From assembly GCA_902776565.1 (NCBI GenBank), contig CACYQN010000014.1, positions 1 to 64,000 of the forward strand: 64,000 nt of DNA, read 5' to 3'. The position numbers were made by a program, and so were the translations under genes. Positions 1 to 64,000 of this stretch are shown here, piece by piece (the stretch's first letter is position 1; each line of letters starts with the position of its first letter). The stretch is from an uncultured Bacteroidia bacterium (lineage in GTDB: Bacteria > Bacteroidota > Bacteroidia > Bacteroidales > ML635J-15). The notes under the pieces are model-generated. The model worked only from the letters and a program-made list of their open reading frames with translations. It ran no database searches and was not told the origin of the DNA.

Positions 1-54
1 ACATTGTGTAGTCCTTTTGTGTACGCCTAACATACTTACTTTCTTTATTTTCCA
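1..54 (-). CDS. Partial transposase OrfA N-terminus (IS3-like)
   Basis: The first 18 codons on the minus strand are visible, beginning MENKESKYVRRTQKDYTM, and then the window ends. The charged start with RRTQKDY resembles the N-terminus of helix-turn-helix OrfA proteins of IS3-family elements in Bacteroidota. That is recalled from family knowledge, not searched. The DNA-binding helix-turn-helix would lie beyond the edge. The hairpin just upstream and the TGTCTCG-type end at base 97 support a mobile-element setting. The alternative is a chance open frame. Confidence 0.45.
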
Positions 55-97
55 TTTCGTTACTATTTTTATTGTAACGCTATTTTAGGACGAGACA
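1..97 (-). mobile_element. Partial IS3-like insertion sequence, cut by window edge
   Basis: The minus strand from base 97 downward starts with TGTCTCGTCC, which resembles an IS terminal repeat. A small hairpin (CGTTAC at 60-65 with GTAACG at 73-78) and a short reading frame starting at base 54 follow. The layout (TG end, short leader, small basic OrfA) fits the left end of an IS3-family element. The other end and the transposase core lie outside the window, so neither element length nor target duplication can be confirmed. The end falls about 10 bases beyond the terminator of the acyl-CoA ligase gene, so the insertion is intergenic. Confidence 0.5.
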
Positions 98-106
98 TTC
101 CTATAA

Positions 107-139
107 ATAAAAAAGAGCGCAAGCCGGGGAGACTTGCGC
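107..139 (-). terminator. Rho-independent terminator of the acyl-CoA ligase gene
   Basis: GCGCAAG (117-123) pairs with CTTGCGC (133-139) around a 9-base loop. Read on the minus strand, the stem is followed by a T-run. It lies about 28 bases after the stop of the minus-strand gene ending at 167. Confidence 0.85.
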
Positions 140-166
140 ATCTTCATTAGGAGTTTTTGTTGTGTT

Positions 167-1786
167 TTATTCGTATAAGTATCTCTTGATACTCTTTTTG
201 GGCGTTTTTTCAAATTCCTGGTCGCGAACCTGTATCTTGTTGATTTGCATATAGGCTGGCATTTCGGAATTTATTTGTTTCTGATATTGAGCAAGTTCGG
301 TTTCAATCTGCTCCGACGACATTCCCTTTGTGAGGTCGGGATTCGGGTAGATGATAGAAACAATCTTTGCGGCACGGCTTACGACTACGCATTCAGAAAC
401 CAATGGGAAGTTGCAAAGTCTCGATTCTATTTCTTCAGGGTAAACATTTTGTCCCGAGCTAGTGAGAATCATGGTCTTGCTGCGGCCCTTGAGCGAAATG
501 AAACCTTCGTTGTCGATGATTCCGAGGTCGCCGGTATGTAGCCAGCCGTCGCTGTCGAGAGCCCTTGCTGTTTCTTCTGGATTCTTGTAGTATCCGCACA
601 TTATGTTTTCGCCACGGAGAAGGATTTCTCCAATCTTGCCGGGTGCGCTCGATTCTACCTTTGCTTCGAGGCAGTCAACGAGTTTGCCTGCTGCATACAA
701 CTTGTTGGTTTTCCATCCGCTATATGCTACGAGAGGACCGCATTCTGTCATACCGTAACCTACGGTGAAGCGGAATCCTATCTTCTTGAGGAAGGTTTCT
801 ACTTCGCGGTTTACCTTTGCGCCACCGAGGATAAGTTCGATGAAGTTGCCACCGAATGCTTCTTCGAGGGTCTTGCGTATCTTGCTGTAAATGATACTAC
901 GGAGTCCAGGTATCTTGGTCATGAACTTGACTGCTGGCTTTTCGAGCGTCGGCTTAATCTTGCCCTTGTAGATCTTTTCAAGAATCAGCGGAACCGAAAG
1001 TATCAGCCTTGGCTTGTATTCGCCGAATGCCTTGAGGATTACCTGCGGTGAAGGCAACTTGCCGAGGAAAATGATGTGGCAGCCTTCGGTGAGCGGGTAT
1101 AGGAAGTCGAAAGCACAGCCGTAGCAGTGTGCCAATGGCAGGAACGAAACCAGCTTGTCGCCGCTTACGAGGAACATGTTCTCGCGTGCGAACTTTATGT
1201 TTGCTGCCAGTGCGTTGAGTGTCAGCATTACACCCTTAGGACTGCCTGATGTGCCTGATGTGTAAAGGATTACGCCAAGTTTCTCGTTTGGCTGAGCTGG
1301 CAGGGTGAAGTCCTTTGCCGAAACTTCTGCCATATTTCTGCCGTAAGTGTGGCTTTCGCCGTTGCGAACGAAATAAGAGTCGAAGTTGTCGAGCTTGAAT
1401 ATTTCTTCGAGCAAAGTGAAGTTGCTGACATCCATCTTGTTAAGGATGTATTCCGAAATAAATGCTATGCGTGCATCGGAGTGGTTTGTCAGCGCGTATA
1501 TATCTTTAGGTGTGAAGTCCTGCAGAAGTGGAACGATTACTGCTCCGTAGGTTGTTGCTGCAAGGTAAACACATCCCCAGTTTACCGAGTTTTTTCCTAC
1601 TAGTACAATTTTGTCGTCTTTCTTTATTCCGCAGTCGCTGAATAGTTTGTGCAACCTTAATATATTGTTGCCTAATTGTCCGAAAGTGATTACCGATTCC
1701 TTGTTGTCGTAATCCTGAAGTGCTGGAAAATTCCAGTTGTTTACAATCGCGTTTTTGTAATAGTCAACAAATAATTCCTTAATCAT
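167..1786 (-). CDS. AMP-dependent acyl-CoA synthetase/ligase (long-chain fatty acid type)
   Basis: This ANL-superfamily enzyme would activate a fatty acid with ATP to an acyl-adenylate and then to acyl-CoA. Visible motifs are the P-loop-like YTSGTSGSPKGV, the adenylate-binding VGYGMTECGP, the hinge region GWLHTGDLG followed by KGRSKTMI, and a C-terminal KTPKKSIKRYL containing the expected catalytic lysine. At about 539 aa the length is usual for the family. I place the start at 1786 because AAAGGA lies a few bases upstream of that ATG; the open frame continues 21 codons further, but those residues (basic, no motif) look like leader. There is no transmembrane segment. The gene stands alone, with its own terminator and no neighbours that define its substrate. 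A long-chain fatty acyl substrate is inferred from the family; an aryl or other carboxylic acid is possible. Confidence 0.88.
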   Translation of the reverse strand: MIKELFVDYYKNAIVNNWNFPALQDYDNKESVITFGQLGNNILRLHKLFSDCGIKKDDKIVLVGKNSVNWGCVYLAATTYGAVIVPLLQDFTPKDIYALTNHSDARIAFISEYILNKMDVSNFTLLEEIFKLDNFDSYFVRNGESHTYGRNMAEVSAKDFTLPAQPNEKLGVILYTSGTSGSPKGVMLTLNALAANIKFARENMFLVSGDKLVSFLPLAHCYGCAFDFLYPLTEGCHIIFLGKLPSPQVILKAFGEYKPRLILSVPLILEKIYKGKIKPTLEKPAVKFMTKIPGLRSIIYSKIRKTLEEAFGGNFIELILGGAKVNREVETFLKKIGFRFTVGYGMTECGPLVAYSGWKTNKLYAAGKLVDCLEAKVESSAPGKIGEILLRGENIMCGYYKNPEETARALDSDGWLHTGDLGIIDNEGFISLKGRSKTMILTSSGQNVYPEEIESRLCNFPLVSECVVVSRAAKIVSIIYPNPDLTKGMSSEQIETELAQYQKQINSEMPAYMQINKIQVRDQEFEKTPKKSIKRYLYE

Positions 1787-1911
1787 TTTTCCTTTATTTA
1801 ATTGTTTTTGAATTTTTCTTGAAATTTTGCGATGCAAAGAAACGGACAATAAAAGTGCTACTAAAATAAATGTGGCAATGAATTGTGTTACAGGTGCAAA
1901 ACTTCGTTTTT

Positions 1912-1986
1912 AGGGGCGAAATTCTTCTATTAGGGGCGAAGTTTTTGTGCTGGGGTGAAAATCTTTTGCGCATTTGGGGCGAAAAT
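1912..1986. repeat. Four spaced GGGGYGAA direct repeats
   Basis: Copies start at 1913, 1933, 1952 and 1976 and read GGGGCGAA, GGGGCGAA, GGGGTGAA and GGGGCGAA. The spacing is 20, 19 and 24 bases, about two helical turns. They lie upstream of both divergent genes. They could be regulator-binding sites or a decayed repeat; the sequence does not decide. Confidence 0.5.
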
Positions 1987-2214
1987 TCGGTTCATGGGAT
2001 TGGATTTTTTTTGTTGAGTCGCAGCGTGCCACGGCTGAAAGGAAGATTGTTGAGGTGTTGAGTCATTTCGTCGAGTCGTGGCGAGCCGCGACAGTACGGA
2101 TTTTTGGTGGTAAGTTTTTTTTCCATTTTTCTGTTGTTTGGAATTAGCTCCCGTTGGACTATAGGTTGGCTTCGCCGAACTAAATGCCGTGGGTGTGGTT
2201 TTATTAACTTTTTC

Positions 2215-2245
2215 TTGTTAATTAAAGCGCTGGTTTGTAAATTTG
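2215..2245 (+). promoter_or_regulatory. Bacteroidota-type promoter for the 4201-aa protein
   Basis: TTG at 2215-2217, a 20-base spacer, then TAAATTTG at 2238-2245. This matches the Bacteroidota sigma-ABfr pattern (TTTG, about 19 bases, TAnnTTTG). It predicts a leader of about 85 bases. Confidence 0.7.
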
Positions 2246-2337
2246 CGCGTTTTTATTTTTATTAGAGGTATTGTTTCGTTTTGGCTATGATTGCCGAATG
2301 AAATTTAAGGATTTGAAACGAATAAAATTAATTTGAT

Positions 2338-5300
2338 ATGAGAAGAAAAATACGCTTAGGTATTTTGGTTTTGATGGCGTTTGTGCTGTCGGGTGCGACT
2401 GTTTTGGGACAGACTTTGGCTGATTATAAGTTTAATACGGGCACGAATGCTGATTTGTGGAAGACATTGTCAAACCCAACAACGATACTATCTACCGAGG
2501 GTGATTATTCTGTATCTTCGGTGCAGAATCTCGGTTTTACATTTAATTTTGGTGCAGGTGGCTATACTCAGTTTTCTGTAAATGCTGATGGTAATTTGAA
2601 ATTTGGGGGAACTGTAACGGGAACTAATAATTACACTAATCCTTTTTCCTCTTCTAATGCTTCTGAGAATTCTCCGAAAATCAACTTCTTCGGGTGTGAT
2701 GGTTATTTGCCATCGTCGTCTAATGGTGGATATGTAAAGTATCAGTTGTTTGGAACTTCGCCAAATCGCGTTGCTGTTATAGAGTTTTCTACTAATACAT
2801 ATAGCCAGAGAAGCAATAATTACAACTTCAAGTGGCAGGTGCAGTTGTATGAAAGTACCAACAGAATATTGATTGTTTACCCATCTACGGTTCCGTCAGT
2901 AAAGCCTTCTGTTGCCCGTCAGGTAGGTATGTGTACTGGTGCTAATGATATTATCCTTGTTAGTGCTTCTCACGTTATGACTCATTATACAAGTGGACAG
3001 GATGCATCGATAGCAGCTTCTACTTGGCCGGATGCAAACAGGTACTATTTGTTTGATCCGAGTGTTACCCCTATGGAACTTGGTGTTACATATTCCGGAA
3101 CATTAGGGACTATGGGAGTATGGTCGTCATATACAAGTTGTGGTTACAACGAACCTGGTGAGGATCAGGTGTTTTCTTTTACGGCACCATTCACTGGATC
3201 ATATACTTTTACAGCAACGGGAACTTCTGGGGATCCGGATTTCTTCTTGATGTCTTCGTTTGGAAATTCTGGAACAAATATCGGTAGTGGTTGCTGGGGG
3301 CAGGGAACAAAAACTTTATCATTGGCTAGTGGTACGACCTATTATATCATTGCAGATAATTATAGTTCTTCGGAAACAGCTGGTTATTCTGTTAGTGTTC
3401 AAGTTGCGCCAGCTACAATTCCATATACCTGCTCTTTTGATACAGATTCGGAATCTATACCATGGACTTTTGTAAATAGTTCTTATACAAATTATTGGAC
3501 TATTGGAACCGCAACAAGTACAAGTGCTTCAAAATCATTGTATATCACTAATGACGACGGTTCGTCAAATGCTTATACGAATAATTCCATTTCTTATGTG
3601 TATGCATACCGCAAATTGAATTTTACTAGTACAGGCAATTATGTCGTGTCGTTTAAATGGAAAGCTCGGGGCGAAGGTGGTTGCTGGGATGCTATGTATG
3701 CAGCACTTGTGCCTTCAGGCACAGCCTGTCCACCTGCAAGCAACATTACCGGCAATACAAATTCATTGCCAGCCAATTATATTAATGTGGCAGATGTTTC
3801 GCAAAGTAACAATACGACAGGAGCATTCTTGTGGACTAATGATGATAGCGGATGGAAAATTTCAAGCAAGACCATAAATATTTCAGCAGCAGGGGAATAT
3901 ACTTTGGTATTCTATTGGAAGAATGATGGCGGTGGCGGTACGAATCCTCCTGCAGCTGTCGACGACATAGAGGTTTCTACACCTTGTACGGCTACCGCTG
4001 CAATAAGCGTAGGTTCGCCTATGGCAACGTCGGTTGCAATTACCCGTACGTCGGGCAGTGGTGTGAAGTACGATGTTTTGGTGTCAACTTCTTCAAATCC
4101 TGCTACGGCAACCGAATCGCCGGTCGAGATGACCTCGACAACCAAGACAATAACCGGGCTTACGCCTGCTACCCAGTATTACGCATACATACGAAGCTAT
4201 TGCTCTGAATATAGGCACGGAGCATGGAGCAATGCTGTAGGTTTTGTTACAGCGTGCGATAAGACCAGTACATTAAGCGTTGATGTTCATGGAAGTAGTG
4301 AGGCATTATTGACACGGACATCTGGCGATGGTGTTAAGTACGATATTCTGGTTTCGACTTCCTCAAATCCTGCTAATGCAACCGAATCGCCAGTCGCAAT
4401 GACATCGACAACTCAAACAGTAAGCGGTCTTTCTCCGTCAACCCGCTATTATGCATATATACGTAGTTATTGTACCCAAAATCTTTATGGTGCTTGGAGT
4501 AGCGGTGTTAGTTTTGACACAGGTAGTGCTTGTGGTACAGTTACGAGTCTTACTGCTACGCCGGATGTAAATATTGCTAGGATTTCGTGGTCATATTTGG
4601 GTTCTGTTTCGACATATCAGGTGTATGTGTCGTCTACACCAATGAGCGCAAGCGATTTGGAATCGGTATCGCCCGTAAATGCAAACACCAACAGTTATAC
4701 GGCAACAGGTTTGAATTCATCGACTACCTATTATGCGTATGTACGGGCTATGTGCAATGCCTATGACGTAGGACCTTGGGCTAGCGTTCAGTTTACGACA
4801 AGAATGCAGGCTTTTTCTTTGCCATACGCTCAGAACTTTGAAAGCGGAAATGCTGATGGCTGGCAAATGAATAATGGAACTAACGGTTGGTATGTAGGAA
4901 CTGCAACATCAAACGGAGGTTCGTATTCTTTGTATATTTCTAATAATAATGGAGCGTCGAATTATTACAATTTAAGCTCGACTTCATATTCGTATGCGTA
5001 TTGCAGGCTGAACATTGAAGTACCTTGTGTTGTCAATGTGTCATTTGATTGGACTTGTTATGGAGAGGGAAATTATGATTTGCTTCGTGCATTTATGATT
5101 CCAGTTTCGTTGAATCCTACCCTTAGTTCTGCAAATGGAATGAGCGGTAATGCGAATACTGCTCCGACAGGATGGATTGATGTGTCGCAAAATGGTGGAA
5201 AACTTAATTGTGTGAGTGCTTGGCAACATAGTTCCAGAAACTTGACATTTATGGAAACAGGTGATTATTATCTTGTGTTTTTCTGGAAAAATGATGGAAG

Positions 5301-8300
5301 TGAAGGAACTCAGCCACCTGCGGCTGTCGATAACTTAAGCGTAGAGGTTTTGTCAACTTGTTTTGCTGTCGAAAATGTTAATATTTCTGAGTACGATAAG
5401 ACTTCGGCGACAATTTCGTGGCAACCAGCTGGTAGTGCAACACAGTGGCAGGTTTTGACATCGACTTCGTCGTCTGCATCTTCGGCAACCGAAACGCCTG
5501 TACTTGTAAACAATACATTGACAACGATTTCAAACCTTAATTCGGGAACCGACTATTATGTGTATGTCCGTTCGTATTGTTCTGCGTCGGAGCAAAGTGC
5601 GTGGAGCAGCGGTGTTCATTTCAGAACTTTGGACAGGTGTGCTTCTGTGGAGGATTTAAGTGTCACCGATTATTCATTCACTTCGGTAAGTTTGTCGTGG
5701 GCAAGTTCCGATGCTGATGCTACGCAGTGGCAGGTGGTCGTCACAACTTCGGATGACCCGTCAACATCAACGCCATCGTTAGTCAATAGTACTACGGCAA
5801 CGGTTTCGGGACTGACATCCAATACGCAGTATAATATATTTGTGCGTTCCAATTGTGGCGCGTATGGCTATTCCGACTGGGCTAGTACGCAGGTTGTACT
5901 ACCTCCGGAACCCCAAGCTTTGCCATATTATGAGGACTTTGAGTCTGGGGTCCCAAGTGGCTGGAATTTATCAAACGCAACAAATGGCTGGTATGTTGGA
6001 ACTGCAGCATCGAATGGCGGCTCAAGGTCATTGTATGTGTCGAATGACGGTGGACAGTCTAATGCGTACGATAACCATACATCATCCTATTCTTATGCTT
6101 ATTTTACGATAAGTCTGGAGCAGGAAAGTTCTATAGGAATATCGTATGACTGGAGATGTGCGGGAGAAAGTACGTATGATTATTCGCGAGTGTTCTTTGT
6201 GCCGGCGTCGCTCAGACCGTCGTTTGTTGCAGGTTACTCGAATAGTATATCCTATAGTGGCGCTCCGTCTGGATGGATAATGGCTGATGAGGGTCGGTTG
6301 AATCAGTCTTCTTCGTGGAGCACTATGACTAAAGGCGCTGTATTGGACGAGGGAATGTATTATGTGGTAATATGCTGGTTAAACGACTATTCTGCCGGAG
6401 ATAATCCTCCTACGGCTATTGACAATATCCGCATTGATGTTTCTTCTTGTGTTTTCGATGGAACTATAGATATTTCAGATGTAGGCAAGACTTCTGCAGT
6501 AGCATCGTGGAGCGAAAGTGGCAATGCTTCGCAGTGGGAGGTGTTGTTGACTACTGAGAGTAATCCTCTCCTTGCAACCGAATCACCGGTTCTTGTAAAT
6601 AGCAGTACTTATAATATGTCGGGACTTGTGCCTGGAACAGACTACTATGTATATGTCCGTGGTTATTGTTCCGAATCGAGCAAGGGATTCTGGCAAAGAG
6701 AAGCCTTTGCAACCTTGCCGTCGTGTGTTCCTGTCGAGAGTGTATCGGTAGAAGACTTTGGTCAGACATGGGCAACAGTGTCGTGGACAAATGTTGACCC
6801 TGACGCAACAAGTTGGCAGGTGCTTGTTAGTCGGTCCTACAATCCGGAAGAAGCAACCGAAAGTCCTGTTTTGGTTAATTCCACCACTTATACGGTTTCT
6901 AATCTGGAGATGAATACAAATTATACGGTGTATGTACGTTCTTATTGTTCGGATTCGAACCAGAGCGAATGGTCGTCGGGCTGGGGATTTACTACATATC
7001 CGCCTTGCGAGGCTCCATACAACCTCCATGCTTTCGTTTCGAGCACTTCGGCTCAAGTATTGTGGTATAAAGAATATAATAGATTGGGTTCTCGCGTAGT
7101 ACTTTCCGGAACAGAAAAAACAGATGAGGAACTGGCCGAATCATCTTCCGTTAGCCTAAGTTCAAATAGTATAACCTACACTGACTTGACCCCAGGACAG
7201 ACTTATCATGTATATGCCGCCACCGAATGCGGTAATGACGAACACAGCGACTGGGTTCATTTCCAGTTTACTACACCGGAATTGGAGGCTATGCCGTTGC
7301 CATATACTCAGAATTTTGAGGACGGCGTGTTGGCAAACTGGGCAGTAAACAACGAATATGCGGCTTGGTCCTTTGGAAGTGCTGCTGCCAGCACAGGCGA
7401 AAAGTCACTTTACATATCTAATGATGGAGGTCGTAGCAATTCTTATATAGGAGGGGTAAGCTCTTGGAGAAATTACTATTCGTATGCATACTGCCGCTTG
7501 AATATCGACCATCAGGGCGCAGTGAGGGTGCAGTTCGATTGGAGATGCTATGGACGGAGTTATGTCGATTGTTTGAGAGCGTACCTTGTTCCAACATCGT
7601 TGAGTCCATATTTTAGTGGAAGTAATGGAATTAGTGACTCGAATGTTCCATCGGGTTGGATTCCGGTAACAAGCACACCGGCTCTTTCGGAATATTATGT
7701 GCATGGAGGCGGTTATGACTGGCAGACAAATACTTATGATTTGAATATTACGACAACAGGTGATTACTATCTGGTATTTTTGTGGATGAATTATGTTATG
7801 GATAATCACAATCCCCCAGCAGCCATTGATAACATAAGTGTTTCATATATTAGCGATTGCGTATTCTTTGGCGGTGTAACTGTTGACAATCTTACCAAGA
7901 CTTCGGCTGAAATATCGTGGTCAACGGAAGGACCTGCTACGCAGTGGCAGATTATTGTCACCGAAGCTGATTCTCCAGAGTCGGCTTCAGAAACGCCTGT
8001 GCTTGTGTCTTCGACTCCTTACACGGTAACTGGACTTGATATGAATACAACCTATCATGCATACGTAAGGCCATACTGTTCTGCATCCGACCAAGGCATT
8101 TGGGTTAGGTCCGACAACTTTACTACTTTGCCACCTTGCGAACCTCCGTATGAAATTTCTGCTGTGGTAAGAACTAATTCCGTTTCCCTTAATTGGCAGC
8201 AGCCTTACCAGTACGACAACTTTAATGTTTACATTTCACCAACAACGATGACAGCAGAACAGCTTGCTTCGGCCGACTATGCAAATGTTACTACTACTTA

Positions 8301-11300
8301 CTATTCAAAGACTGGACTTTCGGCAGGACAGACATATTACGCTTACATATCTTCGGCTTGTGCTTTGGGCGAAACAAGCGAATGGGTGGAGTATGTGTTC
8401 CAGACAACCCAAAGCGACTATGTTACTTTGCCTTATTATCAGGACTTTGATGGAAATGTAGTTGAAAATTGGAATTTTACCAGCGCAACCAACCGTTGGT
8501 TTGTGGGTAGTGCAACTTCGCTAAGCGAAGACAAGTCGCTGTATGTTTCTAATAATGGTGGACAGTCGAATGAATGCACTCGCGAATATTCTTATGCGTA
8601 TGCATATTGCCAGTTCCATATTGACGATAGGTCGGTTGTAAATGTTTCGTTCGATTGGAAGTCCTACGGAAATTATGCTAGAGCCTTTATTGTTCCAGCA
8701 TCGGCGTATCCATCATTCACATGGTCTAATAGAATTAGTGATTCAGATACTCCAGACGGATGGCTTTCTGTGTGTGGCGGTTTGTGGGGTATCGATACTT
8801 GGTGGCAACATTCTCAAGATGTAGAATTGTCTAATGCAGGTAATTACTATTTTGTTTTCTTCTGGGAAAATTCTGCATACGTGTACAATCCGCCTGCAGC
8901 TATTGACAACCTTTCGATTGTGCCGCTGTCAAAGGAGAACGATATAACTTCGTTTACGTTTGCCGGTATGATTGATGCTGTAATTGACTCAGATAGCCAT
9001 ACTGTAACCTGCAGTGTTCCGTATTCGATGAACTTGGGCGGTATTAAGCCGACGGTAACGGTGTCGGAGGCTGCTACAATAAGTCCCGCATCAGAAACTT
9101 ACATCGACCTTAACTCTCCGTTTACTTACATTGTAACATCAGAGGACGGTACCGAGCAGGAGTGGACGGTAACTGCAACAAGGCTTCCCGTTTCTTCCGA
9201 AGCAGAAATCCTTTCGTTCTGGACGGACGGATTGTTAAGTGTTGACATCAATTCTGCAAATGCAACCGTCGATGCGGTTGTCAGCCGTATGTACGATATT
9301 AGCGCTTTAAGTCCGACTTTTGTTGTATCAAATCTTGCAACTATCAATCATACAAACGGTGTAGTTTACAATTTCTCGTCGCCACGGCAGTTTGTTGTAA
9401 CGGCAGAAGACCGTTCCGTCAAGAACTGGACTGTGAATGTTGCCTACGGAGATTCTCCGCTTGGCGCCGACTGCGTGAATCCGTATGTTGTTGATGCAGA
9501 AACAGATTTGCCATACTCACATTCATCTGCTACGGCTGGACTCTACAATATGTACAATACCTATAATCTTGAGTATCCGCTTGTGCTGGAAGGCAACGAT
9601 GCGGTATATAGGATAGACTTGCCGTATATGATGAGGCTTAGCATTTATGTATCTTCGGCAACTGATATATTCAACGTGTTTGTGATGAATTCGTGCGGAA
9701 CGCTTGCTTCGTACATCGTTGACTATAGGACAGATATTTCCGGTTCTGAGACATTGACGGTTGACCTGCCAGCAGGTTCTTCATTTGTGATAGTTGACAC
9801 ATACACCGAATATCTTGAATACCAGATTCAGATAACGCAGATACCTTATTGTTATGATGTGGATAACTTGCACGCCACAAGGTTGCAGAACGAACTTGAT
9901 GTTGCTTGGATTTCGTACAATGTCGGCGACAACTGGACTTTGAAATATGGCTTGGAAGGCTTCAATGTTGATACAGAAGGTACGCAGGTTGTTGTCAACG
10001 AACCGAGCTATGCAATTACAGGGCTTCTGGAATCAACAAGCTACGACATTTATGTGCGTGCAAACTGTGGTGCGACAGGAAACAGCGACTGGACGCAAAT
10101 CACAACTTCTACCATTGCTTCCTGCCAGATGCCGGAGGATTTGGCTGTTGTCGGAATCACCGATATGGATGCTGAATTGTCGTGGGAAGGGTTCAATATG
10201 GCTCAGTGGCAGGTTCAGTACAAGATGGATGGCGAATCGCAATACACTTCACTTACCGTTGATGAACCTGCTTTGACATTGACAGGACTGCAACATTCTA
10301 CGACTTACAATGTAAGGGTGCGTTCTATATGTGGCGGTTCATATTCCGATTTCGCCGAACTGGACATTACTACCGAATGTACTATAGTCAGGGAGTTCCC
10401 GTTTGTAGAGAACTTTGATGGTGAAACATTCCCGCCATTGTGCTGGTCGCAGGAAAGGACTGCTGCTGGTTCGGGTGCAGGACTTGGCTATGCGAACGGA
10501 GCGTGGATGCGTTCAACTTCTGCTACAGGCGACAACGCTACGCCGAAGGCTATGCTTGCCGATGCCAAGGCTGGCTCTGTTCATAATCTTGCTTCGATTG
10601 GAATTATGTTTGCCGAAAGTCTCAATGGCTACGATGTAAGTCTTGATGTATATCGCTCTGCAACATCGGAGGCTTCGGCGGAAGAGGGCGTTGAAGTATG
10701 GGTGAACTCATATCCCGACATCGTTAACGGAAATCCGCAGATGCTTGGCTTTGTATCGAAGAACTATCAGGTCGAAAACGATGGCGTTGATGCGGAACTT
10801 GAGCCTGGCTGGTATAATTACTCGTTCAATACAAGGGGATTGGTTGGTATTAGTTATGTGATACTTGTCGGAAAGGCAAACAATGCAGGTGGCGTATATG
10901 TTGACAACCTGAAAGTAGAAAAGACAGTTGACTGCCTTGCTCCGGGTAATCTTGTTGTAGAGTCGGAAGGTGAGAACAATGTCGTTTTGACTTGGTCCGA
11001 TGCTAATGCAGTTCAGGGAACTTGGACTGTAAGGTATTCGCTCGATGGTGGCGATGAGGTTGAAACTTCGGTTGACGAACCTCAGTTGACAATAACTGGA
11101 CTTCAGGCTGGTGTAACTTATAGCATCTCGGCGGAGATTCAGGGTGTATGTGCAGCAGGAATGGAAAGCGACTGGTATAGTACGACCATTGAGGCTACGA
11201 CCAACTGCCTGCCGCTTGACTTGCCATACAGCGAGAACTTTGATGTTGCCGACGGCACTTTGCCAGACTGCTGGAAGTCTGCTGGCGATGGAAATATGGT

Positions 11301-14300
11301 TTGGTCGGTAAGCAATGGCGCAGTCTATAAGCCAACGGGTTCGAGACAGAGCGTTACGCATCTGTTGTCGCCAAGTTTCAATTTCAATGGAGAAAAATAT
11401 CTGCTTGAGTTTGATGTTAAGCAGTCGTCACTGAGCGTTTCGCAACCGGATATGCTGTATGTGCAGTTTGTTACCGGAACAAGAGAGACTATCGGCAATG
11501 TTTCTATACAGAATGCTGCCGAAAACGGAATGTCAAGGATTTCGGTTGCTGTTCCGCAGTATTCAGGAATCGCGCATTTCGACTTTGTGCTTGATGGTTA
11601 CCGCGAATGTACAATCGACAGCGTTGTCGTAAGACTTATGAATCGCGAAGCCGATATTCTCACATTTGAGATTTCGGAGCAGACATATTCGGAAATAAAT
11701 GCAGAAACTGCCGAAATCAATGTTGGTGTTGTCTATGGAACCGACCTTACGGCATTGTCTCCAATATTCACGATTTCGGAAAAAGCAAGTGTTGATGTTG
11801 TTTCGGGCGAGCTGCGCGACTTCTCGTCGCCAGTCGTGTATGTTGTGACTGCCGAAGATGCTGATTATACAAGGGAATGGACAGTAAATGTCAGCATAGA
11901 TGAAAATTCCTGCCCGAATCCAACGGTTGACGATATAAATATTGTTGCTGCTGCAGATTCTGTAGAACTGACCATTGCACAGGTTTACAACGAAACTTCA
12001 TACAACCTGAAGGTTTCGTCGCAGCCGATTGACCCTGAAACCGAAGCTGGTGATATTTTTGATGGTGTTGTAGGAAATGAGGCGACGGTAACGGGATTGC
12101 GCTTCCATACCTATTATTATATATATGTACAGTCGAACTGCGGTGCATCGGGCTGGACAGAAACTGGCAGTTCTACTATATGTGGAGTTTACGAACTTCC
12201 ATACACTCAGAATTTCTCTGCCGATACGGTATGCTGGAACATTGTTGATGCCAACAGCGATAACAAAACTTGGGCATTTGACAGTGGAGAGGCAATGTAT
12301 TCGTTCTCGAGGACAAATCAGGCCGATGACTATCTTGTTTCGCCAATGTTGTCAATAATACGCAATGCCAAGCTGGAATTCAAATATCGAGTAGGCAATT
12401 TCTCGTATCCCGAAACATTCTCGGTTTATGTGGCAACCGATTCCGATACGACATTGCTTGAGACGATGACTGTCAGCAACGAGGAAGTAGGTACTTTCGG
12501 TCCTGTTAGACTTTCAGATTTTGCTGGTCAGGTTGTACGAATAATGATAAGGTGCGAGTCGGCTCCGTATATGTACCGTCTGTATGTCGATGACTTCAGT
12601 GTGGCTGTGTCCGATTACGTGCTCGATGTTTCTGCCGTTGGACGCGGTACTGTCACTCCGAACGGTATGGTTGAAGTCGTTCCTGGCGGAAGCGTTGATT
12701 TCTCTATTGTACCCGAAGAGCATAACGAGTTGCTGTCGCTGACATTGGATGGCGAAGATGTAACCGCCGACATTGTTGACAGCACATATACAATCTCTGA
12801 TGTAAATGCCGAGCATAATCTTGTAGCTACATTTACCGAACGTTATGCAGTCACAGCCTCGGCTACCGAAGGTGGACAGATTGTGACCGAAGGTGTTACC
12901 ATAGTTGATAGGGGAGAGAGTGTTTCGTATGTTGTAATACCTGATACCGACTACCGCTTAAGCGCAATAATGGTTGACGGGGAACCTGTTGACCTGGAGC
13001 CTGGAAGTTACATTTATACTCTCGAGAATATTGAAGCCGACCATACCGTTGTAGCAGTGTTCGATAGGATAATTTACCATACCATACATATTGCAGCTGG
13101 TGAAAATGGAACTGTTGACCCGACTGGAGCTGTGTCGGTTGTTGAAGGAGAAAACTTGTCTATAGTTGTTATTCCCGACGATGGCTACAGGGTACACGCT
13201 TTCGTTGTTGACGGACGTGATGCTCTCGATGAACTGGTGGCTAATGGATACTCCTATGCTTTTGTGAATGTAACCGAAAACCATAACGTGCGAGTTTCGT
13301 TTATGGAAAATACATACTACACAATTGTTGCAACTTGTGGTGAACACGGAACTATAACACCGAACGGCGTAGTTTCAGTATTGAGTGGCGAAGACCAGTC
13401 GTTTGCAATTGTTGCCGATGGTGGCTATCATATTGCTTCGGTTATGGTTGACGGAGTTGATGTAACTGCTGAACTTTCGGATGGTATCTATATTTTCACG
13501 GAAGTTGGCGAAGCACATACAATTAATGCAGAATTTGAACTAAATTCTTATACAGTAGTAGCTTACGCACAAGGAGGAACAATAACACCAAACGGCTCTA
13601 TTGTGGTTAACCACGGGGATGACATAACATTTGAGTTCGCTCCCGATGAGGAATATGAATTGTTTAACTTTACAGTTGATAACCAGATAGTTGAAACTGG
13701 CGATGGTGTTTTCGTGCTTGATAGCGTGGCTCGAGACCATGTTGTTGTCGCTGTATTCGCGCCTATGAATATTGTTCGTCACGAAATTGTGGCTACGGCT
13801 GGAGAACATGGACGTATTTTGCCTGGTGGCCGCGTTCGTGTTATAGATGGCGAAAGCCAGAACTTCCAGATTGTTCCCGACGAGCATTACCATATTGCAT
13901 CCTTGCTGGTTGACGGAACGCCAATAGATGTCGTTGACGAATATCAGTTCGAGAATGTGACCGAAGACCATACGATTTCGGTGACATTTGAGGCAGAAAA
14001 GCATATTGTTACGGTTAATGCAGGCGCACACGGAAGCGTGACTCCGTCGGGAGAAGTGTTGGTTGACGAGGGTTCAAGCCTTACGATTGACTTTGACCCG
14101 AATGTAGGATATGCGGTTTCTGAAGTGCTTGTAGATGGTGAAAGCGTAGAGTTTAGCGGTAATTCATATACTTTGGAGAATGTGCTTGAAGACCATGTCG
14201 TGAATGTAAACTTCGACTTGCTACCTATGTGGTCGGTGACTGCGGTTGTGGGGGCTCACGGCTCGATAGAACCCGAAGGTATCAATTATGTGCTGAACGG

Positions 14301-14943
14301 TGACGACATTGAATTTACATTTGATGCCGACGAAGGATATATGCTTGATAGGGTAGTGGTAGATGGTCACGAGGTCTCTGTGGGTGGAAATACCTATAGG
14401 TTCGAGAATGTTACTGAAGACCATTACATCTATGTGTCGTTCAGGACGCAGGCATACTTTATCACGGCAACGGTTCGTGCTCACGGAACTATCACTCCGT
14501 CGGGTGTGGTAGAATTGGCACCTGGTGCTTCGCAACTGTTTGTTTTCGAACCGTACATCGGATACGAACTCGATAGTGTTTTTGTTGACGGAGAATATGT
14601 TGTTACCGATGGAAATACCTACGAGTTTACCGAGGTTGATAGCAATCATACCATTGAGGTTACGTTCAGGCATATTGCAGTGTCGGTTGCCGATGAGGTT
14701 GTTGCTTCTGCATCGCTCTACCCGAATCCTAACGACGGTCGCTTTGTGGTTGACTTTGCAGGCATAAGCGGCGAGGTTGTTTACCAACTTGTTGATGCAA
14801 GTGGAGCTATCGTCGATGTCCGCGACATTTATGTTGACGACGGAATGACAATGGAATTCTATCACGACCTGAAGCCAGGTGTATATTTTGCTCGGTTTAT
14901 TTCGGGAGACAGGGTATATGTGGAAAGGTTTGTAGTGGAATAG
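2338..14943 (+). CDS. Giant T9SS-secreted multidomain surface protein (4201 aa, type A sorting domain)
   Basis: A signal peptide covers residues 1-24 (ending near VLGQ). Next are an unassigned beta-rich domain (about 25-240) and a pre-peptidase C-terminal-like domain (about 245-355). At least eight choice-of-anchor J/cleaved-adhesin-like modules follow, each opening LPYxxxFE/D, near residues 361, 827, 1194, 1653, 2030, 2686, 2961 and 3287, mostly separated by fibronectin type III repeats. Domains like DUF5018, ending in EWTVxx, occur near 2201, 2290 and 3104. Nine 75-aa divergent InlB B-repeat-like units (HGTITPNG type) fill about 3426-4114. The C-terminus has the type A T9SS sorting domain (SLYPNPNDGRF, then GVYFARF). 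The likely role is adhesion or carbohydrate binding at the cell surface after T9SS export; the ligand is unknown. Base composition is more AT-rich in the first half than in the last third. A strong promoter precedes the gene and a hairpin terminator follows it. Confidence 0.85.
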   Translation: MRRKIRLGILVLMAFVLSGATVLGQTLADYKFNTGTNADLWKTLSNPTTILSTEGDYSVSSVQNLGFTFNFGAGGYTQFSVNADGNLKFGGTVTGTNNYTNPFSSSNASENSPKINFFGCDGYLPSSSNGGYVKYQLFGTSPNRVAVIEFSTNTYSQRSNNYNFKWQVQLYESTNRILIVYPSTVPSVKPSVARQVGMCTGANDIILVSASHVMTHYTSGQDASIAASTWPDANRYYLFDPSVTPMELGVTYSGTLGTMGVWSSYTSCGYNEPGEDQVFSFTAPFTGSYTFTATGTSGDPDFFLMSSFGNSGTNIGSGCWGQGTKTLSLASGTTYYIIADNYSSSETAGYSVSVQVAPATIPYTCSFDTDSESIPWTFVNSSYTNYWTIGTATSTSASKSLYITNDDGSSNAYTNNSISYVYAYRKLNFTSTGNYVVSFKWKARGEGGCWDAMYAALVPSGTACPPASNITGNTNSLPANYINVADVSQSNNTTGAFLWTNDDSGWKISSKTINISAAGEYTLVFYWKNDGGGGTNPPAAVDDIEVSTPCTATAAISVGSPMATSVAITRTSGSGVKYDVLVSTSSNPATATESPVEMTSTTKTITGLTPATQYYAYIRSYCSEYRHGAWSNAVGFVTACDKTSTLSVDVHGSSEALLTRTSGDGVKYDILVSTSSNPANATESPVAMTSTTQTVSGLSPSTRYYAYIRSYCTQNLYGAWSSGVSFDTGSACGTVTSLTATPDVNIARISWSYLGSVSTYQVYVSSTPMSASDLESVSPVNANTNSYTATGLNSSTTYYAYVRAMCNAYDVGPWASVQFTTRMQAFSLPYAQNFESGNADGWQMNNGTNGWYVGTATSNGGSYSLYISNNNGASNYYNLSSTSYSYAYCRLNIEVPCVVNVSFDWTCYGEGNYDLLRAFMIPVSLNPTLSSANGMSGNANTAPTGWIDVSQNGGKLNCVSAWQHSSRNLTFMETGDYYLVFFWKNDGSEGTQPPAAVDNLSVEVLSTCFAVENVNISEYDKTSATISWQPAGSATQWQVLTSTSSSASSATETPVLVNNTLTTISNLNSGTDYYVYVRSYCSASEQSAWSSGVHFRTLDRCASVEDLSVTDYSFTSVSLSWASSDADATQWQVVVTTSDDPSTSTPSLVNSTTATVSGLTSNTQYNIFVRSNCGAYGYSDWASTQVVLPPEPQALPYYEDFESGVPSGWNLSNATNGWYVGTAASNGGSRSLYVSNDGGQSNAYDNHTSSYSYAYFTISLEQESSIGISYDWRCAGESTYDYSRVFFVPASLRPSFVAGYSNSISYSGAPSGWIMADEGRLNQSSSWSTMTKGAVLDEGMYYVVICWLNDYSAGDNPPTAIDNIRIDVSSCVFDGTIDISDVGKTSAVASWSESGNASQWEVLLTTESNPLLATESPVLVNSSTYNMSGLVPGTDYYVYVRGYCSESSKGFWQREAFATLPSCVPVESVSVEDFGQTWATVSWTNVDPDATSWQVLVSRSYNPEEATESPVLVNSTTYTVSNLEMNTNYTVYVRSYCSDSNQSEWSSGWGFTTYPPCEAPYNLHAFVSSTSAQVLWYKEYNRLGSRVVLSGTEKTDEELAESSSVSLSSNSITYTDLTPGQTYHVYAATECGNDEHSDWVHFQFTTPELEAMPLPYTQNFEDGVLANWAVNNEYAAWSFGSAAASTGEKSLYISNDGGRSNSYIGGVSSWRNYYSYAYCRLNIDHQGAVRVQFDWRCYGRSYVDCLRAYLVPTSLSPYFSGSNGISDSNVPSGWIPVTSTPALSEYYVHGGGYDWQTNTYDLNITTTGDYYLVFLWMNYVMDNHNPPAAIDNISVSYISDCVFFGGVTVDNLTKTSAEISWSTEGPATQWQIIVTEADSPESASETPVLVSSTPYTVTGLDMNTTYHAYVRPYCSASDQGIWVRSDNFTTLPPCEPPYEISAVVRTNSVSLNWQQPYQYDNFNVYISPTTMTAEQLASADYANVTTTYYSKTGLSAGQTYYAYISSACALGETSEWVEYVFQTTQSDYVTLPYYQDFDGNVVENWNFTSATNRWFVGSATSLSEDKSLYVSNNGGQSNECTREYSYAYAYCQFHIDDRSVVNVSFDWKSYGNYARAFIVPASAYPSFTWSNRISDSDTPDGWLSVCGGLWGIDTWWQHSQDVELSNAGNYYFVFFWENSAYVYNPPAAIDNLSIVPLSKENDITSFTFAGMIDAVIDSDSHTVTCSVPYSMNLGGIKPTVTVSEAATISPASETYIDLNSPFTYIVTSEDGTEQEWTVTATRLPVSSEAEILSFWTDGLLSVDINSANATVDAVVSRMYDISALSPTFVVSNLATINHTNGVVYNFSSPRQFVVTAEDRSVKNWTVNVAYGDSPLGADCVNPYVVDAETDLPYSHSSATAGLYNMYNTYNLEYPLVLEGNDAVYRIDLPYMMRLSIYVSSATDIFNVFVMNSCGTLASYIVDYRTDISGSETLTVDLPAGSSFVIVDTYTEYLEYQIQITQIPYCYDVDNLHATRLQNELDVAWISYNVGDNWTLKYGLEGFNVDTEGTQVVVNEPSYAITGLLESTSYDIYVRANCGATGNSDWTQITTSTIASCQMPEDLAVVGITDMDAELSWEGFNMAQWQVQYKMDGESQYTSLTVDEPALTLTGLQHSTTYNVRVRSICGGSYSDFAELDITTECTIVREFPFVENFDGETFPPLCWSQERTAAGSGAGLGYANGAWMRSTSATGDNATPKAMLADAKAGSVHNLASIGIMFAESLNGYDVSLDVYRSATSEASAEEGVEVWVNSYPDIVNGNPQMLGFVSKNYQVENDGVDAELEPGWYNYSFNTRGLVGISYVILVGKANNAGGVYVDNLKVEKTVDCLAPGNLVVESEGENNVVLTWSDANAVQGTWTVRYSLDGGDEVETSVDEPQLTITGLQAGVTYSISAEIQGVCAAGMESDWYSTTIEATTNCLPLDLPYSENFDVADGTLPDCWKSAGDGNMVWSVSNGAVYKPTGSRQSVTHLLSPSFNFNGEKYLLEFDVKQSSLSVSQPDMLYVQFVTGTRETIGNVSIQNAAENGMSRISVAVPQYSGIAHFDFVLDGYRECTIDSVVVRLMNREADILTFEISEQTYSEINAETAEINVGVVYGTDLTALSPIFTISEKASVDVVSGELRDFSSPVVYVVTAEDADYTREWTVNVSIDENSCPNPTVDDINIVAAADSVELTIAQVYNETSYNLKVSSQPIDPETEAGDIFDGVVGNEATVTGLRFHTYYYIYVQSNCGASGWTETGSSTICGVYELPYTQNFSADTVCWNIVDANSDNKTWAFDSGEAMYSFSRTNQADDYLVSPMLSIIRNAKLEFKYRVGNFSYPETFSVYVATDSDTTLLETMTVSNEEVGTFGPVRLSDFAGQVVRIMIRCESAPYMYRLYVDDFSVAVSDYVLDVSAVGRGTVTPNGMVEVVPGGSVDFSIVPEEHNELLSLTLDGEDVTADIVDSTYTISDVNAEHNLVATFTERYAVTASATEGGQIVTEGVTIVDRGESVSYVVIPDTDYRLSAIMVDGEPVDLEPGSYIYTLENIEADHTVVAVFDRIIYHTIHIAAGENGTVDPTGAVSVVEGENLSIVVIPDDGYRVHAFVVDGRDALDELVANGYSYAFVNVTENHNVRVSFMENTYYTIVATCGEHGTITPNGVVSVLSGEDQSFAIVADGGYHIASVMVDGVDVTAELSDGIYIFTEVGEAHTINAEFELNSYTVVAYAQGGTITPNGSIVVNHGDDITFEFAPDEEYELFNFTVDNQIVETGDGVFVLDSVARDHVVVAVFAPMNIVRHEIVATAGEHGRILPGGRVRVIDGESQNFQIVPDEHYHIASLLVDGTPIDVVDEYQFENVTEDHTISVTFEAEKHIVTVNAGAHGSVTPSGEVLVDEGSSLTIDFDPNVGYAVSEVLVDGESVEFSGNSYTLENVLEDHVVNVNFDLLPMWSVTAVVGAHGSIEPEGINYVLNGDDIEFTFDADEGYMLDRVVVDGHEVSVGGNTYRFENVTEDHYIYVSFRTQAYFITATVRAHGTITPSGVVELAPGASQLFVFEPYIGYELDSVFVDGEYVVTDGNTYEFTEVDSNHTIEVTFRHIAVSVADEVVASASLYPNPNDGRFVVDFAGISGEVVYQLVDASGAIVDVRDIYVDDGMTMEFYHDLKPGVYFARFISGDRVYVERFVVE

Positions 14944-14986
14944 GATGATTGATAATTGTCAATTAGCAATGGATAATGGATAATTT

Positions 14987-15014
14987 GTGGCGACATGCTG
15001 TGCCATGTCGTCAC
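14987..15014. repeat. REP-like palindrome
   Basis: GTGGCGACATG (14987-14997) pairs with CATGTCGTCAC (15004-15014) around a 6-base loop, with one mismatch in 11 pairs. It resembles the palindrome at 63644-63673 inside the transposase gene (shared TGTrGCGrC outer arm). It lies 43 bases after the giant gene and has no T-run, so it is not the terminator. Confidence 0.65.
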
Positions 15015-15031
15015 AAAATGATGAAAAATCG

Positions 15032-15067
15032 AAAAAAAGGTTGCTCTTTTCTGGGGCAACCTTTTTT
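15032..15067 (+). terminator. Rho-independent terminator after the 4201-aa gene
   Basis: A-rich AAAAAAGGTTGC (15033-15044) pairs with GCAACCTTTTTT (15056-15067) around an 11-base loop. The downstream arm ends in a T-run, giving a strong intrinsic terminator. Confidence 0.85.
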
Positions 15068-15106
15068 GCGCTTTTAAAACCATTTTAAAAATTTCTTAAA
15101 ATTTCT

Positions 15107-15137
15107 TTTGCATTTTAAAAATCTTTATGTAAATTTG
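15107..15137 (+). promoter_or_regulatory. Bacteroidota-type promoter for the small secreted protein and 4499-aa gene
   Basis: TTTG at 15107-15110, a 19-base spacer, and TAAATTTG at 15130-15137: an essentially perfect match. Because the next two genes are 11 bases apart, it probably serves both. Confidence 0.8.
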
Positions 15138-15223
15138 AACGATATTTCTGTAATTGTTTTTTGACGATGCAGAAGATGAAGAGAGTAGATTGTATATATG
15201 GTTGATTTTAAATGTAGTAGAGT

Positions 15224-15805
15224 ATGGAGAGGTATTTATTAAGACTGGTCTTAGGCATAGCAATTATGTCGATTTGTATGCCTGTTTTTTCGCAGGTAAA
15301 GCTTTTTGACAGCGGTGTCACGAAGTTTTATGAAGACGGAACACGTATCACGTATTTCAAGATGGAGAATTTTCCTAATTCTGCCGAGATGCGCGAGTAT
15401 GTAACGAAGGTTGTGCTCGAAAATCCTGATATTAATAGAGTTGCAATTTACACCAATGGCAAGACTTTCATGTATGATGCCTTGCAGCGTGTTGAACCCG
15501 ACATGGTGGTTGATGCTGTAAACGAGGCATTATCAGAGTATAAGGCTCAAGTTGGCGATTTTCCGCCAAACGACCCGCCCAGCACAGGGAAACCTCAGTC
15601 GAATGTGACGGTAAAACCACATAAGGCCGATGTGGCTTCGCAGCCTGCTGGCAGTGCAAACCATAAGTCTGCTACAGAGGAAAAGTCGGCTCCGAAGAAC
15701 GGTGAACGCCAGTTGGATGCCACCCCGGCAGAGGACGTGCGTCCGGCAAAGGGTGTTGACAAGGCTTCTCAGGCAAGCAATAACGAAAATAGTAGTAACA
15801 GATAA
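15224..15805 (+). CDS. Small secreted protein of unknown function between two giant adhesins
   Basis: I do not recognise this 193-aa protein. It opens with a hydrophobic signal sequence (MERYLLRLVLGIAIMSI..., predicted cleavage after PVFSQ, residue about 24). A folded-looking segment of about 90 residues follows, with alternating beta and helix character (TYFKMENFPNSAEMREYV, then INRVAIYTNGKTFMYDAL). The last 75 residues are low complexity, rich in P, A, K, S and N (TGKPQSNVTVKPHKADVASQ), and look disordered. There is no sorting domain and no membrane helix after the signal, so it probably stays in the periplasm. It ends 11 bases before the 4499-aa gene and shares its promoter, so a helper or periplasmic partner role for that protein is a reasonable guess. 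It is not like SprF/PorP, the usual partners of type B sorting proteins. Confidence 0.75.
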   Translation: MERYLLRLVLGIAIMSICMPVFSQVKLFDSGVTKFYEDGTRITYFKMENFPNSAEMREYVTKVVLENPDINRVAIYTNGKTFMYDALQRVEPDMVVDAVNEALSEYKAQVGDFPPNDPPSTGKPQSNVTVKPHKADVASQPAGSANHKSATEEKSAPKNGERQLDATPAEDVRPAKGVDKASQASNNENSSNR

Positions 15806-15816
15806 AATATACGGCT

Positions 15817-18800
15817 ATGGAAAATATATATCATATAATTGTTAGTAAGATGATGCCGATGCGAAAGCGAATTCTCTCGGCTGTCGTAGCATTTGTGTGC
15901 TGTATGTCATTTGGTACGGCGTGGGGACAGGTGGTTGTTTTGTCTGAAAACTTTGAGCATGGCGGAAGTATGCCATCTGGCTGGACTCAGACATACTCTT
16001 CTCCGGAATGGCAAATGGTAAGTAGCGGTATTGGTACTTCAACACCAAGCAGTGCTCATGCTGGTACTTATTGTGCAGGAATGTATTATGACGATTCCGA
16101 TTGCGATTTTAATGAGCTGCTGACTCCTTATATGAATTTGTCGGCATATTCAAGTGCAACATTGACTTTCTATCTGCATAAACAAGACTGGGCTTCAGAT
16201 GCCGACGATTTGAGTGTGTATTACAGAAATTCAAATGGAGGTACTTGGACATTGTTAAATTCTTATACCTCAAGTATTAGTTCGTGGACTCTGCAAACCA
16301 TAAATCTGCCAAGCCTTTCTGCTAATTATCAGATAAAATTCCGTGGCAACGCTTGCTATGGATACGGAATTTATATTGATGATGTAGTTGTGACTGGATA
16401 CACTTCTGGCGGAGGTAGTTGCTCTTCTTCGTTCAATATGGCGTCGGGATTGACAAGGACAATCGAATGTGGAACTACATATTGCTTCTATGATTCGGGT
16501 GGAGAAAGCGGTCAGTACTCCAATAGTGAAAGTATGACTGCTACATTCACATCTACTGGTAGTATTACGTTGACATTCACTTCGTTTAATACCGAGTCAA
16601 GCTATGATAAGATAACAGTTTACGACGGAACAACTTCTGGAACCGTACTTTTGAACGAATATAGTGGTACGACTCTTCCAAGTCAGGTAACAGCTACAAG
16701 CGGAAGAATGACAATAGTATGGACTTCTGATACTTCTATTCCAAAGGATGGCTGGGTTGCTACGGTAACTGCAACAGGTTGCGGAGGCTCTACTAATCCT
16801 ACGGATTGTATTACTATAGGAACTGGAACCACTTGCTCCAATGTTTATGCTCCTATTAATGATTTTTGGAATTATGGTTACAGGCAAATAATTTATCCTG
16901 CATCAAGCCTGACGGCAGGAACTATAACTTCAATATCTTTCCAGTATTGCTATACAACGGCAATGTCATCCAAGAACAGTGTAAATATCTATATGGGAAC
17001 TACTACCCAGTCGGCATTCTCATCTACTGACGGCTGGATTCCTCTGAGCAACTTGACGTTGGTGTATTCGGGTGCAATGAATTGTACGACAGGATGGAAT
17101 ACATTTACACTCGCTGCTCCTTTTGACTACAATGGTACGGATAATCTTGTGGTGGCAATAGATGATAATTCCGGAAATTATGACGGTTCAAGTTATACTT
17201 TCTATTATACTACAGGTTCGTCAAATGTAATGTTGTATTACACCTCGGATGGTACTAATCCCGACCCGGCATCTCCGCCTACAGGAAGTTTTGCTGCAAA
17301 TTATCCAAATACACAGTTCTGTATATCAAACGATTGTACACAGCCTACCGGAACTTTTGCTCTTAATCCAAGTACCATAAATGTTACTCAAGGAAATACG
17401 TATAATATCTCGAATTGCCTTACAAATCAGCTTTATCCTACAGGAACTCTTTCCTACACATCGTTGAATCCTAGCGTCGCAACTGTAACTTCTAGCGGTG
17501 TTATAACTGGTGTGTCCGAAGGAACTGCTACAATAAGGATAGAATACACATCTTCCGATTCCGACTATTGCAGCAAGGTGGTCAATCTCGTTGTAAATGT
17601 AACCGATGGTTGCGTAAGGATAGGTAATGGAACTTCGTGTTCGTACACTTACGGACCTGTAAACAATTTCTATAAATACGGATATTACCAGTATATTTTC
17701 CCGATGTCAACAGGGGCTGGTGATATTACTTCTATCGGATTCCAGTATTGTTACGAAACGGCGATGACCTCCAAGACGAATGTCAATATATATATGGGTC
17801 AGACTACAAATTCAGCATTTGCATCCGCAACTTCTTGGATTCCGCTGTCGGATTTGACACTTGTGTACTCGGGACCTCTTAACTGCTCGTCGGGATGGAA
17901 CTCCTTTGCATTAACAACCCCGTTCTATTACGATGGAACAAGCAATCTGGTAATTGCTATCGATGATAACTCCAATGCTTATAATGGAACTTCTTACACA
18001 TTCTATTATACGGCTGGTACGGGTAATTCTGTATTGTACTATTATAATGATGGTACGGATGTTAACCCGGCATCTCCACCTTCAGGAACTGTGGCTGCAA
18101 ACTATCCGAATACAAAGATATGTATCGAGGATTGTACTCAGAGAACTTTGACTTTCAGCAATTCAAATGTTAGCATAACTAGTTGTACAGGAACAACTTC
18201 ACAGCAATATACGCTTAGCCCTGTAACTGGCGGCGATGTTACTTGGACATCGTCAAATCCTAGTGTTGCTTCGGTGTCTTCGACAGGTGTAGTTACTGCT
18301 CATAGTTCAGGTACTGTTGTAATTACAGCTCGGGTATCTTCTTACAACGGATATTGCGGGGCATCAAGTTCTTATTCGGTTACAGTTACCGGTTCGTCTC
18401 ATAGGTTGACTTACAATACAACTGCTGGATGTTCGGGTACTGCAAGTGCCGCTCCTGCAAGTGTAACAGGAACTTCGGCTGTAGTAACAGCAACAGAACC
18501 TACATGTTCAAGTTTGCCATATTTCATCGGATGGAATACCGCTTCCAATGGCACGGGAACACCATATACTGCTGGTTCTACAGTTGATTTGGGTTGTGCA
18601 GATGTAACATTGTATGCAATTTACTCTGACCAGCCGCCAGTAATCACTGGTAGTTCAGACTGCGAATCGGCTATGGCTTTCTGCGCAACAAATGAAAATA
18701 CTGGTTATGACCTGACGGTAGAGTCGAATAACCCTGAGATTGAAAGCCTGGATGGTATGTGTTCGTTCTTCGACAATCCTACTTGGTGGTACCTGCGTGT

Positions 18801-21800
18801 ATCTCAGTCGGGACCTATCCAAATGACAATATCTTCCTGCGGTGATGTCGATTTCGGCTGCTGGGGACCTTTCGATAACCCAACCTGCGACATTACAAAC
18901 GACTTGTCAACACCTTCAGGATTGCCATTCTCTTATTATTCAAGTGCAGACCAGGCATCGTATTACGGACCAAGTTATAATGGCGTAACGCCAACGACTT
19001 CAACCACAACTTCTTCTGCAATTTGTAGTACATACGCTTTGGCAGAGCCTGTTGGCAATTTGGTCGATTTCGGCGGTTCAACTTCTGCTGTCGAATATTT
19101 GCAGATTCAGAATGCTGTGGAAGGCGAGATTTATGTACTGTTGGTCGCAAATTATGCAAACTGTTCTGGTGAAATTTCTATAACCCAGTCGAACATAGCC
19201 CAGTCGGGTGCTGGTCGTTCCGACTGTACCATTGTAAACGACTGTAACATTACGAGTGTTACAACAATCGTTGGCGACTGTGAAGCCGACCAGACATTTA
19301 CGGTTAGCGGTAACATCAACTTTACCGACCCGCCGGTAGATGGTACGTTGACAATATCCGATGGTAGCGTTTCGCAGGTGTTCTATCCTCCTTTTGTAAG
19401 TCCAATTGCTTACTCGTTGAGCGGAATTGTTGGCGATAACCAGGAACATACCATTAGGGCTGCCTTCGTTTCTTCGTCCACAAACTGCGAGAGAATAACT
19501 TACATTAATGCTCCAATGTGTGAAATAAACTGCCCCGATGCTACGGTTGCAATGACAGGCTACACAGAGGAAATCGGCGGAAGATACTACTTTGACGTTT
19601 GCCTCGGTTCCGGTGTTAACATGGGAGGTGTACAGACTGGTTATACCAACCCGACTTGGAGATGGAGCGTAAATCCTCACGGTGGAATCCCGCCATACGT
19701 TGTAACAACACAGGACGCTTCATATACTCCCGATGCACAGCAGGGCTACGATATTTCTCTTACTGTTACCGAAGGTTATTGCTCGTCGGTGGCTCATGGT
19801 AGAATCCGCGTGTCGAACGGCTTGGATACAAATATCGACAACTTCGCTCTTGGTGATATATGTGTTGGCGATAGCCGTCCGATAACTGTCGGTGGTACAG
19901 GTTCCGACATCGAAGTCGCTCCGGAACCTTACTCAATTGAAACTTCGCTCGGTCATGCCGAAACAACATTCATTCCCGATGGTTTGAACTGTACTTCCCA
20001 GTGCTACGAGTCGTCGGTAACTTTCTACGATTTCGATGACGGCGCAGTGGTTACAAATACAGATGCTATAAAGTACGTAAGAATCAACACCGAGCATTCG
20101 TTCATCGGCGATATCCAAATAAAGATTACTTGTCCTGAACGCAATGGCATCCGCCGTTCCGCCATATTGCTTCCCGACTACTACAGCAACGACCCGAACA
20201 GCAATGTGTATAGCGGCAATGCAATAGATGCATATACTTATACTTGGCCTGATGTTACAGCAACAACTTCATGGCATGTGGGTTCAAGCTCTACGTCCTA
20301 TTACACAGGCGACCATATGATTGGTCGTACTTATAATGCCCCTGAAGGTGCTACATATTCTGCTAATGGCTATACATATTATCTGTTGACATTCGCTACT
20401 GCTGAAGACGCTTGGAGTTTTGTGCATTCGTATCTCGAACAATATTACCCAGGCCACGAGTACACTGTCTATTCAATAAATTCAGGTTCATATTATGCAA
20501 TTGCTTATACTGTTACCGACGACAATGGTACGACAAGGTATTATGTGTGGATGACAAATGATTCGACGACAGGAAATGATGCATATTCATTTACATCTCA
20601 GGCCGCTGCTCAATACTATGTTAATACGGTGTTGGGTGGAAACGGCGTGGTTTCTTCTTATACCGATACCCGCTATACTCGTATTTATTTCGGTGAACCG
20701 GACATATATGACGTTGTAGATTCTGAAAACTTGACGTCAGCCGAAATATGCGATGGCTCAAATCCTCACAACATCCCAGGTCATGGTTACGACTATGCTT
20801 GGACAAGCAACTCGCAATATACGACAGTAGGTTATGTATATGATGTATCAAATATGTCGGCAACAACTACTGTATATAACAATGGAACAGCATCGTCAAA
20901 TACACTTCATCATGTGTTGCCGTCGAATGTTGAGAATGGAACCCAGATGTATCAGCCTTACCAGAATTTCGGTAGCCTTATTGGTTGTCCTCTCAATGGC
21001 GTATGGACAATTTCGGTTTGCGACAGTTGGTCGGCTGATAACGGTTACGTCTTCGACTGGGAAATTGCTCTTTCGGAAGACCTCTTGCCAAGCAACTGGG
21101 ACTATACGGTTGAACTTGAAAGCGTATCTAACGACTGCGGTAGCATCTCTACTGTAAGTGGCAACAACATTATAGTCGCACCGCAGACCGCAACAAATGG
21201 TCAACAGTCGTGCAACATTATCCTTACCGACAACCTCGGTTGTACAACCGACATCCCAATGACCTATACGGCAGTTGCTCCTACAATTACCCACGTTACA
21301 ACTTCTGGAAATGAACTTCAGACTGTATGCGAAGGTCAGCCGATAACCGACATCGTATATACCTTGGGTGGAGTTGCTACTGGTGCTGTTATATCGTGGT
21401 CACCAAGTACTCCTGACGGCGTTACTATGAATGTTTCCGGAAATACGGTTACCGTTTCGGGTGCTCCTGCATTACACGATACCTATAATTATACTATTAC
21501 TACAGTCAGCCAGACAGGACTTCGCTGTACAGAACAGGTCGTGACAGGTCGTATAATTGTAAACGAAGGTAATATCGTGCCGACATTCACTCAGGCAGGT
21601 CCTTACTGCGAAGGTTCTACTGTAAATGCTTTGCCGACTACTTCTAACAATGGCATAACTGGTCACTGGGAACCAGATATTATGAACAGAACATATACAT
21701 ATACGTTTGTTCCAGACCCAGGTCAGTGTGCAACAATAACCACTATGCAGATTACGGTAAATCCTCTGCCAACGTTGCAATATACTTCGGGTGATGAAAC

Positions 21801-24800
21801 CTTGTGTGGTGGAGAAACTAATGCAAACATTGTCTTTACTTATGGTGGTGGAGCAAATGGTGCCGATGTAATAAATCTTCCTGCCGGAATGACTTTCGAA
21901 ACATATCCGTCCGAAAATCGCATAGTGATTTCGGGAGTGCCAACGGTCACTGCAGGGACATACCCTTACACCATAACAACAACTGGTGCTACAAGTCCAT
22001 GTACTAACATTTCCGAAACTCGTAATATAACGATAGTTGACCCGGCAACACTTGTCCTTACAACCGGTACAGAAACGCAGACTATATGTGAGGGTGGCGA
22101 AGTCAACTTTGTATATACCTACGGCGGTGCTGCTGGTGGGGCAGAGGTTGTTGGCTCGTTACCTGCCGGTCTTACTTCTTCAGTTAATACGGCTAATCAT
22201 ACTATTACAATTTCTGGTCATCCGTCAGAAAACGGAACATTTACAGTGTCAACAACAAACGAAACTGCTCCTTGCGGTAATCATACATTGACGGGTAGTG
22301 TGATGATTAATCCTCCAGCCGAATTGACATTGCTTTCTGGAAGTCCGGATGCTGTCCTTTGTGTTGAAATTACTTGGACGCAAAATATAAGGTATTCGTT
22401 CGGCGGTTCTGCTACAGGTATTGACCTTGTTGCACTTAACAACGACCTGCCCGATGGTATAACAGCATCGGTATCAGGAAATGTTGTGACAATTTCTGGA
22501 ACTCCTGCATTGACTGTTGAATCTGGCGATTATACTTATACTATAACAACTACAGGCGCTCAGGCTCCTTGTGAAAATGTAAGCCGGTCAGGTGTAATAT
22601 CGATTTCTACAAATGCAACACTTGTGCTTACATCGGCTGTCGGTACCGACAACCAGAACATTTGTATGCCTGGTACCTTCACGAATATAGTTTATACATA
22701 CGGCGGTGGTGCTACAGGAATTGACGAGGATGCTTTGAGAAATGATTTGCCCGCAGGCCTCTCGTTCACAGTCAACCACACTGCTCAGACAGTAACCATC
22801 TACGGAACTCCGACCGAAACAGGTGTGTTCCCATATACTGTGGTTACAACTGGTATAATACCACCTTGTAAAGCAGAAGAAAAGCAAGGAACAATAACCC
22901 TTCGCCCAAGTGCAGAACTTGAAATTGCTGGAAATGCAAATCAGAACTTCTGTCTTGGCGGTAGTTTGAGCGATATTGTATTCACCTATGGCGGTGGCGC
23001 AACTGATGTCGCAATAGTCGGTGGAACATTGCCGGATGGCATTAATGCTATTAGCGATGCAGGAAACCATACTATGACTTTGTCCGGTACACCAGTCCAC
23101 GCAGGAACATTTACTTTCAATGTGACGACTACCGGTGCAATTTCTCCATGTACCGATGTCGTTATTCCTGTATCGATAACAGTTTACGAAACACCAGATG
23201 TTTCCATAACTGCTTCTGCTGATGAAATCTGCAACGGTTCGTCGGTATCTATGACATCCGTTCCTGCAACATTCACTTCATATCGTTGGACATGCAATAC
23301 TACAAGCGATGCAACCCATACTATTACCAACGGTATGCCAACATCTTCTACATCGTCTTCGGTGAACGTCAGCCCGACGGTAACTCCGGGTAGCGCAGAT
23401 GTTGTGTATGTATTGAGGGTTACAGATGCTAACACCTGTACAGCAACTGTTTCGCATACTGTTAACGTGTCCTCAATTGCTACAGCAGAAATTTCTAAGG
23501 TTGACAATACAAAGTGTATAGAACCATACAACGGTACTATCACAGTTAGCAACTTTGCTGGCGGTACTGCTGGTTCGACATATACGGTAACTGTTTCTGG
23601 TCATGCAGCACAGACATCGACTGGCACTGCAGTGACCTTCAATAACCTTGCACCCGGAACATATACGATTAGGATAACAAACGAAACAACTTCGGCAAAC
23701 TGCTATACCGAGCAGGATATAATGGTAGGCGATACCCCGACAACTCCGACCGTATCTATTTCAGGTTCGCTTTCAATCTGCGATGGAACAAGCACTACGC
23801 TTACTGCTCACGGAGCAAATGGTCTGGCAGAATACACCTACAGATGGTCGAATGGAGCAACTAGTGCTGAAATTGTAACTCCAAACCTCTATGCACAAAC
23901 TCCATATACGGTGACTGTTACCGATGCAAACAATTGTACGGCAGAAAATACCGTAAACGTTGTAATTGGTGATACACCAGCAGTGGAAGTTACTGCCGAC
24001 AATGCTTGTCTCAACGATGCTATTGTTTTGCAGGCACATGTGTCGAATGCTGGAACAGGATATACTGTAACTTGGGAAGCAACTCCATCGGCAGCTGCCG
24101 CAGGCTTGCTTACAACTACAGGTGAACGCATCACGGTAACTCCGACTTCGGCAGATTCATATACTTACACGGCAACTCTGCATGCAAACTCATGCGGTAC
24201 AAGTGGTACGTTTGATATTTCCGACGACGAGACTATAACCGTATATCCGTTGCCTACTCCAAGCATAACACCTTCAACCGCTGTAATAAATTGTAGCAAC
24301 AATAGTCAGGTTTCTGCTGTTGCTGACGGCGGTGTTTCTTATGTGTGGTCTAATTCCACTAATACGGCAAACTCTACGTTTAATTCTGTCGGCTTCTATC
24401 AGGTGACTGTAACAGATGCAAATGGATGTTCGGCAACTACCGAAATCGAGATTACTGGTGATTTCGCAGAACCAAATCTTGACATTTCGCTGAATCCGAA
24501 TACTACGGAAATTACTTGCACCGATAATTCTATAAAGATAATCGCTTCTACGGACACTGATGGTGCTCACCTTGAGATAAACGGTAGTACGGTTTCTAAT
24601 CCGTATGTCCAAATGGTAGATGCTACTATGGTTGACCCGGTAACAGGTGTATATGTATTTGAAATCACTTCGGTTGCTCCTAACGGTTGTACTCATACGG
24701 AAACTGTAGAAATAACAAGAGATATCAATACGCCTACGGTTTCGATTAGCCAGCCAGCAACAACTACCTTGAATTGTACAACTGGTTCTATAAACCTTAC

Positions 24801-27800
24801 TGCAATAGGAACCGGTACTATGGTATGGACTCCGTCCAATGTGGCAACACATGCCAACTATCCTGCCGATGGTAACTATATCGTAACAACAAGCTTTGAT
24901 AATGGTTGTACAGCATCGGCAATGATACATATTGATAGGGATGTTACTGTTCCTGTACCGCATATTTCGCCTAGCACAACAGAAGAGCTTACTTTGAACT
25001 GTAATATACATTCGATTGCTCTCGTTGCAAGTGTCGAGTCGGGTAGTGCTACGTATGCTTGGTATCAGGGACCGCACGAAGCAACATATAACGTACTTGA
25101 ACCTGGTGTATATACTGTAACAGCAACTTTGGCTAATGGATGTACTGCAAGTACTAATGTTGAAGTATTTGAGGATGCTGATTTGCCGAGTGTAAGCATT
25201 GTTCCGCCAGCTGTTCTTACTTGTACAACACAGTCTATTGAACTTACAGTTCAAACTAGCCCTGCTGGAATTGCTCTTTCGTGGGCAAATGGTGTTGACC
25301 CGACAAATATTACAGAGCCTGGACAGTATAGGGTTACGGCAACAGCACCAAACGGCTGCTCGAGATCGGCTGCAGTAACTGTTTCGCAGGATATTGTCAA
25401 ACCGAATGTTGCTATAACTCAACCTGCAACCACAGTGCTGACATGCTACAACTCTTACAATAATATACCTATTACTCTTAATGCAACAACGACGACAGAT
25501 GGTGCTTCGCTTTCGTGGACGAATGGAACTCTTGATGTTTTGGCTCCTGGCGTATATCCGGTAACGGCTATCGCTCCGAATGGATGTGACTCAACTACAT
25601 CAATTGAAATAACAGAGGATGTTCAGTTGCCAAATGTTCTAATTGGAAACAACTCGAATACTAATGTGATAACTTGTGCCGGACCTTCGATTTCGGTAAC
25701 CCTTATCGACGATAGCGATGCCGACATTTATACATGGTCAGGTGGAGAAAACACTACTGGTACTGGTAACTCGTTCACAAGTGCAGGAACATATTATGTT
25801 ACGGCAACTTCTCCAAACGGATGTACTGCAATGGATCAAATTACCATTACTACCGATTTGGCTGAGCCGTCGGTTGATATTACAAACAATACAAATCCTG
25901 TAACAACAACTCTTACTTGTGATGTTTCGACAATATATGTAACGGCTGTCGGTTCTAGCCGCGTTGTTTCGTATCGCTGGTCGGGTGGTTCATATACCAA
26001 CCAGGCACCAAACGAACTTACAACCATAGGTCACTATGTTGTTACTGTAACTGCCGACAATGGCTGTACAGCTACTAATTCTATTGACATTGATGAAACT
26101 ATGGGTAGGCCGCATGTTGAAATTACTGCACCGAATACTACTCTTACTTGTGCAATAACTCAGGTGCCAATTACGGCATCTGGTGATGCTGTAAGCTATG
26201 CATGGTCTGGTGGTTTATATCCGAATGTCGCAGCAAATACCGTAAATGCTACGGGTACTTATACTGTAACGGCAACTGCTTCAAACGGATGTACCGCAGT
26301 TAATGCAGTAACAATTACTGAGAACATTACTCCGCCTACAGTTACCATAAGAAATGACGGCGGTTTCAATGAAATTAACTGTAATTCAACATCGGTACAT
26401 GCTATTGCAACGGGAACAGGCGTTTCTTACACATGGCCGGGTGGATACGAAGGTGCTGAGATTAATTTGACAGTTTCGGGTACATACACAGTAACTGCTT
26501 ATGGTTCAAATGGCTGCTCTAATACTGCATATATGGTTATTACCGAAGACCTTACTCCGCCAACACCGGTTATTACAAGTATCAACTCGGTATATACTCT
26601 CGATTGTAACCATGATGAAATTACACTTAATGTTGCTGGTGGTCTTTCATACGAATGGTCAACAGGACAGACTGGCTCTCGAATAACGATAAACACCCCA
26701 GGTACTTATCGTGTTACTGCAATAGGTCGTAACGGATGTCCGGGAGAATCAGAGATTGTTATTGACGAAGATAGAACCCAGCCGTCTGTACACATTGACA
26801 ATATTACAGGTTCGTCTGATTTGACATGTACTGTTACTGAAATTGAGATAATAGCACAGGGTGGTACTTCATTCGCATGGAGCAACCAGTTGTGGGGCGG
26901 TGGTCCTCAACAGGTTATTAGAACTCCTGGTACATACAGGGTATCGGTTACCGGTGCAAATGGTTGTGTGGGTACAGATGAGATTACTGTAAGAAGCGAT
27001 ATTGATCCGCCTACGGTAGATGTCAATAGCATTACCGATTCTTTCGAATTGAATTGCAACGTATCGCAGATTAACGTTACGGCATACGGAAATGGAATCG
27101 AATATGCTTGGTCGGGTGGAGCTAACTCAACTGGTTACACAAATTCGTTTGTCGGTGCAGGTACATATACTGTAACTTCTACCGGTTTCAACGGATGTAC
27201 TAATACCGCTACTTTCACTATAACCTCGAACCATGCTGCACCTGACATTAATATCTCGAACGAAACAGGTACTAATGTTATCGATTGTAACACTCCGCAG
27301 ATTCATGTTGTTATGACGGGTCAGAATGCAACTTACCAATGGAGCGATGGTTATACTACAAGCGACCGTACGTTCTATTCTGTAGGAGAGTATTCGGTAA
27401 CGGCAACAGGAACTAACGGTTGTACTGCATTTGCATCGATTGGCATAACTGAGGATACTGAGGAGCCAAATGTTACAATTACAAATAATACTGGTTCAAC
27501 CGAATTGAACTGCTTTAATACTTCGATAGCGGTTACTGCAAATGGCGGTCAGTCGTATGTATGGGACGATGGCACAATGTCGCCTTCTAATACATTCTCG
27601 TTGCCAGGCACATATACGGTAGTAGCAACGGCTGCTAACGGATGTACCAACTCGACTGTCGTTGTAATCTCGCAGGCCGCAACATTCGCTGCCGAAATCT
27701 CATCGATAGGAACAATCAATTGTTATGGTGGAGCAACAACGGCTACGGTTACACCACTCGGAGGTAATCCTTCGTATAGCTACGAGTGGAGCGATGGTCA

Positions 27801-29316
27801 GAGAACACAGACGGCCGTAGGTCTTTCCGCAGGAAACTATACCGTTACGGTAAGTGATTCGGGCGGATGTAATGTAGCTTTGCAATGCACTATTAACCAG
27901 CCTATGGAACTTGTGGCAACAGTTGCTTCCCGCGACTTGATATGCGGCATTTCTCGTGGTTCACTTAGTGCAGTTGTCGTTGGCGGTACACAGCCTTACA
28001 GCTATATATGGTCGAACGGTATAACTGCCGTTGACAATACAGACCTCGCTGTCGGTCAGTATGCACTTACTGTATCCGATGCCAACAATTGTATGGCTAC
28101 GGCTACCGCTCAGATAATGAGACAGGGAATCCTCTCTGTAGATGCTCATGTAACCCAGCAGATAAGTTGCCACGGAAGCAACGATGGTATTATCGCTGCA
28201 GAATGTCCAAATGCCGCTGCCCCATTGTCCTATACTTGGAGTACAGGCAATGCATCTCCTGAAATATACAACCTGTTCGCTGGTTCGTATATGGTTACAG
28301 TATCAGATGCTTGGGGATGTACTGGTCAGGCAGGAGCAAACCTTGTTTCGCCTCCAGAAATGAATCTCCAGACATATATTGAAACTCCATTGTGCCACGA
28401 TTCTCAGGATGGTAAGATTATCGCTACTGCATTTGGCGGTGTTGCTCCATACTCATACTTGTGGAACACATCTTCGAATGAAACCGAACTCAACAATCTT
28501 GGAATGGGTACATATTCGCTCACTATTACCGATGCTGCTGGCTGTTCGGCAGTCAAGAGCGTAGTGCTTGAGGCTCCTGCCGCATTGATTGTCGAAACTG
28601 TTACAAACGAAATTAAATGTAACGGAGACAAAAACGGTAGGATTGAAGTAAATGTTTCTGGCGGTGTCGAACCATATAGTTATTCTATTGACGACCTTGC
28701 AAGACCAACAACTAATAATTTGTTTAGCAATATGATTGCTGGATACTATATGGTAAGGGTTGTCGATAATAATGGATGCGAGGCAAATAAGCCGACATTG
28801 CTAAGTCAGCCTGAAGCTTTGCATATAGAAACAGTGTACGAAGACCCGTTCTGCCGTAGCAGTCGTACTGGTAGCATCGAAATAAGGGTTAATGGTGGTA
28901 CCGAACCTTATCTGTACTATTGGAACAACAGTAAGGCCGATGTTTCAATCATGCAGAATATTCCTGCTGGCGATTATGTAGTTGGTGTTATTGACGCCAA
29001 TGAATGTAAGTCGGAAGAAATTACCATAACACTTACCGATGTTGATGTTCCTTGTTTGCGTATTCCTAATGTGTTTACACCAAATGGCGACGGTGTCAAC
29101 GATGCATGGTTAATTGAAAACATTGAAATGTTCCCGGCTGCCGAGGTTTACATATTCAATCGCTGGGGTCAGTTGATGTTTACATCTAAGGGATACACAG
29201 AACCTTGGGATGGTAGCTATCGTGGACATTTCGTACCGGCTGGTACATATATGTATGTAATCGACCTGTTCAACGATGAAGAACCATACGAAGGTACGGT
29301 TACGATACTCTACTAA
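15817..29316 (+). CDS. Giant SprB-like T9SS adhesin (4499 aa, type B/CHU_C sorting domain)
   Basis: The signal peptide ends near residue 37 (GTAWGQ); the true start may be one of the ATGs at 15850-15859, just before the basic RKR. Domain order: choice-of-anchor J-like (38-195); CUB-like (about 202-325); two copies of a 175-aa module (330-510, 599-775), each followed by a BIG2-like Ig domain; an InlB-like domain (861-940); a proprotein convertase P-like domain split by an insertion (about 1370-1760); tandem PKD-like units (about 1826-2810) of the form FTYGGGAxG...LPxGxxF; 15 tandem units of 70-87 aa with two cysteines each (about 2813-3955); six SprB repeats (about 3956-4410; CHGSNDGII type); and a CHU_C domain (4412-4499; NVFTPNGDGVNDAW, YIFNRWGQLMF, PAGTYMYVIDL). 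Known SprB is a mobile gliding adhesin. The role here, gliding or host/fibre adhesion, is inferred. No SprF-like partner lies nearby. Base composition drifts along the gene, with a more GC-rich patch around 19.0-21.2 kb. Confidence 0.87.
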   Translation: MENIYHIIVSKMMPMRKRILSAVVAFVCCMSFGTAWGQVVVLSENFEHGGSMPSGWTQTYSSPEWQMVSSGIGTSTPSSAHAGTYCAGMYYDDSDCDFNELLTPYMNLSAYSSATLTFYLHKQDWASDADDLSVYYRNSNGGTWTLLNSYTSSISSWTLQTINLPSLSANYQIKFRGNACYGYGIYIDDVVVTGYTSGGGSCSSSFNMASGLTRTIECGTTYCFYDSGGESGQYSNSESMTATFTSTGSITLTFTSFNTESSYDKITVYDGTTSGTVLLNEYSGTTLPSQVTATSGRMTIVWTSDTSIPKDGWVATVTATGCGGSTNPTDCITIGTGTTCSNVYAPINDFWNYGYRQIIYPASSLTAGTITSISFQYCYTTAMSSKNSVNIYMGTTTQSAFSSTDGWIPLSNLTLVYSGAMNCTTGWNTFTLAAPFDYNGTDNLVVAIDDNSGNYDGSSYTFYYTTGSSNVMLYYTSDGTNPDPASPPTGSFAANYPNTQFCISNDCTQPTGTFALNPSTINVTQGNTYNISNCLTNQLYPTGTLSYTSLNPSVATVTSSGVITGVSEGTATIRIEYTSSDSDYCSKVVNLVVNVTDGCVRIGNGTSCSYTYGPVNNFYKYGYYQYIFPMSTGAGDITSIGFQYCYETAMTSKTNVNIYMGQTTNSAFASATSWIPLSDLTLVYSGPLNCSSGWNSFALTTPFYYDGTSNLVIAIDDNSNAYNGTSYTFYYTAGTGNSVLYYYNDGTDVNPASPPSGTVAANYPNTKICIEDCTQRTLTFSNSNVSITSCTGTTSQQYTLSPVTGGDVTWTSSNPSVASVSSTGVVTAHSSGTVVITARVSSYNGYCGASSSYSVTVTGSSHRLTYNTTAGCSGTASAAPASVTGTSAVVTATEPTCSSLPYFIGWNTASNGTGTPYTAGSTVDLGCADVTLYAIYSDQPPVITGSSDCESAMAFCATNENTGYDLTVESNNPEIESLDGMCSFFDNPTWWYLRVSQSGPIQMTISSCGDVDFGCWGPFDNPTCDITNDLSTPSGLPFSYYSSADQASYYGPSYNGVTPTTSTTTSSAICSTYALAEPVGNLVDFGGSTSAVEYLQIQNAVEGEIYVLLVANYANCSGEISITQSNIAQSGAGRSDCTIVNDCNITSVTTIVGDCEADQTFTVSGNINFTDPPVDGTLTISDGSVSQVFYPPFVSPIAYSLSGIVGDNQEHTIRAAFVSSSTNCERITYINAPMCEINCPDATVAMTGYTEEIGGRYYFDVCLGSGVNMGGVQTGYTNPTWRWSVNPHGGIPPYVVTTQDASYTPDAQQGYDISLTVTEGYCSSVAHGRIRVSNGLDTNIDNFALGDICVGDSRPITVGGTGSDIEVAPEPYSIETSLGHAETTFIPDGLNCTSQCYESSVTFYDFDDGAVVTNTDAIKYVRINTEHSFIGDIQIKITCPERNGIRRSAILLPDYYSNDPNSNVYSGNAIDAYTYTWPDVTATTSWHVGSSSTSYYTGDHMIGRTYNAPEGATYSANGYTYYLLTFATAEDAWSFVHSYLEQYYPGHEYTVYSINSGSYYAIAYTVTDDNGTTRYYVWMTNDSTTGNDAYSFTSQAAAQYYVNTVLGGNGVVSSYTDTRYTRIYFGEPDIYDVVDSENLTSAEICDGSNPHNIPGHGYDYAWTSNSQYTTVGYVYDVSNMSATTTVYNNGTASSNTLHHVLPSNVENGTQMYQPYQNFGSLIGCPLNGVWTISVCDSWSADNGYVFDWEIALSEDLLPSNWDYTVELESVSNDCGSISTVSGNNIIVAPQTATNGQQSCNIILTDNLGCTTDIPMTYTAVAPTITHVTTSGNELQTVCEGQPITDIVYTLGGVATGAVISWSPSTPDGVTMNVSGNTVTVSGAPALHDTYNYTITTVSQTGLRCTEQVVTGRIIVNEGNIVPTFTQAGPYCEGSTVNALPTTSNNGITGHWEPDIMNRTYTYTFVPDPGQCATITTMQITVNPLPTLQYTSGDETLCGGETNANIVFTYGGGANGADVINLPAGMTFETYPSENRIVISGVPTVTAGTYPYTITTTGATSPCTNISETRNITIVDPATLVLTTGTETQTICEGGEVNFVYTYGGAAGGAEVVGSLPAGLTSSVNTANHTITISGHPSENGTFTVSTTNETAPCGNHTLTGSVMINPPAELTLLSGSPDAVLCVEITWTQNIRYSFGGSATGIDLVALNNDLPDGITASVSGNVVTISGTPALTVESGDYTYTITTTGAQAPCENVSRSGVISISTNATLVLTSAVGTDNQNICMPGTFTNIVYTYGGGATGIDEDALRNDLPAGLSFTVNHTAQTVTIYGTPTETGVFPYTVVTTGIIPPCKAEEKQGTITLRPSAELEIAGNANQNFCLGGSLSDIVFTYGGGATDVAIVGGTLPDGINAISDAGNHTMTLSGTPVHAGTFTFNVTTTGAISPCTDVVIPVSITVYETPDVSITASADEICNGSSVSMTSVPATFTSYRWTCNTTSDATHTITNGMPTSSTSSSVNVSPTVTPGSADVVYVLRVTDANTCTATVSHTVNVSSIATAEISKVDNTKCIEPYNGTITVSNFAGGTAGSTYTVTVSGHAAQTSTGTAVTFNNLAPGTYTIRITNETTSANCYTEQDIMVGDTPTTPTVSISGSLSICDGTSTTLTAHGANGLAEYTYRWSNGATSAEIVTPNLYAQTPYTVTVTDANNCTAENTVNVVIGDTPAVEVTADNACLNDAIVLQAHVSNAGTGYTVTWEATPSAAAAGLLTTTGERITVTPTSADSYTYTATLHANSCGTSGTFDISDDETITVYPLPTPSITPSTAVINCSNNSQVSAVADGGVSYVWSNSTNTANSTFNSVGFYQVTVTDANGCSATTEIEITGDFAEPNLDISLNPNTTEITCTDNSIKIIASTDTDGAHLEINGSTVSNPYVQMVDATMVDPVTGVYVFEITSVAPNGCTHTETVEITRDINTPTVSISQPATTTLNCTTGSINLTAIGTGTMVWTPSNVATHANYPADGNYIVTTSFDNGCTASAMIHIDRDVTVPVPHISPSTTEELTLNCNIHSIALVASVESGSATYAWYQGPHEATYNVLEPGVYTVTATLANGCTASTNVEVFEDADLPSVSIVPPAVLTCTTQSIELTVQTSPAGIALSWANGVDPTNITEPGQYRVTATAPNGCSRSAAVTVSQDIVKPNVAITQPATTVLTCYNSYNNIPITLNATTTTDGASLSWTNGTLDVLAPGVYPVTAIAPNGCDSTTSIEITEDVQLPNVLIGNNSNTNVITCAGPSISVTLIDDSDADIYTWSGGENTTGTGNSFTSAGTYYVTATSPNGCTAMDQITITTDLAEPSVDITNNTNPVTTTLTCDVSTIYVTAVGSSRVVSYRWSGGSYTNQAPNELTTIGHYVVTVTADNGCTATNSIDIDETMGRPHVEITAPNTTLTCAITQVPITASGDAVSYAWSGGLYPNVAANTVNATGTYTVTATASNGCTAVNAVTITENITPPTVTIRNDGGFNEINCNSTSVHAIATGTGVSYTWPGGYEGAEINLTVSGTYTVTAYGSNGCSNTAYMVITEDLTPPTPVITSINSVYTLDCNHDEITLNVAGGLSYEWSTGQTGSRITINTPGTYRVTAIGRNGCPGESEIVIDEDRTQPSVHIDNITGSSDLTCTVTEIEIIAQGGTSFAWSNQLWGGGPQQVIRTPGTYRVSVTGANGCVGTDEITVRSDIDPPTVDVNSITDSFELNCNVSQINVTAYGNGIEYAWSGGANSTGYTNSFVGAGTYTVTSTGFNGCTNTATFTITSNHAAPDINISNETGTNVIDCNTPQIHVVMTGQNATYQWSDGYTTSDRTFYSVGEYSVTATGTNGCTAFASIGITEDTEEPNVTITNNTGSTELNCFNTSIAVTANGGQSYVWDDGTMSPSNTFSLPGTYTVVATAANGCTNSTVVVISQAATFAAEISSIGTINCYGGATTATVTPLGGNPSYSYEWSDGQRTQTAVGLSAGNYTVTVSDSGGCNVALQCTINQPMELVATVASRDLICGISRGSLSAVVVGGTQPYSYIWSNGITAVDNTDLAVGQYALTVSDANNCMATATAQIMRQGILSVDAHVTQQISCHGSNDGIIAAECPNAAAPLSYTWSTGNASPEIYNLFAGSYMVTVSDAWGCTGQAGANLVSPPEMNLQTYIETPLCHDSQDGKIIATAFGGVAPYSYLWNTSSNETELNNLGMGTYSLTITDAAGCSAVKSVVLEAPAALIVETVTNEIKCNGDKNGRIEVNVSGGVEPYSYSIDDLARPTTNNLFSNMIAGYYMVRVVDNNGCEANKPTLLSQPEALHIETVYEDPFCRSSRTGSIEIRVNGGTEPYLYYWNNSKADVSIMQNIPAGDYVVGVIDANECKSEEITITLTDVDVPCLRIPNVFTPNGDGVNDAWLIENIEMFPAAEVYIFNRWGQLMFTSKGYTEPWDGSYRGHFVPAGTYMYVIDLFNDEEPYEGTVTILY

Positions 29317-29342
29317 GAAATACTCTACTCTCATTTTTAAAG

Positions 29343-29370
29343 GGCGGAATCGCAAGGTTCCGCCTTTTTC
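29343..29370 (+). terminator. Rho-independent terminator of the 4499-aa gene
   Basis: GGCGGAA (29343-29349) pairs with TTCCGCC (29358-29364), followed directly by TTTTT. It lies 26 bases after the stop codon. Confidence 0.9.
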
Positions 29371-29381
29371 TTTTTGACAGC

Positions 29382-29410
29382 AAAAAAATAGGTCGCCATC
29401 CGACGACCTA
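29382..29410 (-). terminator. Rho-independent terminator of typA
   Basis: TAGGTCG (29389-29395) pairs with CGACCTA (29404-29410). On the minus strand the stem runs into a T-run (A-run 29382-29388 on the plus strand). It lies 24 bases beyond the typA stop and converges with the terminator of the giant gene. Confidence 0.88.
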
Positions 29411-29433
29411 TTGATATAAACTATTATATGGGA

Positions 29434-31254
29434 TTATTCTTCTTCGATACCCTTTTCCCTTGCAGCACGCTTGCGTTCGAGCTGGTTGAGGATAATCTTT
29501 CTCAGTCGCATTGACTTCGGTGTGATTTCAATCATTTCGTCCTCGTTGATGTATTCCATTGCTTCTTCGAGCGAAAAACGCACTGGCGGTGCAATCTGAA
29601 CCTTTTCGTCGGAACCTGCAGCACGCACATTCGATAGTTTCTTAGTCTTGGTGACGTTTACGCCGATGTCGTTGTAGCGTGTGTTCTCGCCGATAATCTG
29701 CCCTTCGTAAACCTCTTCGCCAGGGTAGATGAAGAATTTGCCTCGGTCCTGCAGCTTGTCAATAGAGTAGGGGATTGCCTGTCCTGTCTCGATGGCGATA
29801 AGCGAACCGTTACGACGGATGCCGAGTTCGCCCTTCCATGGTTCGAAAGCATCGAAGCGGTGCGACATTACTGCTTCGCCTTCGGTGGCGGTGAGAAGTA
29901 CGTTTCTCATACCTATAAGTCCACGCGATGGAATGCGAAAATCAAGATTACTGCGGTCGTTGCGGCTTTCGATGTTTACGATTTCGCCCTTGCGCTGTGT
30001 AACAATTTCGATTACCTTTCCTGCAAAGTCGTCGGGAACCTGAATCGAGAGTTCCTCTACCGGTTCGCATTTTTGACCGTTTATTTCCTTGATGATAACG
30101 CGCGGTTGTCCGAGTTGCAGTTCAAAACCTTCGCGGCGCATGGTCTCAACAAGAATCGACAAGTGCAAAATGCCTCGTCCGTAAACAGTGAACTTGTCTG
30201 CCGAGTCGGTGTCTTCGACGCGCAGTGCAAGGTTCTTTTCGGTTTCCTTATAAAGACGGTCACGCAACTGACGAGAGGTAACATATTTGCCTTCGCGACC
30301 GAAGAACGGTGAGTCGTTGCTTGCGAAGAGCATGCTCATTGTAGGTTCATCTACTTTGATTGTGCTTAGCGGTTCGGGTTCGAGGTTGTCGCAAACGGTG
30401 TCGCCGATGTCGAACGACTCAAGTCCGAGCAGAGCGCAGATTTCGCCAGCAAATACCGGTTCCTTTGTCTTTTCCTTGGCAAGACCTTCGAAGCGGTAAA
30501 GTTCCTTTATGGTTGACTTTATGATGGTTCCGTCGCCCTTGGCTACCGAAACCACGTCGCCAGCCTTTATGCTTCCGCGTGTTACCTTGCCGATTGCAAT
30601 ACGACCGGTGTACGACGAATAGTCGAGGCTTGTGATACGCATCTGCAACGAGCCTTCGGGGTATTGCTGAGGCTTTATGGTGTCGATGATTACATCAAGC
30701 AAGTGCGAAACGTCGTTGGTTGGAGTCTTGTAGTCAGGTCCCATCCAACCTTGCTTTGCCGAACCATAGACTACGGGGAAGTCGAGCTGGTCGTCGTCGG
30801 CATCGAGACTGCACATCAGTTCGAAGACCTTTTCAACGGTTTCTTCGGGATTGCAGTTGGGCTTATCCACCTTGTTAACAACTACTATAGGCTTCAGTTT
30901 GAGTTCCAATGCCTTCTGCAGTACGAAACGTGTCTGTGGCATAGGACCTTCGAATGCATCAACGATAAGAAGTACGCCGTCGGCCATATTCAGCACACGT
31001 TCAACCTCTCCGCCGAAGTCGGAGTGACCGGGTGTGTCAATTATGTTAATCTTTACACCTTTATATCTTACCGATACGTTTTTTGAAAGGATTGTAATTC
31101 CTCGTTCGCGTTCAAGTTCGTTGCTGTCGAGTATCAGTTCTCCAACCTTTTGGTTGTCCCTGAACAATTTTCCCTGATATAAAATCCTGTCAACCAATGT
31201 GGTTTTGCCGTGGTCAACGTGTGCAATGATTGCTATGTTCCTAATGTCTTCCAT
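29434..31254 (-). CDS. typA: Ribosome-associated translational GTPase TypA/BipA
   Basis: TypA is an EF-G-like GTPase that binds the 70S ribosome and supports assembly and translation under stress. G motifs are clear: G1 AHVDHGKTT (about residues 11-19), G3 [11 protein letters not shown]4 NKVDK. The EF-G-like domain II, domains III and V and the TypA-specific C-terminus (ending near [20 protein letters not shown]) follow. At 606 aa it is full length. The start at [14 protein letters not shown] matches the family, and a TAATTTTG element (plus-strand 31275-31282) lies about 20 bases upstream of the start codon. It is a single-gene unit with its own terminator. Confidence 0.97.
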
Positions 31255-31393
31255 CGTCTAAAAAAATGTGGGCGCAAAATTACAACAAATTTCCGTACCA
31301 TTTCATATTTTTTTTGTGCTTTCGCTTTGGAAAATGCAGAGTGACCTGTTCTTTTTCTGTTGAAAAAACATTTTCTATTATAAAAAAATGATG

Positions 31394-31423
31394 TTGTCAA
31401 ATCTTAAAAAAAATGTAATTTTG
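31394..31423 (+). promoter_or_regulatory. Promoter for the aldolase-tsaC pair
   Basis: TTG at 31394-31396, a 19-base spacer, and TAATTTTG at 31416-31423, ending 25 bases before the aldolase ATG. Confidence 0.72.
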
Positions 31424-31448
31424 TCGCAATAAATAAATTAAATTACAG

Positions 31449-32105
31449 ATGAAGTTTTTTATTGATACTGCAAATCTTGAACAGATAAAGGAAGCTCAGG
31501 CATTGGGCGTTCTCGATGGTGTAACTACCAATCCGTCGTTGATGGCGAAGGAAGGTATTGCCGGTAAGGAAAATATTATGAATCACTATCTTAAGATATG
31601 TGAAATCGTTGATGGGGATGTAAGTGCCGAAGTTATCAGCACCGACTACGAGGGTATAATCCGCGAAGGCGAAGAGCTGGCTGCTTTGCATCCGCAGATA
31701 GTTGTAAAGGTTCCGATTATAAAGGACGGAATCAAGGCGATAAAGTATTTCTCGTCGAAGGGCATCCGTACAAACTGCACTTTGGTGTTCAGTGTCGGAC
31801 AGGCATTGCTCGCTGCTAAGGCTGGTGCAACCTACGTTTCTCCGTTTATCGGTCGTCTTGATGACAACTGCACCGACGGCTTGCAGCTCATAGGCGACAT
31901 CGTTGACATGTATCAGCGTTACGGTTTCAAGACTCAGGTTCTCGCAGCTTCGATTCGTCACACAATGCACATTATAGGAAGTATGCAGATGGGCGCCGAC
32001 GTGGCAACTTGTCCGCTCAATGCTATTCTTGGTCTCTTGAAGCACCCGCTTACCGATGCTGGTTTGCAGAAATTCCTCGAAGACTATCACAAACTGAACA
32101 AGTAG
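31449..32105 (+). CDS. fsa: Fructose-6-phosphate aldolase / transaldolase-like protein
   Basis: This is a small class I aldolase of the transaldolase (MipB/TalC) subfamily. It would either cleave fructose 6-phosphate to dihydroxyacetone and glyceraldehyde 3-phosphate or act as a short transaldolase in the pentose phosphate pathway. It begins [16 protein letters not shown] and carries [12 protein letters not shown] and the Schiff-base lysine motif VVKVPI, then [20 protein letters not shown]. At 218 aa it matches the short family rather than the classical transaldolase of over 300 aa. The TAG stop is followed directly by the ATG of tsaC, so the two genes are probably co-transcribed. FSA versus transaldolase activity cannot be settled from sequence. 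Confidence 0.93.
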
Positions 32106-32726
32106 ATGTCTGTTCTTATAAAGATACATCCCGACAATCCTGCCGAACGTCTGGTGAAGCAGGCAGTCGAAATTCTGCAAAAGGGCGGAGTGATAATTTA
32201 TCCTACCGACACCGTTTACGGAATGGGGTGCGACATTACCAAGCCGAAGGCTGTTGAACGTGTTGCCCAACTTAAGGGAATTAAGGTGGAAAAATCTAAT
32301 TTTTCGTTTATTTGCGAGAGTTTGAGCCATCTTTCCGATTATACCAAGCCAATCGACAATTCCATCTTCAAGATGATGAAGCGGAATCTGCCGGGTCCGT
32401 TCACTTTTATCCTTGAGGCAAACAACAATGTGCCTAAAATCTTGAAGCAGAATAGGAAAACTGTAGGCATTCGTGTTCCTAATAACAAGATAATCACAGA
32501 AATAGTTAGTATGCTTGGTAATCCAATCCTTACCACATCGTTGCGCATTGACGATGAAATTATGGAGTATCCTACCGACCCCGAGCTCATCTACGAGGAC
32601 TATAGAAATAGGGTAGATGCTGTAATTGACGGTGGTGCTGGAGGTCTGATTGCTTCGACGGTGATAGATTGTACAGGCGATGAACCTGAAATTGTGAGGA
32701 TGGGTAGTGTAGAGCTTGATATTTAA
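32106..32726 (+). CDS. tsaC: L-threonylcarbamoyladenylate synthase (YrdC/Sua5 family)
   Basis: The enzyme makes threonylcarbamoyl-AMP from threonine, bicarbonate and ATP, the first step of the t6A modification at position 37 of tRNAs that read ANN codons. Family signatures are visible: GGVIIYPTDTVYGMGCD near the N-terminus, KGIKVEKSNFSFIC (an unusual spacing of the KRxxxKP-type region), LPGPFTFIL, and TVGIRVPNN. At 206 aa it is the short YrdC-type form without the Sua5 C-terminal domain. The start codon follows the aldolase stop with no gap, indicating coupled translation. Confidence 0.93.
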   Translation: MSVLIKIHPDNPAERLVKQAVEILQKGGVIIYPTDTVYGMGCDITKPKAVERVAQLKGIKVEKSNFSFICESLSHLSDYTKPIDNSIFKMMKRNLPGPFTFILEANNNVPKILKQNRKTVGIRVPNNKIITEIVSMLGNPILTTSLRIDDEIMEYPTDPELIYEDYRNRVDAVIDGGAGGLIASTVIDCTGDEPEIVRMGSVELDI

Positions 32727-32738
32727 TATGTTAAAATT

Positions 32739-32770
32739 TTTGAATAGTGATTATATTTTACTTAACTTTG
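32739..32770 (+). promoter_or_regulatory. Promoter for the Ig-repeat protein-ftsX-cupin unit
   Basis: TTTG at 32739-32742, a 20-base spacer, and TAACTTTG at 32763-32770. The ATG follows 21 bases later. Confidence 0.75.
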
Positions 32771-32791
32771 TGAAATTAAATTGATTGTAAT

Positions 32792-35700
32792 ATGGTAGGA
32801 AAATTTATTAAGTTTTTTATGGTTGCTGTTTTGCTTTTTACGGCGACTATTACTATTGCAGGTCCGTTGGACCTTGTAGTTACAGTAAGTGAACGCGAGG
32901 CTCGTTTGTGCGAGGGTGATGATGCGATTTTGAAGGTATATGTTTCTGATACTACCGGAGAATTGACATCATTCACTTATAAATGGTATTATAATACCGA
33001 CTTGGTTAGTGTGCTTGACGGCTCTTGGGTTCAAGTTCCAGAAGCAAACACAAGCATTCTTAATTTGTCGGATGTTTCGGCAACAACTACGGTTGGAAAT
33101 GCTGGGTATTACTATTGCCGAATTTTTTATGACCCGAACGACACTGTTCTATGCAAAAATTCAGAAAAGATACACGTTGATGTAGCAACATCAATTCCTT
33201 CTATTGAAAGTGTTTCGGCTCCGAATTATGTATGTGAGGGTTCTGCCCTTAATTTGGTTGCATCTGGTGTTTCTGGATTTAATGTTAGAAACTGGTATTT
33301 GGGTGATGAGGTTGTTTCGCACGGAAACTCCTATCAGGTGGCTTCGGCTTCGCTCGGAGATGCTGGTATATATCGTTTCGTGGCAAGTAATGCATGCGGC
33401 GATAGCGTTTATGGGCCATTTGAGATTTCGGTTGTAGAATTGCCACGTATTACGACACAGCCGCGTAGTGCAGCTCTATGTGGTGGCGATAACCTTACTT
33501 TCAGGGTTGAGGCAACAGGAACCAATTTGCAATATCAGTGGTATTACAACAATGCACCTTATCCGTCGGAAAATACTTCGGCAACAACCAGTGCTCTTTT
33601 GATTGAAAATGCATCTCACGACCCTGCTTTCTATTCAAATACCTTCAATGTGCAGGTTTCAAATGTTTGTGCAACAGTGACTTCTATAAATGTTGGTACT
33701 ATCATAAGCGAAGTGCCGAATATTGTTGGAAATCCAGAGCCTACAATTGTTTGCGCTGGAGAGGAAGTTACACTTTATGCCAATGCAACAACAAATTATC
33801 CTACTGATACTATAGTTTATCGCTGGTTCCTTGATGGCAATCCTTTCGAGGGCGGAACAACCAATACAATAACATTTGCAATGGATTCGGCTCACATGGG
33901 CGAATATTACTGTGAGTTCACAAACGGATGTGGAACTGTTCGTGGAAATAGTGCACAGGTAATAGTTAAGATGCCTCCGACAGTTGAGGGACAACCAGAA
34001 GATGTTTCTGTATGCGAGGGCGAAATGGCTCAGTTCTATGCAAAGATTACTGGTATTGAACCTATTACTTATATTTGGCAGAACAGCAATGGCGAAGGTC
34101 TTGACTATACTGATATTACAACTCAGAACGTATCTGGTGAAACTACTAGCACTTTGGTTGTTAATCCTTCTGCAGAAACTCACGAACGCTATTATTATTG
34201 TCTGGCAACAAACGAGTGCGGTTCGGTTCGTACCGACACTGTATTCCTGAATGTAAACCAGCATATTCGTGTATATCCGGATTTGCCTGCAGGCATTTCG
34301 CTTTGTTCTGGAGTTGACACTGTTATAAGCATTGCAGACCGTATATATCAGGGTGCCGACCTCATTGATGAAGATGAATTCGAGGAGCAGGGAATAACAT
34401 TTGCTTGGCATAAGCAGGGTGAAACTGAAATTGTTTCGACTGAACCTTATTTGCATTTCAGCAATTTGACTGACGATGAGGCAGGCCGTTATGTTTGCGA
34501 CATTACAAATGCCTGCGGAACAGATGATTTAGCTTCTGTTTTGATTACCGTTACATTGTCGCCGACAATTACTATGCAGCCACATGACCTTGATGTCTGC
34601 ACTGGTGGTACGCTTAGCCTTTCTCTTACTGCCGAAGGCGACGGACTTAGATATGCATGGTATCGTAACGGTGAATATTTAGGTAACAATAGTCCGACAT
34701 ATACCGCACCTACCGTTGCAGCTCAATATGGTGGAACTTACTATTGCAAGGTTGAATCAGAATTTGATTGCCCGACAGCTTATTCCGATACGGTTACGGT
34801 TACCGTAGGAACTACGCCTACTATTACTATGCAGCCACAACCTGCAATAATGGCATTGTGCGAAGGTGCCGAATATGAACTTGAAATGGCTGCAAGCGGT
34901 GATGGCGTTCATTACCAGTGGTACAACAATGGTAATGCTTTGGAAGGACAGACAACTCCGAACTTGCACATTGACCATGTAACCAGAAATAACGATGGCG
35001 TTTTCTATTGCATCGCTTCAAATGCATGTGATGAGGCTCGTACAAACAATGCAACTCTTACAGTAAACAATGCTCCTGATATGACTTTAGGCCGTGACAT
35101 TCACGCTTGCCGTGGAGAATCTGTAGTCCTTGAACCTCAGGGTGATGAAGAATATGCTCATTATTCTTGGAACCATGGTACATACGGCTATCAGCCTATG
35201 ATTACTGTTACTCTCAGTGGAACATATTTCCTCGAAGTTTCAGATTCTGCTCACGGAAACTGCGTGGCTCGTGATACCGTAGTTGTTACTTTCCACGATT
35301 ATTTTGACATTGCTTTCGATACTATGCCGATTGTAACTTGTGGCGAGTTTGTACTCGATGCTGGTGCTGGTGCTACTGAATATATGTGGAGTACAACAGA
35401 GATGACAAGTTCAATTACTGTCGGCATGAATGGCTACTATATGGTTACTGTCGATGGCGACGGATATGGCTGTACAACTTCGGCTGGTGTAGAAGTTACA
35501 ATAGGCGAGGAACTTGTTATTGATTTGGGTGATGACATAACTGCTGCCGAACATTCTATCGTTGAAATCGCAGTTCCAAATCCCGACATTTACGATTCGT
35601 TCCTTTGGAATACAGGCTTTACTGGTCCAACTTTAACCGTTGATACTACTTTAAGTGCTGGTATTTATACCTTCTGGGTAAGAGTTTCTTCGGGTAACTG

Positions 35701-36001
35701 CTATGCATCAGATACAATAAGTGTCAACTTCCTCGAAGGCGGTTATGTTGATATGGAATCTATGCCGGTACTCAATATCTATCCTAATCCAGCAAGCGAC
35801 TATGTAAACATTGTTTCTGAAAATGCTGAAATCAGCGAAGTACAGGTTTACGATATGGTTGGCAGGTTGGTTGTCAGCAGACAGGTTGCCGATGAATCGC
35901 TCATCCTTAATGTTGCCGGAATGGTTGACGCTACATATTTCGTAAGGGTAATCTATACCGATGGAAAGGCAAGTGTCAGCAAGCTTATAATAAATAGGTA
36001 A
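32792..36001 (+). CDS. T9SS-secreted Ig-repeat surface protein (1069 aa, type A sorting domain)
   Basis: The signal peptide ends near residue 24 (ITIAG). The body holds eight Ig-like domains of about 85-110 aa, each with the pattern LCEGDxxxL...YxWYxN...GxYYCxxxN and a conserved cysteine pair, near residues 30-800. Three further beta-sandwich units of the SprB/PKD kind follow (about 805-980; e.g. YSWNHGTYGY, YMWSTTEMTSS, FLWNTGFTG). The C-terminus is a type A T9SS sorting domain (VLNIYPNPASDYVNI, then VYDMVGRLV). It is presumably anchored or released at the cell surface; the ligand is unknown. The most notable feature is genomic: its TAA overlaps the ATG of ftsX by one base, so a surface adhesin and a divisome-type membrane protein are translationally coupled. 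Confidence 0.86.
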   Translation: MVGKFIKFFMVAVLLFTATITIAGPLDLVVTVSEREARLCEGDDAILKVYVSDTTGELTSFTYKWYYNTDLVSVLDGSWVQVPEANTSILNLSDVSATTTVGNAGYYYCRIFYDPNDTVLCKNSEKIHVDVATSIPSIESVSAPNYVCEGSALNLVASGVSGFNVRNWYLGDEVVSHGNSYQVASASLGDAGIYRFVASNACGDSVYGPFEISVVELPRITTQPRSAALCGGDNLTFRVEATGTNLQYQWYYNNAPYPSENTSATTSALLIENASHDPAFYSNTFNVQVSNVCATVTSINVGTIISEVPNIVGNPEPTIVCAGEEVTLYANATTNYPTDTIVYRWFLDGNPFEGGTTNTITFAMDSAHMGEYYCEFTNGCGTVRGNSAQVIVKMPPTVEGQPEDVSVCEGEMAQFYAKITGIEPITYIWQNSNGEGLDYTDITTQNVSGETTSTLVVNPSAETHERYYYCLATNECGSVRTDTVFLNVNQHIRVYPDLPAGISLCSGVDTVISIADRIYQGADLIDEDEFEEQGITFAWHKQGETEIVSTEPYLHFSNLTDDEAGRYVCDITNACGTDDLASVLITVTLSPTITMQPHDLDVCTGGTLSLSLTAEGDGLRYAWYRNGEYLGNNSPTYTAPTVAAQYGGTYYCKVESEFDCPTAYSDTVTVTVGTTPTITMQPQPAIMALCEGAEYELEMAASGDGVHYQWYNNGNALEGQTTPNLHIDHVTRNNDGVFYCIASNACDEARTNNATLTVNNAPDMTLGRDIHACRGESVVLEPQGDEEYAHYSWNHGTYGYQPMITVTLSGTYFLEVSDSAHGNCVARDTVVVTFHDYFDIAFDTMPIVTCGEFVLDAGAGATEYMWSTTEMTSSITVGMNGYYMVTVDGDGYGCTTSAGVEVTIGEELVIDLGDDITAAEHSIVEIAVPNPDIYDSFLWNTGFTGPTLTVDTTLSAGIYTFWVRVSSGNCYASDTISVNFLEGGYVDMESMPVLNIYPNPASDYVNIVSENAEISEVQVYDMVGRLVVSRQVADESLILNVAGMVDATYFVRVIYTDGKASVSKLIINR

Positions 36002-36873
36002 TGAAGAAATCTAATATTAAGAACAGAATCAGAGGTGCTTACTTTACTTCGGTAGTAAGCATCTCGCTTGTTTTGTTGCTGCTTGGAATCGTCGGCTTGC
36101 TTATGCTCAACGCCAAGCAGATGTCCGACTATGTGAAGGAGAACTTGTGCTTCTCGCTTATTATAAACGATGATGTTTCCGAACCCGACATCAAGCAGTT
36201 TCAGAAGTCGCTTGATACACACGAGTTTATCAAGTCAACAGAGTACATAACCAAGGACGATGCTGCAAAGCAATTGCAAGAGGAACTTGGTGAGAACTTT
36301 ATAGAGACATTGGGATACAATCCTTTGTCACCGACGATAAATGTCTATTTGAACTCCGATTATGCAAGTCCCGACAGCATAGCAAAGCTTGAGGGCTTCT
36401 TCCTGTCGAAGTCAAATATAGTAAACGAGGTTTCGTATCAGCAGAATCTTGTAAACCTTATTCACGATAATATCAAGAAGGTAAGCATTATCTTGTTGGC
36501 ATTAAGTGCGTTGTTCTTCCTTATTTCGTTTGCTCTGCTCAACAATACCATTCGTTTGCAGATATATTCAAAGAGATTTATCATCAATACAATGAAGCTT
36601 GTCGGAGCAAAGAAAGGCTTTATTCGCCGTCCGTTTATTGCATCGGGAGCATTGCAGGGACTTGTAAGTTCCATAATTGCAATTGCCTTGCTTTACGGAA
36701 TTATTTACTTTGCAAACTCTCAGCTTGAAAACATTATGGGTTCAATCGACCCGTGGATTATTGCATTGCTGTTTGTGGCTGTTGCTGTGATTGGAGTGTT
36801 GCTGTGCGTATTTGCGACATTGCTTTCGATTAACAAGTATTTACGTTTGAAAACAATAAATCTGTATTACTAA
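36001..36873 (+). CDS. ftsX: Cell division protein FtsX-like permease
   Basis: FtsX is the membrane partner of the ATPase FtsE; the complex passes a signal across the membrane to activate peptidoglycan hydrolases at division. The 290-aa protein has one N-terminal transmembrane helix (about 22-43, SLVLLLLGIVGLLML), a periplasmic domain of about 120 residues with ITKDDAAKQLQEELGE, then three membrane helices in the last 130 residues (VSIILLALSALFFLISF near residue 160; two more after RRPFIASGALQG). This four-helix layout is typical of FtsX. No ftsE is adjacent. The start ATG overlaps the stop of the upstream Ig-repeat gene (TAATG). Confidence 0.9.
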   Translation: MKKSNIKNRIRGAYFTSVVSISLVLLLLGIVGLLMLNAKQMSDYVKENLCFSLIINDDVSEPDIKQFQKSLDTHEFIKSTEYITKDDAAKQLQEELGENFIETLGYNPLSPTINVYLNSDYASPDSIAKLEGFFLSKSNIVNEVSYQQNLVNLIHDNIKKVSIILLALSALFFLISFALLNNTIRLQIYSKRFIINTMKLVGAKKGFIRRPFIASGALQGLVSSIIAIALLYGIIYFANSQLENIMGSIDPWIIALLFVAVAVIGVLLCVFATLLSINKYLRLKTINLYY

Positions 36874-36874
36874 T

Positions 36875-37219
36875 ATGATACGCAGGAAAGAAGAAGCCGA
36901 AGTTATTGATGTTGAAAAAGCACAGGGTGGCAACGGCCATATTTTCAAGAATATGATGGTGAATGCTCCCGAGATGTGCGGCAAGGGACGTATGGTTGCC
37001 CGTATTGTTCTTCCGTCGGGAAGTAGCATTGGCGAACACCCACATACCGAGGATGCCGAATTGTATTATATCTTGAAGGGCGAAGCCGTTGTTACCGACA
37101 ACGACAGGACCGAAGTTCTGCACGCTGGCGATGCATTGTTTACAGGAAACGGCAATCGTCATAGCATAACTAACAAGACCGATGAGGATGTGGAATTTCT
37201 GGCGGTAATACTTGGTTAA
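36875..37219 (+). CDS. Small cupin-domain protein
   Basis: The 114-aa protein is a single cupin barrel. Motif 1 is GEHPHTEDAELYYILKGEA, with two His and a Glu in metal-binding positions; motif 2 is GDALFTGNGNRHSI, with the fourth ligand His. Substrate and reaction cannot be read from the sequence; small stand-alone cupins include sugar-binding, dioxygenase and regulatory proteins. Its ATG lies one base after the ftsX stop, so it is the third gene of the Ig-repeat/ftsX unit. A strong bidirectional terminator follows. Confidence 0.88.
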   Translation: MIRRKEEAEVIDVEKAQGGNGHIFKNMMVNAPEMCGKGRMVARIVLPSGSSIGEHPHTEDAELYYILKGEAVVTDNDRTEVLHAGDALFTGNGNRHSITNKTDEDVEFLAVILG

Positions 37220-37244
37220 TGGAACCTTTAAATTATCAAATAAC

Positions 37245-37274
37245 AAAAAAAGCGACTAGAAGTCGCTTTTTTTT
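37245..37274. terminator. Bidirectional terminator between cupin and the DUF59 gene
   Basis: AAAAAAAGCGACT pairs with AGTCGCTTTTTTTT around a 3-base loop. Both strands end in T-runs, so it serves the plus-strand cupin gene and the minus-strand Fe-S gene set. Confidence 0.92.
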
Positions 37275-37275
37275 G

Positions 37276-37590
37276 TTAGAACATATTCAATTCAAGTTTT
37301 GCTTCTTCGCTAAGCATTTCGGTTGACCAAGGCGGGTCGAAAACAAGGTTTATGTTTACCGACTTTACGCCTTCGATGTTTTTCACTGCATCGCGTGCCC
37401 ACATTACAAGGTCTTCGGCCATTGGGCAGTTGGGAGCGGTCATTGTCATGTCTATTTCAACGTCGTTGTTGTCGCTGATGTCGATGCGATAGACAAGTCC
37501 GAGTTCGTAAATGTTAATGTTTATTTCGGGGTCCTTTACTGTTCGCAAAGCTGCGATTATGTCCTGTTGCAATTCGAGTCGTGTCTTCAT
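37276..37590 (-). CDS. MIP18/DUF59 family Fe-S assembly protein (SufT/PaaD-like)
   Basis: This single MIP18-type domain of 104 aa belongs to the family that includes SufT and PaaD, which help mature Fe-S proteins. Visible signatures are VKDPEININIYELGLVY, where family members usually have DPE and a GLV-like motif, then a conserved cysteine in APNCPMAEDL and a closing VFDPPWSTEMLSEEAK. It is the last gene of a minus-strand trio: thioredoxin, SufE, this protein. The gap to sufE is 4 bases. The exact client proteins are unknown. Confidence 0.92.
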   Translation of the reverse strand: MKTRLELQQDIIAALRTVKDPEININIYELGLVYRIDISDNNDVEIDMTMTAPNCPMAEDLVMWARDAVKNIEGVKSVNINLVFDPPWSTEMLSEEAKLELNMF

Positions 37591-37594
37591 CTGC

Positions 37595-38011
37595 TTACTT
37601 TTTTGAGTATGCCAAAGCGTATATCTTTATCTGTTTTACCATCGACAGCAGTCCGTTTGAGCGGGTAGGGGACAAGTGCTGGGTAAGACCTATCTTCTCG
37701 ATGAAGTAAAGGTCGGCATTTAGTATGTCCTCGGGTGTCTGGTTCGACATCACCTTTATCAGCAACGAAGCAATGCCTTTGGTAATGATGGCGTCGCTGT
37801 CGGCTGTAAAAACAATCTTACCATCGACGAACTCGGCGTTGAACCACACTTTCGACTGGCAGCCTTTGATAAGGTTGCTGTCGGTGCGGTGCGCCTCGTC
37901 GAATGCAGGAAGTTCGCCACCCAGTTCGATGAGGTAGGCGTACTTGTCCATCCAATCCTCAAAGACGGAAAAATCTTCGATTATTCCGTCTTGAATTTCA
38001 TTTATTGTCAT
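37595..38011 (-). CDS. sufE: SufE family sulfur acceptor
   Basis: SufE accepts persulfide sulfur from the cysteine desulfurase SufS and passes it to the SUF scaffold during Fe-S cluster assembly. The protein has 138 aa, the usual length. The active cysteine lies in LIKGCQSKVWF, and the family signature YLIELGGELPAFDEAHR precedes it. It lies between thioredoxin and the MIP18-type gene, which supports a sulfur/redox module. sufBCDS genes are not in the window. Confidence 0.94.
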   Translation of the reverse strand: MTINEIQDGIIEDFSVFEDWMDKYAYLIELGGELPAFDEAHRTDSNLIKGCQSKVWFNAEFVDGKIVFTADSDAIITKGIASLLIKVMSNQTPEDILNADLYFIEKIGLTQHLSPTRSNGLLSMVKQIKIYALAYSKK

Positions 38012-38018
38012 TTTCGGA

Positions 38019-38333
38019 CTATAATATAGCTTCGAGTTTTTCTATTAACTGTGATTCTGGAACTGCACCGACAACGCGGTCAACAACCTTTCCGTCTTTC
38101 AGGTAGATAACAGTTGGCACGTTTCTGATACCGAACTTCATTGGCAGGTCGCCTGCTTCGTCGATGTCAACCTTTGCAACGATAGCCTTACCTTCGTAAG
38201 TGTTGCTCATCTTTTCAATATATGGCTTAATAACCTGGCATGGACCACACCAAGTTGCACCGAAATCCAATACTACTGGCAAATTGGTCTTGCCAATAAC
38301 TTCTTCGTAGTTCTGTTCTGTAATTTCTAACAT
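38019..38333 (-). CDS. trxA: Thioredoxin
   Basis: A classic cytoplasmic thioredoxin of 104 aa with no signal peptide. The redox motif WCGPC lies near residue 28-32 (FGATWCGPCQVIKPYIE), and the cis-proline loop is RNVPTVIYLKDG. It would reduce protein disulfides with electrons from thioredoxin reductase. It is first in the trio with sufE and the MIP18 gene, 7 bases from sufE. A TATTTTTG element on the minus strand (plus-strand 38355-38362) is a plausible -7 box. Confidence 0.96.
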   Translation of the reverse strand: MLEITEQNYEEVIGKTNLPVVLDFGATWCGPCQVIKPYIEKMSNTYEGKAIVAKVDIDEAGDLPMKFGIRNVPTVIYLKDGKVVDRVVGAVPESQLIEKLEAIL

Positions 38334-38455
38334 AGTCGTATTAATTTATTGTTGCAAAAATATGCTTATTATTGGCATTTACTGTTTTCCGTAACACAAT
38401 ATTTTTTAACATCGGATGTATTTGTTGTTAATATCTTCGAATCTTCAAATCCTTG

Positions 38456-38494
38456 AATCATCAAATCGTAAATCGTACTTCGTAAATCGTAAAT
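38456..38494. repeat. Short tandem aaatcgta-type direct repeats
   Basis: The unit AAATCGTA recurs four times with small changes, together with a tcaaatc phrase just upstream. It is AT-rich, lies 30 bases before the glycosyltransferase start, and ends just before its -7 box. Its role is unknown. Confidence 0.5.
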
Positions 38495-38500
38495 AATCTT

Positions 38501-38508
38501 TACTTTTG
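38501..38508 (+). promoter_or_regulatory. -7 box that sets the start of the GT9 gene
   Basis: TACTTTTG matches TAnnTTTG. Transcription would begin near 38515, after the in-frame TTG at 38506. The ATG at 38527 is therefore the only sensible start. Confidence 0.65.
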
Positions 38509-38526
38509 CGTGTAAATATTTTTGCA

Positions 38527-39528
38527 ATGGAAGAAGAAAAATACATAGTCCGTTACCTTGTGATTCGTTTCAGCAGCATTGGCGACATTGTGCTTACTAC
38601 GCCAGTTGTAAGGTGTTTGAAACAGCAGGTCGAAAATGCCGAGATACATTTTCTCACTAAGCCTGCAAATGCGGGAATATTGGAGCCAAATCCATATATC
38701 GATGAGGTTCACACGTTGAAGAATACATACGCTGAAACCATTGATGAACTGTGCGAAATCCCTTTCGACTATGTAATAGACTTGCAGAAAAACCTTCGTT
38801 CCAAGCGCATAATCAACAAGTTGAAAATTCTGGATTTTTCGTTTCCAAAACTCAATTGGCAAAAATGGCTTGCGACGTCTTTCTTGAAAATCAACAAGTT
38901 GCCCGACATACATATTGTTGACAGGTATCTGATTGCCACCCGTCTTTTTGATGTTCACAACGACGGCAAGGGACTTGACTATTTTATTCCCGAAAATGAG
39001 GAAGTTGATACAAAGGAGGCTTTTGGCTTGGATGCAAATACCTATGTTGCATACGCAATCGGCGGTCAGCACGCAACTAAGCGTATGCCAAGGGAACTTA
39101 TTTCGCAGATATGTGGTAAGTTGAATGCACGAGTCGTGCTTCTTGGCGGAAACTCCGATGTGGAAGCAGCCGAATATATTTGTGCCGAGAATGAGAACTG
39201 CATAAATCTTTGCGGAATGCTTTCGCTGTCACAGTCGGCTTCGGTGGTAAGGCAGGCGAAGTATGTTATTACGCACGACACTGGACTTATGCACATTGCG
39301 GCGGCATTCAAGAAGGACATTGTTTCGATATGGGGCAACACCATTCCTCAGTTCGGTATGACACCGTATATGGCAGGGGAGAAGTCCAAGATATTTGAAG
39401 TCAAGGATTTGAAGTGCCGTCCGTGTTCCAAGCTGGGTTACGAGAAGTGTCCGCGCAAGCATTTCCGCTGTATGAACGACCAGAACATTGATGAAATTGT
39501 AGAATATTGTAATAGCATGTACACCTAA
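38527..39528 (+). CDS. Glycosyltransferase family 9 (heptosyltransferase-like)
   Basis: GT9 enzymes transfer heptose or a related sugar from a nucleotide donor to the lipopolysaccharide inner core at the cytoplasmic face of the membrane. The 333-aa protein opens YLVIRFSSIGDIVLTTPVVR, a standard GT9 start. It has the typical mid-motif YAIGGQHATKRMP and the C-terminal donor-site motif THDTGLMHIAAAF followed by SIWGNTIPQFGMTPY. The acceptor cannot be defined. The start was moved from an in-frame TTG at 38506 because a -7 box overlaps it. The gene stands alone; a foldback repeat follows its stop directly. Confidence 0.92.
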   Translation: MEEEKYIVRYLVIRFSSIGDIVLTTPVVRCLKQQVENAEIHFLTKPANAGILEPNPYIDEVHTLKNTYAETIDELCEIPFDYVIDLQKNLRSKRIINKLKILDFSFPKLNWQKWLATSFLKINKLPDIHIVDRYLIATRLFDVHNDGKGLDYFIPENEEVDTKEAFGLDANTYVAYAIGGQHATKRMPRELISQICGKLNARVVLLGGNSDVEAAEYICAENENCINLCGMLSLSQSASVVRQAKYVITHDTGLMHIAAAFKKDIVSIWGNTIPQFGMTPYMAGEKSKIFEVKDLKCRPCSKLGYEKCPRKHFRCMNDQNIDEIVEYCNSMYT

Positions 39529-39530
39529 AG

Positions 39531-39600
39531 TCATTTCGGAAGCCAGACGGAACACGCGATACGAAAGGGGAGCGTTGTGAAGACGGCTATCCGAAATCTC
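39531..39600. repeat. Foldback dispersed repeat, copy A (70 bases)
   Basis: It begins TCATTTCGGAAGCC and ends GGCTATCCGAAATC; the ends pair as an inverted repeat of about 12 bases with one bulge. It is about 80-85% identical, counted by eye, to 54190-54258, over 14 kb away. It starts three bases after the GT9 stop. There is no coding potential. It behaves like a small non-autonomous repeat. Confidence 0.75.
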
Positions 39601-39637
39601 ATAAAGTGTGTTATTTAATTATTAAATAGGTATAAAG

Positions 39638-39889
39638 ATGAAATTTCAGTACAGGACGCAGGGAACCTGCTCGGAGATGATTGAGTTTGAGATTGTTGAT
39701 GGAAAATTGCACAATGTGCAGTTTTATGGCGGTTGCCACGGCAATTTGCAGGGAATTGGCAAGTTGGTTGAAGGAATGGATGCAAATGAGGTGATTGCAA
39801 AGCTTGGCGGAATCCGTTGTGGCTACAAGGATACTTCCTGTCCCGACCAGTTGAGCAAGGCGATTGGTGTGGCATTGAAGAAAATGTGA
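39638..39889 (+). CDS. TSCPD domain protein
   Basis: This 83-aa protein resembles the TIGR03905/TSCPD family, short stand-alone relatives of the C-terminal domain of vitamin B12-dependent ribonucleotide reductase. Visible features are FQYRTQGTCSEMIEFEI, FYGGCHGNLQGI, and the cysteine-containing GIRCGYKDTSCPDQLSKAI. The name motif TSCPD is exact, and the four cysteines suggest metal or redox chemistry. No function has been proven for the stand-alone form. It stands alone between a foldback repeat and the promoter of the next gene. Confidence 0.92.
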   Translation: MKFQYRTQGTCSEMIEFEIVDGKLHNVQFYGGCHGNLQGIGKLVEGMDANEVIAKLGGIRCGYKDTSCPDQLSKAIGVALKKM

Positions 39890-39909
39890 TAAAAAAACAT
39901 CCAGAATAC

Positions 39910-39939
39910 TTTGTAGCATAAAAATTATAATTAAATTTG
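39910..39939 (+). promoter_or_regulatory. Promoter for the exported thioredoxin-like protein
   Basis: TTTG at 39910-39913, an 18-base spacer and TAAATTTG at 39932-39939, about 68 bases upstream of the ATG. Confidence 0.7.
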
Positions 39940-40006
39940 GCATCGCAAAATTTTGGACTAATTAAAAGCCGATGGGTCCGATGGCATATAACTGGGCATA
40001 TATTTT

Positions 40007-42649
40007 ATGAAGAAAATTTTATTTTTTGTTGTATCGATGCTGATTGCAGGTGCAATGTTTGCCCAGACAGCCAAGCATGAAATACAATGTCTTGACGAGA
40101 ATTTCCGTATGGAGAGGGCTACTCGTTCTGCTTCCGAGTGGGGTACTTTTACCAACTTTACGGCAACCGACATGAATGGAGTTTCCCACAATATCCAGAG
40201 TTATTTGGATCAGGGGAAATATGTTGTAATTGACTTTTTCTGCGCATGGTGCGGACCGTGCTGGTCTTATCATCAGAGCGGAATTCTTGAGAACTTACAT
40301 AATACATATGGTCCTGCTGGAACTGGTGAATTTGTTGTCTTGATGATTGAATGTGAAACTACTAATACTGCCGCTCAGATAACAGGAACGCAAACTGCTA
40401 ATACATACGCAGGTGCTTCTCAGGGCGATTTTACTGATGGTGGAACAAATCCAGTTCCGATTATTGATGCTACATCTAATCTTGCGGGAAAAGTTTCCTT
40501 GTACGAAGGATATGTGCCTTCAATTTATTTGTTCTGCCCATCTGGATATGTTCATGATGCTCACACTAACAGTTTAAATTCTGCCCGGGCAATATACAAC
40601 TTTGCTATTTCAGGTTGTCCTGAAGAAACATCCTTGCCAATGGTTGACATAAATGTACCGGATAGGGTTGCTCTTGGTGAATCAACACGCGTATCATCAA
40701 CGGTTGTCAGTGTAAGTGATGTAGTTTCATACCAGTGGTCTTTTGAGGATGGTTCCCCAGTTTTGGCTACTTCAAATAATGTAAATGTTGCATGGAATAC
40801 TCTCGGTATGAAGACCGTAAATGTTACTGTAACAAACGAATATGGCGTAGCTACGGCAACCAAGGAAGTTGAAGTTTATGACTGCTCAACAGCTGCAATT
40901 GACGAGTTCCCGTTTACCGAGAATTTTGAGAATGGTAGTGGTTGCTGGAATTTCATTAGTATGAACACTGCTAATGAAGAAGAACTTGGTGTCCTTGAGT
41001 ATTCCGATGGTATGCATGGCGCTGTGTTCAACAGTTATTACAGTGCAAACAACTATAACCAGTATATGATTTCACCCGAATTGGATCATATTGGAACACT
41101 TACTCTTACGTTCAAGTATAAGAAGAGTTCTAGCAATAGTACTGGAGAAAAATTCTATGTGAAGTATTCGACAACGGATGCGCAGACTTCAAGTTTTACA
41201 ACTCTTGGTTCGATGGTTACAGCAAATTCAACGAGCTGGCAGACCTATACGGGTACACTACCTGCTAATGCAAAGTATTTTATGATTAATTATAATACCA
41301 ATTATCAGTATTATTTGTTTGTAGATGACTTGAGCTTAACGGAAAATATTCCTAACTATACTGTTACAGCAACTCCAGATGATGCAGAACACGGTTCTGT
41401 AACAGGTGGCGGTTCGTATCCTATGTTAACCGAGGTTACTTTGACGGCCACACCTGCAGAAGGTTATGTGTTTGAAAAATGGAGCGATGACGATGCTACA
41501 AATCCACGTACATTCGCGGTAACATCTGATGTTACTCTTACGGCAAACTTTGTTGAAGCCGCTGCTACAACAACTCATACTCTTACATTGAATATTGACG
41601 AGAACTGCTCAGATATGGGAACTGTTTCTGGTGCTGGTACATACGTTGAAAATGCAAGTGTCCAGATTTCTGCTCTTCCGAATGTCGGCTATCATTTTAC
41701 AGGATGGAACGATGAAAATTCTGATAATCCAAGAACTATAGAAATGGATACAGACAAGGAATATACAGCTTCATTTGCAATCAATCAGTATGAAATAACT
41801 GTTACTTCTGCAAATACTGCTCAAGGTACTGTTGATGGTGCAAATACCTATAATTATAATGAGATTGCTGAAATTTCTGCAACTCCAGCAGAACATTATC
41901 ATTTCCAGTTCTGGAATGATGGTAATACAGATAATCCTAGAAACATAACGGTTACCGAAGATGCTGCATTTGTTGCATATTTCAGCATTGACCAATATGC
42001 TGTTACGACAGATGTTGATGATGCTTCTCATGGTACTGTTTCTGGTGCTGGCCAGTATCAATATAATGCAAATGCAATAATATATGCAGTTGCAAATCGT
42101 GGCTATGCTTTCACTCAGTGGCAGGATGGCAATACCGATAATCCAAGAACTGTAGTGGTTACCGAAGATGTGACATTTACCGCTTCTTTCGAGGATTTGC
42201 CACAATACACAGTTACTGTATTGGCTAACGATGATGAGTTTGGTACAGTAGAAGGTAGTGGCTCATACTATGAAGGAGAGATTGTTAGAATTAAGGCTAT
42301 ACCGAATGCTGGTTATGCTTTCTCACAATGGCAGGATGAAAATACACAAAACCCAAGGACAATTACTGTAGATGGAGATGCTACTTACACTGCTACATTT
42401 GTGCCTGCTACTACAATAGAAGGCATAGAAAATGCTGAAATATCAATCTTCCCGAACCCGACAACTGGCATTGTAAACATAGAAGCAGAAGGCTTGAACA
42501 AGGTTGTCGTTTATGATGTAACTGGCCGTATGATGATGTCGGTTGCTAACGAAAGCACAATTGACATTTCAAATCTTGAAGCTGGCGTTTACTTCTTCTC
42601 TGTTGAAACCGAAAATGGTTCTGCAATGAAGAAACTTGTTAAGGAATAA
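40007..42649 (+). CDS. T9SS-exported protein with thioredoxin-like, PKD and InlB-type repeat domains (880 aa)
   Basis: A signal peptide covers residues 1-20 (ending AMFAQ). A TlpA/redoxin-like thioredoxin fold follows (about 45-205), with the active site WCGPC at residues 81-85. Next are a PKD-like domain (about 215-290, VSYQWSFEDGSP), a choice-of-anchor J/MAM-like domain (about 295-445, FPFTENFENGSGCW), and five 70-aa divergent InlB B-repeat-like units (about 450-800, each closing NPRTIxVxxDxxxxAxF). A type A T9SS sorting domain closes the protein (ISIFPNPTTGIVNI, VYDVTGRMMM, GVYFFSV). It would be carried through the outer membrane by T9SS and held at the surface. Both CxxC cysteines are present, so the domain could be redox active; whether it acts in the periplasm in transit or outside is unknown. 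The gene has its own promoter and terminator. Confidence 0.88.
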   Translation: MKKILFFVVSMLIAGAMFAQTAKHEIQCLDENFRMERATRSASEWGTFTNFTATDMNGVSHNIQSYLDQGKYVVIDFFCAWCGPCWSYHQSGILENLHNTYGPAGTGEFVVLMIECETTNTAAQITGTQTANTYAGASQGDFTDGGTNPVPIIDATSNLAGKVSLYEGYVPSIYLFCPSGYVHDAHTNSLNSARAIYNFAISGCPEETSLPMVDINVPDRVALGESTRVSSTVVSVSDVVSYQWSFEDGSPVLATSNNVNVAWNTLGMKTVNVTVTNEYGVATATKEVEVYDCSTAAIDEFPFTENFENGSGCWNFISMNTANEEELGVLEYSDGMHGAVFNSYYSANNYNQYMISPELDHIGTLTLTFKYKKSSSNSTGEKFYVKYSTTDAQTSSFTTLGSMVTANSTSWQTYTGTLPANAKYFMINYNTNYQYYLFVDDLSLTENIPNYTVTATPDDAEHGSVTGGGSYPMLTEVTLTATPAEGYVFEKWSDDDATNPRTFAVTSDVTLTANFVEAAATTTHTLTLNIDENCSDMGTVSGAGTYVENASVQISALPNVGYHFTGWNDENSDNPRTIEMDTDKEYTASFAINQYEITVTSANTAQGTVDGANTYNYNEIAEISATPAEHYHFQFWNDGNTDNPRNITVTEDAAFVAYFSIDQYAVTTDVDDASHGTVSGAGQYQYNANAIIYAVANRGYAFTQWQDGNTDNPRTVVVTEDVTFTASFEDLPQYTVTVLANDDEFGTVEGSGSYYEGEIVRIKAIPNAGYAFSQWQDENTQNPRTITVDGDATYTATFVPATTIEGIENAEISIFPNPTTGIVNIEAEGLNKVVVYDVTGRMMMSVANESTIDISNLEAGVYFFSVETENGSAMKKLVKE

Positions 42650-42672
42650 AAGGTTAGTTTTCATAATGCACG

Positions 42673-42703
42673 AGGTCGCAACTTTTTGTTGCGGCCTTTT
42701 TTT
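42673..42703 (+). terminator. Rho-independent terminator of the 880-aa gene
   Basis: AGGTCGCAAC (42673-42682) pairs with GTTGCGGCCT (42688-42697, one G-T pair), followed by TTTTTT. Confidence 0.88.
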
Positions 42704-42715
42704 GTTTGTATAAAC

Positions 42716-42747
42716 AAAAAAGAAACGCCTCGTTTCCGAAGCGTTTC
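42716..42747 (-). terminator. Terminator of the tRNA-Arg gene
   Basis: GAAACGC (42722-42728) pairs with GCGTTTC (42741-42747). On the minus strand the stem is followed by a T-run (A-run before 42722 on the plus strand), 5 bases past the 3' end of the tRNA. Confidence 0.82.
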
Positions 42748-42751
42748 CCTG

Positions 42752-42823
42752 TGACCCCTAGGCGAATCGAACGCCTATCGTAGGAACCGGAATCCCAAAT
42801 TCTATCCATTAAACTAAGGGGCC
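42752..42823 (-). tRNA. tRNA-Arg (anticodon CCG)
   Basis: A complete 72-base cloverleaf folds on the minus strand. The acceptor is GGCCCCT with AGGGGTC. The D arm is weak: GTTT with GAAT. The anticodon stem TGGGA/TCCTA encloses loop TTCCGGT, giving anticodon CCG. The T arm is AGGCG-TTCGATT-CGCCT. The discriminator is A, and CCA is not encoded. It reads CGG arginine codons. It stands alone with its own terminator. Confidence 0.93.
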
Positions 42824-42950
42824 AATTGCGTTTGCAAAGGTAATGCTTTTTTCTGTTGAGGAAAAAACTAATGTGAAGAAAAATCCGTTCCATGGGCGTA
42901 GTCGAAAGGTAGGATTTTTATTGTAAAATAACGTAACCTTCGCTTCTACA

Positions 42951-42970
42951 CTTCGACAAGCTCAGTGAGC
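42951..42970. repeat. CTTCGACAAGCTCAG-type repeat touching the aroQ stop
   Basis: The 20 bases match, as reverse complement, 55776-55795 with one difference (GCTCACTGAGCTTGTCGAAG against GCTCCCTGAGCTTGTCGAAG). A related phrase occurs near 46996-47018. This copy lies a few bases beyond the aroQ stop at 42975-42977, and an AGCTCAGCG echo runs into the stop itself. Confidence 0.7.
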
Positions 42971-42974
42971 GAGC

Positions 42975-43397
42975 TCAGCGGGCGGAAAAGCTTCTTACCG
43001 CCAGTTCATACGACTTTAGTCCGAATCCCGTTACCACACCTTTGCAATTCGCTGCAATCACATTTTCGTGACGGAAATTCTCTCGTGCATAAACATTTGA
43101 AATATGTACCATGACTACGGGCAGGCTTATTGCTGCAACAGCATCGCGGATGGCGTATGAGCTATGCGAATATGCACCTGCATTGAGGATTATGCCGTTG
43201 TAATTTTCTGCGTCGGCTGAATGCATCTTTTCTACAATCTCGCCTTCGTGATGCGACTGGAAATAATGTATTTCGTGTTCGGGAAATTCCTTCTTCAACG
43301 ATTCAAGGTATGATTCAAAATCCTCGTGTCCGTAAATTTCCGGTTCGCGACGACCTATGTTTCCAAGGTTAGGACCGTTTATGATAAGCAGTTTCAT
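42975..43397 (-). CDS. aroQ: Type II 3-dehydroquinate dehydratase
   Basis: AroQ converts 3-dehydroquinate to 3-dehydroshikimate, the third step of the shikimate pathway to aromatic amino acids. The 140-aa protein is the type II form. Signatures are LLIINGPNLGNIGRREPEIYG near the start (the catalytic Tyr in IYG), the loop Arg in GRREPEIYG, NAGAYSHSSYAIRDA, and VVMVHISNVYARENFRH with the catalytic His. A TAAGTTTG box on the minus strand (plus-strand 43416-43423) lies about 20 bases upstream of the start. The last few codons and the stop border a dispersed repeat, so the natural C-terminus may have been altered. Confidence 0.96.
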   Translation of the reverse strand: MKLLIINGPNLGNIGRREPEIYGHEDFESYLESLKKEFPEHEIHYFQSHHEGEIVEKMHSADAENYNGIILNAGAYSHSSYAIRDAVAAISLPVVMVHISNVYARENFRHENVIAANCKGVVTGFGLKSYELAVRSFSAR

Positions 43398-43532
43398 TAG
43401 TTTTTATTATTTTTGCAAACTTACATAAAAATCCGTGATTTTTGTGTAAGTAAAAAATAAATAAAATCCCATCTTGATTATCAAGATGTTGGATTTTTAA
43501 TGTAAAAAACTTATTTGCGAAACAAGGTATAA

Positions 43533-44435
43533 ATGAAACCGCGCGAAACAACACTCAAGGAATACGAGGCGTACATAATGCTTGAACGCTCTCTTTCGGA
43601 GAACACGCACATTTCCTACATGCAGGAACTGACCAAACTCGACCAGTACCTTGACAAAATCGGTTTTTCGGGCAATTTCGCCGAGGTCGATACCGATATG
43701 CTTCGCGAATACATACGCCATATTGCATCGCAGGACATTGCTGCAACTTCGCAGTCGCACGCAATTTCGGCAATAAAGTCGCTATATAAGTTTCTGCTTG
43801 TCGATGACCAGATTGATGATGACCCGACCGAACTTATTGAAACACCGAAACTTGCCCGTCATCTGCCTACTGTGCTTACCGTCGAGGAGATTGAAGCGAT
43901 AATTGGTGCAATAGATGTCAGCACCGAACTTGGACATCGCAACAGGGCGATAATCGAAGTGCTGTACGGCTGTGGTTTGCGTGTGTCGGAACTAGTCGGG
44001 TTGCGGTTGTCCGACTTGTTTTTCGGCGAGGAGTTTATCCGCGTTGTCGGCAAAGGCGACAAGCAAAGGCTGGTGCCAATCGGTCACAAGGCAATGCAGG
44101 AAATCGACAACTATATGAAGTCGTTCCGCAACCACATTAATCCGCAGAAGGGCAGTGGTGACATTCTTTTCCTCAACCGCAACGGCAAAAAACTTACCCG
44201 TGCAATGATTTTTACTATCATAAAGCAGACTTGCAAGGCGGCAGGAATAGAAAAGAATGTTTCTCCTCATACTTTCCGTCATTCGTTTGCAACGCATCTC
44301 ATCGAGCGTGGTGCAGACCTTAGGGTTGTGCAGGAAATGCTTGGCCACGAGTCGATTACAACTACAGAAATTTACACTCACATCAATAAGCAGACCTTGC
44401 TTGAGGAAATTTTGATGCACCATCCACGAAGCTAA
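43533..44435 (+). CDS. xerD: Tyrosine recombinase XerD/XerC (chromosome dimer resolution)
   Basis: This is a site-specific recombinase that acts at dif with FtsK to resolve chromosome dimers. It has an N-terminal SAM-like core-binding domain (about 1-95, with SLSENTHISYMQELTKLDQYL). The catalytic domain carries Arg in YGCGLRVSEL, the beta-hairpin Lys in VGKGDKQRLVPIG, His-x-x-Arg in HTFRHSFATHL, His in LGHESI and the nucleophile Tyr in TEIYTH. At 300 aa it has Xer length. A housekeeping setting (before ubiE-menA, 4-base gap) argues against an integrase of a mobile element. XerD rather than XerC is a best guess. Confidence 0.93.
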   Translation: MKPRETTLKEYEAYIMLERSLSENTHISYMQELTKLDQYLDKIGFSGNFAEVDTDMLREYIRHIASQDIAATSQSHAISAIKSLYKFLLVDDQIDDDPTELIETPKLARHLPTVLTVEEIEAIIGAIDVSTELGHRNRAIIEVLYGCGLRVSELVGLRLSDLFFGEEFIRVVGKGDKQRLVPIGHKAMQEIDNYMKSFRNHINPQKGSGDILFLNRNGKKLTRAMIFTIIKQTCKAAGIEKNVSPHTFRHSFATHLIERGADLRVVQEMLGHESITTTEIYTHINKQTLLEEILMHHPRS

Positions 44436-44439
44436 AATT

Positions 44440-45123
44440 ATGGAAAATATAGGTTCATTATTCGACAGCATTTCATCCCGCTACGACCGTTTCAACCATA
44501 CGGCTTCGATGGGGATTGACCGTTTGTGGCGACGACGTGCCGTGCGTTCGTTGCCCGACTGCCGGCTTGTGCTTGATGTGGCAGCCGGAACTGCCGACCT
44601 CTGCATCGAAACAATAAGGCAGGGCAAGTCGCAAAAGGTTGTCGGCGTGGACATTTCCGAAGGAATGCTCGATGTTGGTCGTGAGAAAGTGCTCAGGAAA
44701 GGTCTGTCGGACAAAATAGAACTTCGTGTTGCCGATTGTGCTAGTCTGCCTTTCGACGACAATACTTTCGATGCAGTAACCTGTGGCTATGGAGTGCGTA
44801 ATTTCGCCGAACTTGACCGAAGCCTTACCGAAATTTTCCGTGTACTGAAATCTGGCGGACAACTGCGCATTCTTGAGTTTACTTATCCCACAAACAAGCT
44901 GGTTCGTTTTTTCTACGATTTCTATTTCACTCGCATTGTGCCACGCATTGGCAAAAAACTTACCGACAATGGCGAAGCTTACATTTATTTTATGAATAGC
45001 GTGAAAAGTTTTGCCAAAGGACGTGATTTTATTGCCATTCTTGAGAAGAACGGCTTCAGCGATACTAGTTTTAAAAGTCAAACATTTGGAATTTCAACAT
45101 TATATAAAGCATGCAAAAGATAA
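44440..45123 (+). CDS. ubiE: Demethylmenaquinone C-methyltransferase (UbiE/MenG)
   Basis: The enzyme methylates demethylmenaquinone with SAM, the last step of menaquinone synthesis. The 227-aa protein shows FDSISSRYDRFNHTASMGID at the start, the SAM-binding LDVAAGTADL, VVGVDISEGML, and the family signature CGYGVRNFAELDRSLTEIFRVLKSGG split around residue 130, then ILEFTYP. It ends in TLYKACKR. The final 13 bases overlap the start of menA, so the pair is translationally linked. Ubiquinone synthesis is not expected in Bacteroidota, so menaquinone is the likely substrate. Confidence 0.95.
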   Translation: MENIGSLFDSISSRYDRFNHTASMGIDRLWRRRAVRSLPDCRLVLDVAAGTADLCIETIRQGKSQKVVGVDISEGMLDVGREKVLRKGLSDKIELRVADCASLPFDDNTFDAVTCGYGVRNFAELDRSLTEIFRVLKSGGQLRILEFTYPTNKLVRFFYDFYFTRIVPRIGKKLTDNGEAYIYFMNSVKSFAKGRDFIAILEKNGFSDTSFKSQTFGISTLYKACKR

Positions 45124-45959
45124 AACTTTGGTTTGGCGTTTGTCGTCCTTATTCGTTGTTTATTTCGGCTAGTCCGGTTATTGCTGGACTGCTGGCGTTT
45201 GGAAAAATAATTGACATACCTACGGCTGTGGTTACCTTGCTGTGCGCCATGTCGTTGCAGGTGTTTTCAAATCTTGTGAACGACTACTACGACTTTGTCC
45301 GCGGTTGCGACAAGGCTGGTCGTTCTGGTCCACAACGTCCTCTTGCCGAGGGTATTGTGAATGAAAAGCAGATGCGTACTGCCTGTATAGTGGCATTGTC
45401 GGTGGCGTTGTTGCTTGGCGCCTACCTTGTATGGGTTGGTGGCTGGGTGATTCTGCTCGTCGGAGTGCTGTCGGCTCTGTTTGCCTGGCTCTATACGGCA
45501 ACGCGGTTTTCGTTGGCTTATTTAGGAGTTGCCGACATCATTTGTTTCCTGTTCTATGGACCGGTGGCTTCGGTAGGAACTGTTTTCTTGCAGTGTCACG
45601 AGTTTTCGCTTGCGGCGTTTTATGCAGGTTGTGCCTGTGGTTGTATTGCCGTTTGTGTACTGGCATCCAACAATATACGCGACATTGAAGATGACCGTGC
45701 TGTTGGCAAGCGGACTTTCCCCGTGCGTTTCGGAAAGACGGCGGCACAGGTCGGAGTTGCATTGATTCTTCTGGCTTCGGTGGCTTTTGCCGTGCTTGGT
45801 TTCGGAACATTGTGGCTATTGTTTTTGCTCGTTCCCGACATCTTTTTGTATGTCAAGCTTCTCAAGGCAGAGGGAAAGGCTTATAATATATGCTTGTTCC
45901 GATTTGTCTTGCTGGATGTGCTCTATGTGGTGGCATTCGGGGTGGCTTTTTGGCTATAA
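45111..45959 (+). CDS. menA: 1,4-dihydroxy-2-naphthoate polyprenyltransferase (MenA)
   Basis: MenA is a membrane UbiA-family prenyltransferase that attaches a polyprenyl tail to 1,4-dihydroxy-2-naphthoate and yields demethylmenaquinone, the substrate of the enzyme encoded just upstream. The 282-aa protein has many hydrophobic helices. Two Asp-rich sites are visible: NDYYDFVRGCDKAG (about residue 60) and NNIRDIEDDRAVGKRTFPVR (about 185). The first binds prenyl diphosphate with magnesium. The gene overlaps ubiE by 13 bases, which strengthens both calls. Confidence 0.95.
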   Translation: MQKIKLWFGVCRPYSLFISASPVIAGLLAFGKIIDIPTAVVTLLCAMSLQVFSNLVNDYYDFVRGCDKAGRSGPQRPLAEGIVNEKQMRTACIVALSVALLLGAYLVWVGGWVILLVGVLSALFAWLYTATRFSLAYLGVADIICFLFYGPVASVGTVFLQCHEFSLAAFYAGCACGCIAVCVLASNNIRDIEDDRAVGKRTFPVRFGKTAAQVGVALILLASVAFAVLGFGTLWLLFLLVPDIFLYVKLLKAEGKAYNICLFRFVLLDVLYVVAFGVAFWL

Positions 45960-45983
45960 TTTGTGAATTTTTTCCGAAATTGC

Positions 45984-46013
45984 TTGTCGGTATAAAAACA
46001 TTAATTATCTTTG
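45984..46013 (+). promoter_or_regulatory. Promoter for the alpha/beta hydrolase
   Basis: TTG at 45984-45986, a 19-base spacer, TATCTTTG at 46006-46013, 26 bases before the ATG. Confidence 0.75.
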
Positions 46014-46039
46014 TGCCAACTTGTTAATAATTTTGTGAT

Positions 46040-46954
46040 ATGAGAAATTCGGAACATACCTTCAAGTCGGCTGATGGTGCGGACATATTCTATCGACGTT
46101 TTTTGCCCGATGGCGAAACAAAAGCAGTCCTACAGATATTTCATGGAATGGCAGAACATTCTGCCCGTTATGCCGATTTTGCCAACTACTTGACTGATAA
46201 TGGAATTGCTGTTTATGTCAGCGACCATCGCGGACACGGGAAGACCATAACCGACATGAAGGATTATGGCGTATGGCCGCATCGCGACGAGTGGTGGCGC
46301 ATTGTTGCCGACCTGAAGCACCTGAAGGATATTGCAACGGCAGAAAATCCTAATGTTCCGTATTTCGTGCTTGGACATAGCATGGGGTCGTTTTTGGCAC
46401 GTACATTTATAACAAGGTACAGCACCGAAATTTCGGGTGTAATAATAAGTGGCACAGGAACTAATCCGACTGCCGTTTTGCGTTTCGGAAAGTTTATTGC
46501 CGATTTCGCCTGCACTTTTGAGGGATGCCGTTCCAAGGCAAAGTTGCTCGACAAACTTTCGTTCGGCGGATACAACAAGGGTTATAGTGCGCCATACCAG
46601 TGGCTTTCACGCGACGATTCGCAGGTGAAAAAGTACATTGCAGACGAACTCTGCGGTGGATTGTTTTCAAATTCGTTCTACCGTGGATTTTTCAAAGGCT
46701 TGATATATATTAATAAACGCTCATCTGGAGAACTGATAAACAAGAATTTGAAGATGCTCTTCGTATCTGGCGACAAGGACCCTGTAGGCAATTGTGGTAA
46801 AGGTGTTGAGGAGGCTGTCGATTTTTACCGCGACCTGCACATTGCAAACATACAATTGAAGTTATATCCTAATGCCCGTCACGAGATTCTCAACGAAATC
46901 AACAAGGAGGAAGTTTATAACGATTTGCTGAAATGGATAAACTCCGTTTGCTGA
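46040..46954 (+). CDS. Alpha/beta hydrolase, monoacylglycerol lipase/lysophospholipase type
   Basis: The 304-aa Hydrolase_4 family protein has oxyanion motif LQIFHGMAEHSARY, the conserved VSDHRGHGKT, nucleophile elbow LGHSMGSFLA (Ser near residue 115), acid Asp in VSGDKDPVGN and catalytic His in NARHEILNE. These form a complete Ser-Asp-His triad. There is no signal peptide, so it acts in the cytoplasm, probably on monoglycerides or lysolipids. The substrate is inferred from family resemblance. It has its own promoter; glpK downstream is separated by repeats and may not be in the same unit, although both could handle glycerol from lipids. Confidence 0.91.
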   Translation: MRNSEHTFKSADGADIFYRRFLPDGETKAVLQIFHGMAEHSARYADFANYLTDNGIAVYVSDHRGHGKTITDMKDYGVWPHRDEWWRIVADLKHLKDIATAENPNVPYFVLGHSMGSFLARTFITRYSTEISGVIISGTGTNPTAVLRFGKFIADFACTFEGCRSKAKLLDKLSFGGYNKGYSAPYQWLSRDDSQVKKYIADELCGGLFSNSFYRGFFKGLIYINKRSSGELINKNLKMLFVSGDKDPVGNCGKGVEEAVDFYRDLHIANIQLKLYPNARHEILNEINKEEVYNDLLKWINSVC

Positions 46955-47150
46955 GCCTGTCTAAGCTTAGGAATCTAATCTTTTGACAGACATTTGACCA
47001 TCCGACTCTTCGACTGGCGCTCAGGGTGCGGTGTTTAGTGTGCAGTGTTTAGGGTGCGAGAGCAACGTCGCTAATAGTTGTTGAAATCTTTGCACGATTC
47101 TCTTTCCTCCGCCATTTATATTTCTATAATTTTGCCAAAAATTTTATTCG
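46955..47150. other. Intergenic stretch with degenerate repeats
   Basis: It carries a related copy of the dispersed 20-base family (CTTCGACTGGCGCTCAGG, near 46998-47015) and two GTGCRGTGTTTAG direct repeats (about 47028-47052). TAATTTTG at 47127-47134 is a likely -7 box for glpK. No gene is seen. Confidence 0.5.
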
Positions 47151-48641
47151 ATGAAAAAGTACATTCTATCGTTTGACCAAGGTACTACTAGTTCGCGTGC
47201 CATATTGTTCGACAAGAAGTTCAACATTGTTGGCATCGAGCAGCAGGAGACTACGCAATATTTCCCAAAACCCGGCTGGGTTGAGCAGGATGCCAACGAA
47301 ATATACCGCAACCAGATAGCTACTGCACGCCAACTTATAAACAAGTGCGGCATTTCGTTTTCGGATGTTGCTGCAATTGGAATCACCAACCAGCGCGAGA
47401 CAACCGTAGTATGGAACCGCAATACGGGCAAACCGATATACAATGCCATAATCTGGCAGGACAAGCGCACCGAAGACCTTTGCTCGAAAATCAGGAAAAA
47501 AGATTTTGGAAAATACATAAATGCCGTTACTGGTCTTGTGGTAGATTCGTACTTTTCGGCTACAAAACTGAAATGGATTCTCGACAATGTTCCCAATGCC
47601 CGCGAAATGGCTCGCCGTGGTGATTTGCTTTTCGGGACTATCGACACTTGGCTGATTTGGCGTCTGACAAGCGGAAAATGCCACGTCACCGACTGCTCCA
47701 ACGCTTCGCGTACTATGATGTTCAATATCAAGACTCAGGAGTGGGACGAGAATATCCTCGATGAGTTTGACATTCCGCAGAACATGCTTCCAAATGTGGT
47801 CGATTCGTCGTGCGAAATAGGCATTACCGACAAGTTGGTCTTCGATGCCGAAATTCCAATCTGCGGTATTGCGGGCGACCAGCAGGCTGCGCTTTTTGGT
47901 CAGGCTTGCTACGACGAAGGCTCGGTAAAGAACACCTATGGCACAGGATGTTTCCTTCTTATGAATACTGGTAGCAAGGAAGTGCGTAGCGAATGCGGAC
48001 TAGTCACCACAATCGCTTGGCGAATAGGAGGCAAGGTTTCGTATGCTCTCGAAGGAAGCGTGTTTGTGGCAGGTGCAGCTTTGAAATGGTTGCGCGACCA
48101 GATGGGACTTATCAAGACTGCTGCCGAGACAGAAAAACTGGCATCGGAAGTAAAAGATACTAATGGTGTGTACTTCGTGCCTGCATTCGCAGGATTGGGT
48201 GCACCATACTGGAATATGAATGTCCGTGGCAACATAAGCGGAATAACGGGAGGAGTTACTTACAAGCATATTGTCCGTGCCGCACTCGAAGCAATGGCAT
48301 ACCAGACAAAGGATGTGCTCGACGCGATGGAAAAGGATTCTGGAATCAAGATTACGGCTCTTAATGTGGATGGTGGCGCATCGGTTAACAATTTCCTTAT
48401 GCAGTTCCAGTCTGACATTCTGCAGATTGATGTGCAGAGACCTAAGGTTGTTGAATCGACATCGCTCGGAGCAGCCTACCTTGCAGCTCTTGCAATAGGT
48501 TGGTGCTCGATGAAAGACCTTGCTTCGTCGCGAGAACTGGAACGTACTTTTACTCCGAAGATGAAAACAAAGGAAGCCAAGGAGAAATACAGCGGTTGGT
48601 GCAAGGCTGTTGCCGACCTTGAACGAAATTGCGAAAGGTAG
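47151..48641 (+). CDS. glpK: Glycerol kinase
   Basis: GlpK phosphorylates glycerol to sn-glycerol 3-phosphate using ATP, the entry step of glycerol use. The 496-aa FGGY-family protein is full length. The N-terminal nucleotide site is [16 protein letters not shown]; substrate-contact motifs are [27 protein letters not shown] and a conserved [12 protein letters not shown]. Later come [26 protein letters not shown] and the C-terminal ATPase motif [21 protein letters not shown] (written here in two overlapping family blocks). Glycerol facilitator and glycerol-3-phosphate dehydrogenase genes are not adjacent. Confidence 0.97.
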
Positions 48642-48647
48642 AGATAC

Positions 48648-48676
48648 AAAAAAAGCGGATGAAAATCCGCTTTTTT
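48648..48676. terminator. Terminator of glpK, usable from both sides
   Basis: AAAAAAAGCGGAT (48648-48660), GAAA loop, ATCCGCTTTTTT (48665-48676). It separates glpK from the convergent gene ending at 48680. Confidence 0.9.
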
Positions 48677-48679
48677 ATT

Positions 48680-49744
48680 TTATAAAGGCACATTTGTCTT
48701 GTCAAAAAGAATGTCTTCTGATGTTTTGTTTGGAGGAAAGGTCAAAAAATCTTCAGAAATTTCAAGGCCCATATTAGAAACCAACTTTTCAACATTAGGG
48801 TTGTTGTCTTTCATGTCTTCCAAAGTTTGCATTTTTTCTTCTAAGAATGCCTGTCGCTCCTTTTCTCTCAAAGTAGGGTCTAGCTCCATAACAATCGAAT
48901 ACCAGCCCTCTGGCTTTAATACATCTTCAATTGGCGGGTCGGATGCTTTGTACTTGTTGTCAAGTGCTAAGTATGCATATTTTTTTGCCACGTTAGTGTA
49001 TAAGAACCTATTTGAAGTGTTGTCTTTGCTCAAATCCTTTAATTCTTGGCTTTCAGAGATGTTTTTTGTAACATGGTAGTTCCAATCGTAAAACTGGCTA
49101 ACAGTTTGCAGGCAGTTTAATTTCTGAAGATAATACAATGCAAAGCTGACATCTTGGAAAAGAATAGGTGTTATTTCATTGACATCGTCATCGTATGCAT
49201 ACCTGTCCAAATAAAAATTATTGTTGTCCAGACACACATCGTGGATTATGTTGTATAGTAAGTCTCTGCCTTCATCTTCCTTAATGCGTATTCCAGAGTG
49301 ATAAGCGACAGCAAGGTATTCGATGGGGGAAAGCTTGTCCTTTTCGATGACGAAATTTTTATCATTCGCCATTCTCATACATATAAAGAAGTAGTTCCTT
49401 CTATGAGTAAACTTTTCGATATTCTCGGAAATGTATTCGGTGGGGAAGTGGCGTATTGCAATCCATGAGCATTTTTCTTCGTGGAATTGTTCCCAGAGTT
49501 CCTTTATCTTGGGTTCGAACGACTTGTCCCATAGGTCAAGAGCCATTGAGTATCCCCATTGCCTGTCTGTTTTGCCCGAATCAAGGAATGCAAGGATAAT
49601 TTTCTTTTGGTCTTTCCAGTCGAGATATTTGAATCTCCATTGTATTTCTTTGCGCGATTCGGAGACTTTGCCACTTTTCTTGTCGATATAGTTTTTTATC
49701 AGTTGCGCAATGGGCGCATTCCTTTTTATGTTGTAGTCTTTCAT
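48680..49744 (-). CDS. Hypothetical protein, helical, 354 aa
   Basis: I do not recognise this protein. It has no signal peptide, no membrane helix and no obvious catalytic motif. It is rich in charged and aromatic residues (W, Y, K, E) and looks mostly alpha-helical, with stretches such as LDWKDQKKIILAFL, DRQWGYSMALDLWDKSFEP and VSFALYYLQKLNCL that could be helical repeats. The C-terminus is acidic and Lys-rich (LREKERQAFLEEKMQTLEDM), probably a helix or coiled coil. Its coding is more AT-rich than that of glpK. It lies upstream of nothing on its strand and is convergent with glpK. A cytoplasmic accessory or lineage-specific role is all that can be said. Confidence 0.78.
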   Translation of the reverse strand: MKDYNIKRNAPIAQLIKNYIDKKSGKVSESRKEIQWRFKYLDWKDQKKIILAFLDSGKTDRQWGYSMALDLWDKSFEPKIKELWEQFHEEKCSWIAIRHFPTEYISENIEKFTHRRNYFFICMRMANDKNFVIEKDKLSPIEYLAVAYHSGIRIKEDEGRDLLYNIIHDVCLDNNNFYLDRYAYDDDVNEITPILFQDVSFALYYLQKLNCLQTVSQFYDWNYHVTKNISESQELKDLSKDNTSNRFLYTNVAKKYAYLALDNKYKASDPPIEDVLKPEGWYSIVMELDPTLREKERQAFLEEKMQTLEDMKDNNPNVEKLVSNMGLEISEDFLTFPPNKTSEDILFDKTNVPL

Positions 49745-49766
49745 ATAATTAAGATTGGTTTATTGT

Positions 49767-49800
49767 GAAAAATATGGCAAAGACGATTGCCTTTGCCATA
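49767..49800 (-). terminator. Terminator of the DUF5606-type gene
   Basis: TATGGCAAAG and CTTTGCCATA (10 pairs, 49773-49800) with an 8-base loop. On the minus strand they are followed by TTTTT. They lie 38 bases beyond the stop of the gene ending at 49839. Confidence 0.82.
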
Positions 49801-49838
49801 AATATTTATTTTATCTGAAAACTAAAGTTTTATCTCGG

Positions 49839-50309
49839 TTATTCAGCTTTTTCTTCCTTAGCTTCAGCTTCGGCAGCTTCTTTCTCTGCATTTGCCTTTT
49901 CTTCCAAGTAAGCCTTAATCGATTCTTCGGTGATAATTCCCTTCTCGACAAGCAGGTTGTACCAAGAAACAATCTTCTTGATGTCGGACATATAAACCTT
50001 TTCCTTTTCGTAGTTGGGGAGAACCTTCTCGAAGAAGGCTGCGAGTTCGGTGTTTGCCGACTTTGCTGTTACGTCGGTAATGGCACCTTTGTACTGGTTG
50101 AAAATGTTTACAAAGACATCCTTCAATGGAGTGTCGTCGTCGTATGTGTAAACGGTTATGTCTTCAAGTGTGCTTATGCGTGATGTTGAGAATGCCGGCA
50201 TACGCTTGCCAGTGATTAACGATTCAACAATGACACTGGTGTTTTTTCTCGATACAAGCTTCAATAGTCCGGGCTGACCAGCTATTGACAAAATTCCTTC
50301 TAAAAACAT
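49839..50309 (-). CDS. DUF5606-type conserved protein
   Basis: The 156-aa protein resembles the DUF5606 family, conserved in Bacteroidota with no known function. It begins LEGILSIAGQPGLLKLVSR and continues IVESLITGKRMPAF, ISTLEDITVYTYDD, which is the family block as I recall it. A helical central part (FEKVLPNYEKEKVYMSDIKKIV split) leads to a C-terminal tail of Ala/Glu/Lys repeats (EKANAEKEAAEAEAKEEKAE), probably disordered or a coiled helix. It is cytoplasmic by lack of a signal. No neighbour explains its role. Confidence 0.85.
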   Translation of the reverse strand: MFLEGILSIAGQPGLLKLVSRKNTSVIVESLITGKRMPAFSTSRISTLEDITVYTYDDDTPLKDVFVNIFNQYKGAITDVTAKSANTELAAFFEKVLPNYEKEKVYMSDIKKIVSWYNLLVEKGIITEESIKAYLEEKANAEKEAAEAEAKEEKAE

Positions 50310-50537
50310 AATTTCAATATCATTTAAAATTTGGAGTGCAAAAGTAGCATATCAATTTTTAAAACAAAGAAATTTTTTGCGTGTTTTTTTTAACAAGGTG
50401 GATTTTAAAAAATCTAAATTTGCGTGAATGGCTGTTTTTCAACAATTAACAATTATATAGCAAACGCGGTGTCCTTTATTGTTTTTCATTGTTCATAAAA
50501 TTTTGATAGGAATACTCCCAATACGATAAAAAATCAG

Positions 50538-50545
50538 TAAGTTTG
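50538..50545 (+). promoter_or_regulatory. -7 box that sets the start of the beta-CASP nuclease gene
   Basis: TAAGTTTG matches TAnnTTTG, so the transcript would begin near 50552. This rules out an in-frame TTG at 50550 and supports ATG 50601. No clear -33 box is seen. Confidence 0.55.
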
Positions 50546-50600
50546 AAACTTGTTTCTGTTCGGCTCGGAATCGTGTCGGACTATTGTTAATGTATTGAAA

Positions 50601-52004
50601 ATGAAGATAAAATTTATAGGTGCTACTCGCGAGGTTACAGGAAGCAAACACATGATAATTACCGATTCGGGAAAGAAAATTCTTCTCGACTGCGGAATGT
50701 TTCAGGGCAAGGGTATGGAAACCGACGCAGCCAACAGGGATTTGGGGTTCGAACCGTCGGAAATCGACTATGTGCTTGTTTCGCACGCTCATATCGACCA
50801 TACTGGACTTATACCGTATATTTACAAAAATGGATTCAACGGAAAAGTTATTTGTACTGATGCAACCAAGGACTTGTGTTCCATTATGTTGCCTGATTCC
50901 GGCTTTATTCAGGAACTTGATATCAAGTGGTACAACAAGAAACTTTTCAAGCAGGGGCTTCCGCGTGTGAACCCGATTTACACCCACATGGATGCCGAGC
51001 AGTGCATGAAGATTTTCGTTGCGGTGCCATACGACAAGGACTACAAGGTCGATGAGGGCATAACCGTGCGTTTCACCAATAGCGGACACATGCTTGGTAG
51101 CGCAGTTGTTAACATTACCCTCGAGGAGAACGGCAAGGTCACAAGAATTGCCTACACGGGTGATGTCGGTCGTCCGCACAACAGGATTGTGAAGCCGCCG
51201 GTACCGTTCCCGCAGGCCGATATACTCATTACCGAGGCGACTTATGGCGACCGTATCCACGAGCAGGACAGGGAAACGGAACTCGATTTGTACAATGTCA
51301 TTAACAACACCTGCGTGCAACGTGGCGGAAAACTGATAATTCCTTCGTTCAGCGTGGGACGTACTCAGGAAATCGTGTATATGCTCAACAATTTCTACAA
51401 CGAGGGCATTCTTCCCAAGATTGACATTTATGTTGACAGTCCGCTGTCGGTGAATGCTACTGAAATTTTCAAGATGCACCACGAATGCTACAACGACCAG
51501 ATAATTGAAGCAATGAAGAACGACCCGAATCCGTTCTATTTCGATACCTTGCATTACGTTAAGAGTGCCGACGAATCGAAGGAACTGAACACAACCAAGA
51601 AGCCGTGCGTAATAATCTCGGCATCGGGAATGGCGGAAGCTGGTCGGGTAAAGCATCATATTGCAAACAGCATCGAGGATTCGCGCAACACAATAATGCT
51701 TGTCGGTTACTGTGCTCCCGAAACATTGGGCGCAAGAATACAGGAAAAAGGGCTGCACGAAATTTCAATTTTCGGAAATGTACATCCGCTGAATGCTGAT
51801 ATTGAGAAGATTGAATCGTTGAGCGGTCACGGCGACTACATCGAGATGGGCGATTTCATTTCGTGCCAGAATCCCGACAAGTTGCGCAACATTTTCCTTG
51901 TTCACGGCGACTACGAGGCTCAGAAGTTCTATCGCGAGTACCTTATGAGCAAGGGATACAGCAATATTCAGATTCCAAAGCGAGGAGACGAATTTTATTA
52001 TTAG
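50601..52004 (+). CDS. Beta-CASP metallo-beta-lactamase ribonuclease-like protein
   Basis: Proteins of this family (metallo-beta-lactamase plus beta-CASP domains) cut or trim RNA with two zinc ions; they are the bacterial relatives of CPSF73. The 467-aa protein opens KIKFIGATREVTGSKHMI and carries the zinc motif SHAHIDHTG, later GHMLGSAVV and GDVGR, then TYGDR and the beta-CASP region with PSFSVGRTQEI, ISASGMAEAGRVKHHI and finally a VHGD motif. No KH domain is visible. The start was set by the promoter and the MKIKF family start. It opens a four-gene unit with fur-type, purA and PAS genes, three bases from the next. Confidence 0.92.
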   Translation: MKIKFIGATREVTGSKHMIITDSGKKILLDCGMFQGKGMETDAANRDLGFEPSEIDYVLVSHAHIDHTGLIPYIYKNGFNGKVICTDATKDLCSIMLPDSGFIQELDIKWYNKKLFKQGLPRVNPIYTHMDAEQCMKIFVAVPYDKDYKVDEGITVRFTNSGHMLGSAVVNITLEENGKVTRIAYTGDVGRPHNRIVKPPVPFPQADILITEATYGDRIHEQDRETELDLYNVINNTCVQRGGKLIIPSFSVGRTQEIVYMLNNFYNEGILPKIDIYVDSPLSVNATEIFKMHHECYNDQIIEAMKNDPNPFYFDTLHYVKSADESKELNTTKKPCVIISASGMAEAGRVKHHIANSIEDSRNTIMLVGYCAPETLGARIQEKGLHEISIFGNVHPLNADIEKIESLSGHGDYIEMGDFISCQNPDKLRNIFLVHGDYEAQKFYREYLMSKGYSNIQIPKRGDEFYY

Positions 52005-52007
52005 AAA

Positions 52008-52460
52008 ATGGACGAAAAGAGGCTTACGCCGCGCGACATATTGAAGAACTATCTGGAAAGCAAGTCGTTGAGGAAAACTCCTGAGCGCTTTGCCATCCTT
52101 GACGAGATATACTCCGATTCGGGTCATTTCGACATCGAGACTTTGCACGAGTCGATGAAGAAAAAGAATTATCACGTCAGTCTCGCAACCTTGTACAATA
52201 ACATTGATATTCTGATAGATGCAGGTCTTTTGGTGAGACATCAGTTCGACAAGGGCAACACCTACGAGAAAACGATGGACAATATCAAGCACGACCATTT
52301 TATATGCCGTCAGTGCGGAAAGATATACGAAGTGTCGTTGTCGAAGGTCAATGATGTAAAGGACGAGGTGGTGCAGAAATATGGTTTCGATGTGGCTTCG
52401 CACTTCCTGACCGTTTATGGTATATGTAGCAATTGTAAAGAATTAAAAAACAGAAAATAA
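52008..52460 (+). CDS. Fur-family transcriptional regulator
   Basis: The 150-aa protein has the Fur fold: a winged-helix DNA-binding domain (about 1-90, with RKTPERFAILDEIYSDSGHFD and VSLATLYNNIDILIDAGLL) and a dimerisation/metal domain with HDHFICRQCGKIYEV and GICSNCKEL. The two CxxC pairs make a structural zinc site. It could be Fur (iron), PerR (peroxide) or Zur; the peroxide-sensing residues cannot be judged with certainty. It lies in a tight unit with a ribonuclease and purA, so its own gene does not show what it controls. Confidence 0.93.
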   Translation: MDEKRLTPRDILKNYLESKSLRKTPERFAILDEIYSDSGHFDIETLHESMKKKNYHVSLATLYNNIDILIDAGLLVRHQFDKGNTYEKTMDNIKHDHFICRQCGKIYEVSLSKVNDVKDEVVQKYGFDVASHFLTVYGICSNCKELKNRK

Positions 52461-52467
52461 AACAGCA

Positions 52468-53739
52468 ATGAAAGTAGATGTCTTATTAGGTATGCAGTGG
52501 GGTGACGAAGGCAAGGGAAAGATTGTCGATGTGCTTACACCGCAGTATGACATTATTGCCCGTTTCCAGGGCGGTCCGAATGCAGGACATACGTTGGAAT
52601 TCAACAATATAAAGCACGTACTTCACACAATTCCGTCGGGAATTTTCCGACCGAAGGCAATGAACATCATCGGTAGTGGCGTTGTGGTTGACCCTGTGAT
52701 TTTGCGTGAAGAGATTGAATCGGCTATGAAACTTGGTGCCGATTTGCATAATAATTTGTTAATCAGCAAGAAAGCTCATCTTATAATGCCGTCGCACCGT
52801 TTGCTCGACAAGGCTTACGAGGAATACAAGGGTGCAAGCAAGATTGGCTCGACTCAGAAGGGCATTGGTCCTACTTATACCGACCGCACTGCCCGTATCG
52901 GTTTGCGTATGGGTGAAATGTTCTCGCCTGACTTCTTGCAGAAGTACAACACCACAAAGGCTCACCATCTGAAAGTAATGCAAGGCTACAACTTCACCGA
53001 AACCAACGAGGAATATGAAAAGCAGTGGTTCGAGGCTATCGAATACCTTAAGACATTCAATTTCATCGATTCTGAAATTTATGTCAACAAAGCTTTGAAC
53101 GAAGGCAAGTCTATTCTGGCTGAAGGCGCACAGGGCTCGATGCTTGATGTGGATTACGGTTCGTATCCTTTTGTAACTTCGTCGAATACCTTGGCGTCGG
53201 GCGTATGCTCGGGCTTGGGAGTGGCTCCGTCGAAAATAGGTAAGGTTTACGGTATAGTAAAGGCATATTGCACACGTGTAGGCAGTGGTCCGTTCCCAAC
53301 AGAACTTTTCGATGCAACAGGCGAAACTTTGCGCAGGATTGGCAATGAATTCGGTGCAACTACAGGCCGTGCTCGTCGCTGTGGCTGGCTCGACCTCGTG
53401 GCTCTCAAGTATGCCGTTATGCTCAACGGTTTGACAGACATTATCATCACTAAGGCTGATGTGCTTAACGACTTCGATAAGTTGAAAGTTGCTGTGGCAT
53501 ACAAGATTAACGGCAAGGAAGTTGATTATGTTCCTTTCGAGATGAATGATGAGATAGAGCCTGTTTATGTTGAGTTTGACGGTTGGAAGCAGGATATTTC
53601 AAAGTGCCAGAATGAGGACGATTTGCCAAAGCCTCTCAAGGACTACTTGAAGTTCATCGCAAAGGAAACAGGTGTAAGAATATCGTACTTGTCGGTTGGC
53701 CCCGATAGGGTTCAGACATTAAAGGTTAATATTGAATAA
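52468..53739 (+). CDS. purA: Adenylosuccinate synthetase
   Basis: PurA joins IMP and aspartate with GTP to form adenylosuccinate, the first committed step from IMP to AMP. The 423-aa protein shows the phosphate-binding loop QWGDEGKGKIVD at its start, FQGGPNAGHT, the signature GSTQKGIGPTYTDR, GAQGSMLDVDYGSYPFVTSS and TTGRARRCGWLDLVAL. These cover the IMP, GTP and aspartate sites. It lies 7 bases after the Fur-family gene and 1 base before the PAS gene. Confidence 0.98.
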   Translation: MKVDVLLGMQWGDEGKGKIVDVLTPQYDIIARFQGGPNAGHTLEFNNIKHVLHTIPSGIFRPKAMNIIGSGVVVDPVILREEIESAMKLGADLHNNLLISKKAHLIMPSHRLLDKAYEEYKGASKIGSTQKGIGPTYTDRTARIGLRMGEMFSPDFLQKYNTTKAHHLKVMQGYNFTETNEEYEKQWFEAIEYLKTFNFIDSEIYVNKALNEGKSILAEGAQGSMLDVDYGSYPFVTSSNTLASGVCSGLGVAPSKIGKVYGIVKAYCTRVGSGPFPTELFDATGETLRRIGNEFGATTGRARRCGWLDLVALKYAVMLNGLTDIIITKADVLNDFDKLKVAVAYKINGKEVDYVPFEMNDEIEPVYVEFDGWKQDISKCQNEDDLPKPLKDYLKFIAKETGVRISYLSVGPDRVQTLKVNIE

Positions 53740-53740
53740 T

Positions 53741-54085
53741 ATGGAAATTACTGAAGACTTTTTGAAGGAAACTCCGTTTGCAGTTACCGTCTGCGACAAC
53801 GAAGGCATAATAGTATATATGAACGACAAAGCTTCTGCAACTTGGGAGGCTCGCGGAGGCGCTTCGCTTGTCGGCAAGTCGCTTTACGACTGCCACGGCG
53901 AAAGAGCTACGGCTATGATTCGGAATATGTTGGCTACAGGTAGCACCAATGCATATACCATATCGAAGAACGGACAGAAGAAACTTATCTACCAAAGTCC
54001 GTGGCACAAGGACGGCAAGGTGGCGGGTCTGGTTGAACTTTCAATCGTGATTCCGGAGGAAATGCCGCATTTTGTAAGAGGATAG
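53741..54085 (+). CDS. Single PAS-domain protein
   Basis: The 114-aa protein is one PAS fold and little else. It opens FLKETPFAVTVCDNEGIIVYMNDKA, has LVGKSLYDCHGERATAMIRNML in the helical connector, and ends in the beta-sheet segment KLIYQSPWHKDGKVAGLVEL. No kinase, cyclase or DNA-binding part is attached. It may sense a small molecule or redox state and act through a partner. I start it at ATG 53741, one base after the purA stop; an in-frame TTG 9 bases earlier is less likely. The unit ends in a strong hairpin. Confidence 0.88.
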   Translation: MEITEDFLKETPFAVTVCDNEGIIVYMNDKASATWEARGGASLVGKSLYDCHGERATAMIRNMLATGSTNAYTISKNGQKKLIYQSPWHKDGKVAGLVELSIVIPEEMPHFVRG

Positions 54086-54108
54086 GTGTGTTTTCATATC
54101 GTTTCCTG

Positions 54109-54141
54109 AATGTTATGCTGAAATTGTTCCAGCATAACATT
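54109..54141 (+). terminator. Hairpin ending the nuclease-fur-purA-PAS unit
   Basis: AATGTTATGCTG (54109-54120) pairs perfectly over 12 bases with CAGCATAACATT (54130-54141) around a 9-base loop. The following TGTTTT is a weak T-run. It is likely a terminator or a 3'-end stabiliser. Confidence 0.65.
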
Positions 54142-54189
54142 TGTTTTGGCATCTGGATGATATAACAATCAATGCAAAAAAGGGTCTCG

Positions 54190-54258
54190 TCATTTCGGAA
54201 GCTAGTCGTAACACGCGACAGGAACGGGAGCGTTGTGAAGACTGCTATCCGTAATCTG
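54190..54258. repeat. Foldback dispersed repeat, copy B
   Basis: It is about 80-85% identical by eye to 39531-39600, sharing TCATTTCGGAAGC, AACACGCGA, GGGAGCGTTGTGAAGAC and GCTATCCG. It lies within a longer foldback: GTCATTTCGG at 54189-54198 is matched by ACGGAATGAC at about 54337-54346, and ATCCGTAATCTGTT pairs imperfectly with AACAGATTCCGTAT. Confidence 0.72.
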
Positions 54259-54390
54259 TTAACGGATTATTATAGAACAGATTCCGTATAAACAGGCTCA
54301 CACGACACGTTCCTTAGTCGGTTCGCTTTGTTTTACGGAATGACACGGTAGAGAATTTTATCGGACAACAATAATTCCCAATAATTATTA

Positions 54391-54421
54391 TTTGCTCGGT
54401 GTGAAAAATGCATTATATTTG
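54391..54421 (+). promoter_or_regulatory. Promoter for the SGNH-type hydrolase
   Basis: TTTG at 54391-54394, exactly 19 bases, TATATTTG at 54414-54421; 23 bases before the ATG. Confidence 0.82.
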
Positions 54422-54444
54422 TCGAAAATAAAAATATATGTATT

Positions 54445-55740
54445 ATGAAGAAGATTGTACTGATAGCGCTTATTGCTCTTTCATCCATTTGTTTCGCACA
54501 GACGAAGTCGATACTTTTTATAGGTAACAGCTACACATATTCTAATGGTGGCGTAGATGTAATGCTCAAGAACATTGCCTTGGCGGAAGGCGATACTTTG
54601 GAAACCGAAGCATTTACAGTCGGTGGAGCAAAATTCAGTGATTTTTGCAACAATCCCGAGACATTTGAGCGTATCAAGTCGCGTGCGTGGGACTATGTGG
54701 TTTTGCAGGAGCAGAGCCAGTTGCCAGCATTTCCGCCATCGCAGGTCGAAACGGAGTGCTATCCGTTTGCAAAGCAGTTGTGCGACTCGATACGAGCCAA
54801 CGATTCGTGTACACAGATATTGTTCTTTATGACTTGGGGACGCGAAAATGGCGACCAGGGCAACTGTGCCAACTATGAGCCACTTTGTACCTACGACGGT
54901 ATGCAGCAGCGTCTTCGCGAAAGCTATGTGCAGATGGCCGACGACAACAATGCCATTGTGGTGCCGGTAGGTTTGGCGTGGAAGTATATCCGAGACAACT
55001 ATCCCGAAATTAACCTTTATCAGTCCGACGAAAGCCATCCGTCGTTAGAGGGAACTTATTTGGCAGCTTGTACTTTCAACAGGGTGTTATATGGAACTGG
55101 GTATTATTATGATAATTCTTATTGTCCAGAAAATTTAGATGGAAATACAATTAACAAATTATTTTCTGCATCATCTAATGCTGTGAATAGTAATTGGTCT
55201 GAATGTAATATGACAGAATCATTATTTGTGAATCTGGAAGGTGATTTTTTAACTAAATCTGGCTTTTCTGATCGTGTAACTGCTTATCTTTCAGTAGACT
55301 TTGATTCTTGTGTAGTAGAATGTGTCGGAGTTACACATACATATACTCAAGATTATTATGATGGTATTAGTAATCAAGGCGGATATAAGATGTTTTATAT
55401 CTATTTAGGAGATTTTCTAGAAGAAGCAAATGTCAATGTGAGTTTATGCGCTACAGTTTATCGTGATGGTTGTAGTGTTACAACTTGTGAGGAAACTTAT
55501 TATGCCTTGAGTGGAATTGATGATATCCAATCAGAAAATCTCCCTTTCGCAAATCCTGTTACCAATGGAAAACTTCAGTTTGATTCGGATGTCACAGGCG
55601 ATTATGAAATCTATTCCATTGAAGGTCGTTTGCTAGATAGTGGCTTTGTTTCGGGCAACGAGATTGATGTGTCGCACTTGAAACAGGGAATGTATCTGTT
55701 GAGAATCAATGGAGTAGGGTATAAGTTTGTGGTGGAATAG
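54445..55740 (+). CDS. T9SS-exported SGNH/GDSL-type hydrolase (DUF4886-like)
   Basis: A signal peptide covers residues 1-19 (CFAQ). The hydrolase domain (about 22-225) begins ILFIGNSYTY, a GDS-like block with candidate nucleophile Ser29, has VVLQEQSQLPAF, and closes with DESHPSLEGTYLAA, where Asp195 and His198 would complete the triad. SGNH enzymes typically remove acyl or acetyl groups from sugars or lipids; the substrate is not known. A non-catalytic beta-rich part (about 225-350) follows, then a type A T9SS sorting domain (NPVTNGKLQF, IYSIEGRLLDSG, LKQGMYLLRI), though the usual YPNP is reduced to ANPV. Coding from about 55090 to 55545 is markedly more AT-rich than the catalytic part, suggesting a domain acquired or evolving separately. 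Confidence 0.84.
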   Translation: MKKIVLIALIALSSICFAQTKSILFIGNSYTYSNGGVDVMLKNIALAEGDTLETEAFTVGGAKFSDFCNNPETFERIKSRAWDYVVLQEQSQLPAFPPSQVETECYPFAKQLCDSIRANDSCTQILFFMTWGRENGDQGNCANYEPLCTYDGMQQRLRESYVQMADDNNAIVVPVGLAWKYIRDNYPEINLYQSDESHPSLEGTYLAACTFNRVLYGTGYYYDNSYCPENLDGNTINKLFSASSNAVNSNWSECNMTESLFVNLEGDFLTKSGFSDRVTAYLSVDFDSCVVECVGVTHTYTQDYYDGISNQGGYKMFYIYLGDFLEEANVNVSLCATVYRDGCSVTTCEETYYALSGIDDIQSENLPFANPVTNGKLQFDSDVTGDYEIYSIEGRLLDSGFVSGNEIDVSHLKQGMYLLRINGVGYKFVVE

Positions 55741-55751
55741 GGGACAATCAT

Positions 55752-55800
55752 CGCCCCCTGAGCTTGTATAATTACGCTCCCTGAGCTTGTCGAAGGGGCG
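55752..55800. repeat. CTGAGCTTGTCGAAG-type repeat, one full and one partial copy
   Basis: CCCCTGAGCTTGT (55755-55767) and GCTCCCTGAGCTTGTCGAAG (55776-55795) lie in tandem. The whole is bounded by CGCCCC (55752-55757) and GGGGCG (55795-55800), so it can fold back. It lies just after the SGNH-type gene. Confidence 0.7.
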
Positions 55801-55941
55801 TTTGCATTATTTTTGTTTCCTTCGTTTCGATATTTTGGCTTCAGTATAATTTGCGGATTTCTGTTGTCGGAACTAAAGGCTTCTGAATGACATGGCGCAA
55901 CAATTTTTTTTGCTGTTACAATATTTTTCAAGCATTTGAGT

Positions 55942-55949
55942 TATCTTTG
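55942..55949 (+). promoter_or_regulatory. -7 box that sets the porT start
   Basis: TATCTTTG matches TAnnTTTG. It lies inside the longer open frame starting at ATG 55887, so that start would be upstream of the transcript; TTG at 55962 fits instead. Confidence 0.55.
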
Positions 55950-55961
55950 CAAAAAATTGTT

Positions 55962-56702
55962 TTGAAGAAACTTTTGCTGTCCATATTGCCGCTTTTGTTT
56001 GTGGTGTCTTCGTTCGCGCAGAGGGAGAGACCGTTGAACCTGCCTAAACTTGATGCCCAGACTGTGCATTTCGGCTATTCGCTTGGGCTTAATACTATGG
56101 ACTTTACAATTCGTCCTGCCGACAGGTTTCTTACTCAGGCGCTTGATACTATTTATGGTGTCGAGGTAGGCAGGTTTGTTGGATTCAACATTAACATAAT
56201 TTCAAATTTCAGGTTGGCGGAATATTTGGATTTCCGTTTTCTGCCGGGACTTGTCTTCGGTCAGCGCGATTTGCATTACAAGTGCTTGAAAAAAGGTGAG
56301 ATATGGCGGCATACCATGATGATTGAATCAACATTCATCGATTTTCCTATTCAGCTCAAATACAAGGCGGCGCGAATAAGCAACTGGAGGCCTTTCCTTA
56401 CTGCTGGTGCATCGGCTCGATTAGACATGGCGTCGCAGAAAAAGATAAAGCCTGAGGAATATCCGAAGATTCGTCTGCGCCGTTTCGATGTGTATTACGA
56501 AATTGGTGCTGGTGTGGATTTCTTCCTCGAATACTTTATGTTCGGCATTGAACTTAAGGCTTCGTGGGGAATATTGAACGATGTGGTTTACGACGGTTCG
56601 CAGTATGCAGGTTATTTCAAGCGGTTGAATTCCAGAATGTTGCTTATATGCTTCAATTTCGAGGGAGGAAAACTTGATTTCATAAGGAAACACAGAAAAT
56701 AA
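55962..56702 (+). CDS. porT: Type IX secretion outer-membrane protein PorT (SprT-like)
   Basis: PorT/SprT is an outer-membrane beta-barrel protein needed for T9SS export in Porphyromonas and Flavobacterium. The 246-aa protein begins with a signal peptide (KKLLLSILPLLFVVSSFAQ) and continues NLPKLDAQTVHFGYSLGLN TMDF, where HFGxxLGxNTMDF is the PorT-like signature. Beta strands alternate throughout (FRFLPGLVFGQRDLHY, FDVYYEIGAGVDFFLEYFMF). I choose TTG 55962 as start: the ATG at 55887 would add 25 residues unlike a signal peptide and would lie upstream of a -7 box. The stop overlaps the next ATG (TAATG). It is the only T9SS machine part seen in the window and supports the sorting-domain calls. 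Confidence 0.82.
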   Translation: MKKLLLSILPLLFVVSSFAQRERPLNLPKLDAQTVHFGYSLGLNTMDFTIRPADRFLTQALDTIYGVEVGRFVGFNINIISNFRLAEYLDFRFLPGLVFGQRDLHYKCLKKGEIWRHTMMIESTFIDFPIQLKYKAARISNWRPFLTAGASARLDMASQKKIKPEEYPKIRLRRFDVYYEIGAGVDFFLEYFMFGIELKASWGILNDVVYDGSQYAGYFKRLNSRMLLICFNFEGGKLDFIRKHRK

Positions 56703-58246
56703 TGCTTCAGGAAGCCGATTTCATTTTTTATCCGGAACAACTTTACAACAGGGCTTTTGTCCTGAAATCCATAGTAAGACAGTTTGGTTGCCAAGAATCC
56801 GACATTTCTGCTTATCGCATTGTGCGCAAGTCGATTGATGCACGCAAAGGTGTAAAGTTCAATGTGCGCTTGCAAGTTGCAATGCAAGGCGATGATTTGC
56901 CCGACCTCTATGGTATTTTTGTTTTCAGGGATGTTTCTGTTTGTCGGCCTGTGACTATCATTGGTGCTGGACCTGCGGGTTATTTTGCTGCCTTGCAGTG
57001 CATTCTGTCGGGACTGAAGCCTGTAGTTTTTGAGCGTGGCAAGTCGGTTGACGAACGCAAGTACGACATTGCCGCTCTTAATTCCAGCGGTGTGCTTAAT
57101 CCCGAATCAAACTATGCCTTTGGCGAGGGCGGAGCTGGCACCTATTCCGACGGCAAGTTGTTCACACGAAGCAAAAAGCGTGGCAATGTGACCGAAGTCT
57201 TGCAGCTACTGCATTATTTCGGTGCCGACGAGGATGTCTTGTTCGAGGCTCATCCGCATATTGGAACCGATAGGCTTCATTCTATAATGCGCAATATCAG
57301 GAACAAAATCATTGACTGTGGAGGAGAAATCCATTTTTCATCGAAACTTACTGGAATTAAGGTAGTTGCAGAAAGGGTTAATAGCATTGTCATCAATGGT
57401 TCAGATGAATATCCTTGCGAAAATCTAATTCTTGCAACTGGACATTCTGCTCGTGATGTTTACTATATGCTTAATTCTCAAGGTGTTCAGCTTCGAGAAA
57501 AAGGCTTTGCTATGGGTGTGCGCGTTGAGCATCCGCAGGCTCTAATCGATTCTATTCAATACAAATGCAAGGAACGCCCCAAGTTTCTTCCTGCTGCTTC
57601 GTATTCGCTTGTAAAGCAAGTAGATGGTAGAGGCGTGTATTCATTCTGTATGTGTCCTGGCGGCAAGATTGTTAGTGCAATTACGGAGGAGGAATCCATT
57701 GTGGTCAATGGAATGTCCAATTCTAGGCGAAACTCGCCGTTTGCCAATTCGGGCATTGTGGTCGAGCTGCGTCCCGAAGATTATGCGATGTGTTCTGACA
57801 ACAGGGTATTTTCTGGCTTGGAGTTTCAGAAAAATTTGGAAACGCTTGCTTATCGCAATGCTGGCGGTGCGGCAGTTGCTCCGGCACAGAGGCTTACCGA
57901 TTTTGTGACTGGTAAGATTTCGGGAAACTTGCCGTCGGTGTCGTATGAACCGCGAGTTGTAAGCAGTCCGATGCACTTTTGGATGCCAGAATTTTTGTCA
58001 ACTCGTCTGCGCGAAGGTTTTCGCCAGTTTGACAGGCAGATGCATGGTTTTTTGACAAACGAAGCCGTAGTGGTGGGAGTGGAGTCGCGCACAAGCAGTC
58101 CTTTACAGGTTCTTCGCGATGCGGAGATGATGCGTAGTGCTTCTGTTTCAAATCTTTATCCTTGTGGCGAGGGCGCAGGGTATGCTGGTGGAATAGTCTC
58201 GTCGGCGATAGACGGAATGGAAGCTGTGAAGAGGATAGAAGTCTAA
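56702..58246 (+). CDS. FAD-dependent oxidoreductase (NAD(P)/FAD family, uncharacterised)
   Basis: The 514-aa protein belongs to a group of conserved FAD-dependent proteins of unknown substrate. After an N-terminal domain of about 85 residues (ISAYRIVRKSIDARKG) comes the dinucleotide-binding motif IIGAGPAGYFAALQ, then FGEGGAGTYSDGKLFTR, a family hallmark, and a second FAD-contact segment LILATGHSARDVYYML. The end has GEGAGYAGGIVSSAIDG, the typical C-terminal FAD motif. A cysteine-bearing CMCPGG is present. It is coupled to porT by a one-base stop/start overlap; whether that is functional is unknown. Confidence 0.9.
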   Translation: MLQEADFIFYPEQLYNRAFVLKSIVRQFGCQESDISAYRIVRKSIDARKGVKFNVRLQVAMQGDDLPDLYGIFVFRDVSVCRPVTIIGAGPAGYFAALQCILSGLKPVVFERGKSVDERKYDIAALNSSGVLNPESNYAFGEGGAGTYSDGKLFTRSKKRGNVTEVLQLLHYFGADEDVLFEAHPHIGTDRLHSIMRNIRNKIIDCGGEIHFSSKLTGIKVVAERVNSIVINGSDEYPCENLILATGHSARDVYYMLNSQGVQLREKGFAMGVRVEHPQALIDSIQYKCKERPKFLPAASYSLVKQVDGRGVYSFCMCPGGKIVSAITEEESIVVNGMSNSRRNSPFANSGIVVELRPEDYAMCSDNRVFSGLEFQKNLETLAYRNAGGAAVAPAQRLTDFVTGKISGNLPSVSYEPRVVSSPMHFWMPEFLSTRLREGFRQFDRQMHGFLTNEAVVVGVESRTSSPLQVLRDAEMMRSASVSNLYPCGEGAGYAGGIVSSAIDGMEAVKRIEV

Positions 58247-58267
58247 TAGTCTGTTCAACTGGTCTTC

Positions 58268-59074
58268 CTATTTCATATAGAAGTTCCGCTGTCTCAAGGC
58301 TTCAAATACCATTGCAGAAACGGATGTTGAAACATTCAGCGAATCAATGTATCCTAGCATTGGGATTTTTATGCGATGGTCGGCATTCTCTATCCATTTT
58401 TCGGTAAGTCCTGTGGCTTCGGTGCCAAAGACAAGGGCGGTGCGACCTCTGTAGTCGTATTTGTGGTAAAATTCCGAGGCGCGAAGTTCGGCGGCGTAGC
58501 TTGTGATGTTGTTTTCTCGAAGCCACTTTATGCAACTCTCGAAGTCGGTGCTGACAACATTGTTGCTGAATACGCATCCGAGGCTCGACCTTACCGAGTT
58601 CGGATTGTACACATCGGTATGCGGGTCGCAGATGATAATGCCATCGACTTTTGCCGCATCGCCAATACGGCATATTGCGCCCAAGTTTCCTGGTTTTTCA
58701 ACTGCTTCGAGGATTATGAAAAGCGAATTGTCGTTTACAGGTAGGTCTGACAGTTTCTTGTCGGCAATCTCACCTATAATATATAGTCCGCCGGTGGTTT
58801 CGCGGTACGAAATCTTTGAGAAAACCTCTTCGCTTACTTCATAAACTTCAGCGGTGTCGAATTGCTTGCCGACAAGATTTCTTGCATCTTTTTCGCTTAT
58901 TATTTCGGGGCAGAATAGGATTTTCAAGAATTTTACATTCGAACTTACTGCGAGTTCTGTTTCCTTCTTGCCTTCAATAAGCACAACCTTGTCGGCTCTG
59001 CGTTCTTTCGATTTTGCCTGATATGCTGCAATCTGCTTTATTAGCGGGTTCTTTATGCTGGTTATTGTTGTCAT
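58268..59074 (-). CDS. SpoU/TrmH-family RNA 2'-O-methyltransferase
   Basis: This SPOUT-fold enzyme would methylate a ribose 2'-OH in rRNA or tRNA with SAM. The 268-aa protein has an N-terminal RNA-binding substrate domain (about 1-95, SIKNPLIKQIAAYQAKSKE, VVLIEGKKETELA). The catalytic domain carries motif 1 EAVEKPGNLGAICRIGDA, motif 2 ALVFGTEATGL and motif 3 IPMLGYIDSLNVSTSVS. These define the SpoU class. The modified nucleotide cannot be assigned. It is a single gene on the minus strand, convergent with the oxidoreductase, with a 21-base gap. Confidence 0.94.
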   Translation of the reverse strand: MTTITSIKNPLIKQIAAYQAKSKERRADKVVLIEGKKETELAVSSNVKFLKILFCPEIISEKDARNLVGKQFDTAEVYEVSEEVFSKISYRETTGGLYIIGEIADKKLSDLPVNDNSLFIILEAVEKPGNLGAICRIGDAAKVDGIIICDPHTDVYNPNSVRSSLGCVFSNNVVSTDFESCIKWLRENNITSYAAELRASEFYHKYDYRGRTALVFGTEATGLTEKWIENADHRIKIPMLGYIDSLNVSTSVSAMVFEALRQRNFYMK

Positions 59075-59447
59075 TGCGAAAAAATTATGGGTGTAAAGAT
59101 ATTCTTTTTCAATGGAACATCAATGAAAAAAAATGATTGTCAACTTTGTGAAACCCCTACGGGGTTGGTGTATGATATTTCTGTAGATTATTTATATGCA
59201 ACCTCTAACGAGGTTGTAATTAAGGCTTATCTGCAACATTTTGGTTATGAACAACCATGGGTTTGCATATAATCATCTTTAATACAAATGGTTAATATCG
59301 TTGTTTTATTATGCCTGTTAGGGCATGCATATAAATAGAAAAACATTCGTTTTTCAATTACCCCATTAGGGGTTTCATTATAAAAAATCTTGGAACATTG
59401 CTTCGTAACCCACAGAAACGAATTATTTTTGCAAAAATTTACATACT
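59075..59447. other. Gene-free stretch with four short palindromes
   Basis: Besides the repeat cluster at 59152-59374 it holds the leader of the methyltransferase gene at 59448, with a TATTTTTG -7-like box at 59424-59431. A 61-codon open frame (59087-59272) runs through the repeats and is not believed. Confidence 0.65.
59152..59374. repeat. Cluster of four small palindromes with TAAC-like cores
   Basis: AACCCC-tac-GGGGTT (59152-59166), CAACCTC-taac-GAGGTTG (59199-59216), ATGCC-tgttag-GGCAT (59311-59326) and ACCCC-atta-GGGGT (59361-59374). The outer two have matching flanks in opposite orientation (GAAACCCCTA on plus, GAAACCCCTA on minus). TTATATGCAA near 59191 also pairs with TTTGCATATAA near 59263. 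It has the look of a nested, inverted dispersed element. Confidence 0.72.
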
Positions 59448-60329
59448 ATGGAATATCAGTTGGTTGATGCAGGGCTTTGGAGCGATTACGAGCTTATTGA
59501 CAGCGGTAATTTTGAGAAACTTGAGCGTTTTGGCAAGTATGTGATTCGTCGTCCGGAACCACAGGCAGTATGGGGCAAGGCTTTGTCCGAAAAGGAGTGG
59601 GGCAGTGCCGATGCCCGTTTTGTGCTCGATGTTCAGAATGCCAATGGAGAGAAAGGTCGCTGGACACGCCGTAATGTGCCCGACGAATGGACGATTGGCT
59701 ACAAGCATGGCGATATGAACCTTTCTTTTGTGATGAAGTTCAACACTTTCAAGCATATAGGCGTTTTTCCGGAGCAGGCCGACAACTGGAATTTCATATA
59801 CGACAATGTAAGGCGAATTGCGTCGTCCGACTGCAATGTGCTTAACTTGTTTGCATATACTGGTGGTGCGAGTCTTGCTGCAAGGTCGGCTGGCGCAAAG
59901 GTTTATCATGTCGATTCGGTTCGTCAGGTTGTAAATTGGGCTGCAGAAAACCAAGTGGCAAGTAAACTTGCAGATATTCATTGGGTTGTGGAAGATGCAA
60001 TGAAGTTTGTGAAACGAGAGATTCGTCGTGGCAACAAGTATAGCGGCATAATAATGGACCCGCCGGCATTTGGTCGCGGACCAGCAGGGGAGAAGTGGAT
60101 TCTTGAGGATTCGATTGATGAGATTGTTGGTCTGGCTTCGCAGTTGCTCAAGGAAAAGGATTCGTTTTTTATTCTGAATATGTATTCGATGGGACTGTCG
60201 GCTTTGATTTCAGACAATATTGTAAGGTCGCATTTTGGTAATGTAGATACGCAGTGTGGCGAGATGTTCTTCACCGACATGGCGGGGCGGAGGCTTCCTT
60301 TGGGGACTTTTGTAAGATTTTCAAGATAA
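59448..60329 (+). CDS. Class I SAM-dependent methyltransferase, RlmI-like
   Basis: The 293-aa protein resembles the YccW/RlmI group that methylates 23S rRNA cytosine, or related enzymes. It lacks the extended N-terminal PUA part of RlmI. It shows MKFNTFKHIGVFPEQADNW, the SAM motif VLNLFAYTGGASLAARSAGA, acid loop VYHVDSVRQVVNWAAENQ and catalytic-region IIMDPPAFGRGPAGEKW. The DPPAF block is typical of RNA or protein base/amino methyltransferases in this group. The target RNA is unknown. A T-rich bidirectional terminator follows. Confidence 0.88.
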   Translation: MEYQLVDAGLWSDYELIDSGNFEKLERFGKYVIRRPEPQAVWGKALSEKEWGSADARFVLDVQNANGEKGRWTRRNVPDEWTIGYKHGDMNLSFVMKFNTFKHIGVFPEQADNWNFIYDNVRRIASSDCNVLNLFAYTGGASLAARSAGAKVYHVDSVRQVVNWAAENQVASKLADIHWVVEDAMKFVKREIRRGNKYSGIIMDPPAFGRGPAGEKWILEDSIDEIVGLASQLLKEKDSFFILNMYSMGLSALISDNIVRSHFGNVDTQCGEMFFTDMAGRRLPLGTFVRFSR

Positions 60330-60338
60330 GGTAAAAAC

Positions 60339-60368
60339 AAAAAAAGCGAACTTCTGTTCGCTTTTTTT
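60339..60368. terminator. Bidirectional terminator between methyltransferase and tRNA-His
   Basis: AAAAAAAGCGAAC (60339-60351), TTCT loop, GTTCGCTTTTTTT (60356-60368). It has T-runs on both strands and serves both convergent genes. Confidence 0.92.
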
Positions 60369-60371
60369 GTG

Positions 60372-60446
60372 GGTGGAAGAAGGGATTCGAACCCTCGACC
60401 CTCGGAACCACAATCCGGTACTCTAACCAGCTGAGCTACATCCACC
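60372..60446 (-). tRNA. tRNA-His (anticodon GTG)
   Basis: Read on the minus strand it gives GGTGGATG TAGCTCAG..., D-loop GCTGGTTAGAG, anticodon arm CCGGA-TTGTGGT-TCCGA region with anticodon GTG, and T arm GAGGG-TTCGAAT-CCCTT. The extra G at -1 opposite C73 is the identity mark of tRNA-His. One acceptor pair (T6-T67) is mismatched. It is a single gene with its own terminator. Confidence 0.93.
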
Positions 60447-60551
60447 ATTTTGTGACTGCAAAGATACATTTTTTTTTAATCGCATAGGCTTTTTAGAACT
60501 TTTTTTCTGAAACTTTTCTGCGTGTGTGTATCTTGTTGGTACTAAGGGATA

Positions 60552-61271
60552 TTACTCTTTCTTAGTAGCTTTCTTTGTCACTTTCTTTGTTGTTTCTTTC
60601 GGCTTAGTCTCCTTTTTAGCCGTCTTTTTTTCTTTCGTTTCAGCTTCTTTCGTTGACTTTTTTGCCTTGTTTTCCTTTGTCGTTTTCTTATCTTTGGCTG
60701 TCGATTCCTTCTTTTCCTTTTTCGGTTCTTTCTTGGTTTCCTTCTTTGCTGTCGATTTCGTTTGTGACTTTGAGGTTTTGCTAGTTGCCTTTACCTTGCT
60801 TTCTGCAATTTCTTCATCGTCATCAAAGTCATCGTCATCGTCGAAATCATCGTCGTATTGGCTCTCGTCATCATCCTCCTCATCATCGTCGTCTTCGCCA
60901 TCGTCCTCAATGCCAGGACCGAAAGTCTTTTCTTCTGCGTACTTCTCGTCGAAATCGTCTTCGTCGGAAGTTTCATCTTCAAGGCCTTCTATTTTTTCTG
61001 CATTCAGTTCGTTTTCCTTGATGTCATCTTCTTCATCGTAGTCCTCGGAATCTGAGATAACAATCTTAACCTCGTCGTTGTTGATTCTTATAAGGTACAT
61101 TTTGTCTTCTGTCTCGAAGGGCAATGCGCTTACGAGCATACCGTCCTTATTTGGATATTGAATCAACTTTTCTGCAAAGCCTTGTGGATAAGTAGCTTTT
61201 ATAAGGTCCTTGACTTCTTTGTCCAGTTTGTCGTAGTCCTTGATTACCCTTGGTTTGTTTGTCGTTGCCAT
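60552..61271 (-). CDS. Acidic/lysine-rich tail protein of unknown function (239 aa)
   Basis: Three parts are clear. Residues 1-75 look folded (IKDYDKLDKEVKDLIKATYP, VSALPFETEDKMYLIRI) and resemble a conserved Bacteroidota domain often mislabelled as DNA primase; I rely on memory for this. Residues 75-150 are extremely acidic, with runs of Asp and Glu (EDDGEDDDDEEDDDE). Residues 155-239 are Lys/Thr/Glu repeats (KKETKKEPKKEKKE), histone H1-like. There is no signal peptide or membrane helix. A nucleic-acid or ribosome-binding role through the basic tail, shielded by the acidic stretch, is a guess. The low-complexity tails can vary in length between strains. Confidence 0.8.
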   Translation of the reverse strand: MATTNKPRVIKDYDKLDKEVKDLIKATYPQGFAEKLIQYPNKDGMLVSALPFETEDKMYLIRINNDEVKIVISDSEDYDEEDDIKENELNAEKIEGLEDETSDEDDFDEKYAEEKTFGPGIEDDGEDDDDEEDDDESQYDDDFDDDDDFDDDEEIAESKVKATSKTSKSQTKSTAKKETKKEPKKEKKESTAKDKKTTKENKAKKSTKEAETKEKKTAKKETKPKETTKKVTKKATKKE

Positions 61272-61491
61272 TGTTTTTCAGTTAAGTTTTTTGACGTTTA
61301 AAATTCAGCGGTAAAAGTGAAAAAAATTTTTCTACTACAATAAAAAAAATGAAAAAAAATCATGTTTTGCTAATGTATTGATAATTAATGGTTTAATGGT
61401 ATATGAGTATTGTTTTACTATGAAAAAACATTGAATATTTTATGTGGGCTATGATTTTTACGAAAAACAAAAGTCAAAATATCTGACCTTA

Positions 61492-61899
61492 ATGGTAAAT
61501 TTCTATCTTTACATCGTCATTTTTATCGCAATAATTATGCAAAACAAATCGTCGAAAGAGGTTAGGAGCGAGGTGCTTCTCCAGAGTTCAAAAAGTTGGA
61601 ATAACCAGCCTATGCCAGCTTATATGGAAGGTGTTCCGCAATGTACAATATTGAAGATAACTGTGCCTCCGCATTCTAGATTGGCAACGCATACGCATCC
61701 GATGATGAATGCCGGTGTTGTTGTGAAAGGAGAGTTGCATGTAGTCGATTGCGACGGAAATGAAATAACGCTCCACGAGGGAGAACCTGTGCTCGAATGC
61801 GTTGGCAAACTGCATTATGGTGAGAATCTGACCGACAGCGAAACCGTATTGTATATGTTTTATGCTGGTGTAGTAGGGGCTTCGTTGAGTGAAAAATAG
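61492..61899 (+). CDS. Membrane-anchored or secreted small cupin protein
   Basis: The protein has about 135 aa. A hydrophobic N-terminal segment (FYLYIVIFIAII) could be a signal anchor. A single cupin barrel follows: motif 1 PPHSRLATHTHPMMNAGVVVKGE, with two His in HTHP; a second metal site later, near GEPVLECVGKLHYGENL. Such short cupins are often metal-binding or regulatory, and the reaction is not known. The start at 61492 keeps the hydrophobic helix; ATG 61537 (MQNKSSKEV) would give a soluble protein and is a serious alternative. The upstream open frame from 61444 lacks a good start. Its stop lies 2 bases from the convergent gmk stop. Confidence 0.78.
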   Translation: MVNFYLYIVIFIAIIMQNKSSKEVRSEVLLQSSKSWNNQPMPAYMEGVPQCTILKITVPPHSRLATHTHPMMNAGVVVKGELHVVDCDGNEITLHEGEPVLECVGKLHYGENLTDSETVLYMFYAGVVGASLSEK

Positions 61900-61901
61900 A
61901 A

Positions 61902-62471
61902 CTATTTCTTCAAGAAATCCCCAATCAACTTTTCAGCCTTGGCAAATGTTTCGTCTAACTTGTCGTTCACAAGCACGACATCGAACTTGTCGGAAAACGA
62001 AAGTTCGTAAACGGCCTTGTCGATACGGGTGCGGATGGCTTCCTCGCTGTCGGTGGAACGGTCGCGGAGACGCTTTTCCAAAACCTCGACCGATGGCGGC
62101 ATAACGAACACTGCCAGGGCATTTTCACCGTAATACTTCTTTATATTCAGTCCGCCCTTGACATCCACATCGAAAACGACATTCTTGCCGGCAGCCGTAA
62201 GACGGTCAACTTCCGACTTGAGGCTTCCGTAGAAATGGTCGGCATAAACCTCCTCCCATTCAAGGAAATCGTTGTTCTCTATCTTCTTGCGGAACTCGTC
62301 GGCCGAGAGGAAATAATAGTCCTTGCCATCGACCTCACCTTCACGCTTCTTGCGCGAACAAGCCGAAATTGAAAAACTCAAATTAAACTCGGGCATAGCC
62401 AGCAAATGTTTCACTACCGTTGTCTTGCCTGCACCGCTCGGTGCCGAAAATATTACGACTTTTGGCTTCAT
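61902..62471 (-). CDS. gmk: Guanylate kinase
   Basis: Gmk phosphorylates GMP to GDP with ATP, needed for GTP and for recycling. The 189-aa protein has the P-loop IFSAPSGAGKTTVVKHLL, GMP-binding residues in SISACSRKKREGEVDGKDYYF, and lid-type FVMPPSVEVLEKRLRDRSTDSEEAI. It is full length. Its ATG overlaps the yicC stop, the usual yicC-gmk arrangement in bacteria. The end is 2 bases from the convergent cupin. Confidence 0.97.
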   Translation of the reverse strand: MKPKVVIFSAPSGAGKTTVVKHLLAMPEFNLSFSISACSRKKREGEVDGKDYYFLSADEFRKKIENNDFLEWEEVYADHFYGSLKSEVDRLTAAGKNVVFDVDVKGGLNIKKYYGENALAVFVMPPSVEVLEKRLRDRSTDSEEAIRTRIDKAVYELSFSDKFDVVLVNDKLDETFAKAEKLIGDFLKK

Positions 62472-63349
62472 TACAAAATATTTAGCGATTGTTCCTTAAT
62501 TTTTTCCAACTCATCCTTCATCATTACCACTATTTTCTGCATTTCGGCGTGGTGAGCCTTGGAGCCGAGAGTGTTTATCTCACGCCCCATTTCCTGTGCG
62601 ATGAATCCCAGCTTGCGACCAGCTGCATCCTCCGACTTTGCCGTTTCTATGAAATACTCGCAGTGTTTGCGCAGACGGACTTTCTCCTCGTTTATGTCGA
62701 GTTTCTCAAGATAGTAGATGATTTCCTGCTCGTAGCGGTTTTCGCTGTTCGAATCGTTGAGATTCAGCTCGTTGAGTGCCTGACGAATCTTGTCTTTGAT
62801 AACAGAAATGCGCTCGGCTTCGTACTGCGGTACGCGTCCGAGAAGCGAAAGTATGGAGTCGATTTTTGCAAGCACATCCTTTTCGAGAATGCGACCTTCC
62901 TCCTTGCGGTACTCGCAGCAACGGTCGATAGACTTTTGTATTGCCGACTCAACTGCAGCCCATTCCTCGTCGGTAAGTTCATCGCTACCGTTCAGCTGAA
63001 GTTCGGGCATGCGGATTAATGACGACAGCAGGCTATTGTCGGTTTCGGAAATCGGCACATTGTTTTTGCGGCAATCGTCGGCAAACGACTTGTAGGCGGC
63101 AATCACGGCGGCGGAATTAATGGGGTTCACATTCTGCTCGTTTTCAACCGTTATTGTAAAATCAATCTTTCCGCGCTGCAATCCCTGCGAAAGCATACGG
63201 CGGATGTCGATGTCCTTTTCCTTGTATTGGTTGGGCAGACGGGTGGAAATGTCCGCCGATTTAGAATTTAGGGTTCTAATATCTATAGTAATCTTTTTTC
63301 CGTTGTATTCCAGAAGTTCCCTTCCGAATCCTGTCATTGAGTATATCAT
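62471..63349 (-). CDS. yicC: YicC/YloC-family endoribonuclease
   Basis: This family of RNases cuts single-stranded RNA and helps small-RNA decay in E. coli. The 292-aa protein starts IYSMTGFGRELLEY, the family hallmark, and continues IDIRTLNSKSADISTRLP. The C-terminal domain has the family signature RLRKHCEYFIETAKSEDAAGRKLGFIAQEMGREINTLGSKAHHAEM (divided here at GRK), ending in the helix KDELEKIKEQSLNIL. I start at 63349 rather than the two-codon-longer frame. A TATCTTTG box on the minus strand (plus-strand 63376-63383) is likely its -7 box. It is coupled to gmk. Confidence 0.94.
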   Translation of the reverse strand: MIYSMTGFGRELLEYNGKKITIDIRTLNSKSADISTRLPNQYKEKDIDIRRMLSQGLQRGKIDFTITVENEQNVNPINSAAVIAAYKSFADDCRKNNVPISETDNSLLSSLIRMPELQLNGSDELTDEEWAAVESAIQKSIDRCCEYRKEEGRILEKDVLAKIDSILSLLGRVPQYEAERISVIKDKIRQALNELNLNDSNSENRYEQEIIYYLEKLDINEEKVRLRKHCEYFIETAKSEDAAGRKLGFIAQEMGREINTLGSKAHHAEMQKIVVMMKDELEKIKEQSLNIL

Positions 63350-63412
63350 CAGCAATATCTTTTTTTGTCGAAATGCAAAGATAAAATGTTTTATGCAAAC
63401 GCGCTAATGATT

Positions 63413-63973
63413 TTAGATTTTTTCGTCAGAATCGCATTCCCATTGAGCGATATTGTTTTCGATGTATTCGGCAATGCTGTTCATTTCGGCAGAATCGCGG
63501 ATAATGTGGTCGTAGAATCGGGATTGCCAAGAAAAAGGAATGGCATTTTTGCGAGCAAATGTTGTTGTTGATATTTTTATTCCACGAATTACAGAGGCAA
63601 GATTTTTTGATTGGGGTGCAAATTTATTTATTGGTTCGTCATTTGTAGCGGCGCAATGCATTGCGTCGCTACAGATTTCCGTATTATATTGATTTTCGCC
63701 AATTATTATTATAAAATGCACATGGTTAGGCATTATTACGAACAATGGTATTTCTACATTCATATCTGCTCGAATTTCTGGTGTTTTGGTAATTTGTTCT
63801 TGTAAACATTTTCCGACTTCAGACAAATTCATTACACCATCGGTTATTTCGCCAAAATAATGTTCCTTATCCTTAGTACAAATTGTTATAAAATACATCC
63901 CGCCATTATAATTATGCCATAATGCGCGAGTTGTTATTCTGCGATATTGATTCCAATGATTTCCGTCAGGCAT
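63413..63973 (-). CDS. REP-associated tyrosine transposase (RAYT, Y1/HUH family)
   Basis: This 186-aa Y1 transposase belongs to the group that processes REP palindromes as single strands. It begins with the block YNGGMYFITICTKDKEHYFGEI, has the HUH motif MPNHVHFIIII (about residues 82-92) and the presumed catalytic Tyr in SRFYDHIIRD (about residue 155). Between them the gene contains a 30-base palindrome (63644-63673), translated as CSDAMHCAAT. That is where other family members have a short variable loop; it matches the REP-like type found near 14987. The frame stays open, so the protein may still be active. It is the last full gene before the window edge. Confidence 0.9.
   Translation of the reverse strand: MPDGNHWNQYRRITTRALWHNYNGGMYFITICTKDKEHYFGEITDGVMNLSEVGKCLQEQITKTPEIRADMNVEIPLFVIMPNHVHFIIIIGENQYNTEICSDAMHCAATNDEPINKFAPQSKNLASVIRGIKISTTTFARKNAIPFSWQSRFYDHIIRDSAEMNSIAEYIENNIAQWECDSDEKI
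63644..63673. repeat. REP-like palindrome inside the transposase gene
   Basis: TGTAGCGGCGCAATG pairs with CATTGCGTCGCTACA over 15 bases with one mismatch and no loop. The 30 bases are divisible by three and keep the transposase frame open. Confidence 0.85.
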
Positions 63974-64000
63974 AAATCAGCATTTCTACACAATTCCCCC

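Follow-up and report, generated by a model that had tools for sequence, protein, structure and literature searches.

A group 4 RAYT gene that probably carries its own cognate REP palindrome in frame

Does a palindrome inside the coding frame of a transposase gene mark a chance insertion, or does it belong to the enzyme that the gene encodes? This question was raised by a RAYT gene close to one end of the window, as we call the whole stretch of 64,000 nucleotides that was analyzed. It touches on two open questions of the field, namely which REP is the target of a given RAYT and how REPs persist when they are not obviously mobile. The features discussed are listed in Table 1.

Table 1. Positions of the RAYT gene, its motifs, and the two palindromes in the window
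Feature	Position	Strand	Basis
RAYT (TnpA-REP, group 4 / subclass 2.4) gene, 186 aa	63413..63973	(-)	Pfam, NCBIfam, and PDB matches
HUH motif MPNHVH, residues 81-86	63716..63733	(-)	No variation at M81, P82, H84, or H86 among 69 relatives
Variable loop, residues 92-124, from HUH strand to next helix	63602..63700	(-)	AlphaFold2
In-frame double-foot REP palindrome, 30 bp, residues 101-110, feet GTAG/CTAC	63644..63673	(.)	Sequence, genomic copies, hairpin z
WQ motif, residues 149-150	63524..63529	(-)	Of 69 relatives, all have W149 and nearly all Q150
Catalytic tyrosine Y170 in YIENN	63464..63466	(-)	Invariant in 69 relatives
Second double-foot palindrome (GTGG...TCAC), different core	14986..15015	(.)	Single copy within three mismatches in 31 genomes

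The window gene is a RAYT (TnpA-REP). Its protein matched the Y1_Tnp domain of Pfam (E=1.5e-5), and the sole NCBIfam match was REP_Tyr_transpos (NF047646, E=6e-16), with a score of 58.6 bits that is under the equivalog cut-off of 80, a threshold for naming and not a biological feature, in a model that suits other RAYT groups better. The structure 4er8, E. coli TnpA-REP with a REP hairpin, was both the only PDB profile match and the best PDB fold match. The invariant H84, H86, and Y170 give the HUH motif and the one downstream tyrosine of a Y1 HUH fold. NHVH, WQ, and YIENN fit the motifs of subclass 2.4 (NH[IFV]H, WQ, and YIxNNP), but the tyrosine motif has I instead of P. Subclass 2.4 (Quentin et al. 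2018, PMC6006769) is the same as RAYT group 4 (Bertels et al. 2017, as cited in PMC6006769). The AlphaFold2 model had a mean pLDDT of 86.6 and a confident core, with a strand at residues 84-91 and a helix at residues 125-142, and the pLDDT was low in the loop between them (55 over residues 101-110 and 62 over residues 111-120). Since the model is weak over residues 101-120, the palindrome was taken to code for a flexible loop running from the HUH strand to the next helix. The same genome (G000) also has broken RAYT copies (contig C27, 5862-6297, loci L005 and L110; contig C18, 40769, locus L007), which are frameshifted or contain stops, one being a C-terminal fragment only.

The palindrome in the window gene exceeds chance. 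An earlier note on this DNA had described it as 30 bases long and translated in frame between the HUH motif and the catalytic tyrosine, and this description held at 63644-63673, residues 101-110. The coding strand reads TGTAGCGACGCAATGCATTGCGCCGCTACA, which is translated, from TGT AGC through GCT ACA, as CSDAMHCAAT. The pairing is near-perfect, and its only mismatch reads A.C on the coding strand and G.T on the opposite one. The palindrome scored 12, and three triplet shuffles of the whole window gave no palindrome scoring at least 10. The hairpin z was -4.5 on the plus strand and -3.5 on the coding strand, and 0 of 200 dinucleotide shuffles were equally stable. A genome-wide count, proposed in the same note, was conducted with pattern searches and selected stretches and revealed a repeated family, with 17 places within three mismatches in this genome (the gene copy included) and none for the reversed control. 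The core pattern was found at 20 places (19 besides the gene copy; control 0), so that a GTAG-tagged REP family is associated with this RAYT in its genome. The note had also pointed to a similar palindrome at 14987-15014. The feet are indeed alike, as both palindromes have the GT[AG]G...C[CT]AC double-foot architecture, but the core is of a different type and the coordinates are corrected to 14986-15015. A search of this genome and 30 relatives gave no further copy of it within three mismatches. Since its core differs and it has no other copy, this palindrome lies outside the family of the window-gene palindrome and was rejected as a copy of it.

Quentin et al. (2018, PMC6006769) already described REPs lying in frame within RAYT genes of subclass 2.4 / group 4, and the window gene joins this known kind. 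Like the subclass, it has the three motifs, a variable insertion between HuH and Y, and within that interval an in-frame double-foot REP, GTAG...CTAC. According to the published account, REPs also flank the gene, which is common and not required, and in-frame insertions were judged to be of little impact (PMC6006769). Our results differ on both points. Of the 128 RAYT loci that have a palindrome inside the gene, 109, including the window gene, had no further one of the same core within 450 bp, while at the remaining 19 the flanking core was that of the internal palindrome. Also, the conservation of the foot and the congruence with the RAYT tree described below point to maintenance. We did not find the evidence for maintenance given here (foot conservation, tree congruence, the copy-number link, and the usual lack of cognate flanks) in the literature consulted.

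Three other systems are related in part. E. coli TnpA-REP and its REPtron (group 2, 4ER8) share the fold, the HUH-Tyr chemistry, and a GTAG-tagged hairpin substrate, but group 2 REPs are imperfect, bulged hairpins, whereas the window palindrome is near-perfect, double-footed, and located inside the ORF. Rickettsia palindromic elements and other intragenic REPs (PMC3733652) are in-frame, translated palindromes as well. Those elements are found in many unrelated genes and in varied places, whereas here the host is the REP-associated transposase gene and the interval is nearly constant. TnpA of IS200/IS605 (IS608, ISDra2) has the same Y1 HUH fold and recognizes single-stranded DNA hairpins with guide tetranucleotides. 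IS200/IS605 elements are insertion sequences with defined boundaries and a hairpin close to each end, whereas no such ends were seen at the window gene and its hairpin is internal.

The spread of the arrangement was examined in relatives. A family search found RAYTs in 24 of 31 genomes, and at the majority of the loci the HUH-Tyr interval contained a palindrome. These loci, together with those of named genomes and others from across the phylum, formed a set of 179 RAYTs, in which palindromes were scored by complementarity alone, ignoring the foot sequence. A palindrome with a score of at least 9 was present between HUH and Tyr in 129 of the 179 RAYTs compared to 0.56% of 1790 codon shuffles. 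Palindromes scoring at least 10 over the gene body numbered 131 between HUH and Tyr, seven before, and one after. The carrier records came from Bacteroidota, Cyanobacteria, Chloroflexi, Spirochaetes, and candidate phyla. The three other intact RAYTs of the window's own genome also have a palindrome in this part of the gene, each with its own sequence: TGTAGAATCGCACCATGGTGCGATTCTACG (C7, 47102-47653, type B), TGTACCGATGCGATTAATCGCATCGCCACA (C5), and TCCGTAGGGGATGGTTTCAAACCGTCCCCTACGGA (C8). Two in-frame RAYTs (L051 and L109) have no palindrome beside close relatives that have one, and in a single clade (L036, L037, L038, L040, and L071) the genes, although apparently intact, share the decayed palindrome GTAGGGTCGCGGCGCGCCACGACACCAC. 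The ORF can do without the palindrome, given that it is missing from some intact RAYTs (L051 and L109) and decayed in others (L037 and L040). The clade with the decayed palindrome provides a natural test of an enzyme without a good internal REP. In the loops of L053, L068, L072, and L076, half-palindrome units seem to lie in tandem beside the palindrome, lengthening the loop.

The earlier note had suggested that the transposase gene was itself hit by the palindrome, and that homologues without the insert would support this. Such homologues do exist and their loops tend to be shorter, with a median HUH-Tyr interval of 228 nt without a palindrome vs 276 nt with one, which is a tendency. The hit on the window gene was not upheld, since in its five closest homologues (76-98% identical) the position of a palindrome is identical or almost so. 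A recent hit in this gene alone is ruled out, as the orthologues share both the palindrome and its position. Paralogues across the RAYT family have other palindromes in the same loop. The position shared by close homologues and the use of the same loop by paralogues indicate that the palindrome of the window gene was inherited in position. On a tree of RAYT cores from which the loop was excluded, the 16 palindrome types required 17 changes, the minimum possible being 15. This suggests vertical inheritance, with the palindrome type being passed on along with the RAYT.

The changes within the palindromes suggest that they are maintained as working DNA and are not random insertion scars. In pairwise comparisons, which like the genomes are not independent, 514 pairs with 60-97% core protein identity had 2-9% of foot positions changed and 17-46% of stem positions, and 84 same-offset pairs showed a change of 0.3% in the foot, 13% in the stem, 15% in the 21 bases upstream, which lead toward the conserved HUH strand, and 39% in the 21 bases downstream. 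The GTAG foot was found in two reading frames (60 and 48 cases) and in no case in the frame that makes TAG a stop. Since two frames are used, and never the TAG-stop frame, the peptide is not what is kept, and a conserved peptide function was ruled out by the two frames and the differing residues. In close pairs (90-100% identity), two-arm changes that keep pairing numbered 12 vs 43 one-arm changes, and in distant pairs (60-70% identity) the numbers were 438 vs 145. Such a gradient is expected from mutation followed by compensation, and template-switch correction could also produce it. One-mismatch intermediates were present in the type B clade.

Next to inheritance and conservation stands a link with the rest of the genome. 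Palindrome copies outside RAYT genes were more numerous where a RAYT of the same type was present for type B (p=0.003) and type E (p=0.026). Type A, which is that of the window palindrome, and type C showed the same trend, not significant singly, and the combined permutation test of copy number against presence of the matching RAYT in 13 REP-rich genomes gave p=5e-5. These tests are supportive and not final because the genomes are related and G010 is only 74% complete. Type C palindromes peak in G010 (34 places), where no type C RAYT was found; given the completeness of 74%, that RAYT is perhaps absent from the assembly or lost. Type I palindromes occur in eight genomes, at 1-9 places each, and nowhere else. 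In six of the eight, a RAYT has the type I palindrome, while the RAYT of G013 has another type and that of G015 has none. In G012 the intragenic copy is the only one of type I, and in G005 it is accompanied by one with three mismatches. The internal palindromes of both genomes are still paired and have intact feet. A cognate relation of a RAYT to its intragenic palindrome, in line with what had been proposed for this locus, is supported by the tree congruence, the copy-number link, and the covariation of the arms.

We therefore consider it probable, at roughly two chances in three, that the window gene is a group 4 / subclass 2.4 RAYT carrying its own cognate double-foot REP, in frame, in a flexible loop. 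By analogy with groups 2 and 3, the palindrome would fold, when the region is single-stranded, into a hairpin bound by the group 4 RAYT, and by the same extension GTAG would guide cleavage. Hairpin recognition and the GTAG cleavage guide are experimental findings for group 2 and 3 enzymes (PMC8266576), and no biochemistry of group 4 enzymes was found in the literature consulted. With its double foot the palindrome is nearly the same on the two strands, so that either could serve as substrate. The gene would then always bear a template of its own substrate, one that travels with the enzyme and could seed dispersed copies. Through the internal palindrome, the enzyme may also target its own gene or repress it. 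Candidate roles of the internal copy are the seeding of new copies, self-binding, and autoregulation; a literature search returned nothing relevant on TnpA-REP autoregulation. Self-recognition, the other suggestion of the earlier note, is possible. A broader and more tentative reading, to which we give somewhat less than an even chance, is that the intragenic palindrome of group 4 is a selected cis-element across several phyla, which replaces the flanking REPs of other REPtrons as a heritable master copy and possibly as a self-targeting brake. If the substrate does reside in the ORF, each enzyme's cognate REP could be read straight from its gene and many enzyme-REP pairs would become testable. 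The tight linkage would also explain how enzyme and substrate stay together in inheritance and horizontal transfer.

Another possible explanation, near the published view, is that REPs insert genome-wide and that in-frame landings in a tolerant loop survive, leaving an internal copy with no function. The loop is flexible and variable, homologues with shorter loops and no palindrome exist, and REPs in frame within unrelated genes are known (PMC3733652), all of which speak in favor of such landings. However, the palindrome type tracks the RAYT tree and the foot is much more constant than the adjacent bases. The internal copies of G012 and G005, one alone of its type and the other with its only counterpart three mismatches off, have also kept their pairing and feet. 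We regard a passive origin as unlikely for these reasons.

Control at the RNA level, in which an mRNA hairpin limits RAYT translation or the stability of the message, appears more doubtful still. A hairpin is predicted for the coding-strand message (with DNA parameters), but mismatches on the coding strand were G.T in 17 cases and A.C in 13, so wobble pairs are not visibly favored in the message, and the one mismatch of the window gene is the A.C kind there. An RNA hairpin also leaves the constant GTAG foot without a reason. A specific mRNA hairpin was thus unsupported, since there was no G.U strand bias. Finally, template switching in replication could restore the symmetry of the palindrome with selection absent. 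Fold-back copying of this kind could be the source of symmetric arm extensions seen in some loop elements, and close relatives often show the one-mismatch intermediates that it would leave. Neutral upkeep does not explain the constancy of GTAG amid inner-stem change or the link with genomic copies, and we find it very improbable.

The arm extensions were observed in 13 of 101 loop elements, where both arms reach symmetrically past the GTAG feet, over 4 to 15 bp of copy-specific sequence. Five of the 13 came from one clade. Examples of extended arms are the loop of L049, L127 and L129 around position 1500, and the flanks of L178 and L231. They point either to a REP that entered a hairpin already in place or to arm growth via fold-back copying. 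Also, AT-rich heptad-like tracts (ATTGATA, ATTGACA, ATGGATA) adjoin five of the 17 palindrome copies (L017, L022, L023, L025, and L026), and one such tract, at window 14954-14986, adjoins the second palindrome. Heptad-like units occur just 12 times across the whole window, and the adjoining tracts may represent a second element linked to these REPs.
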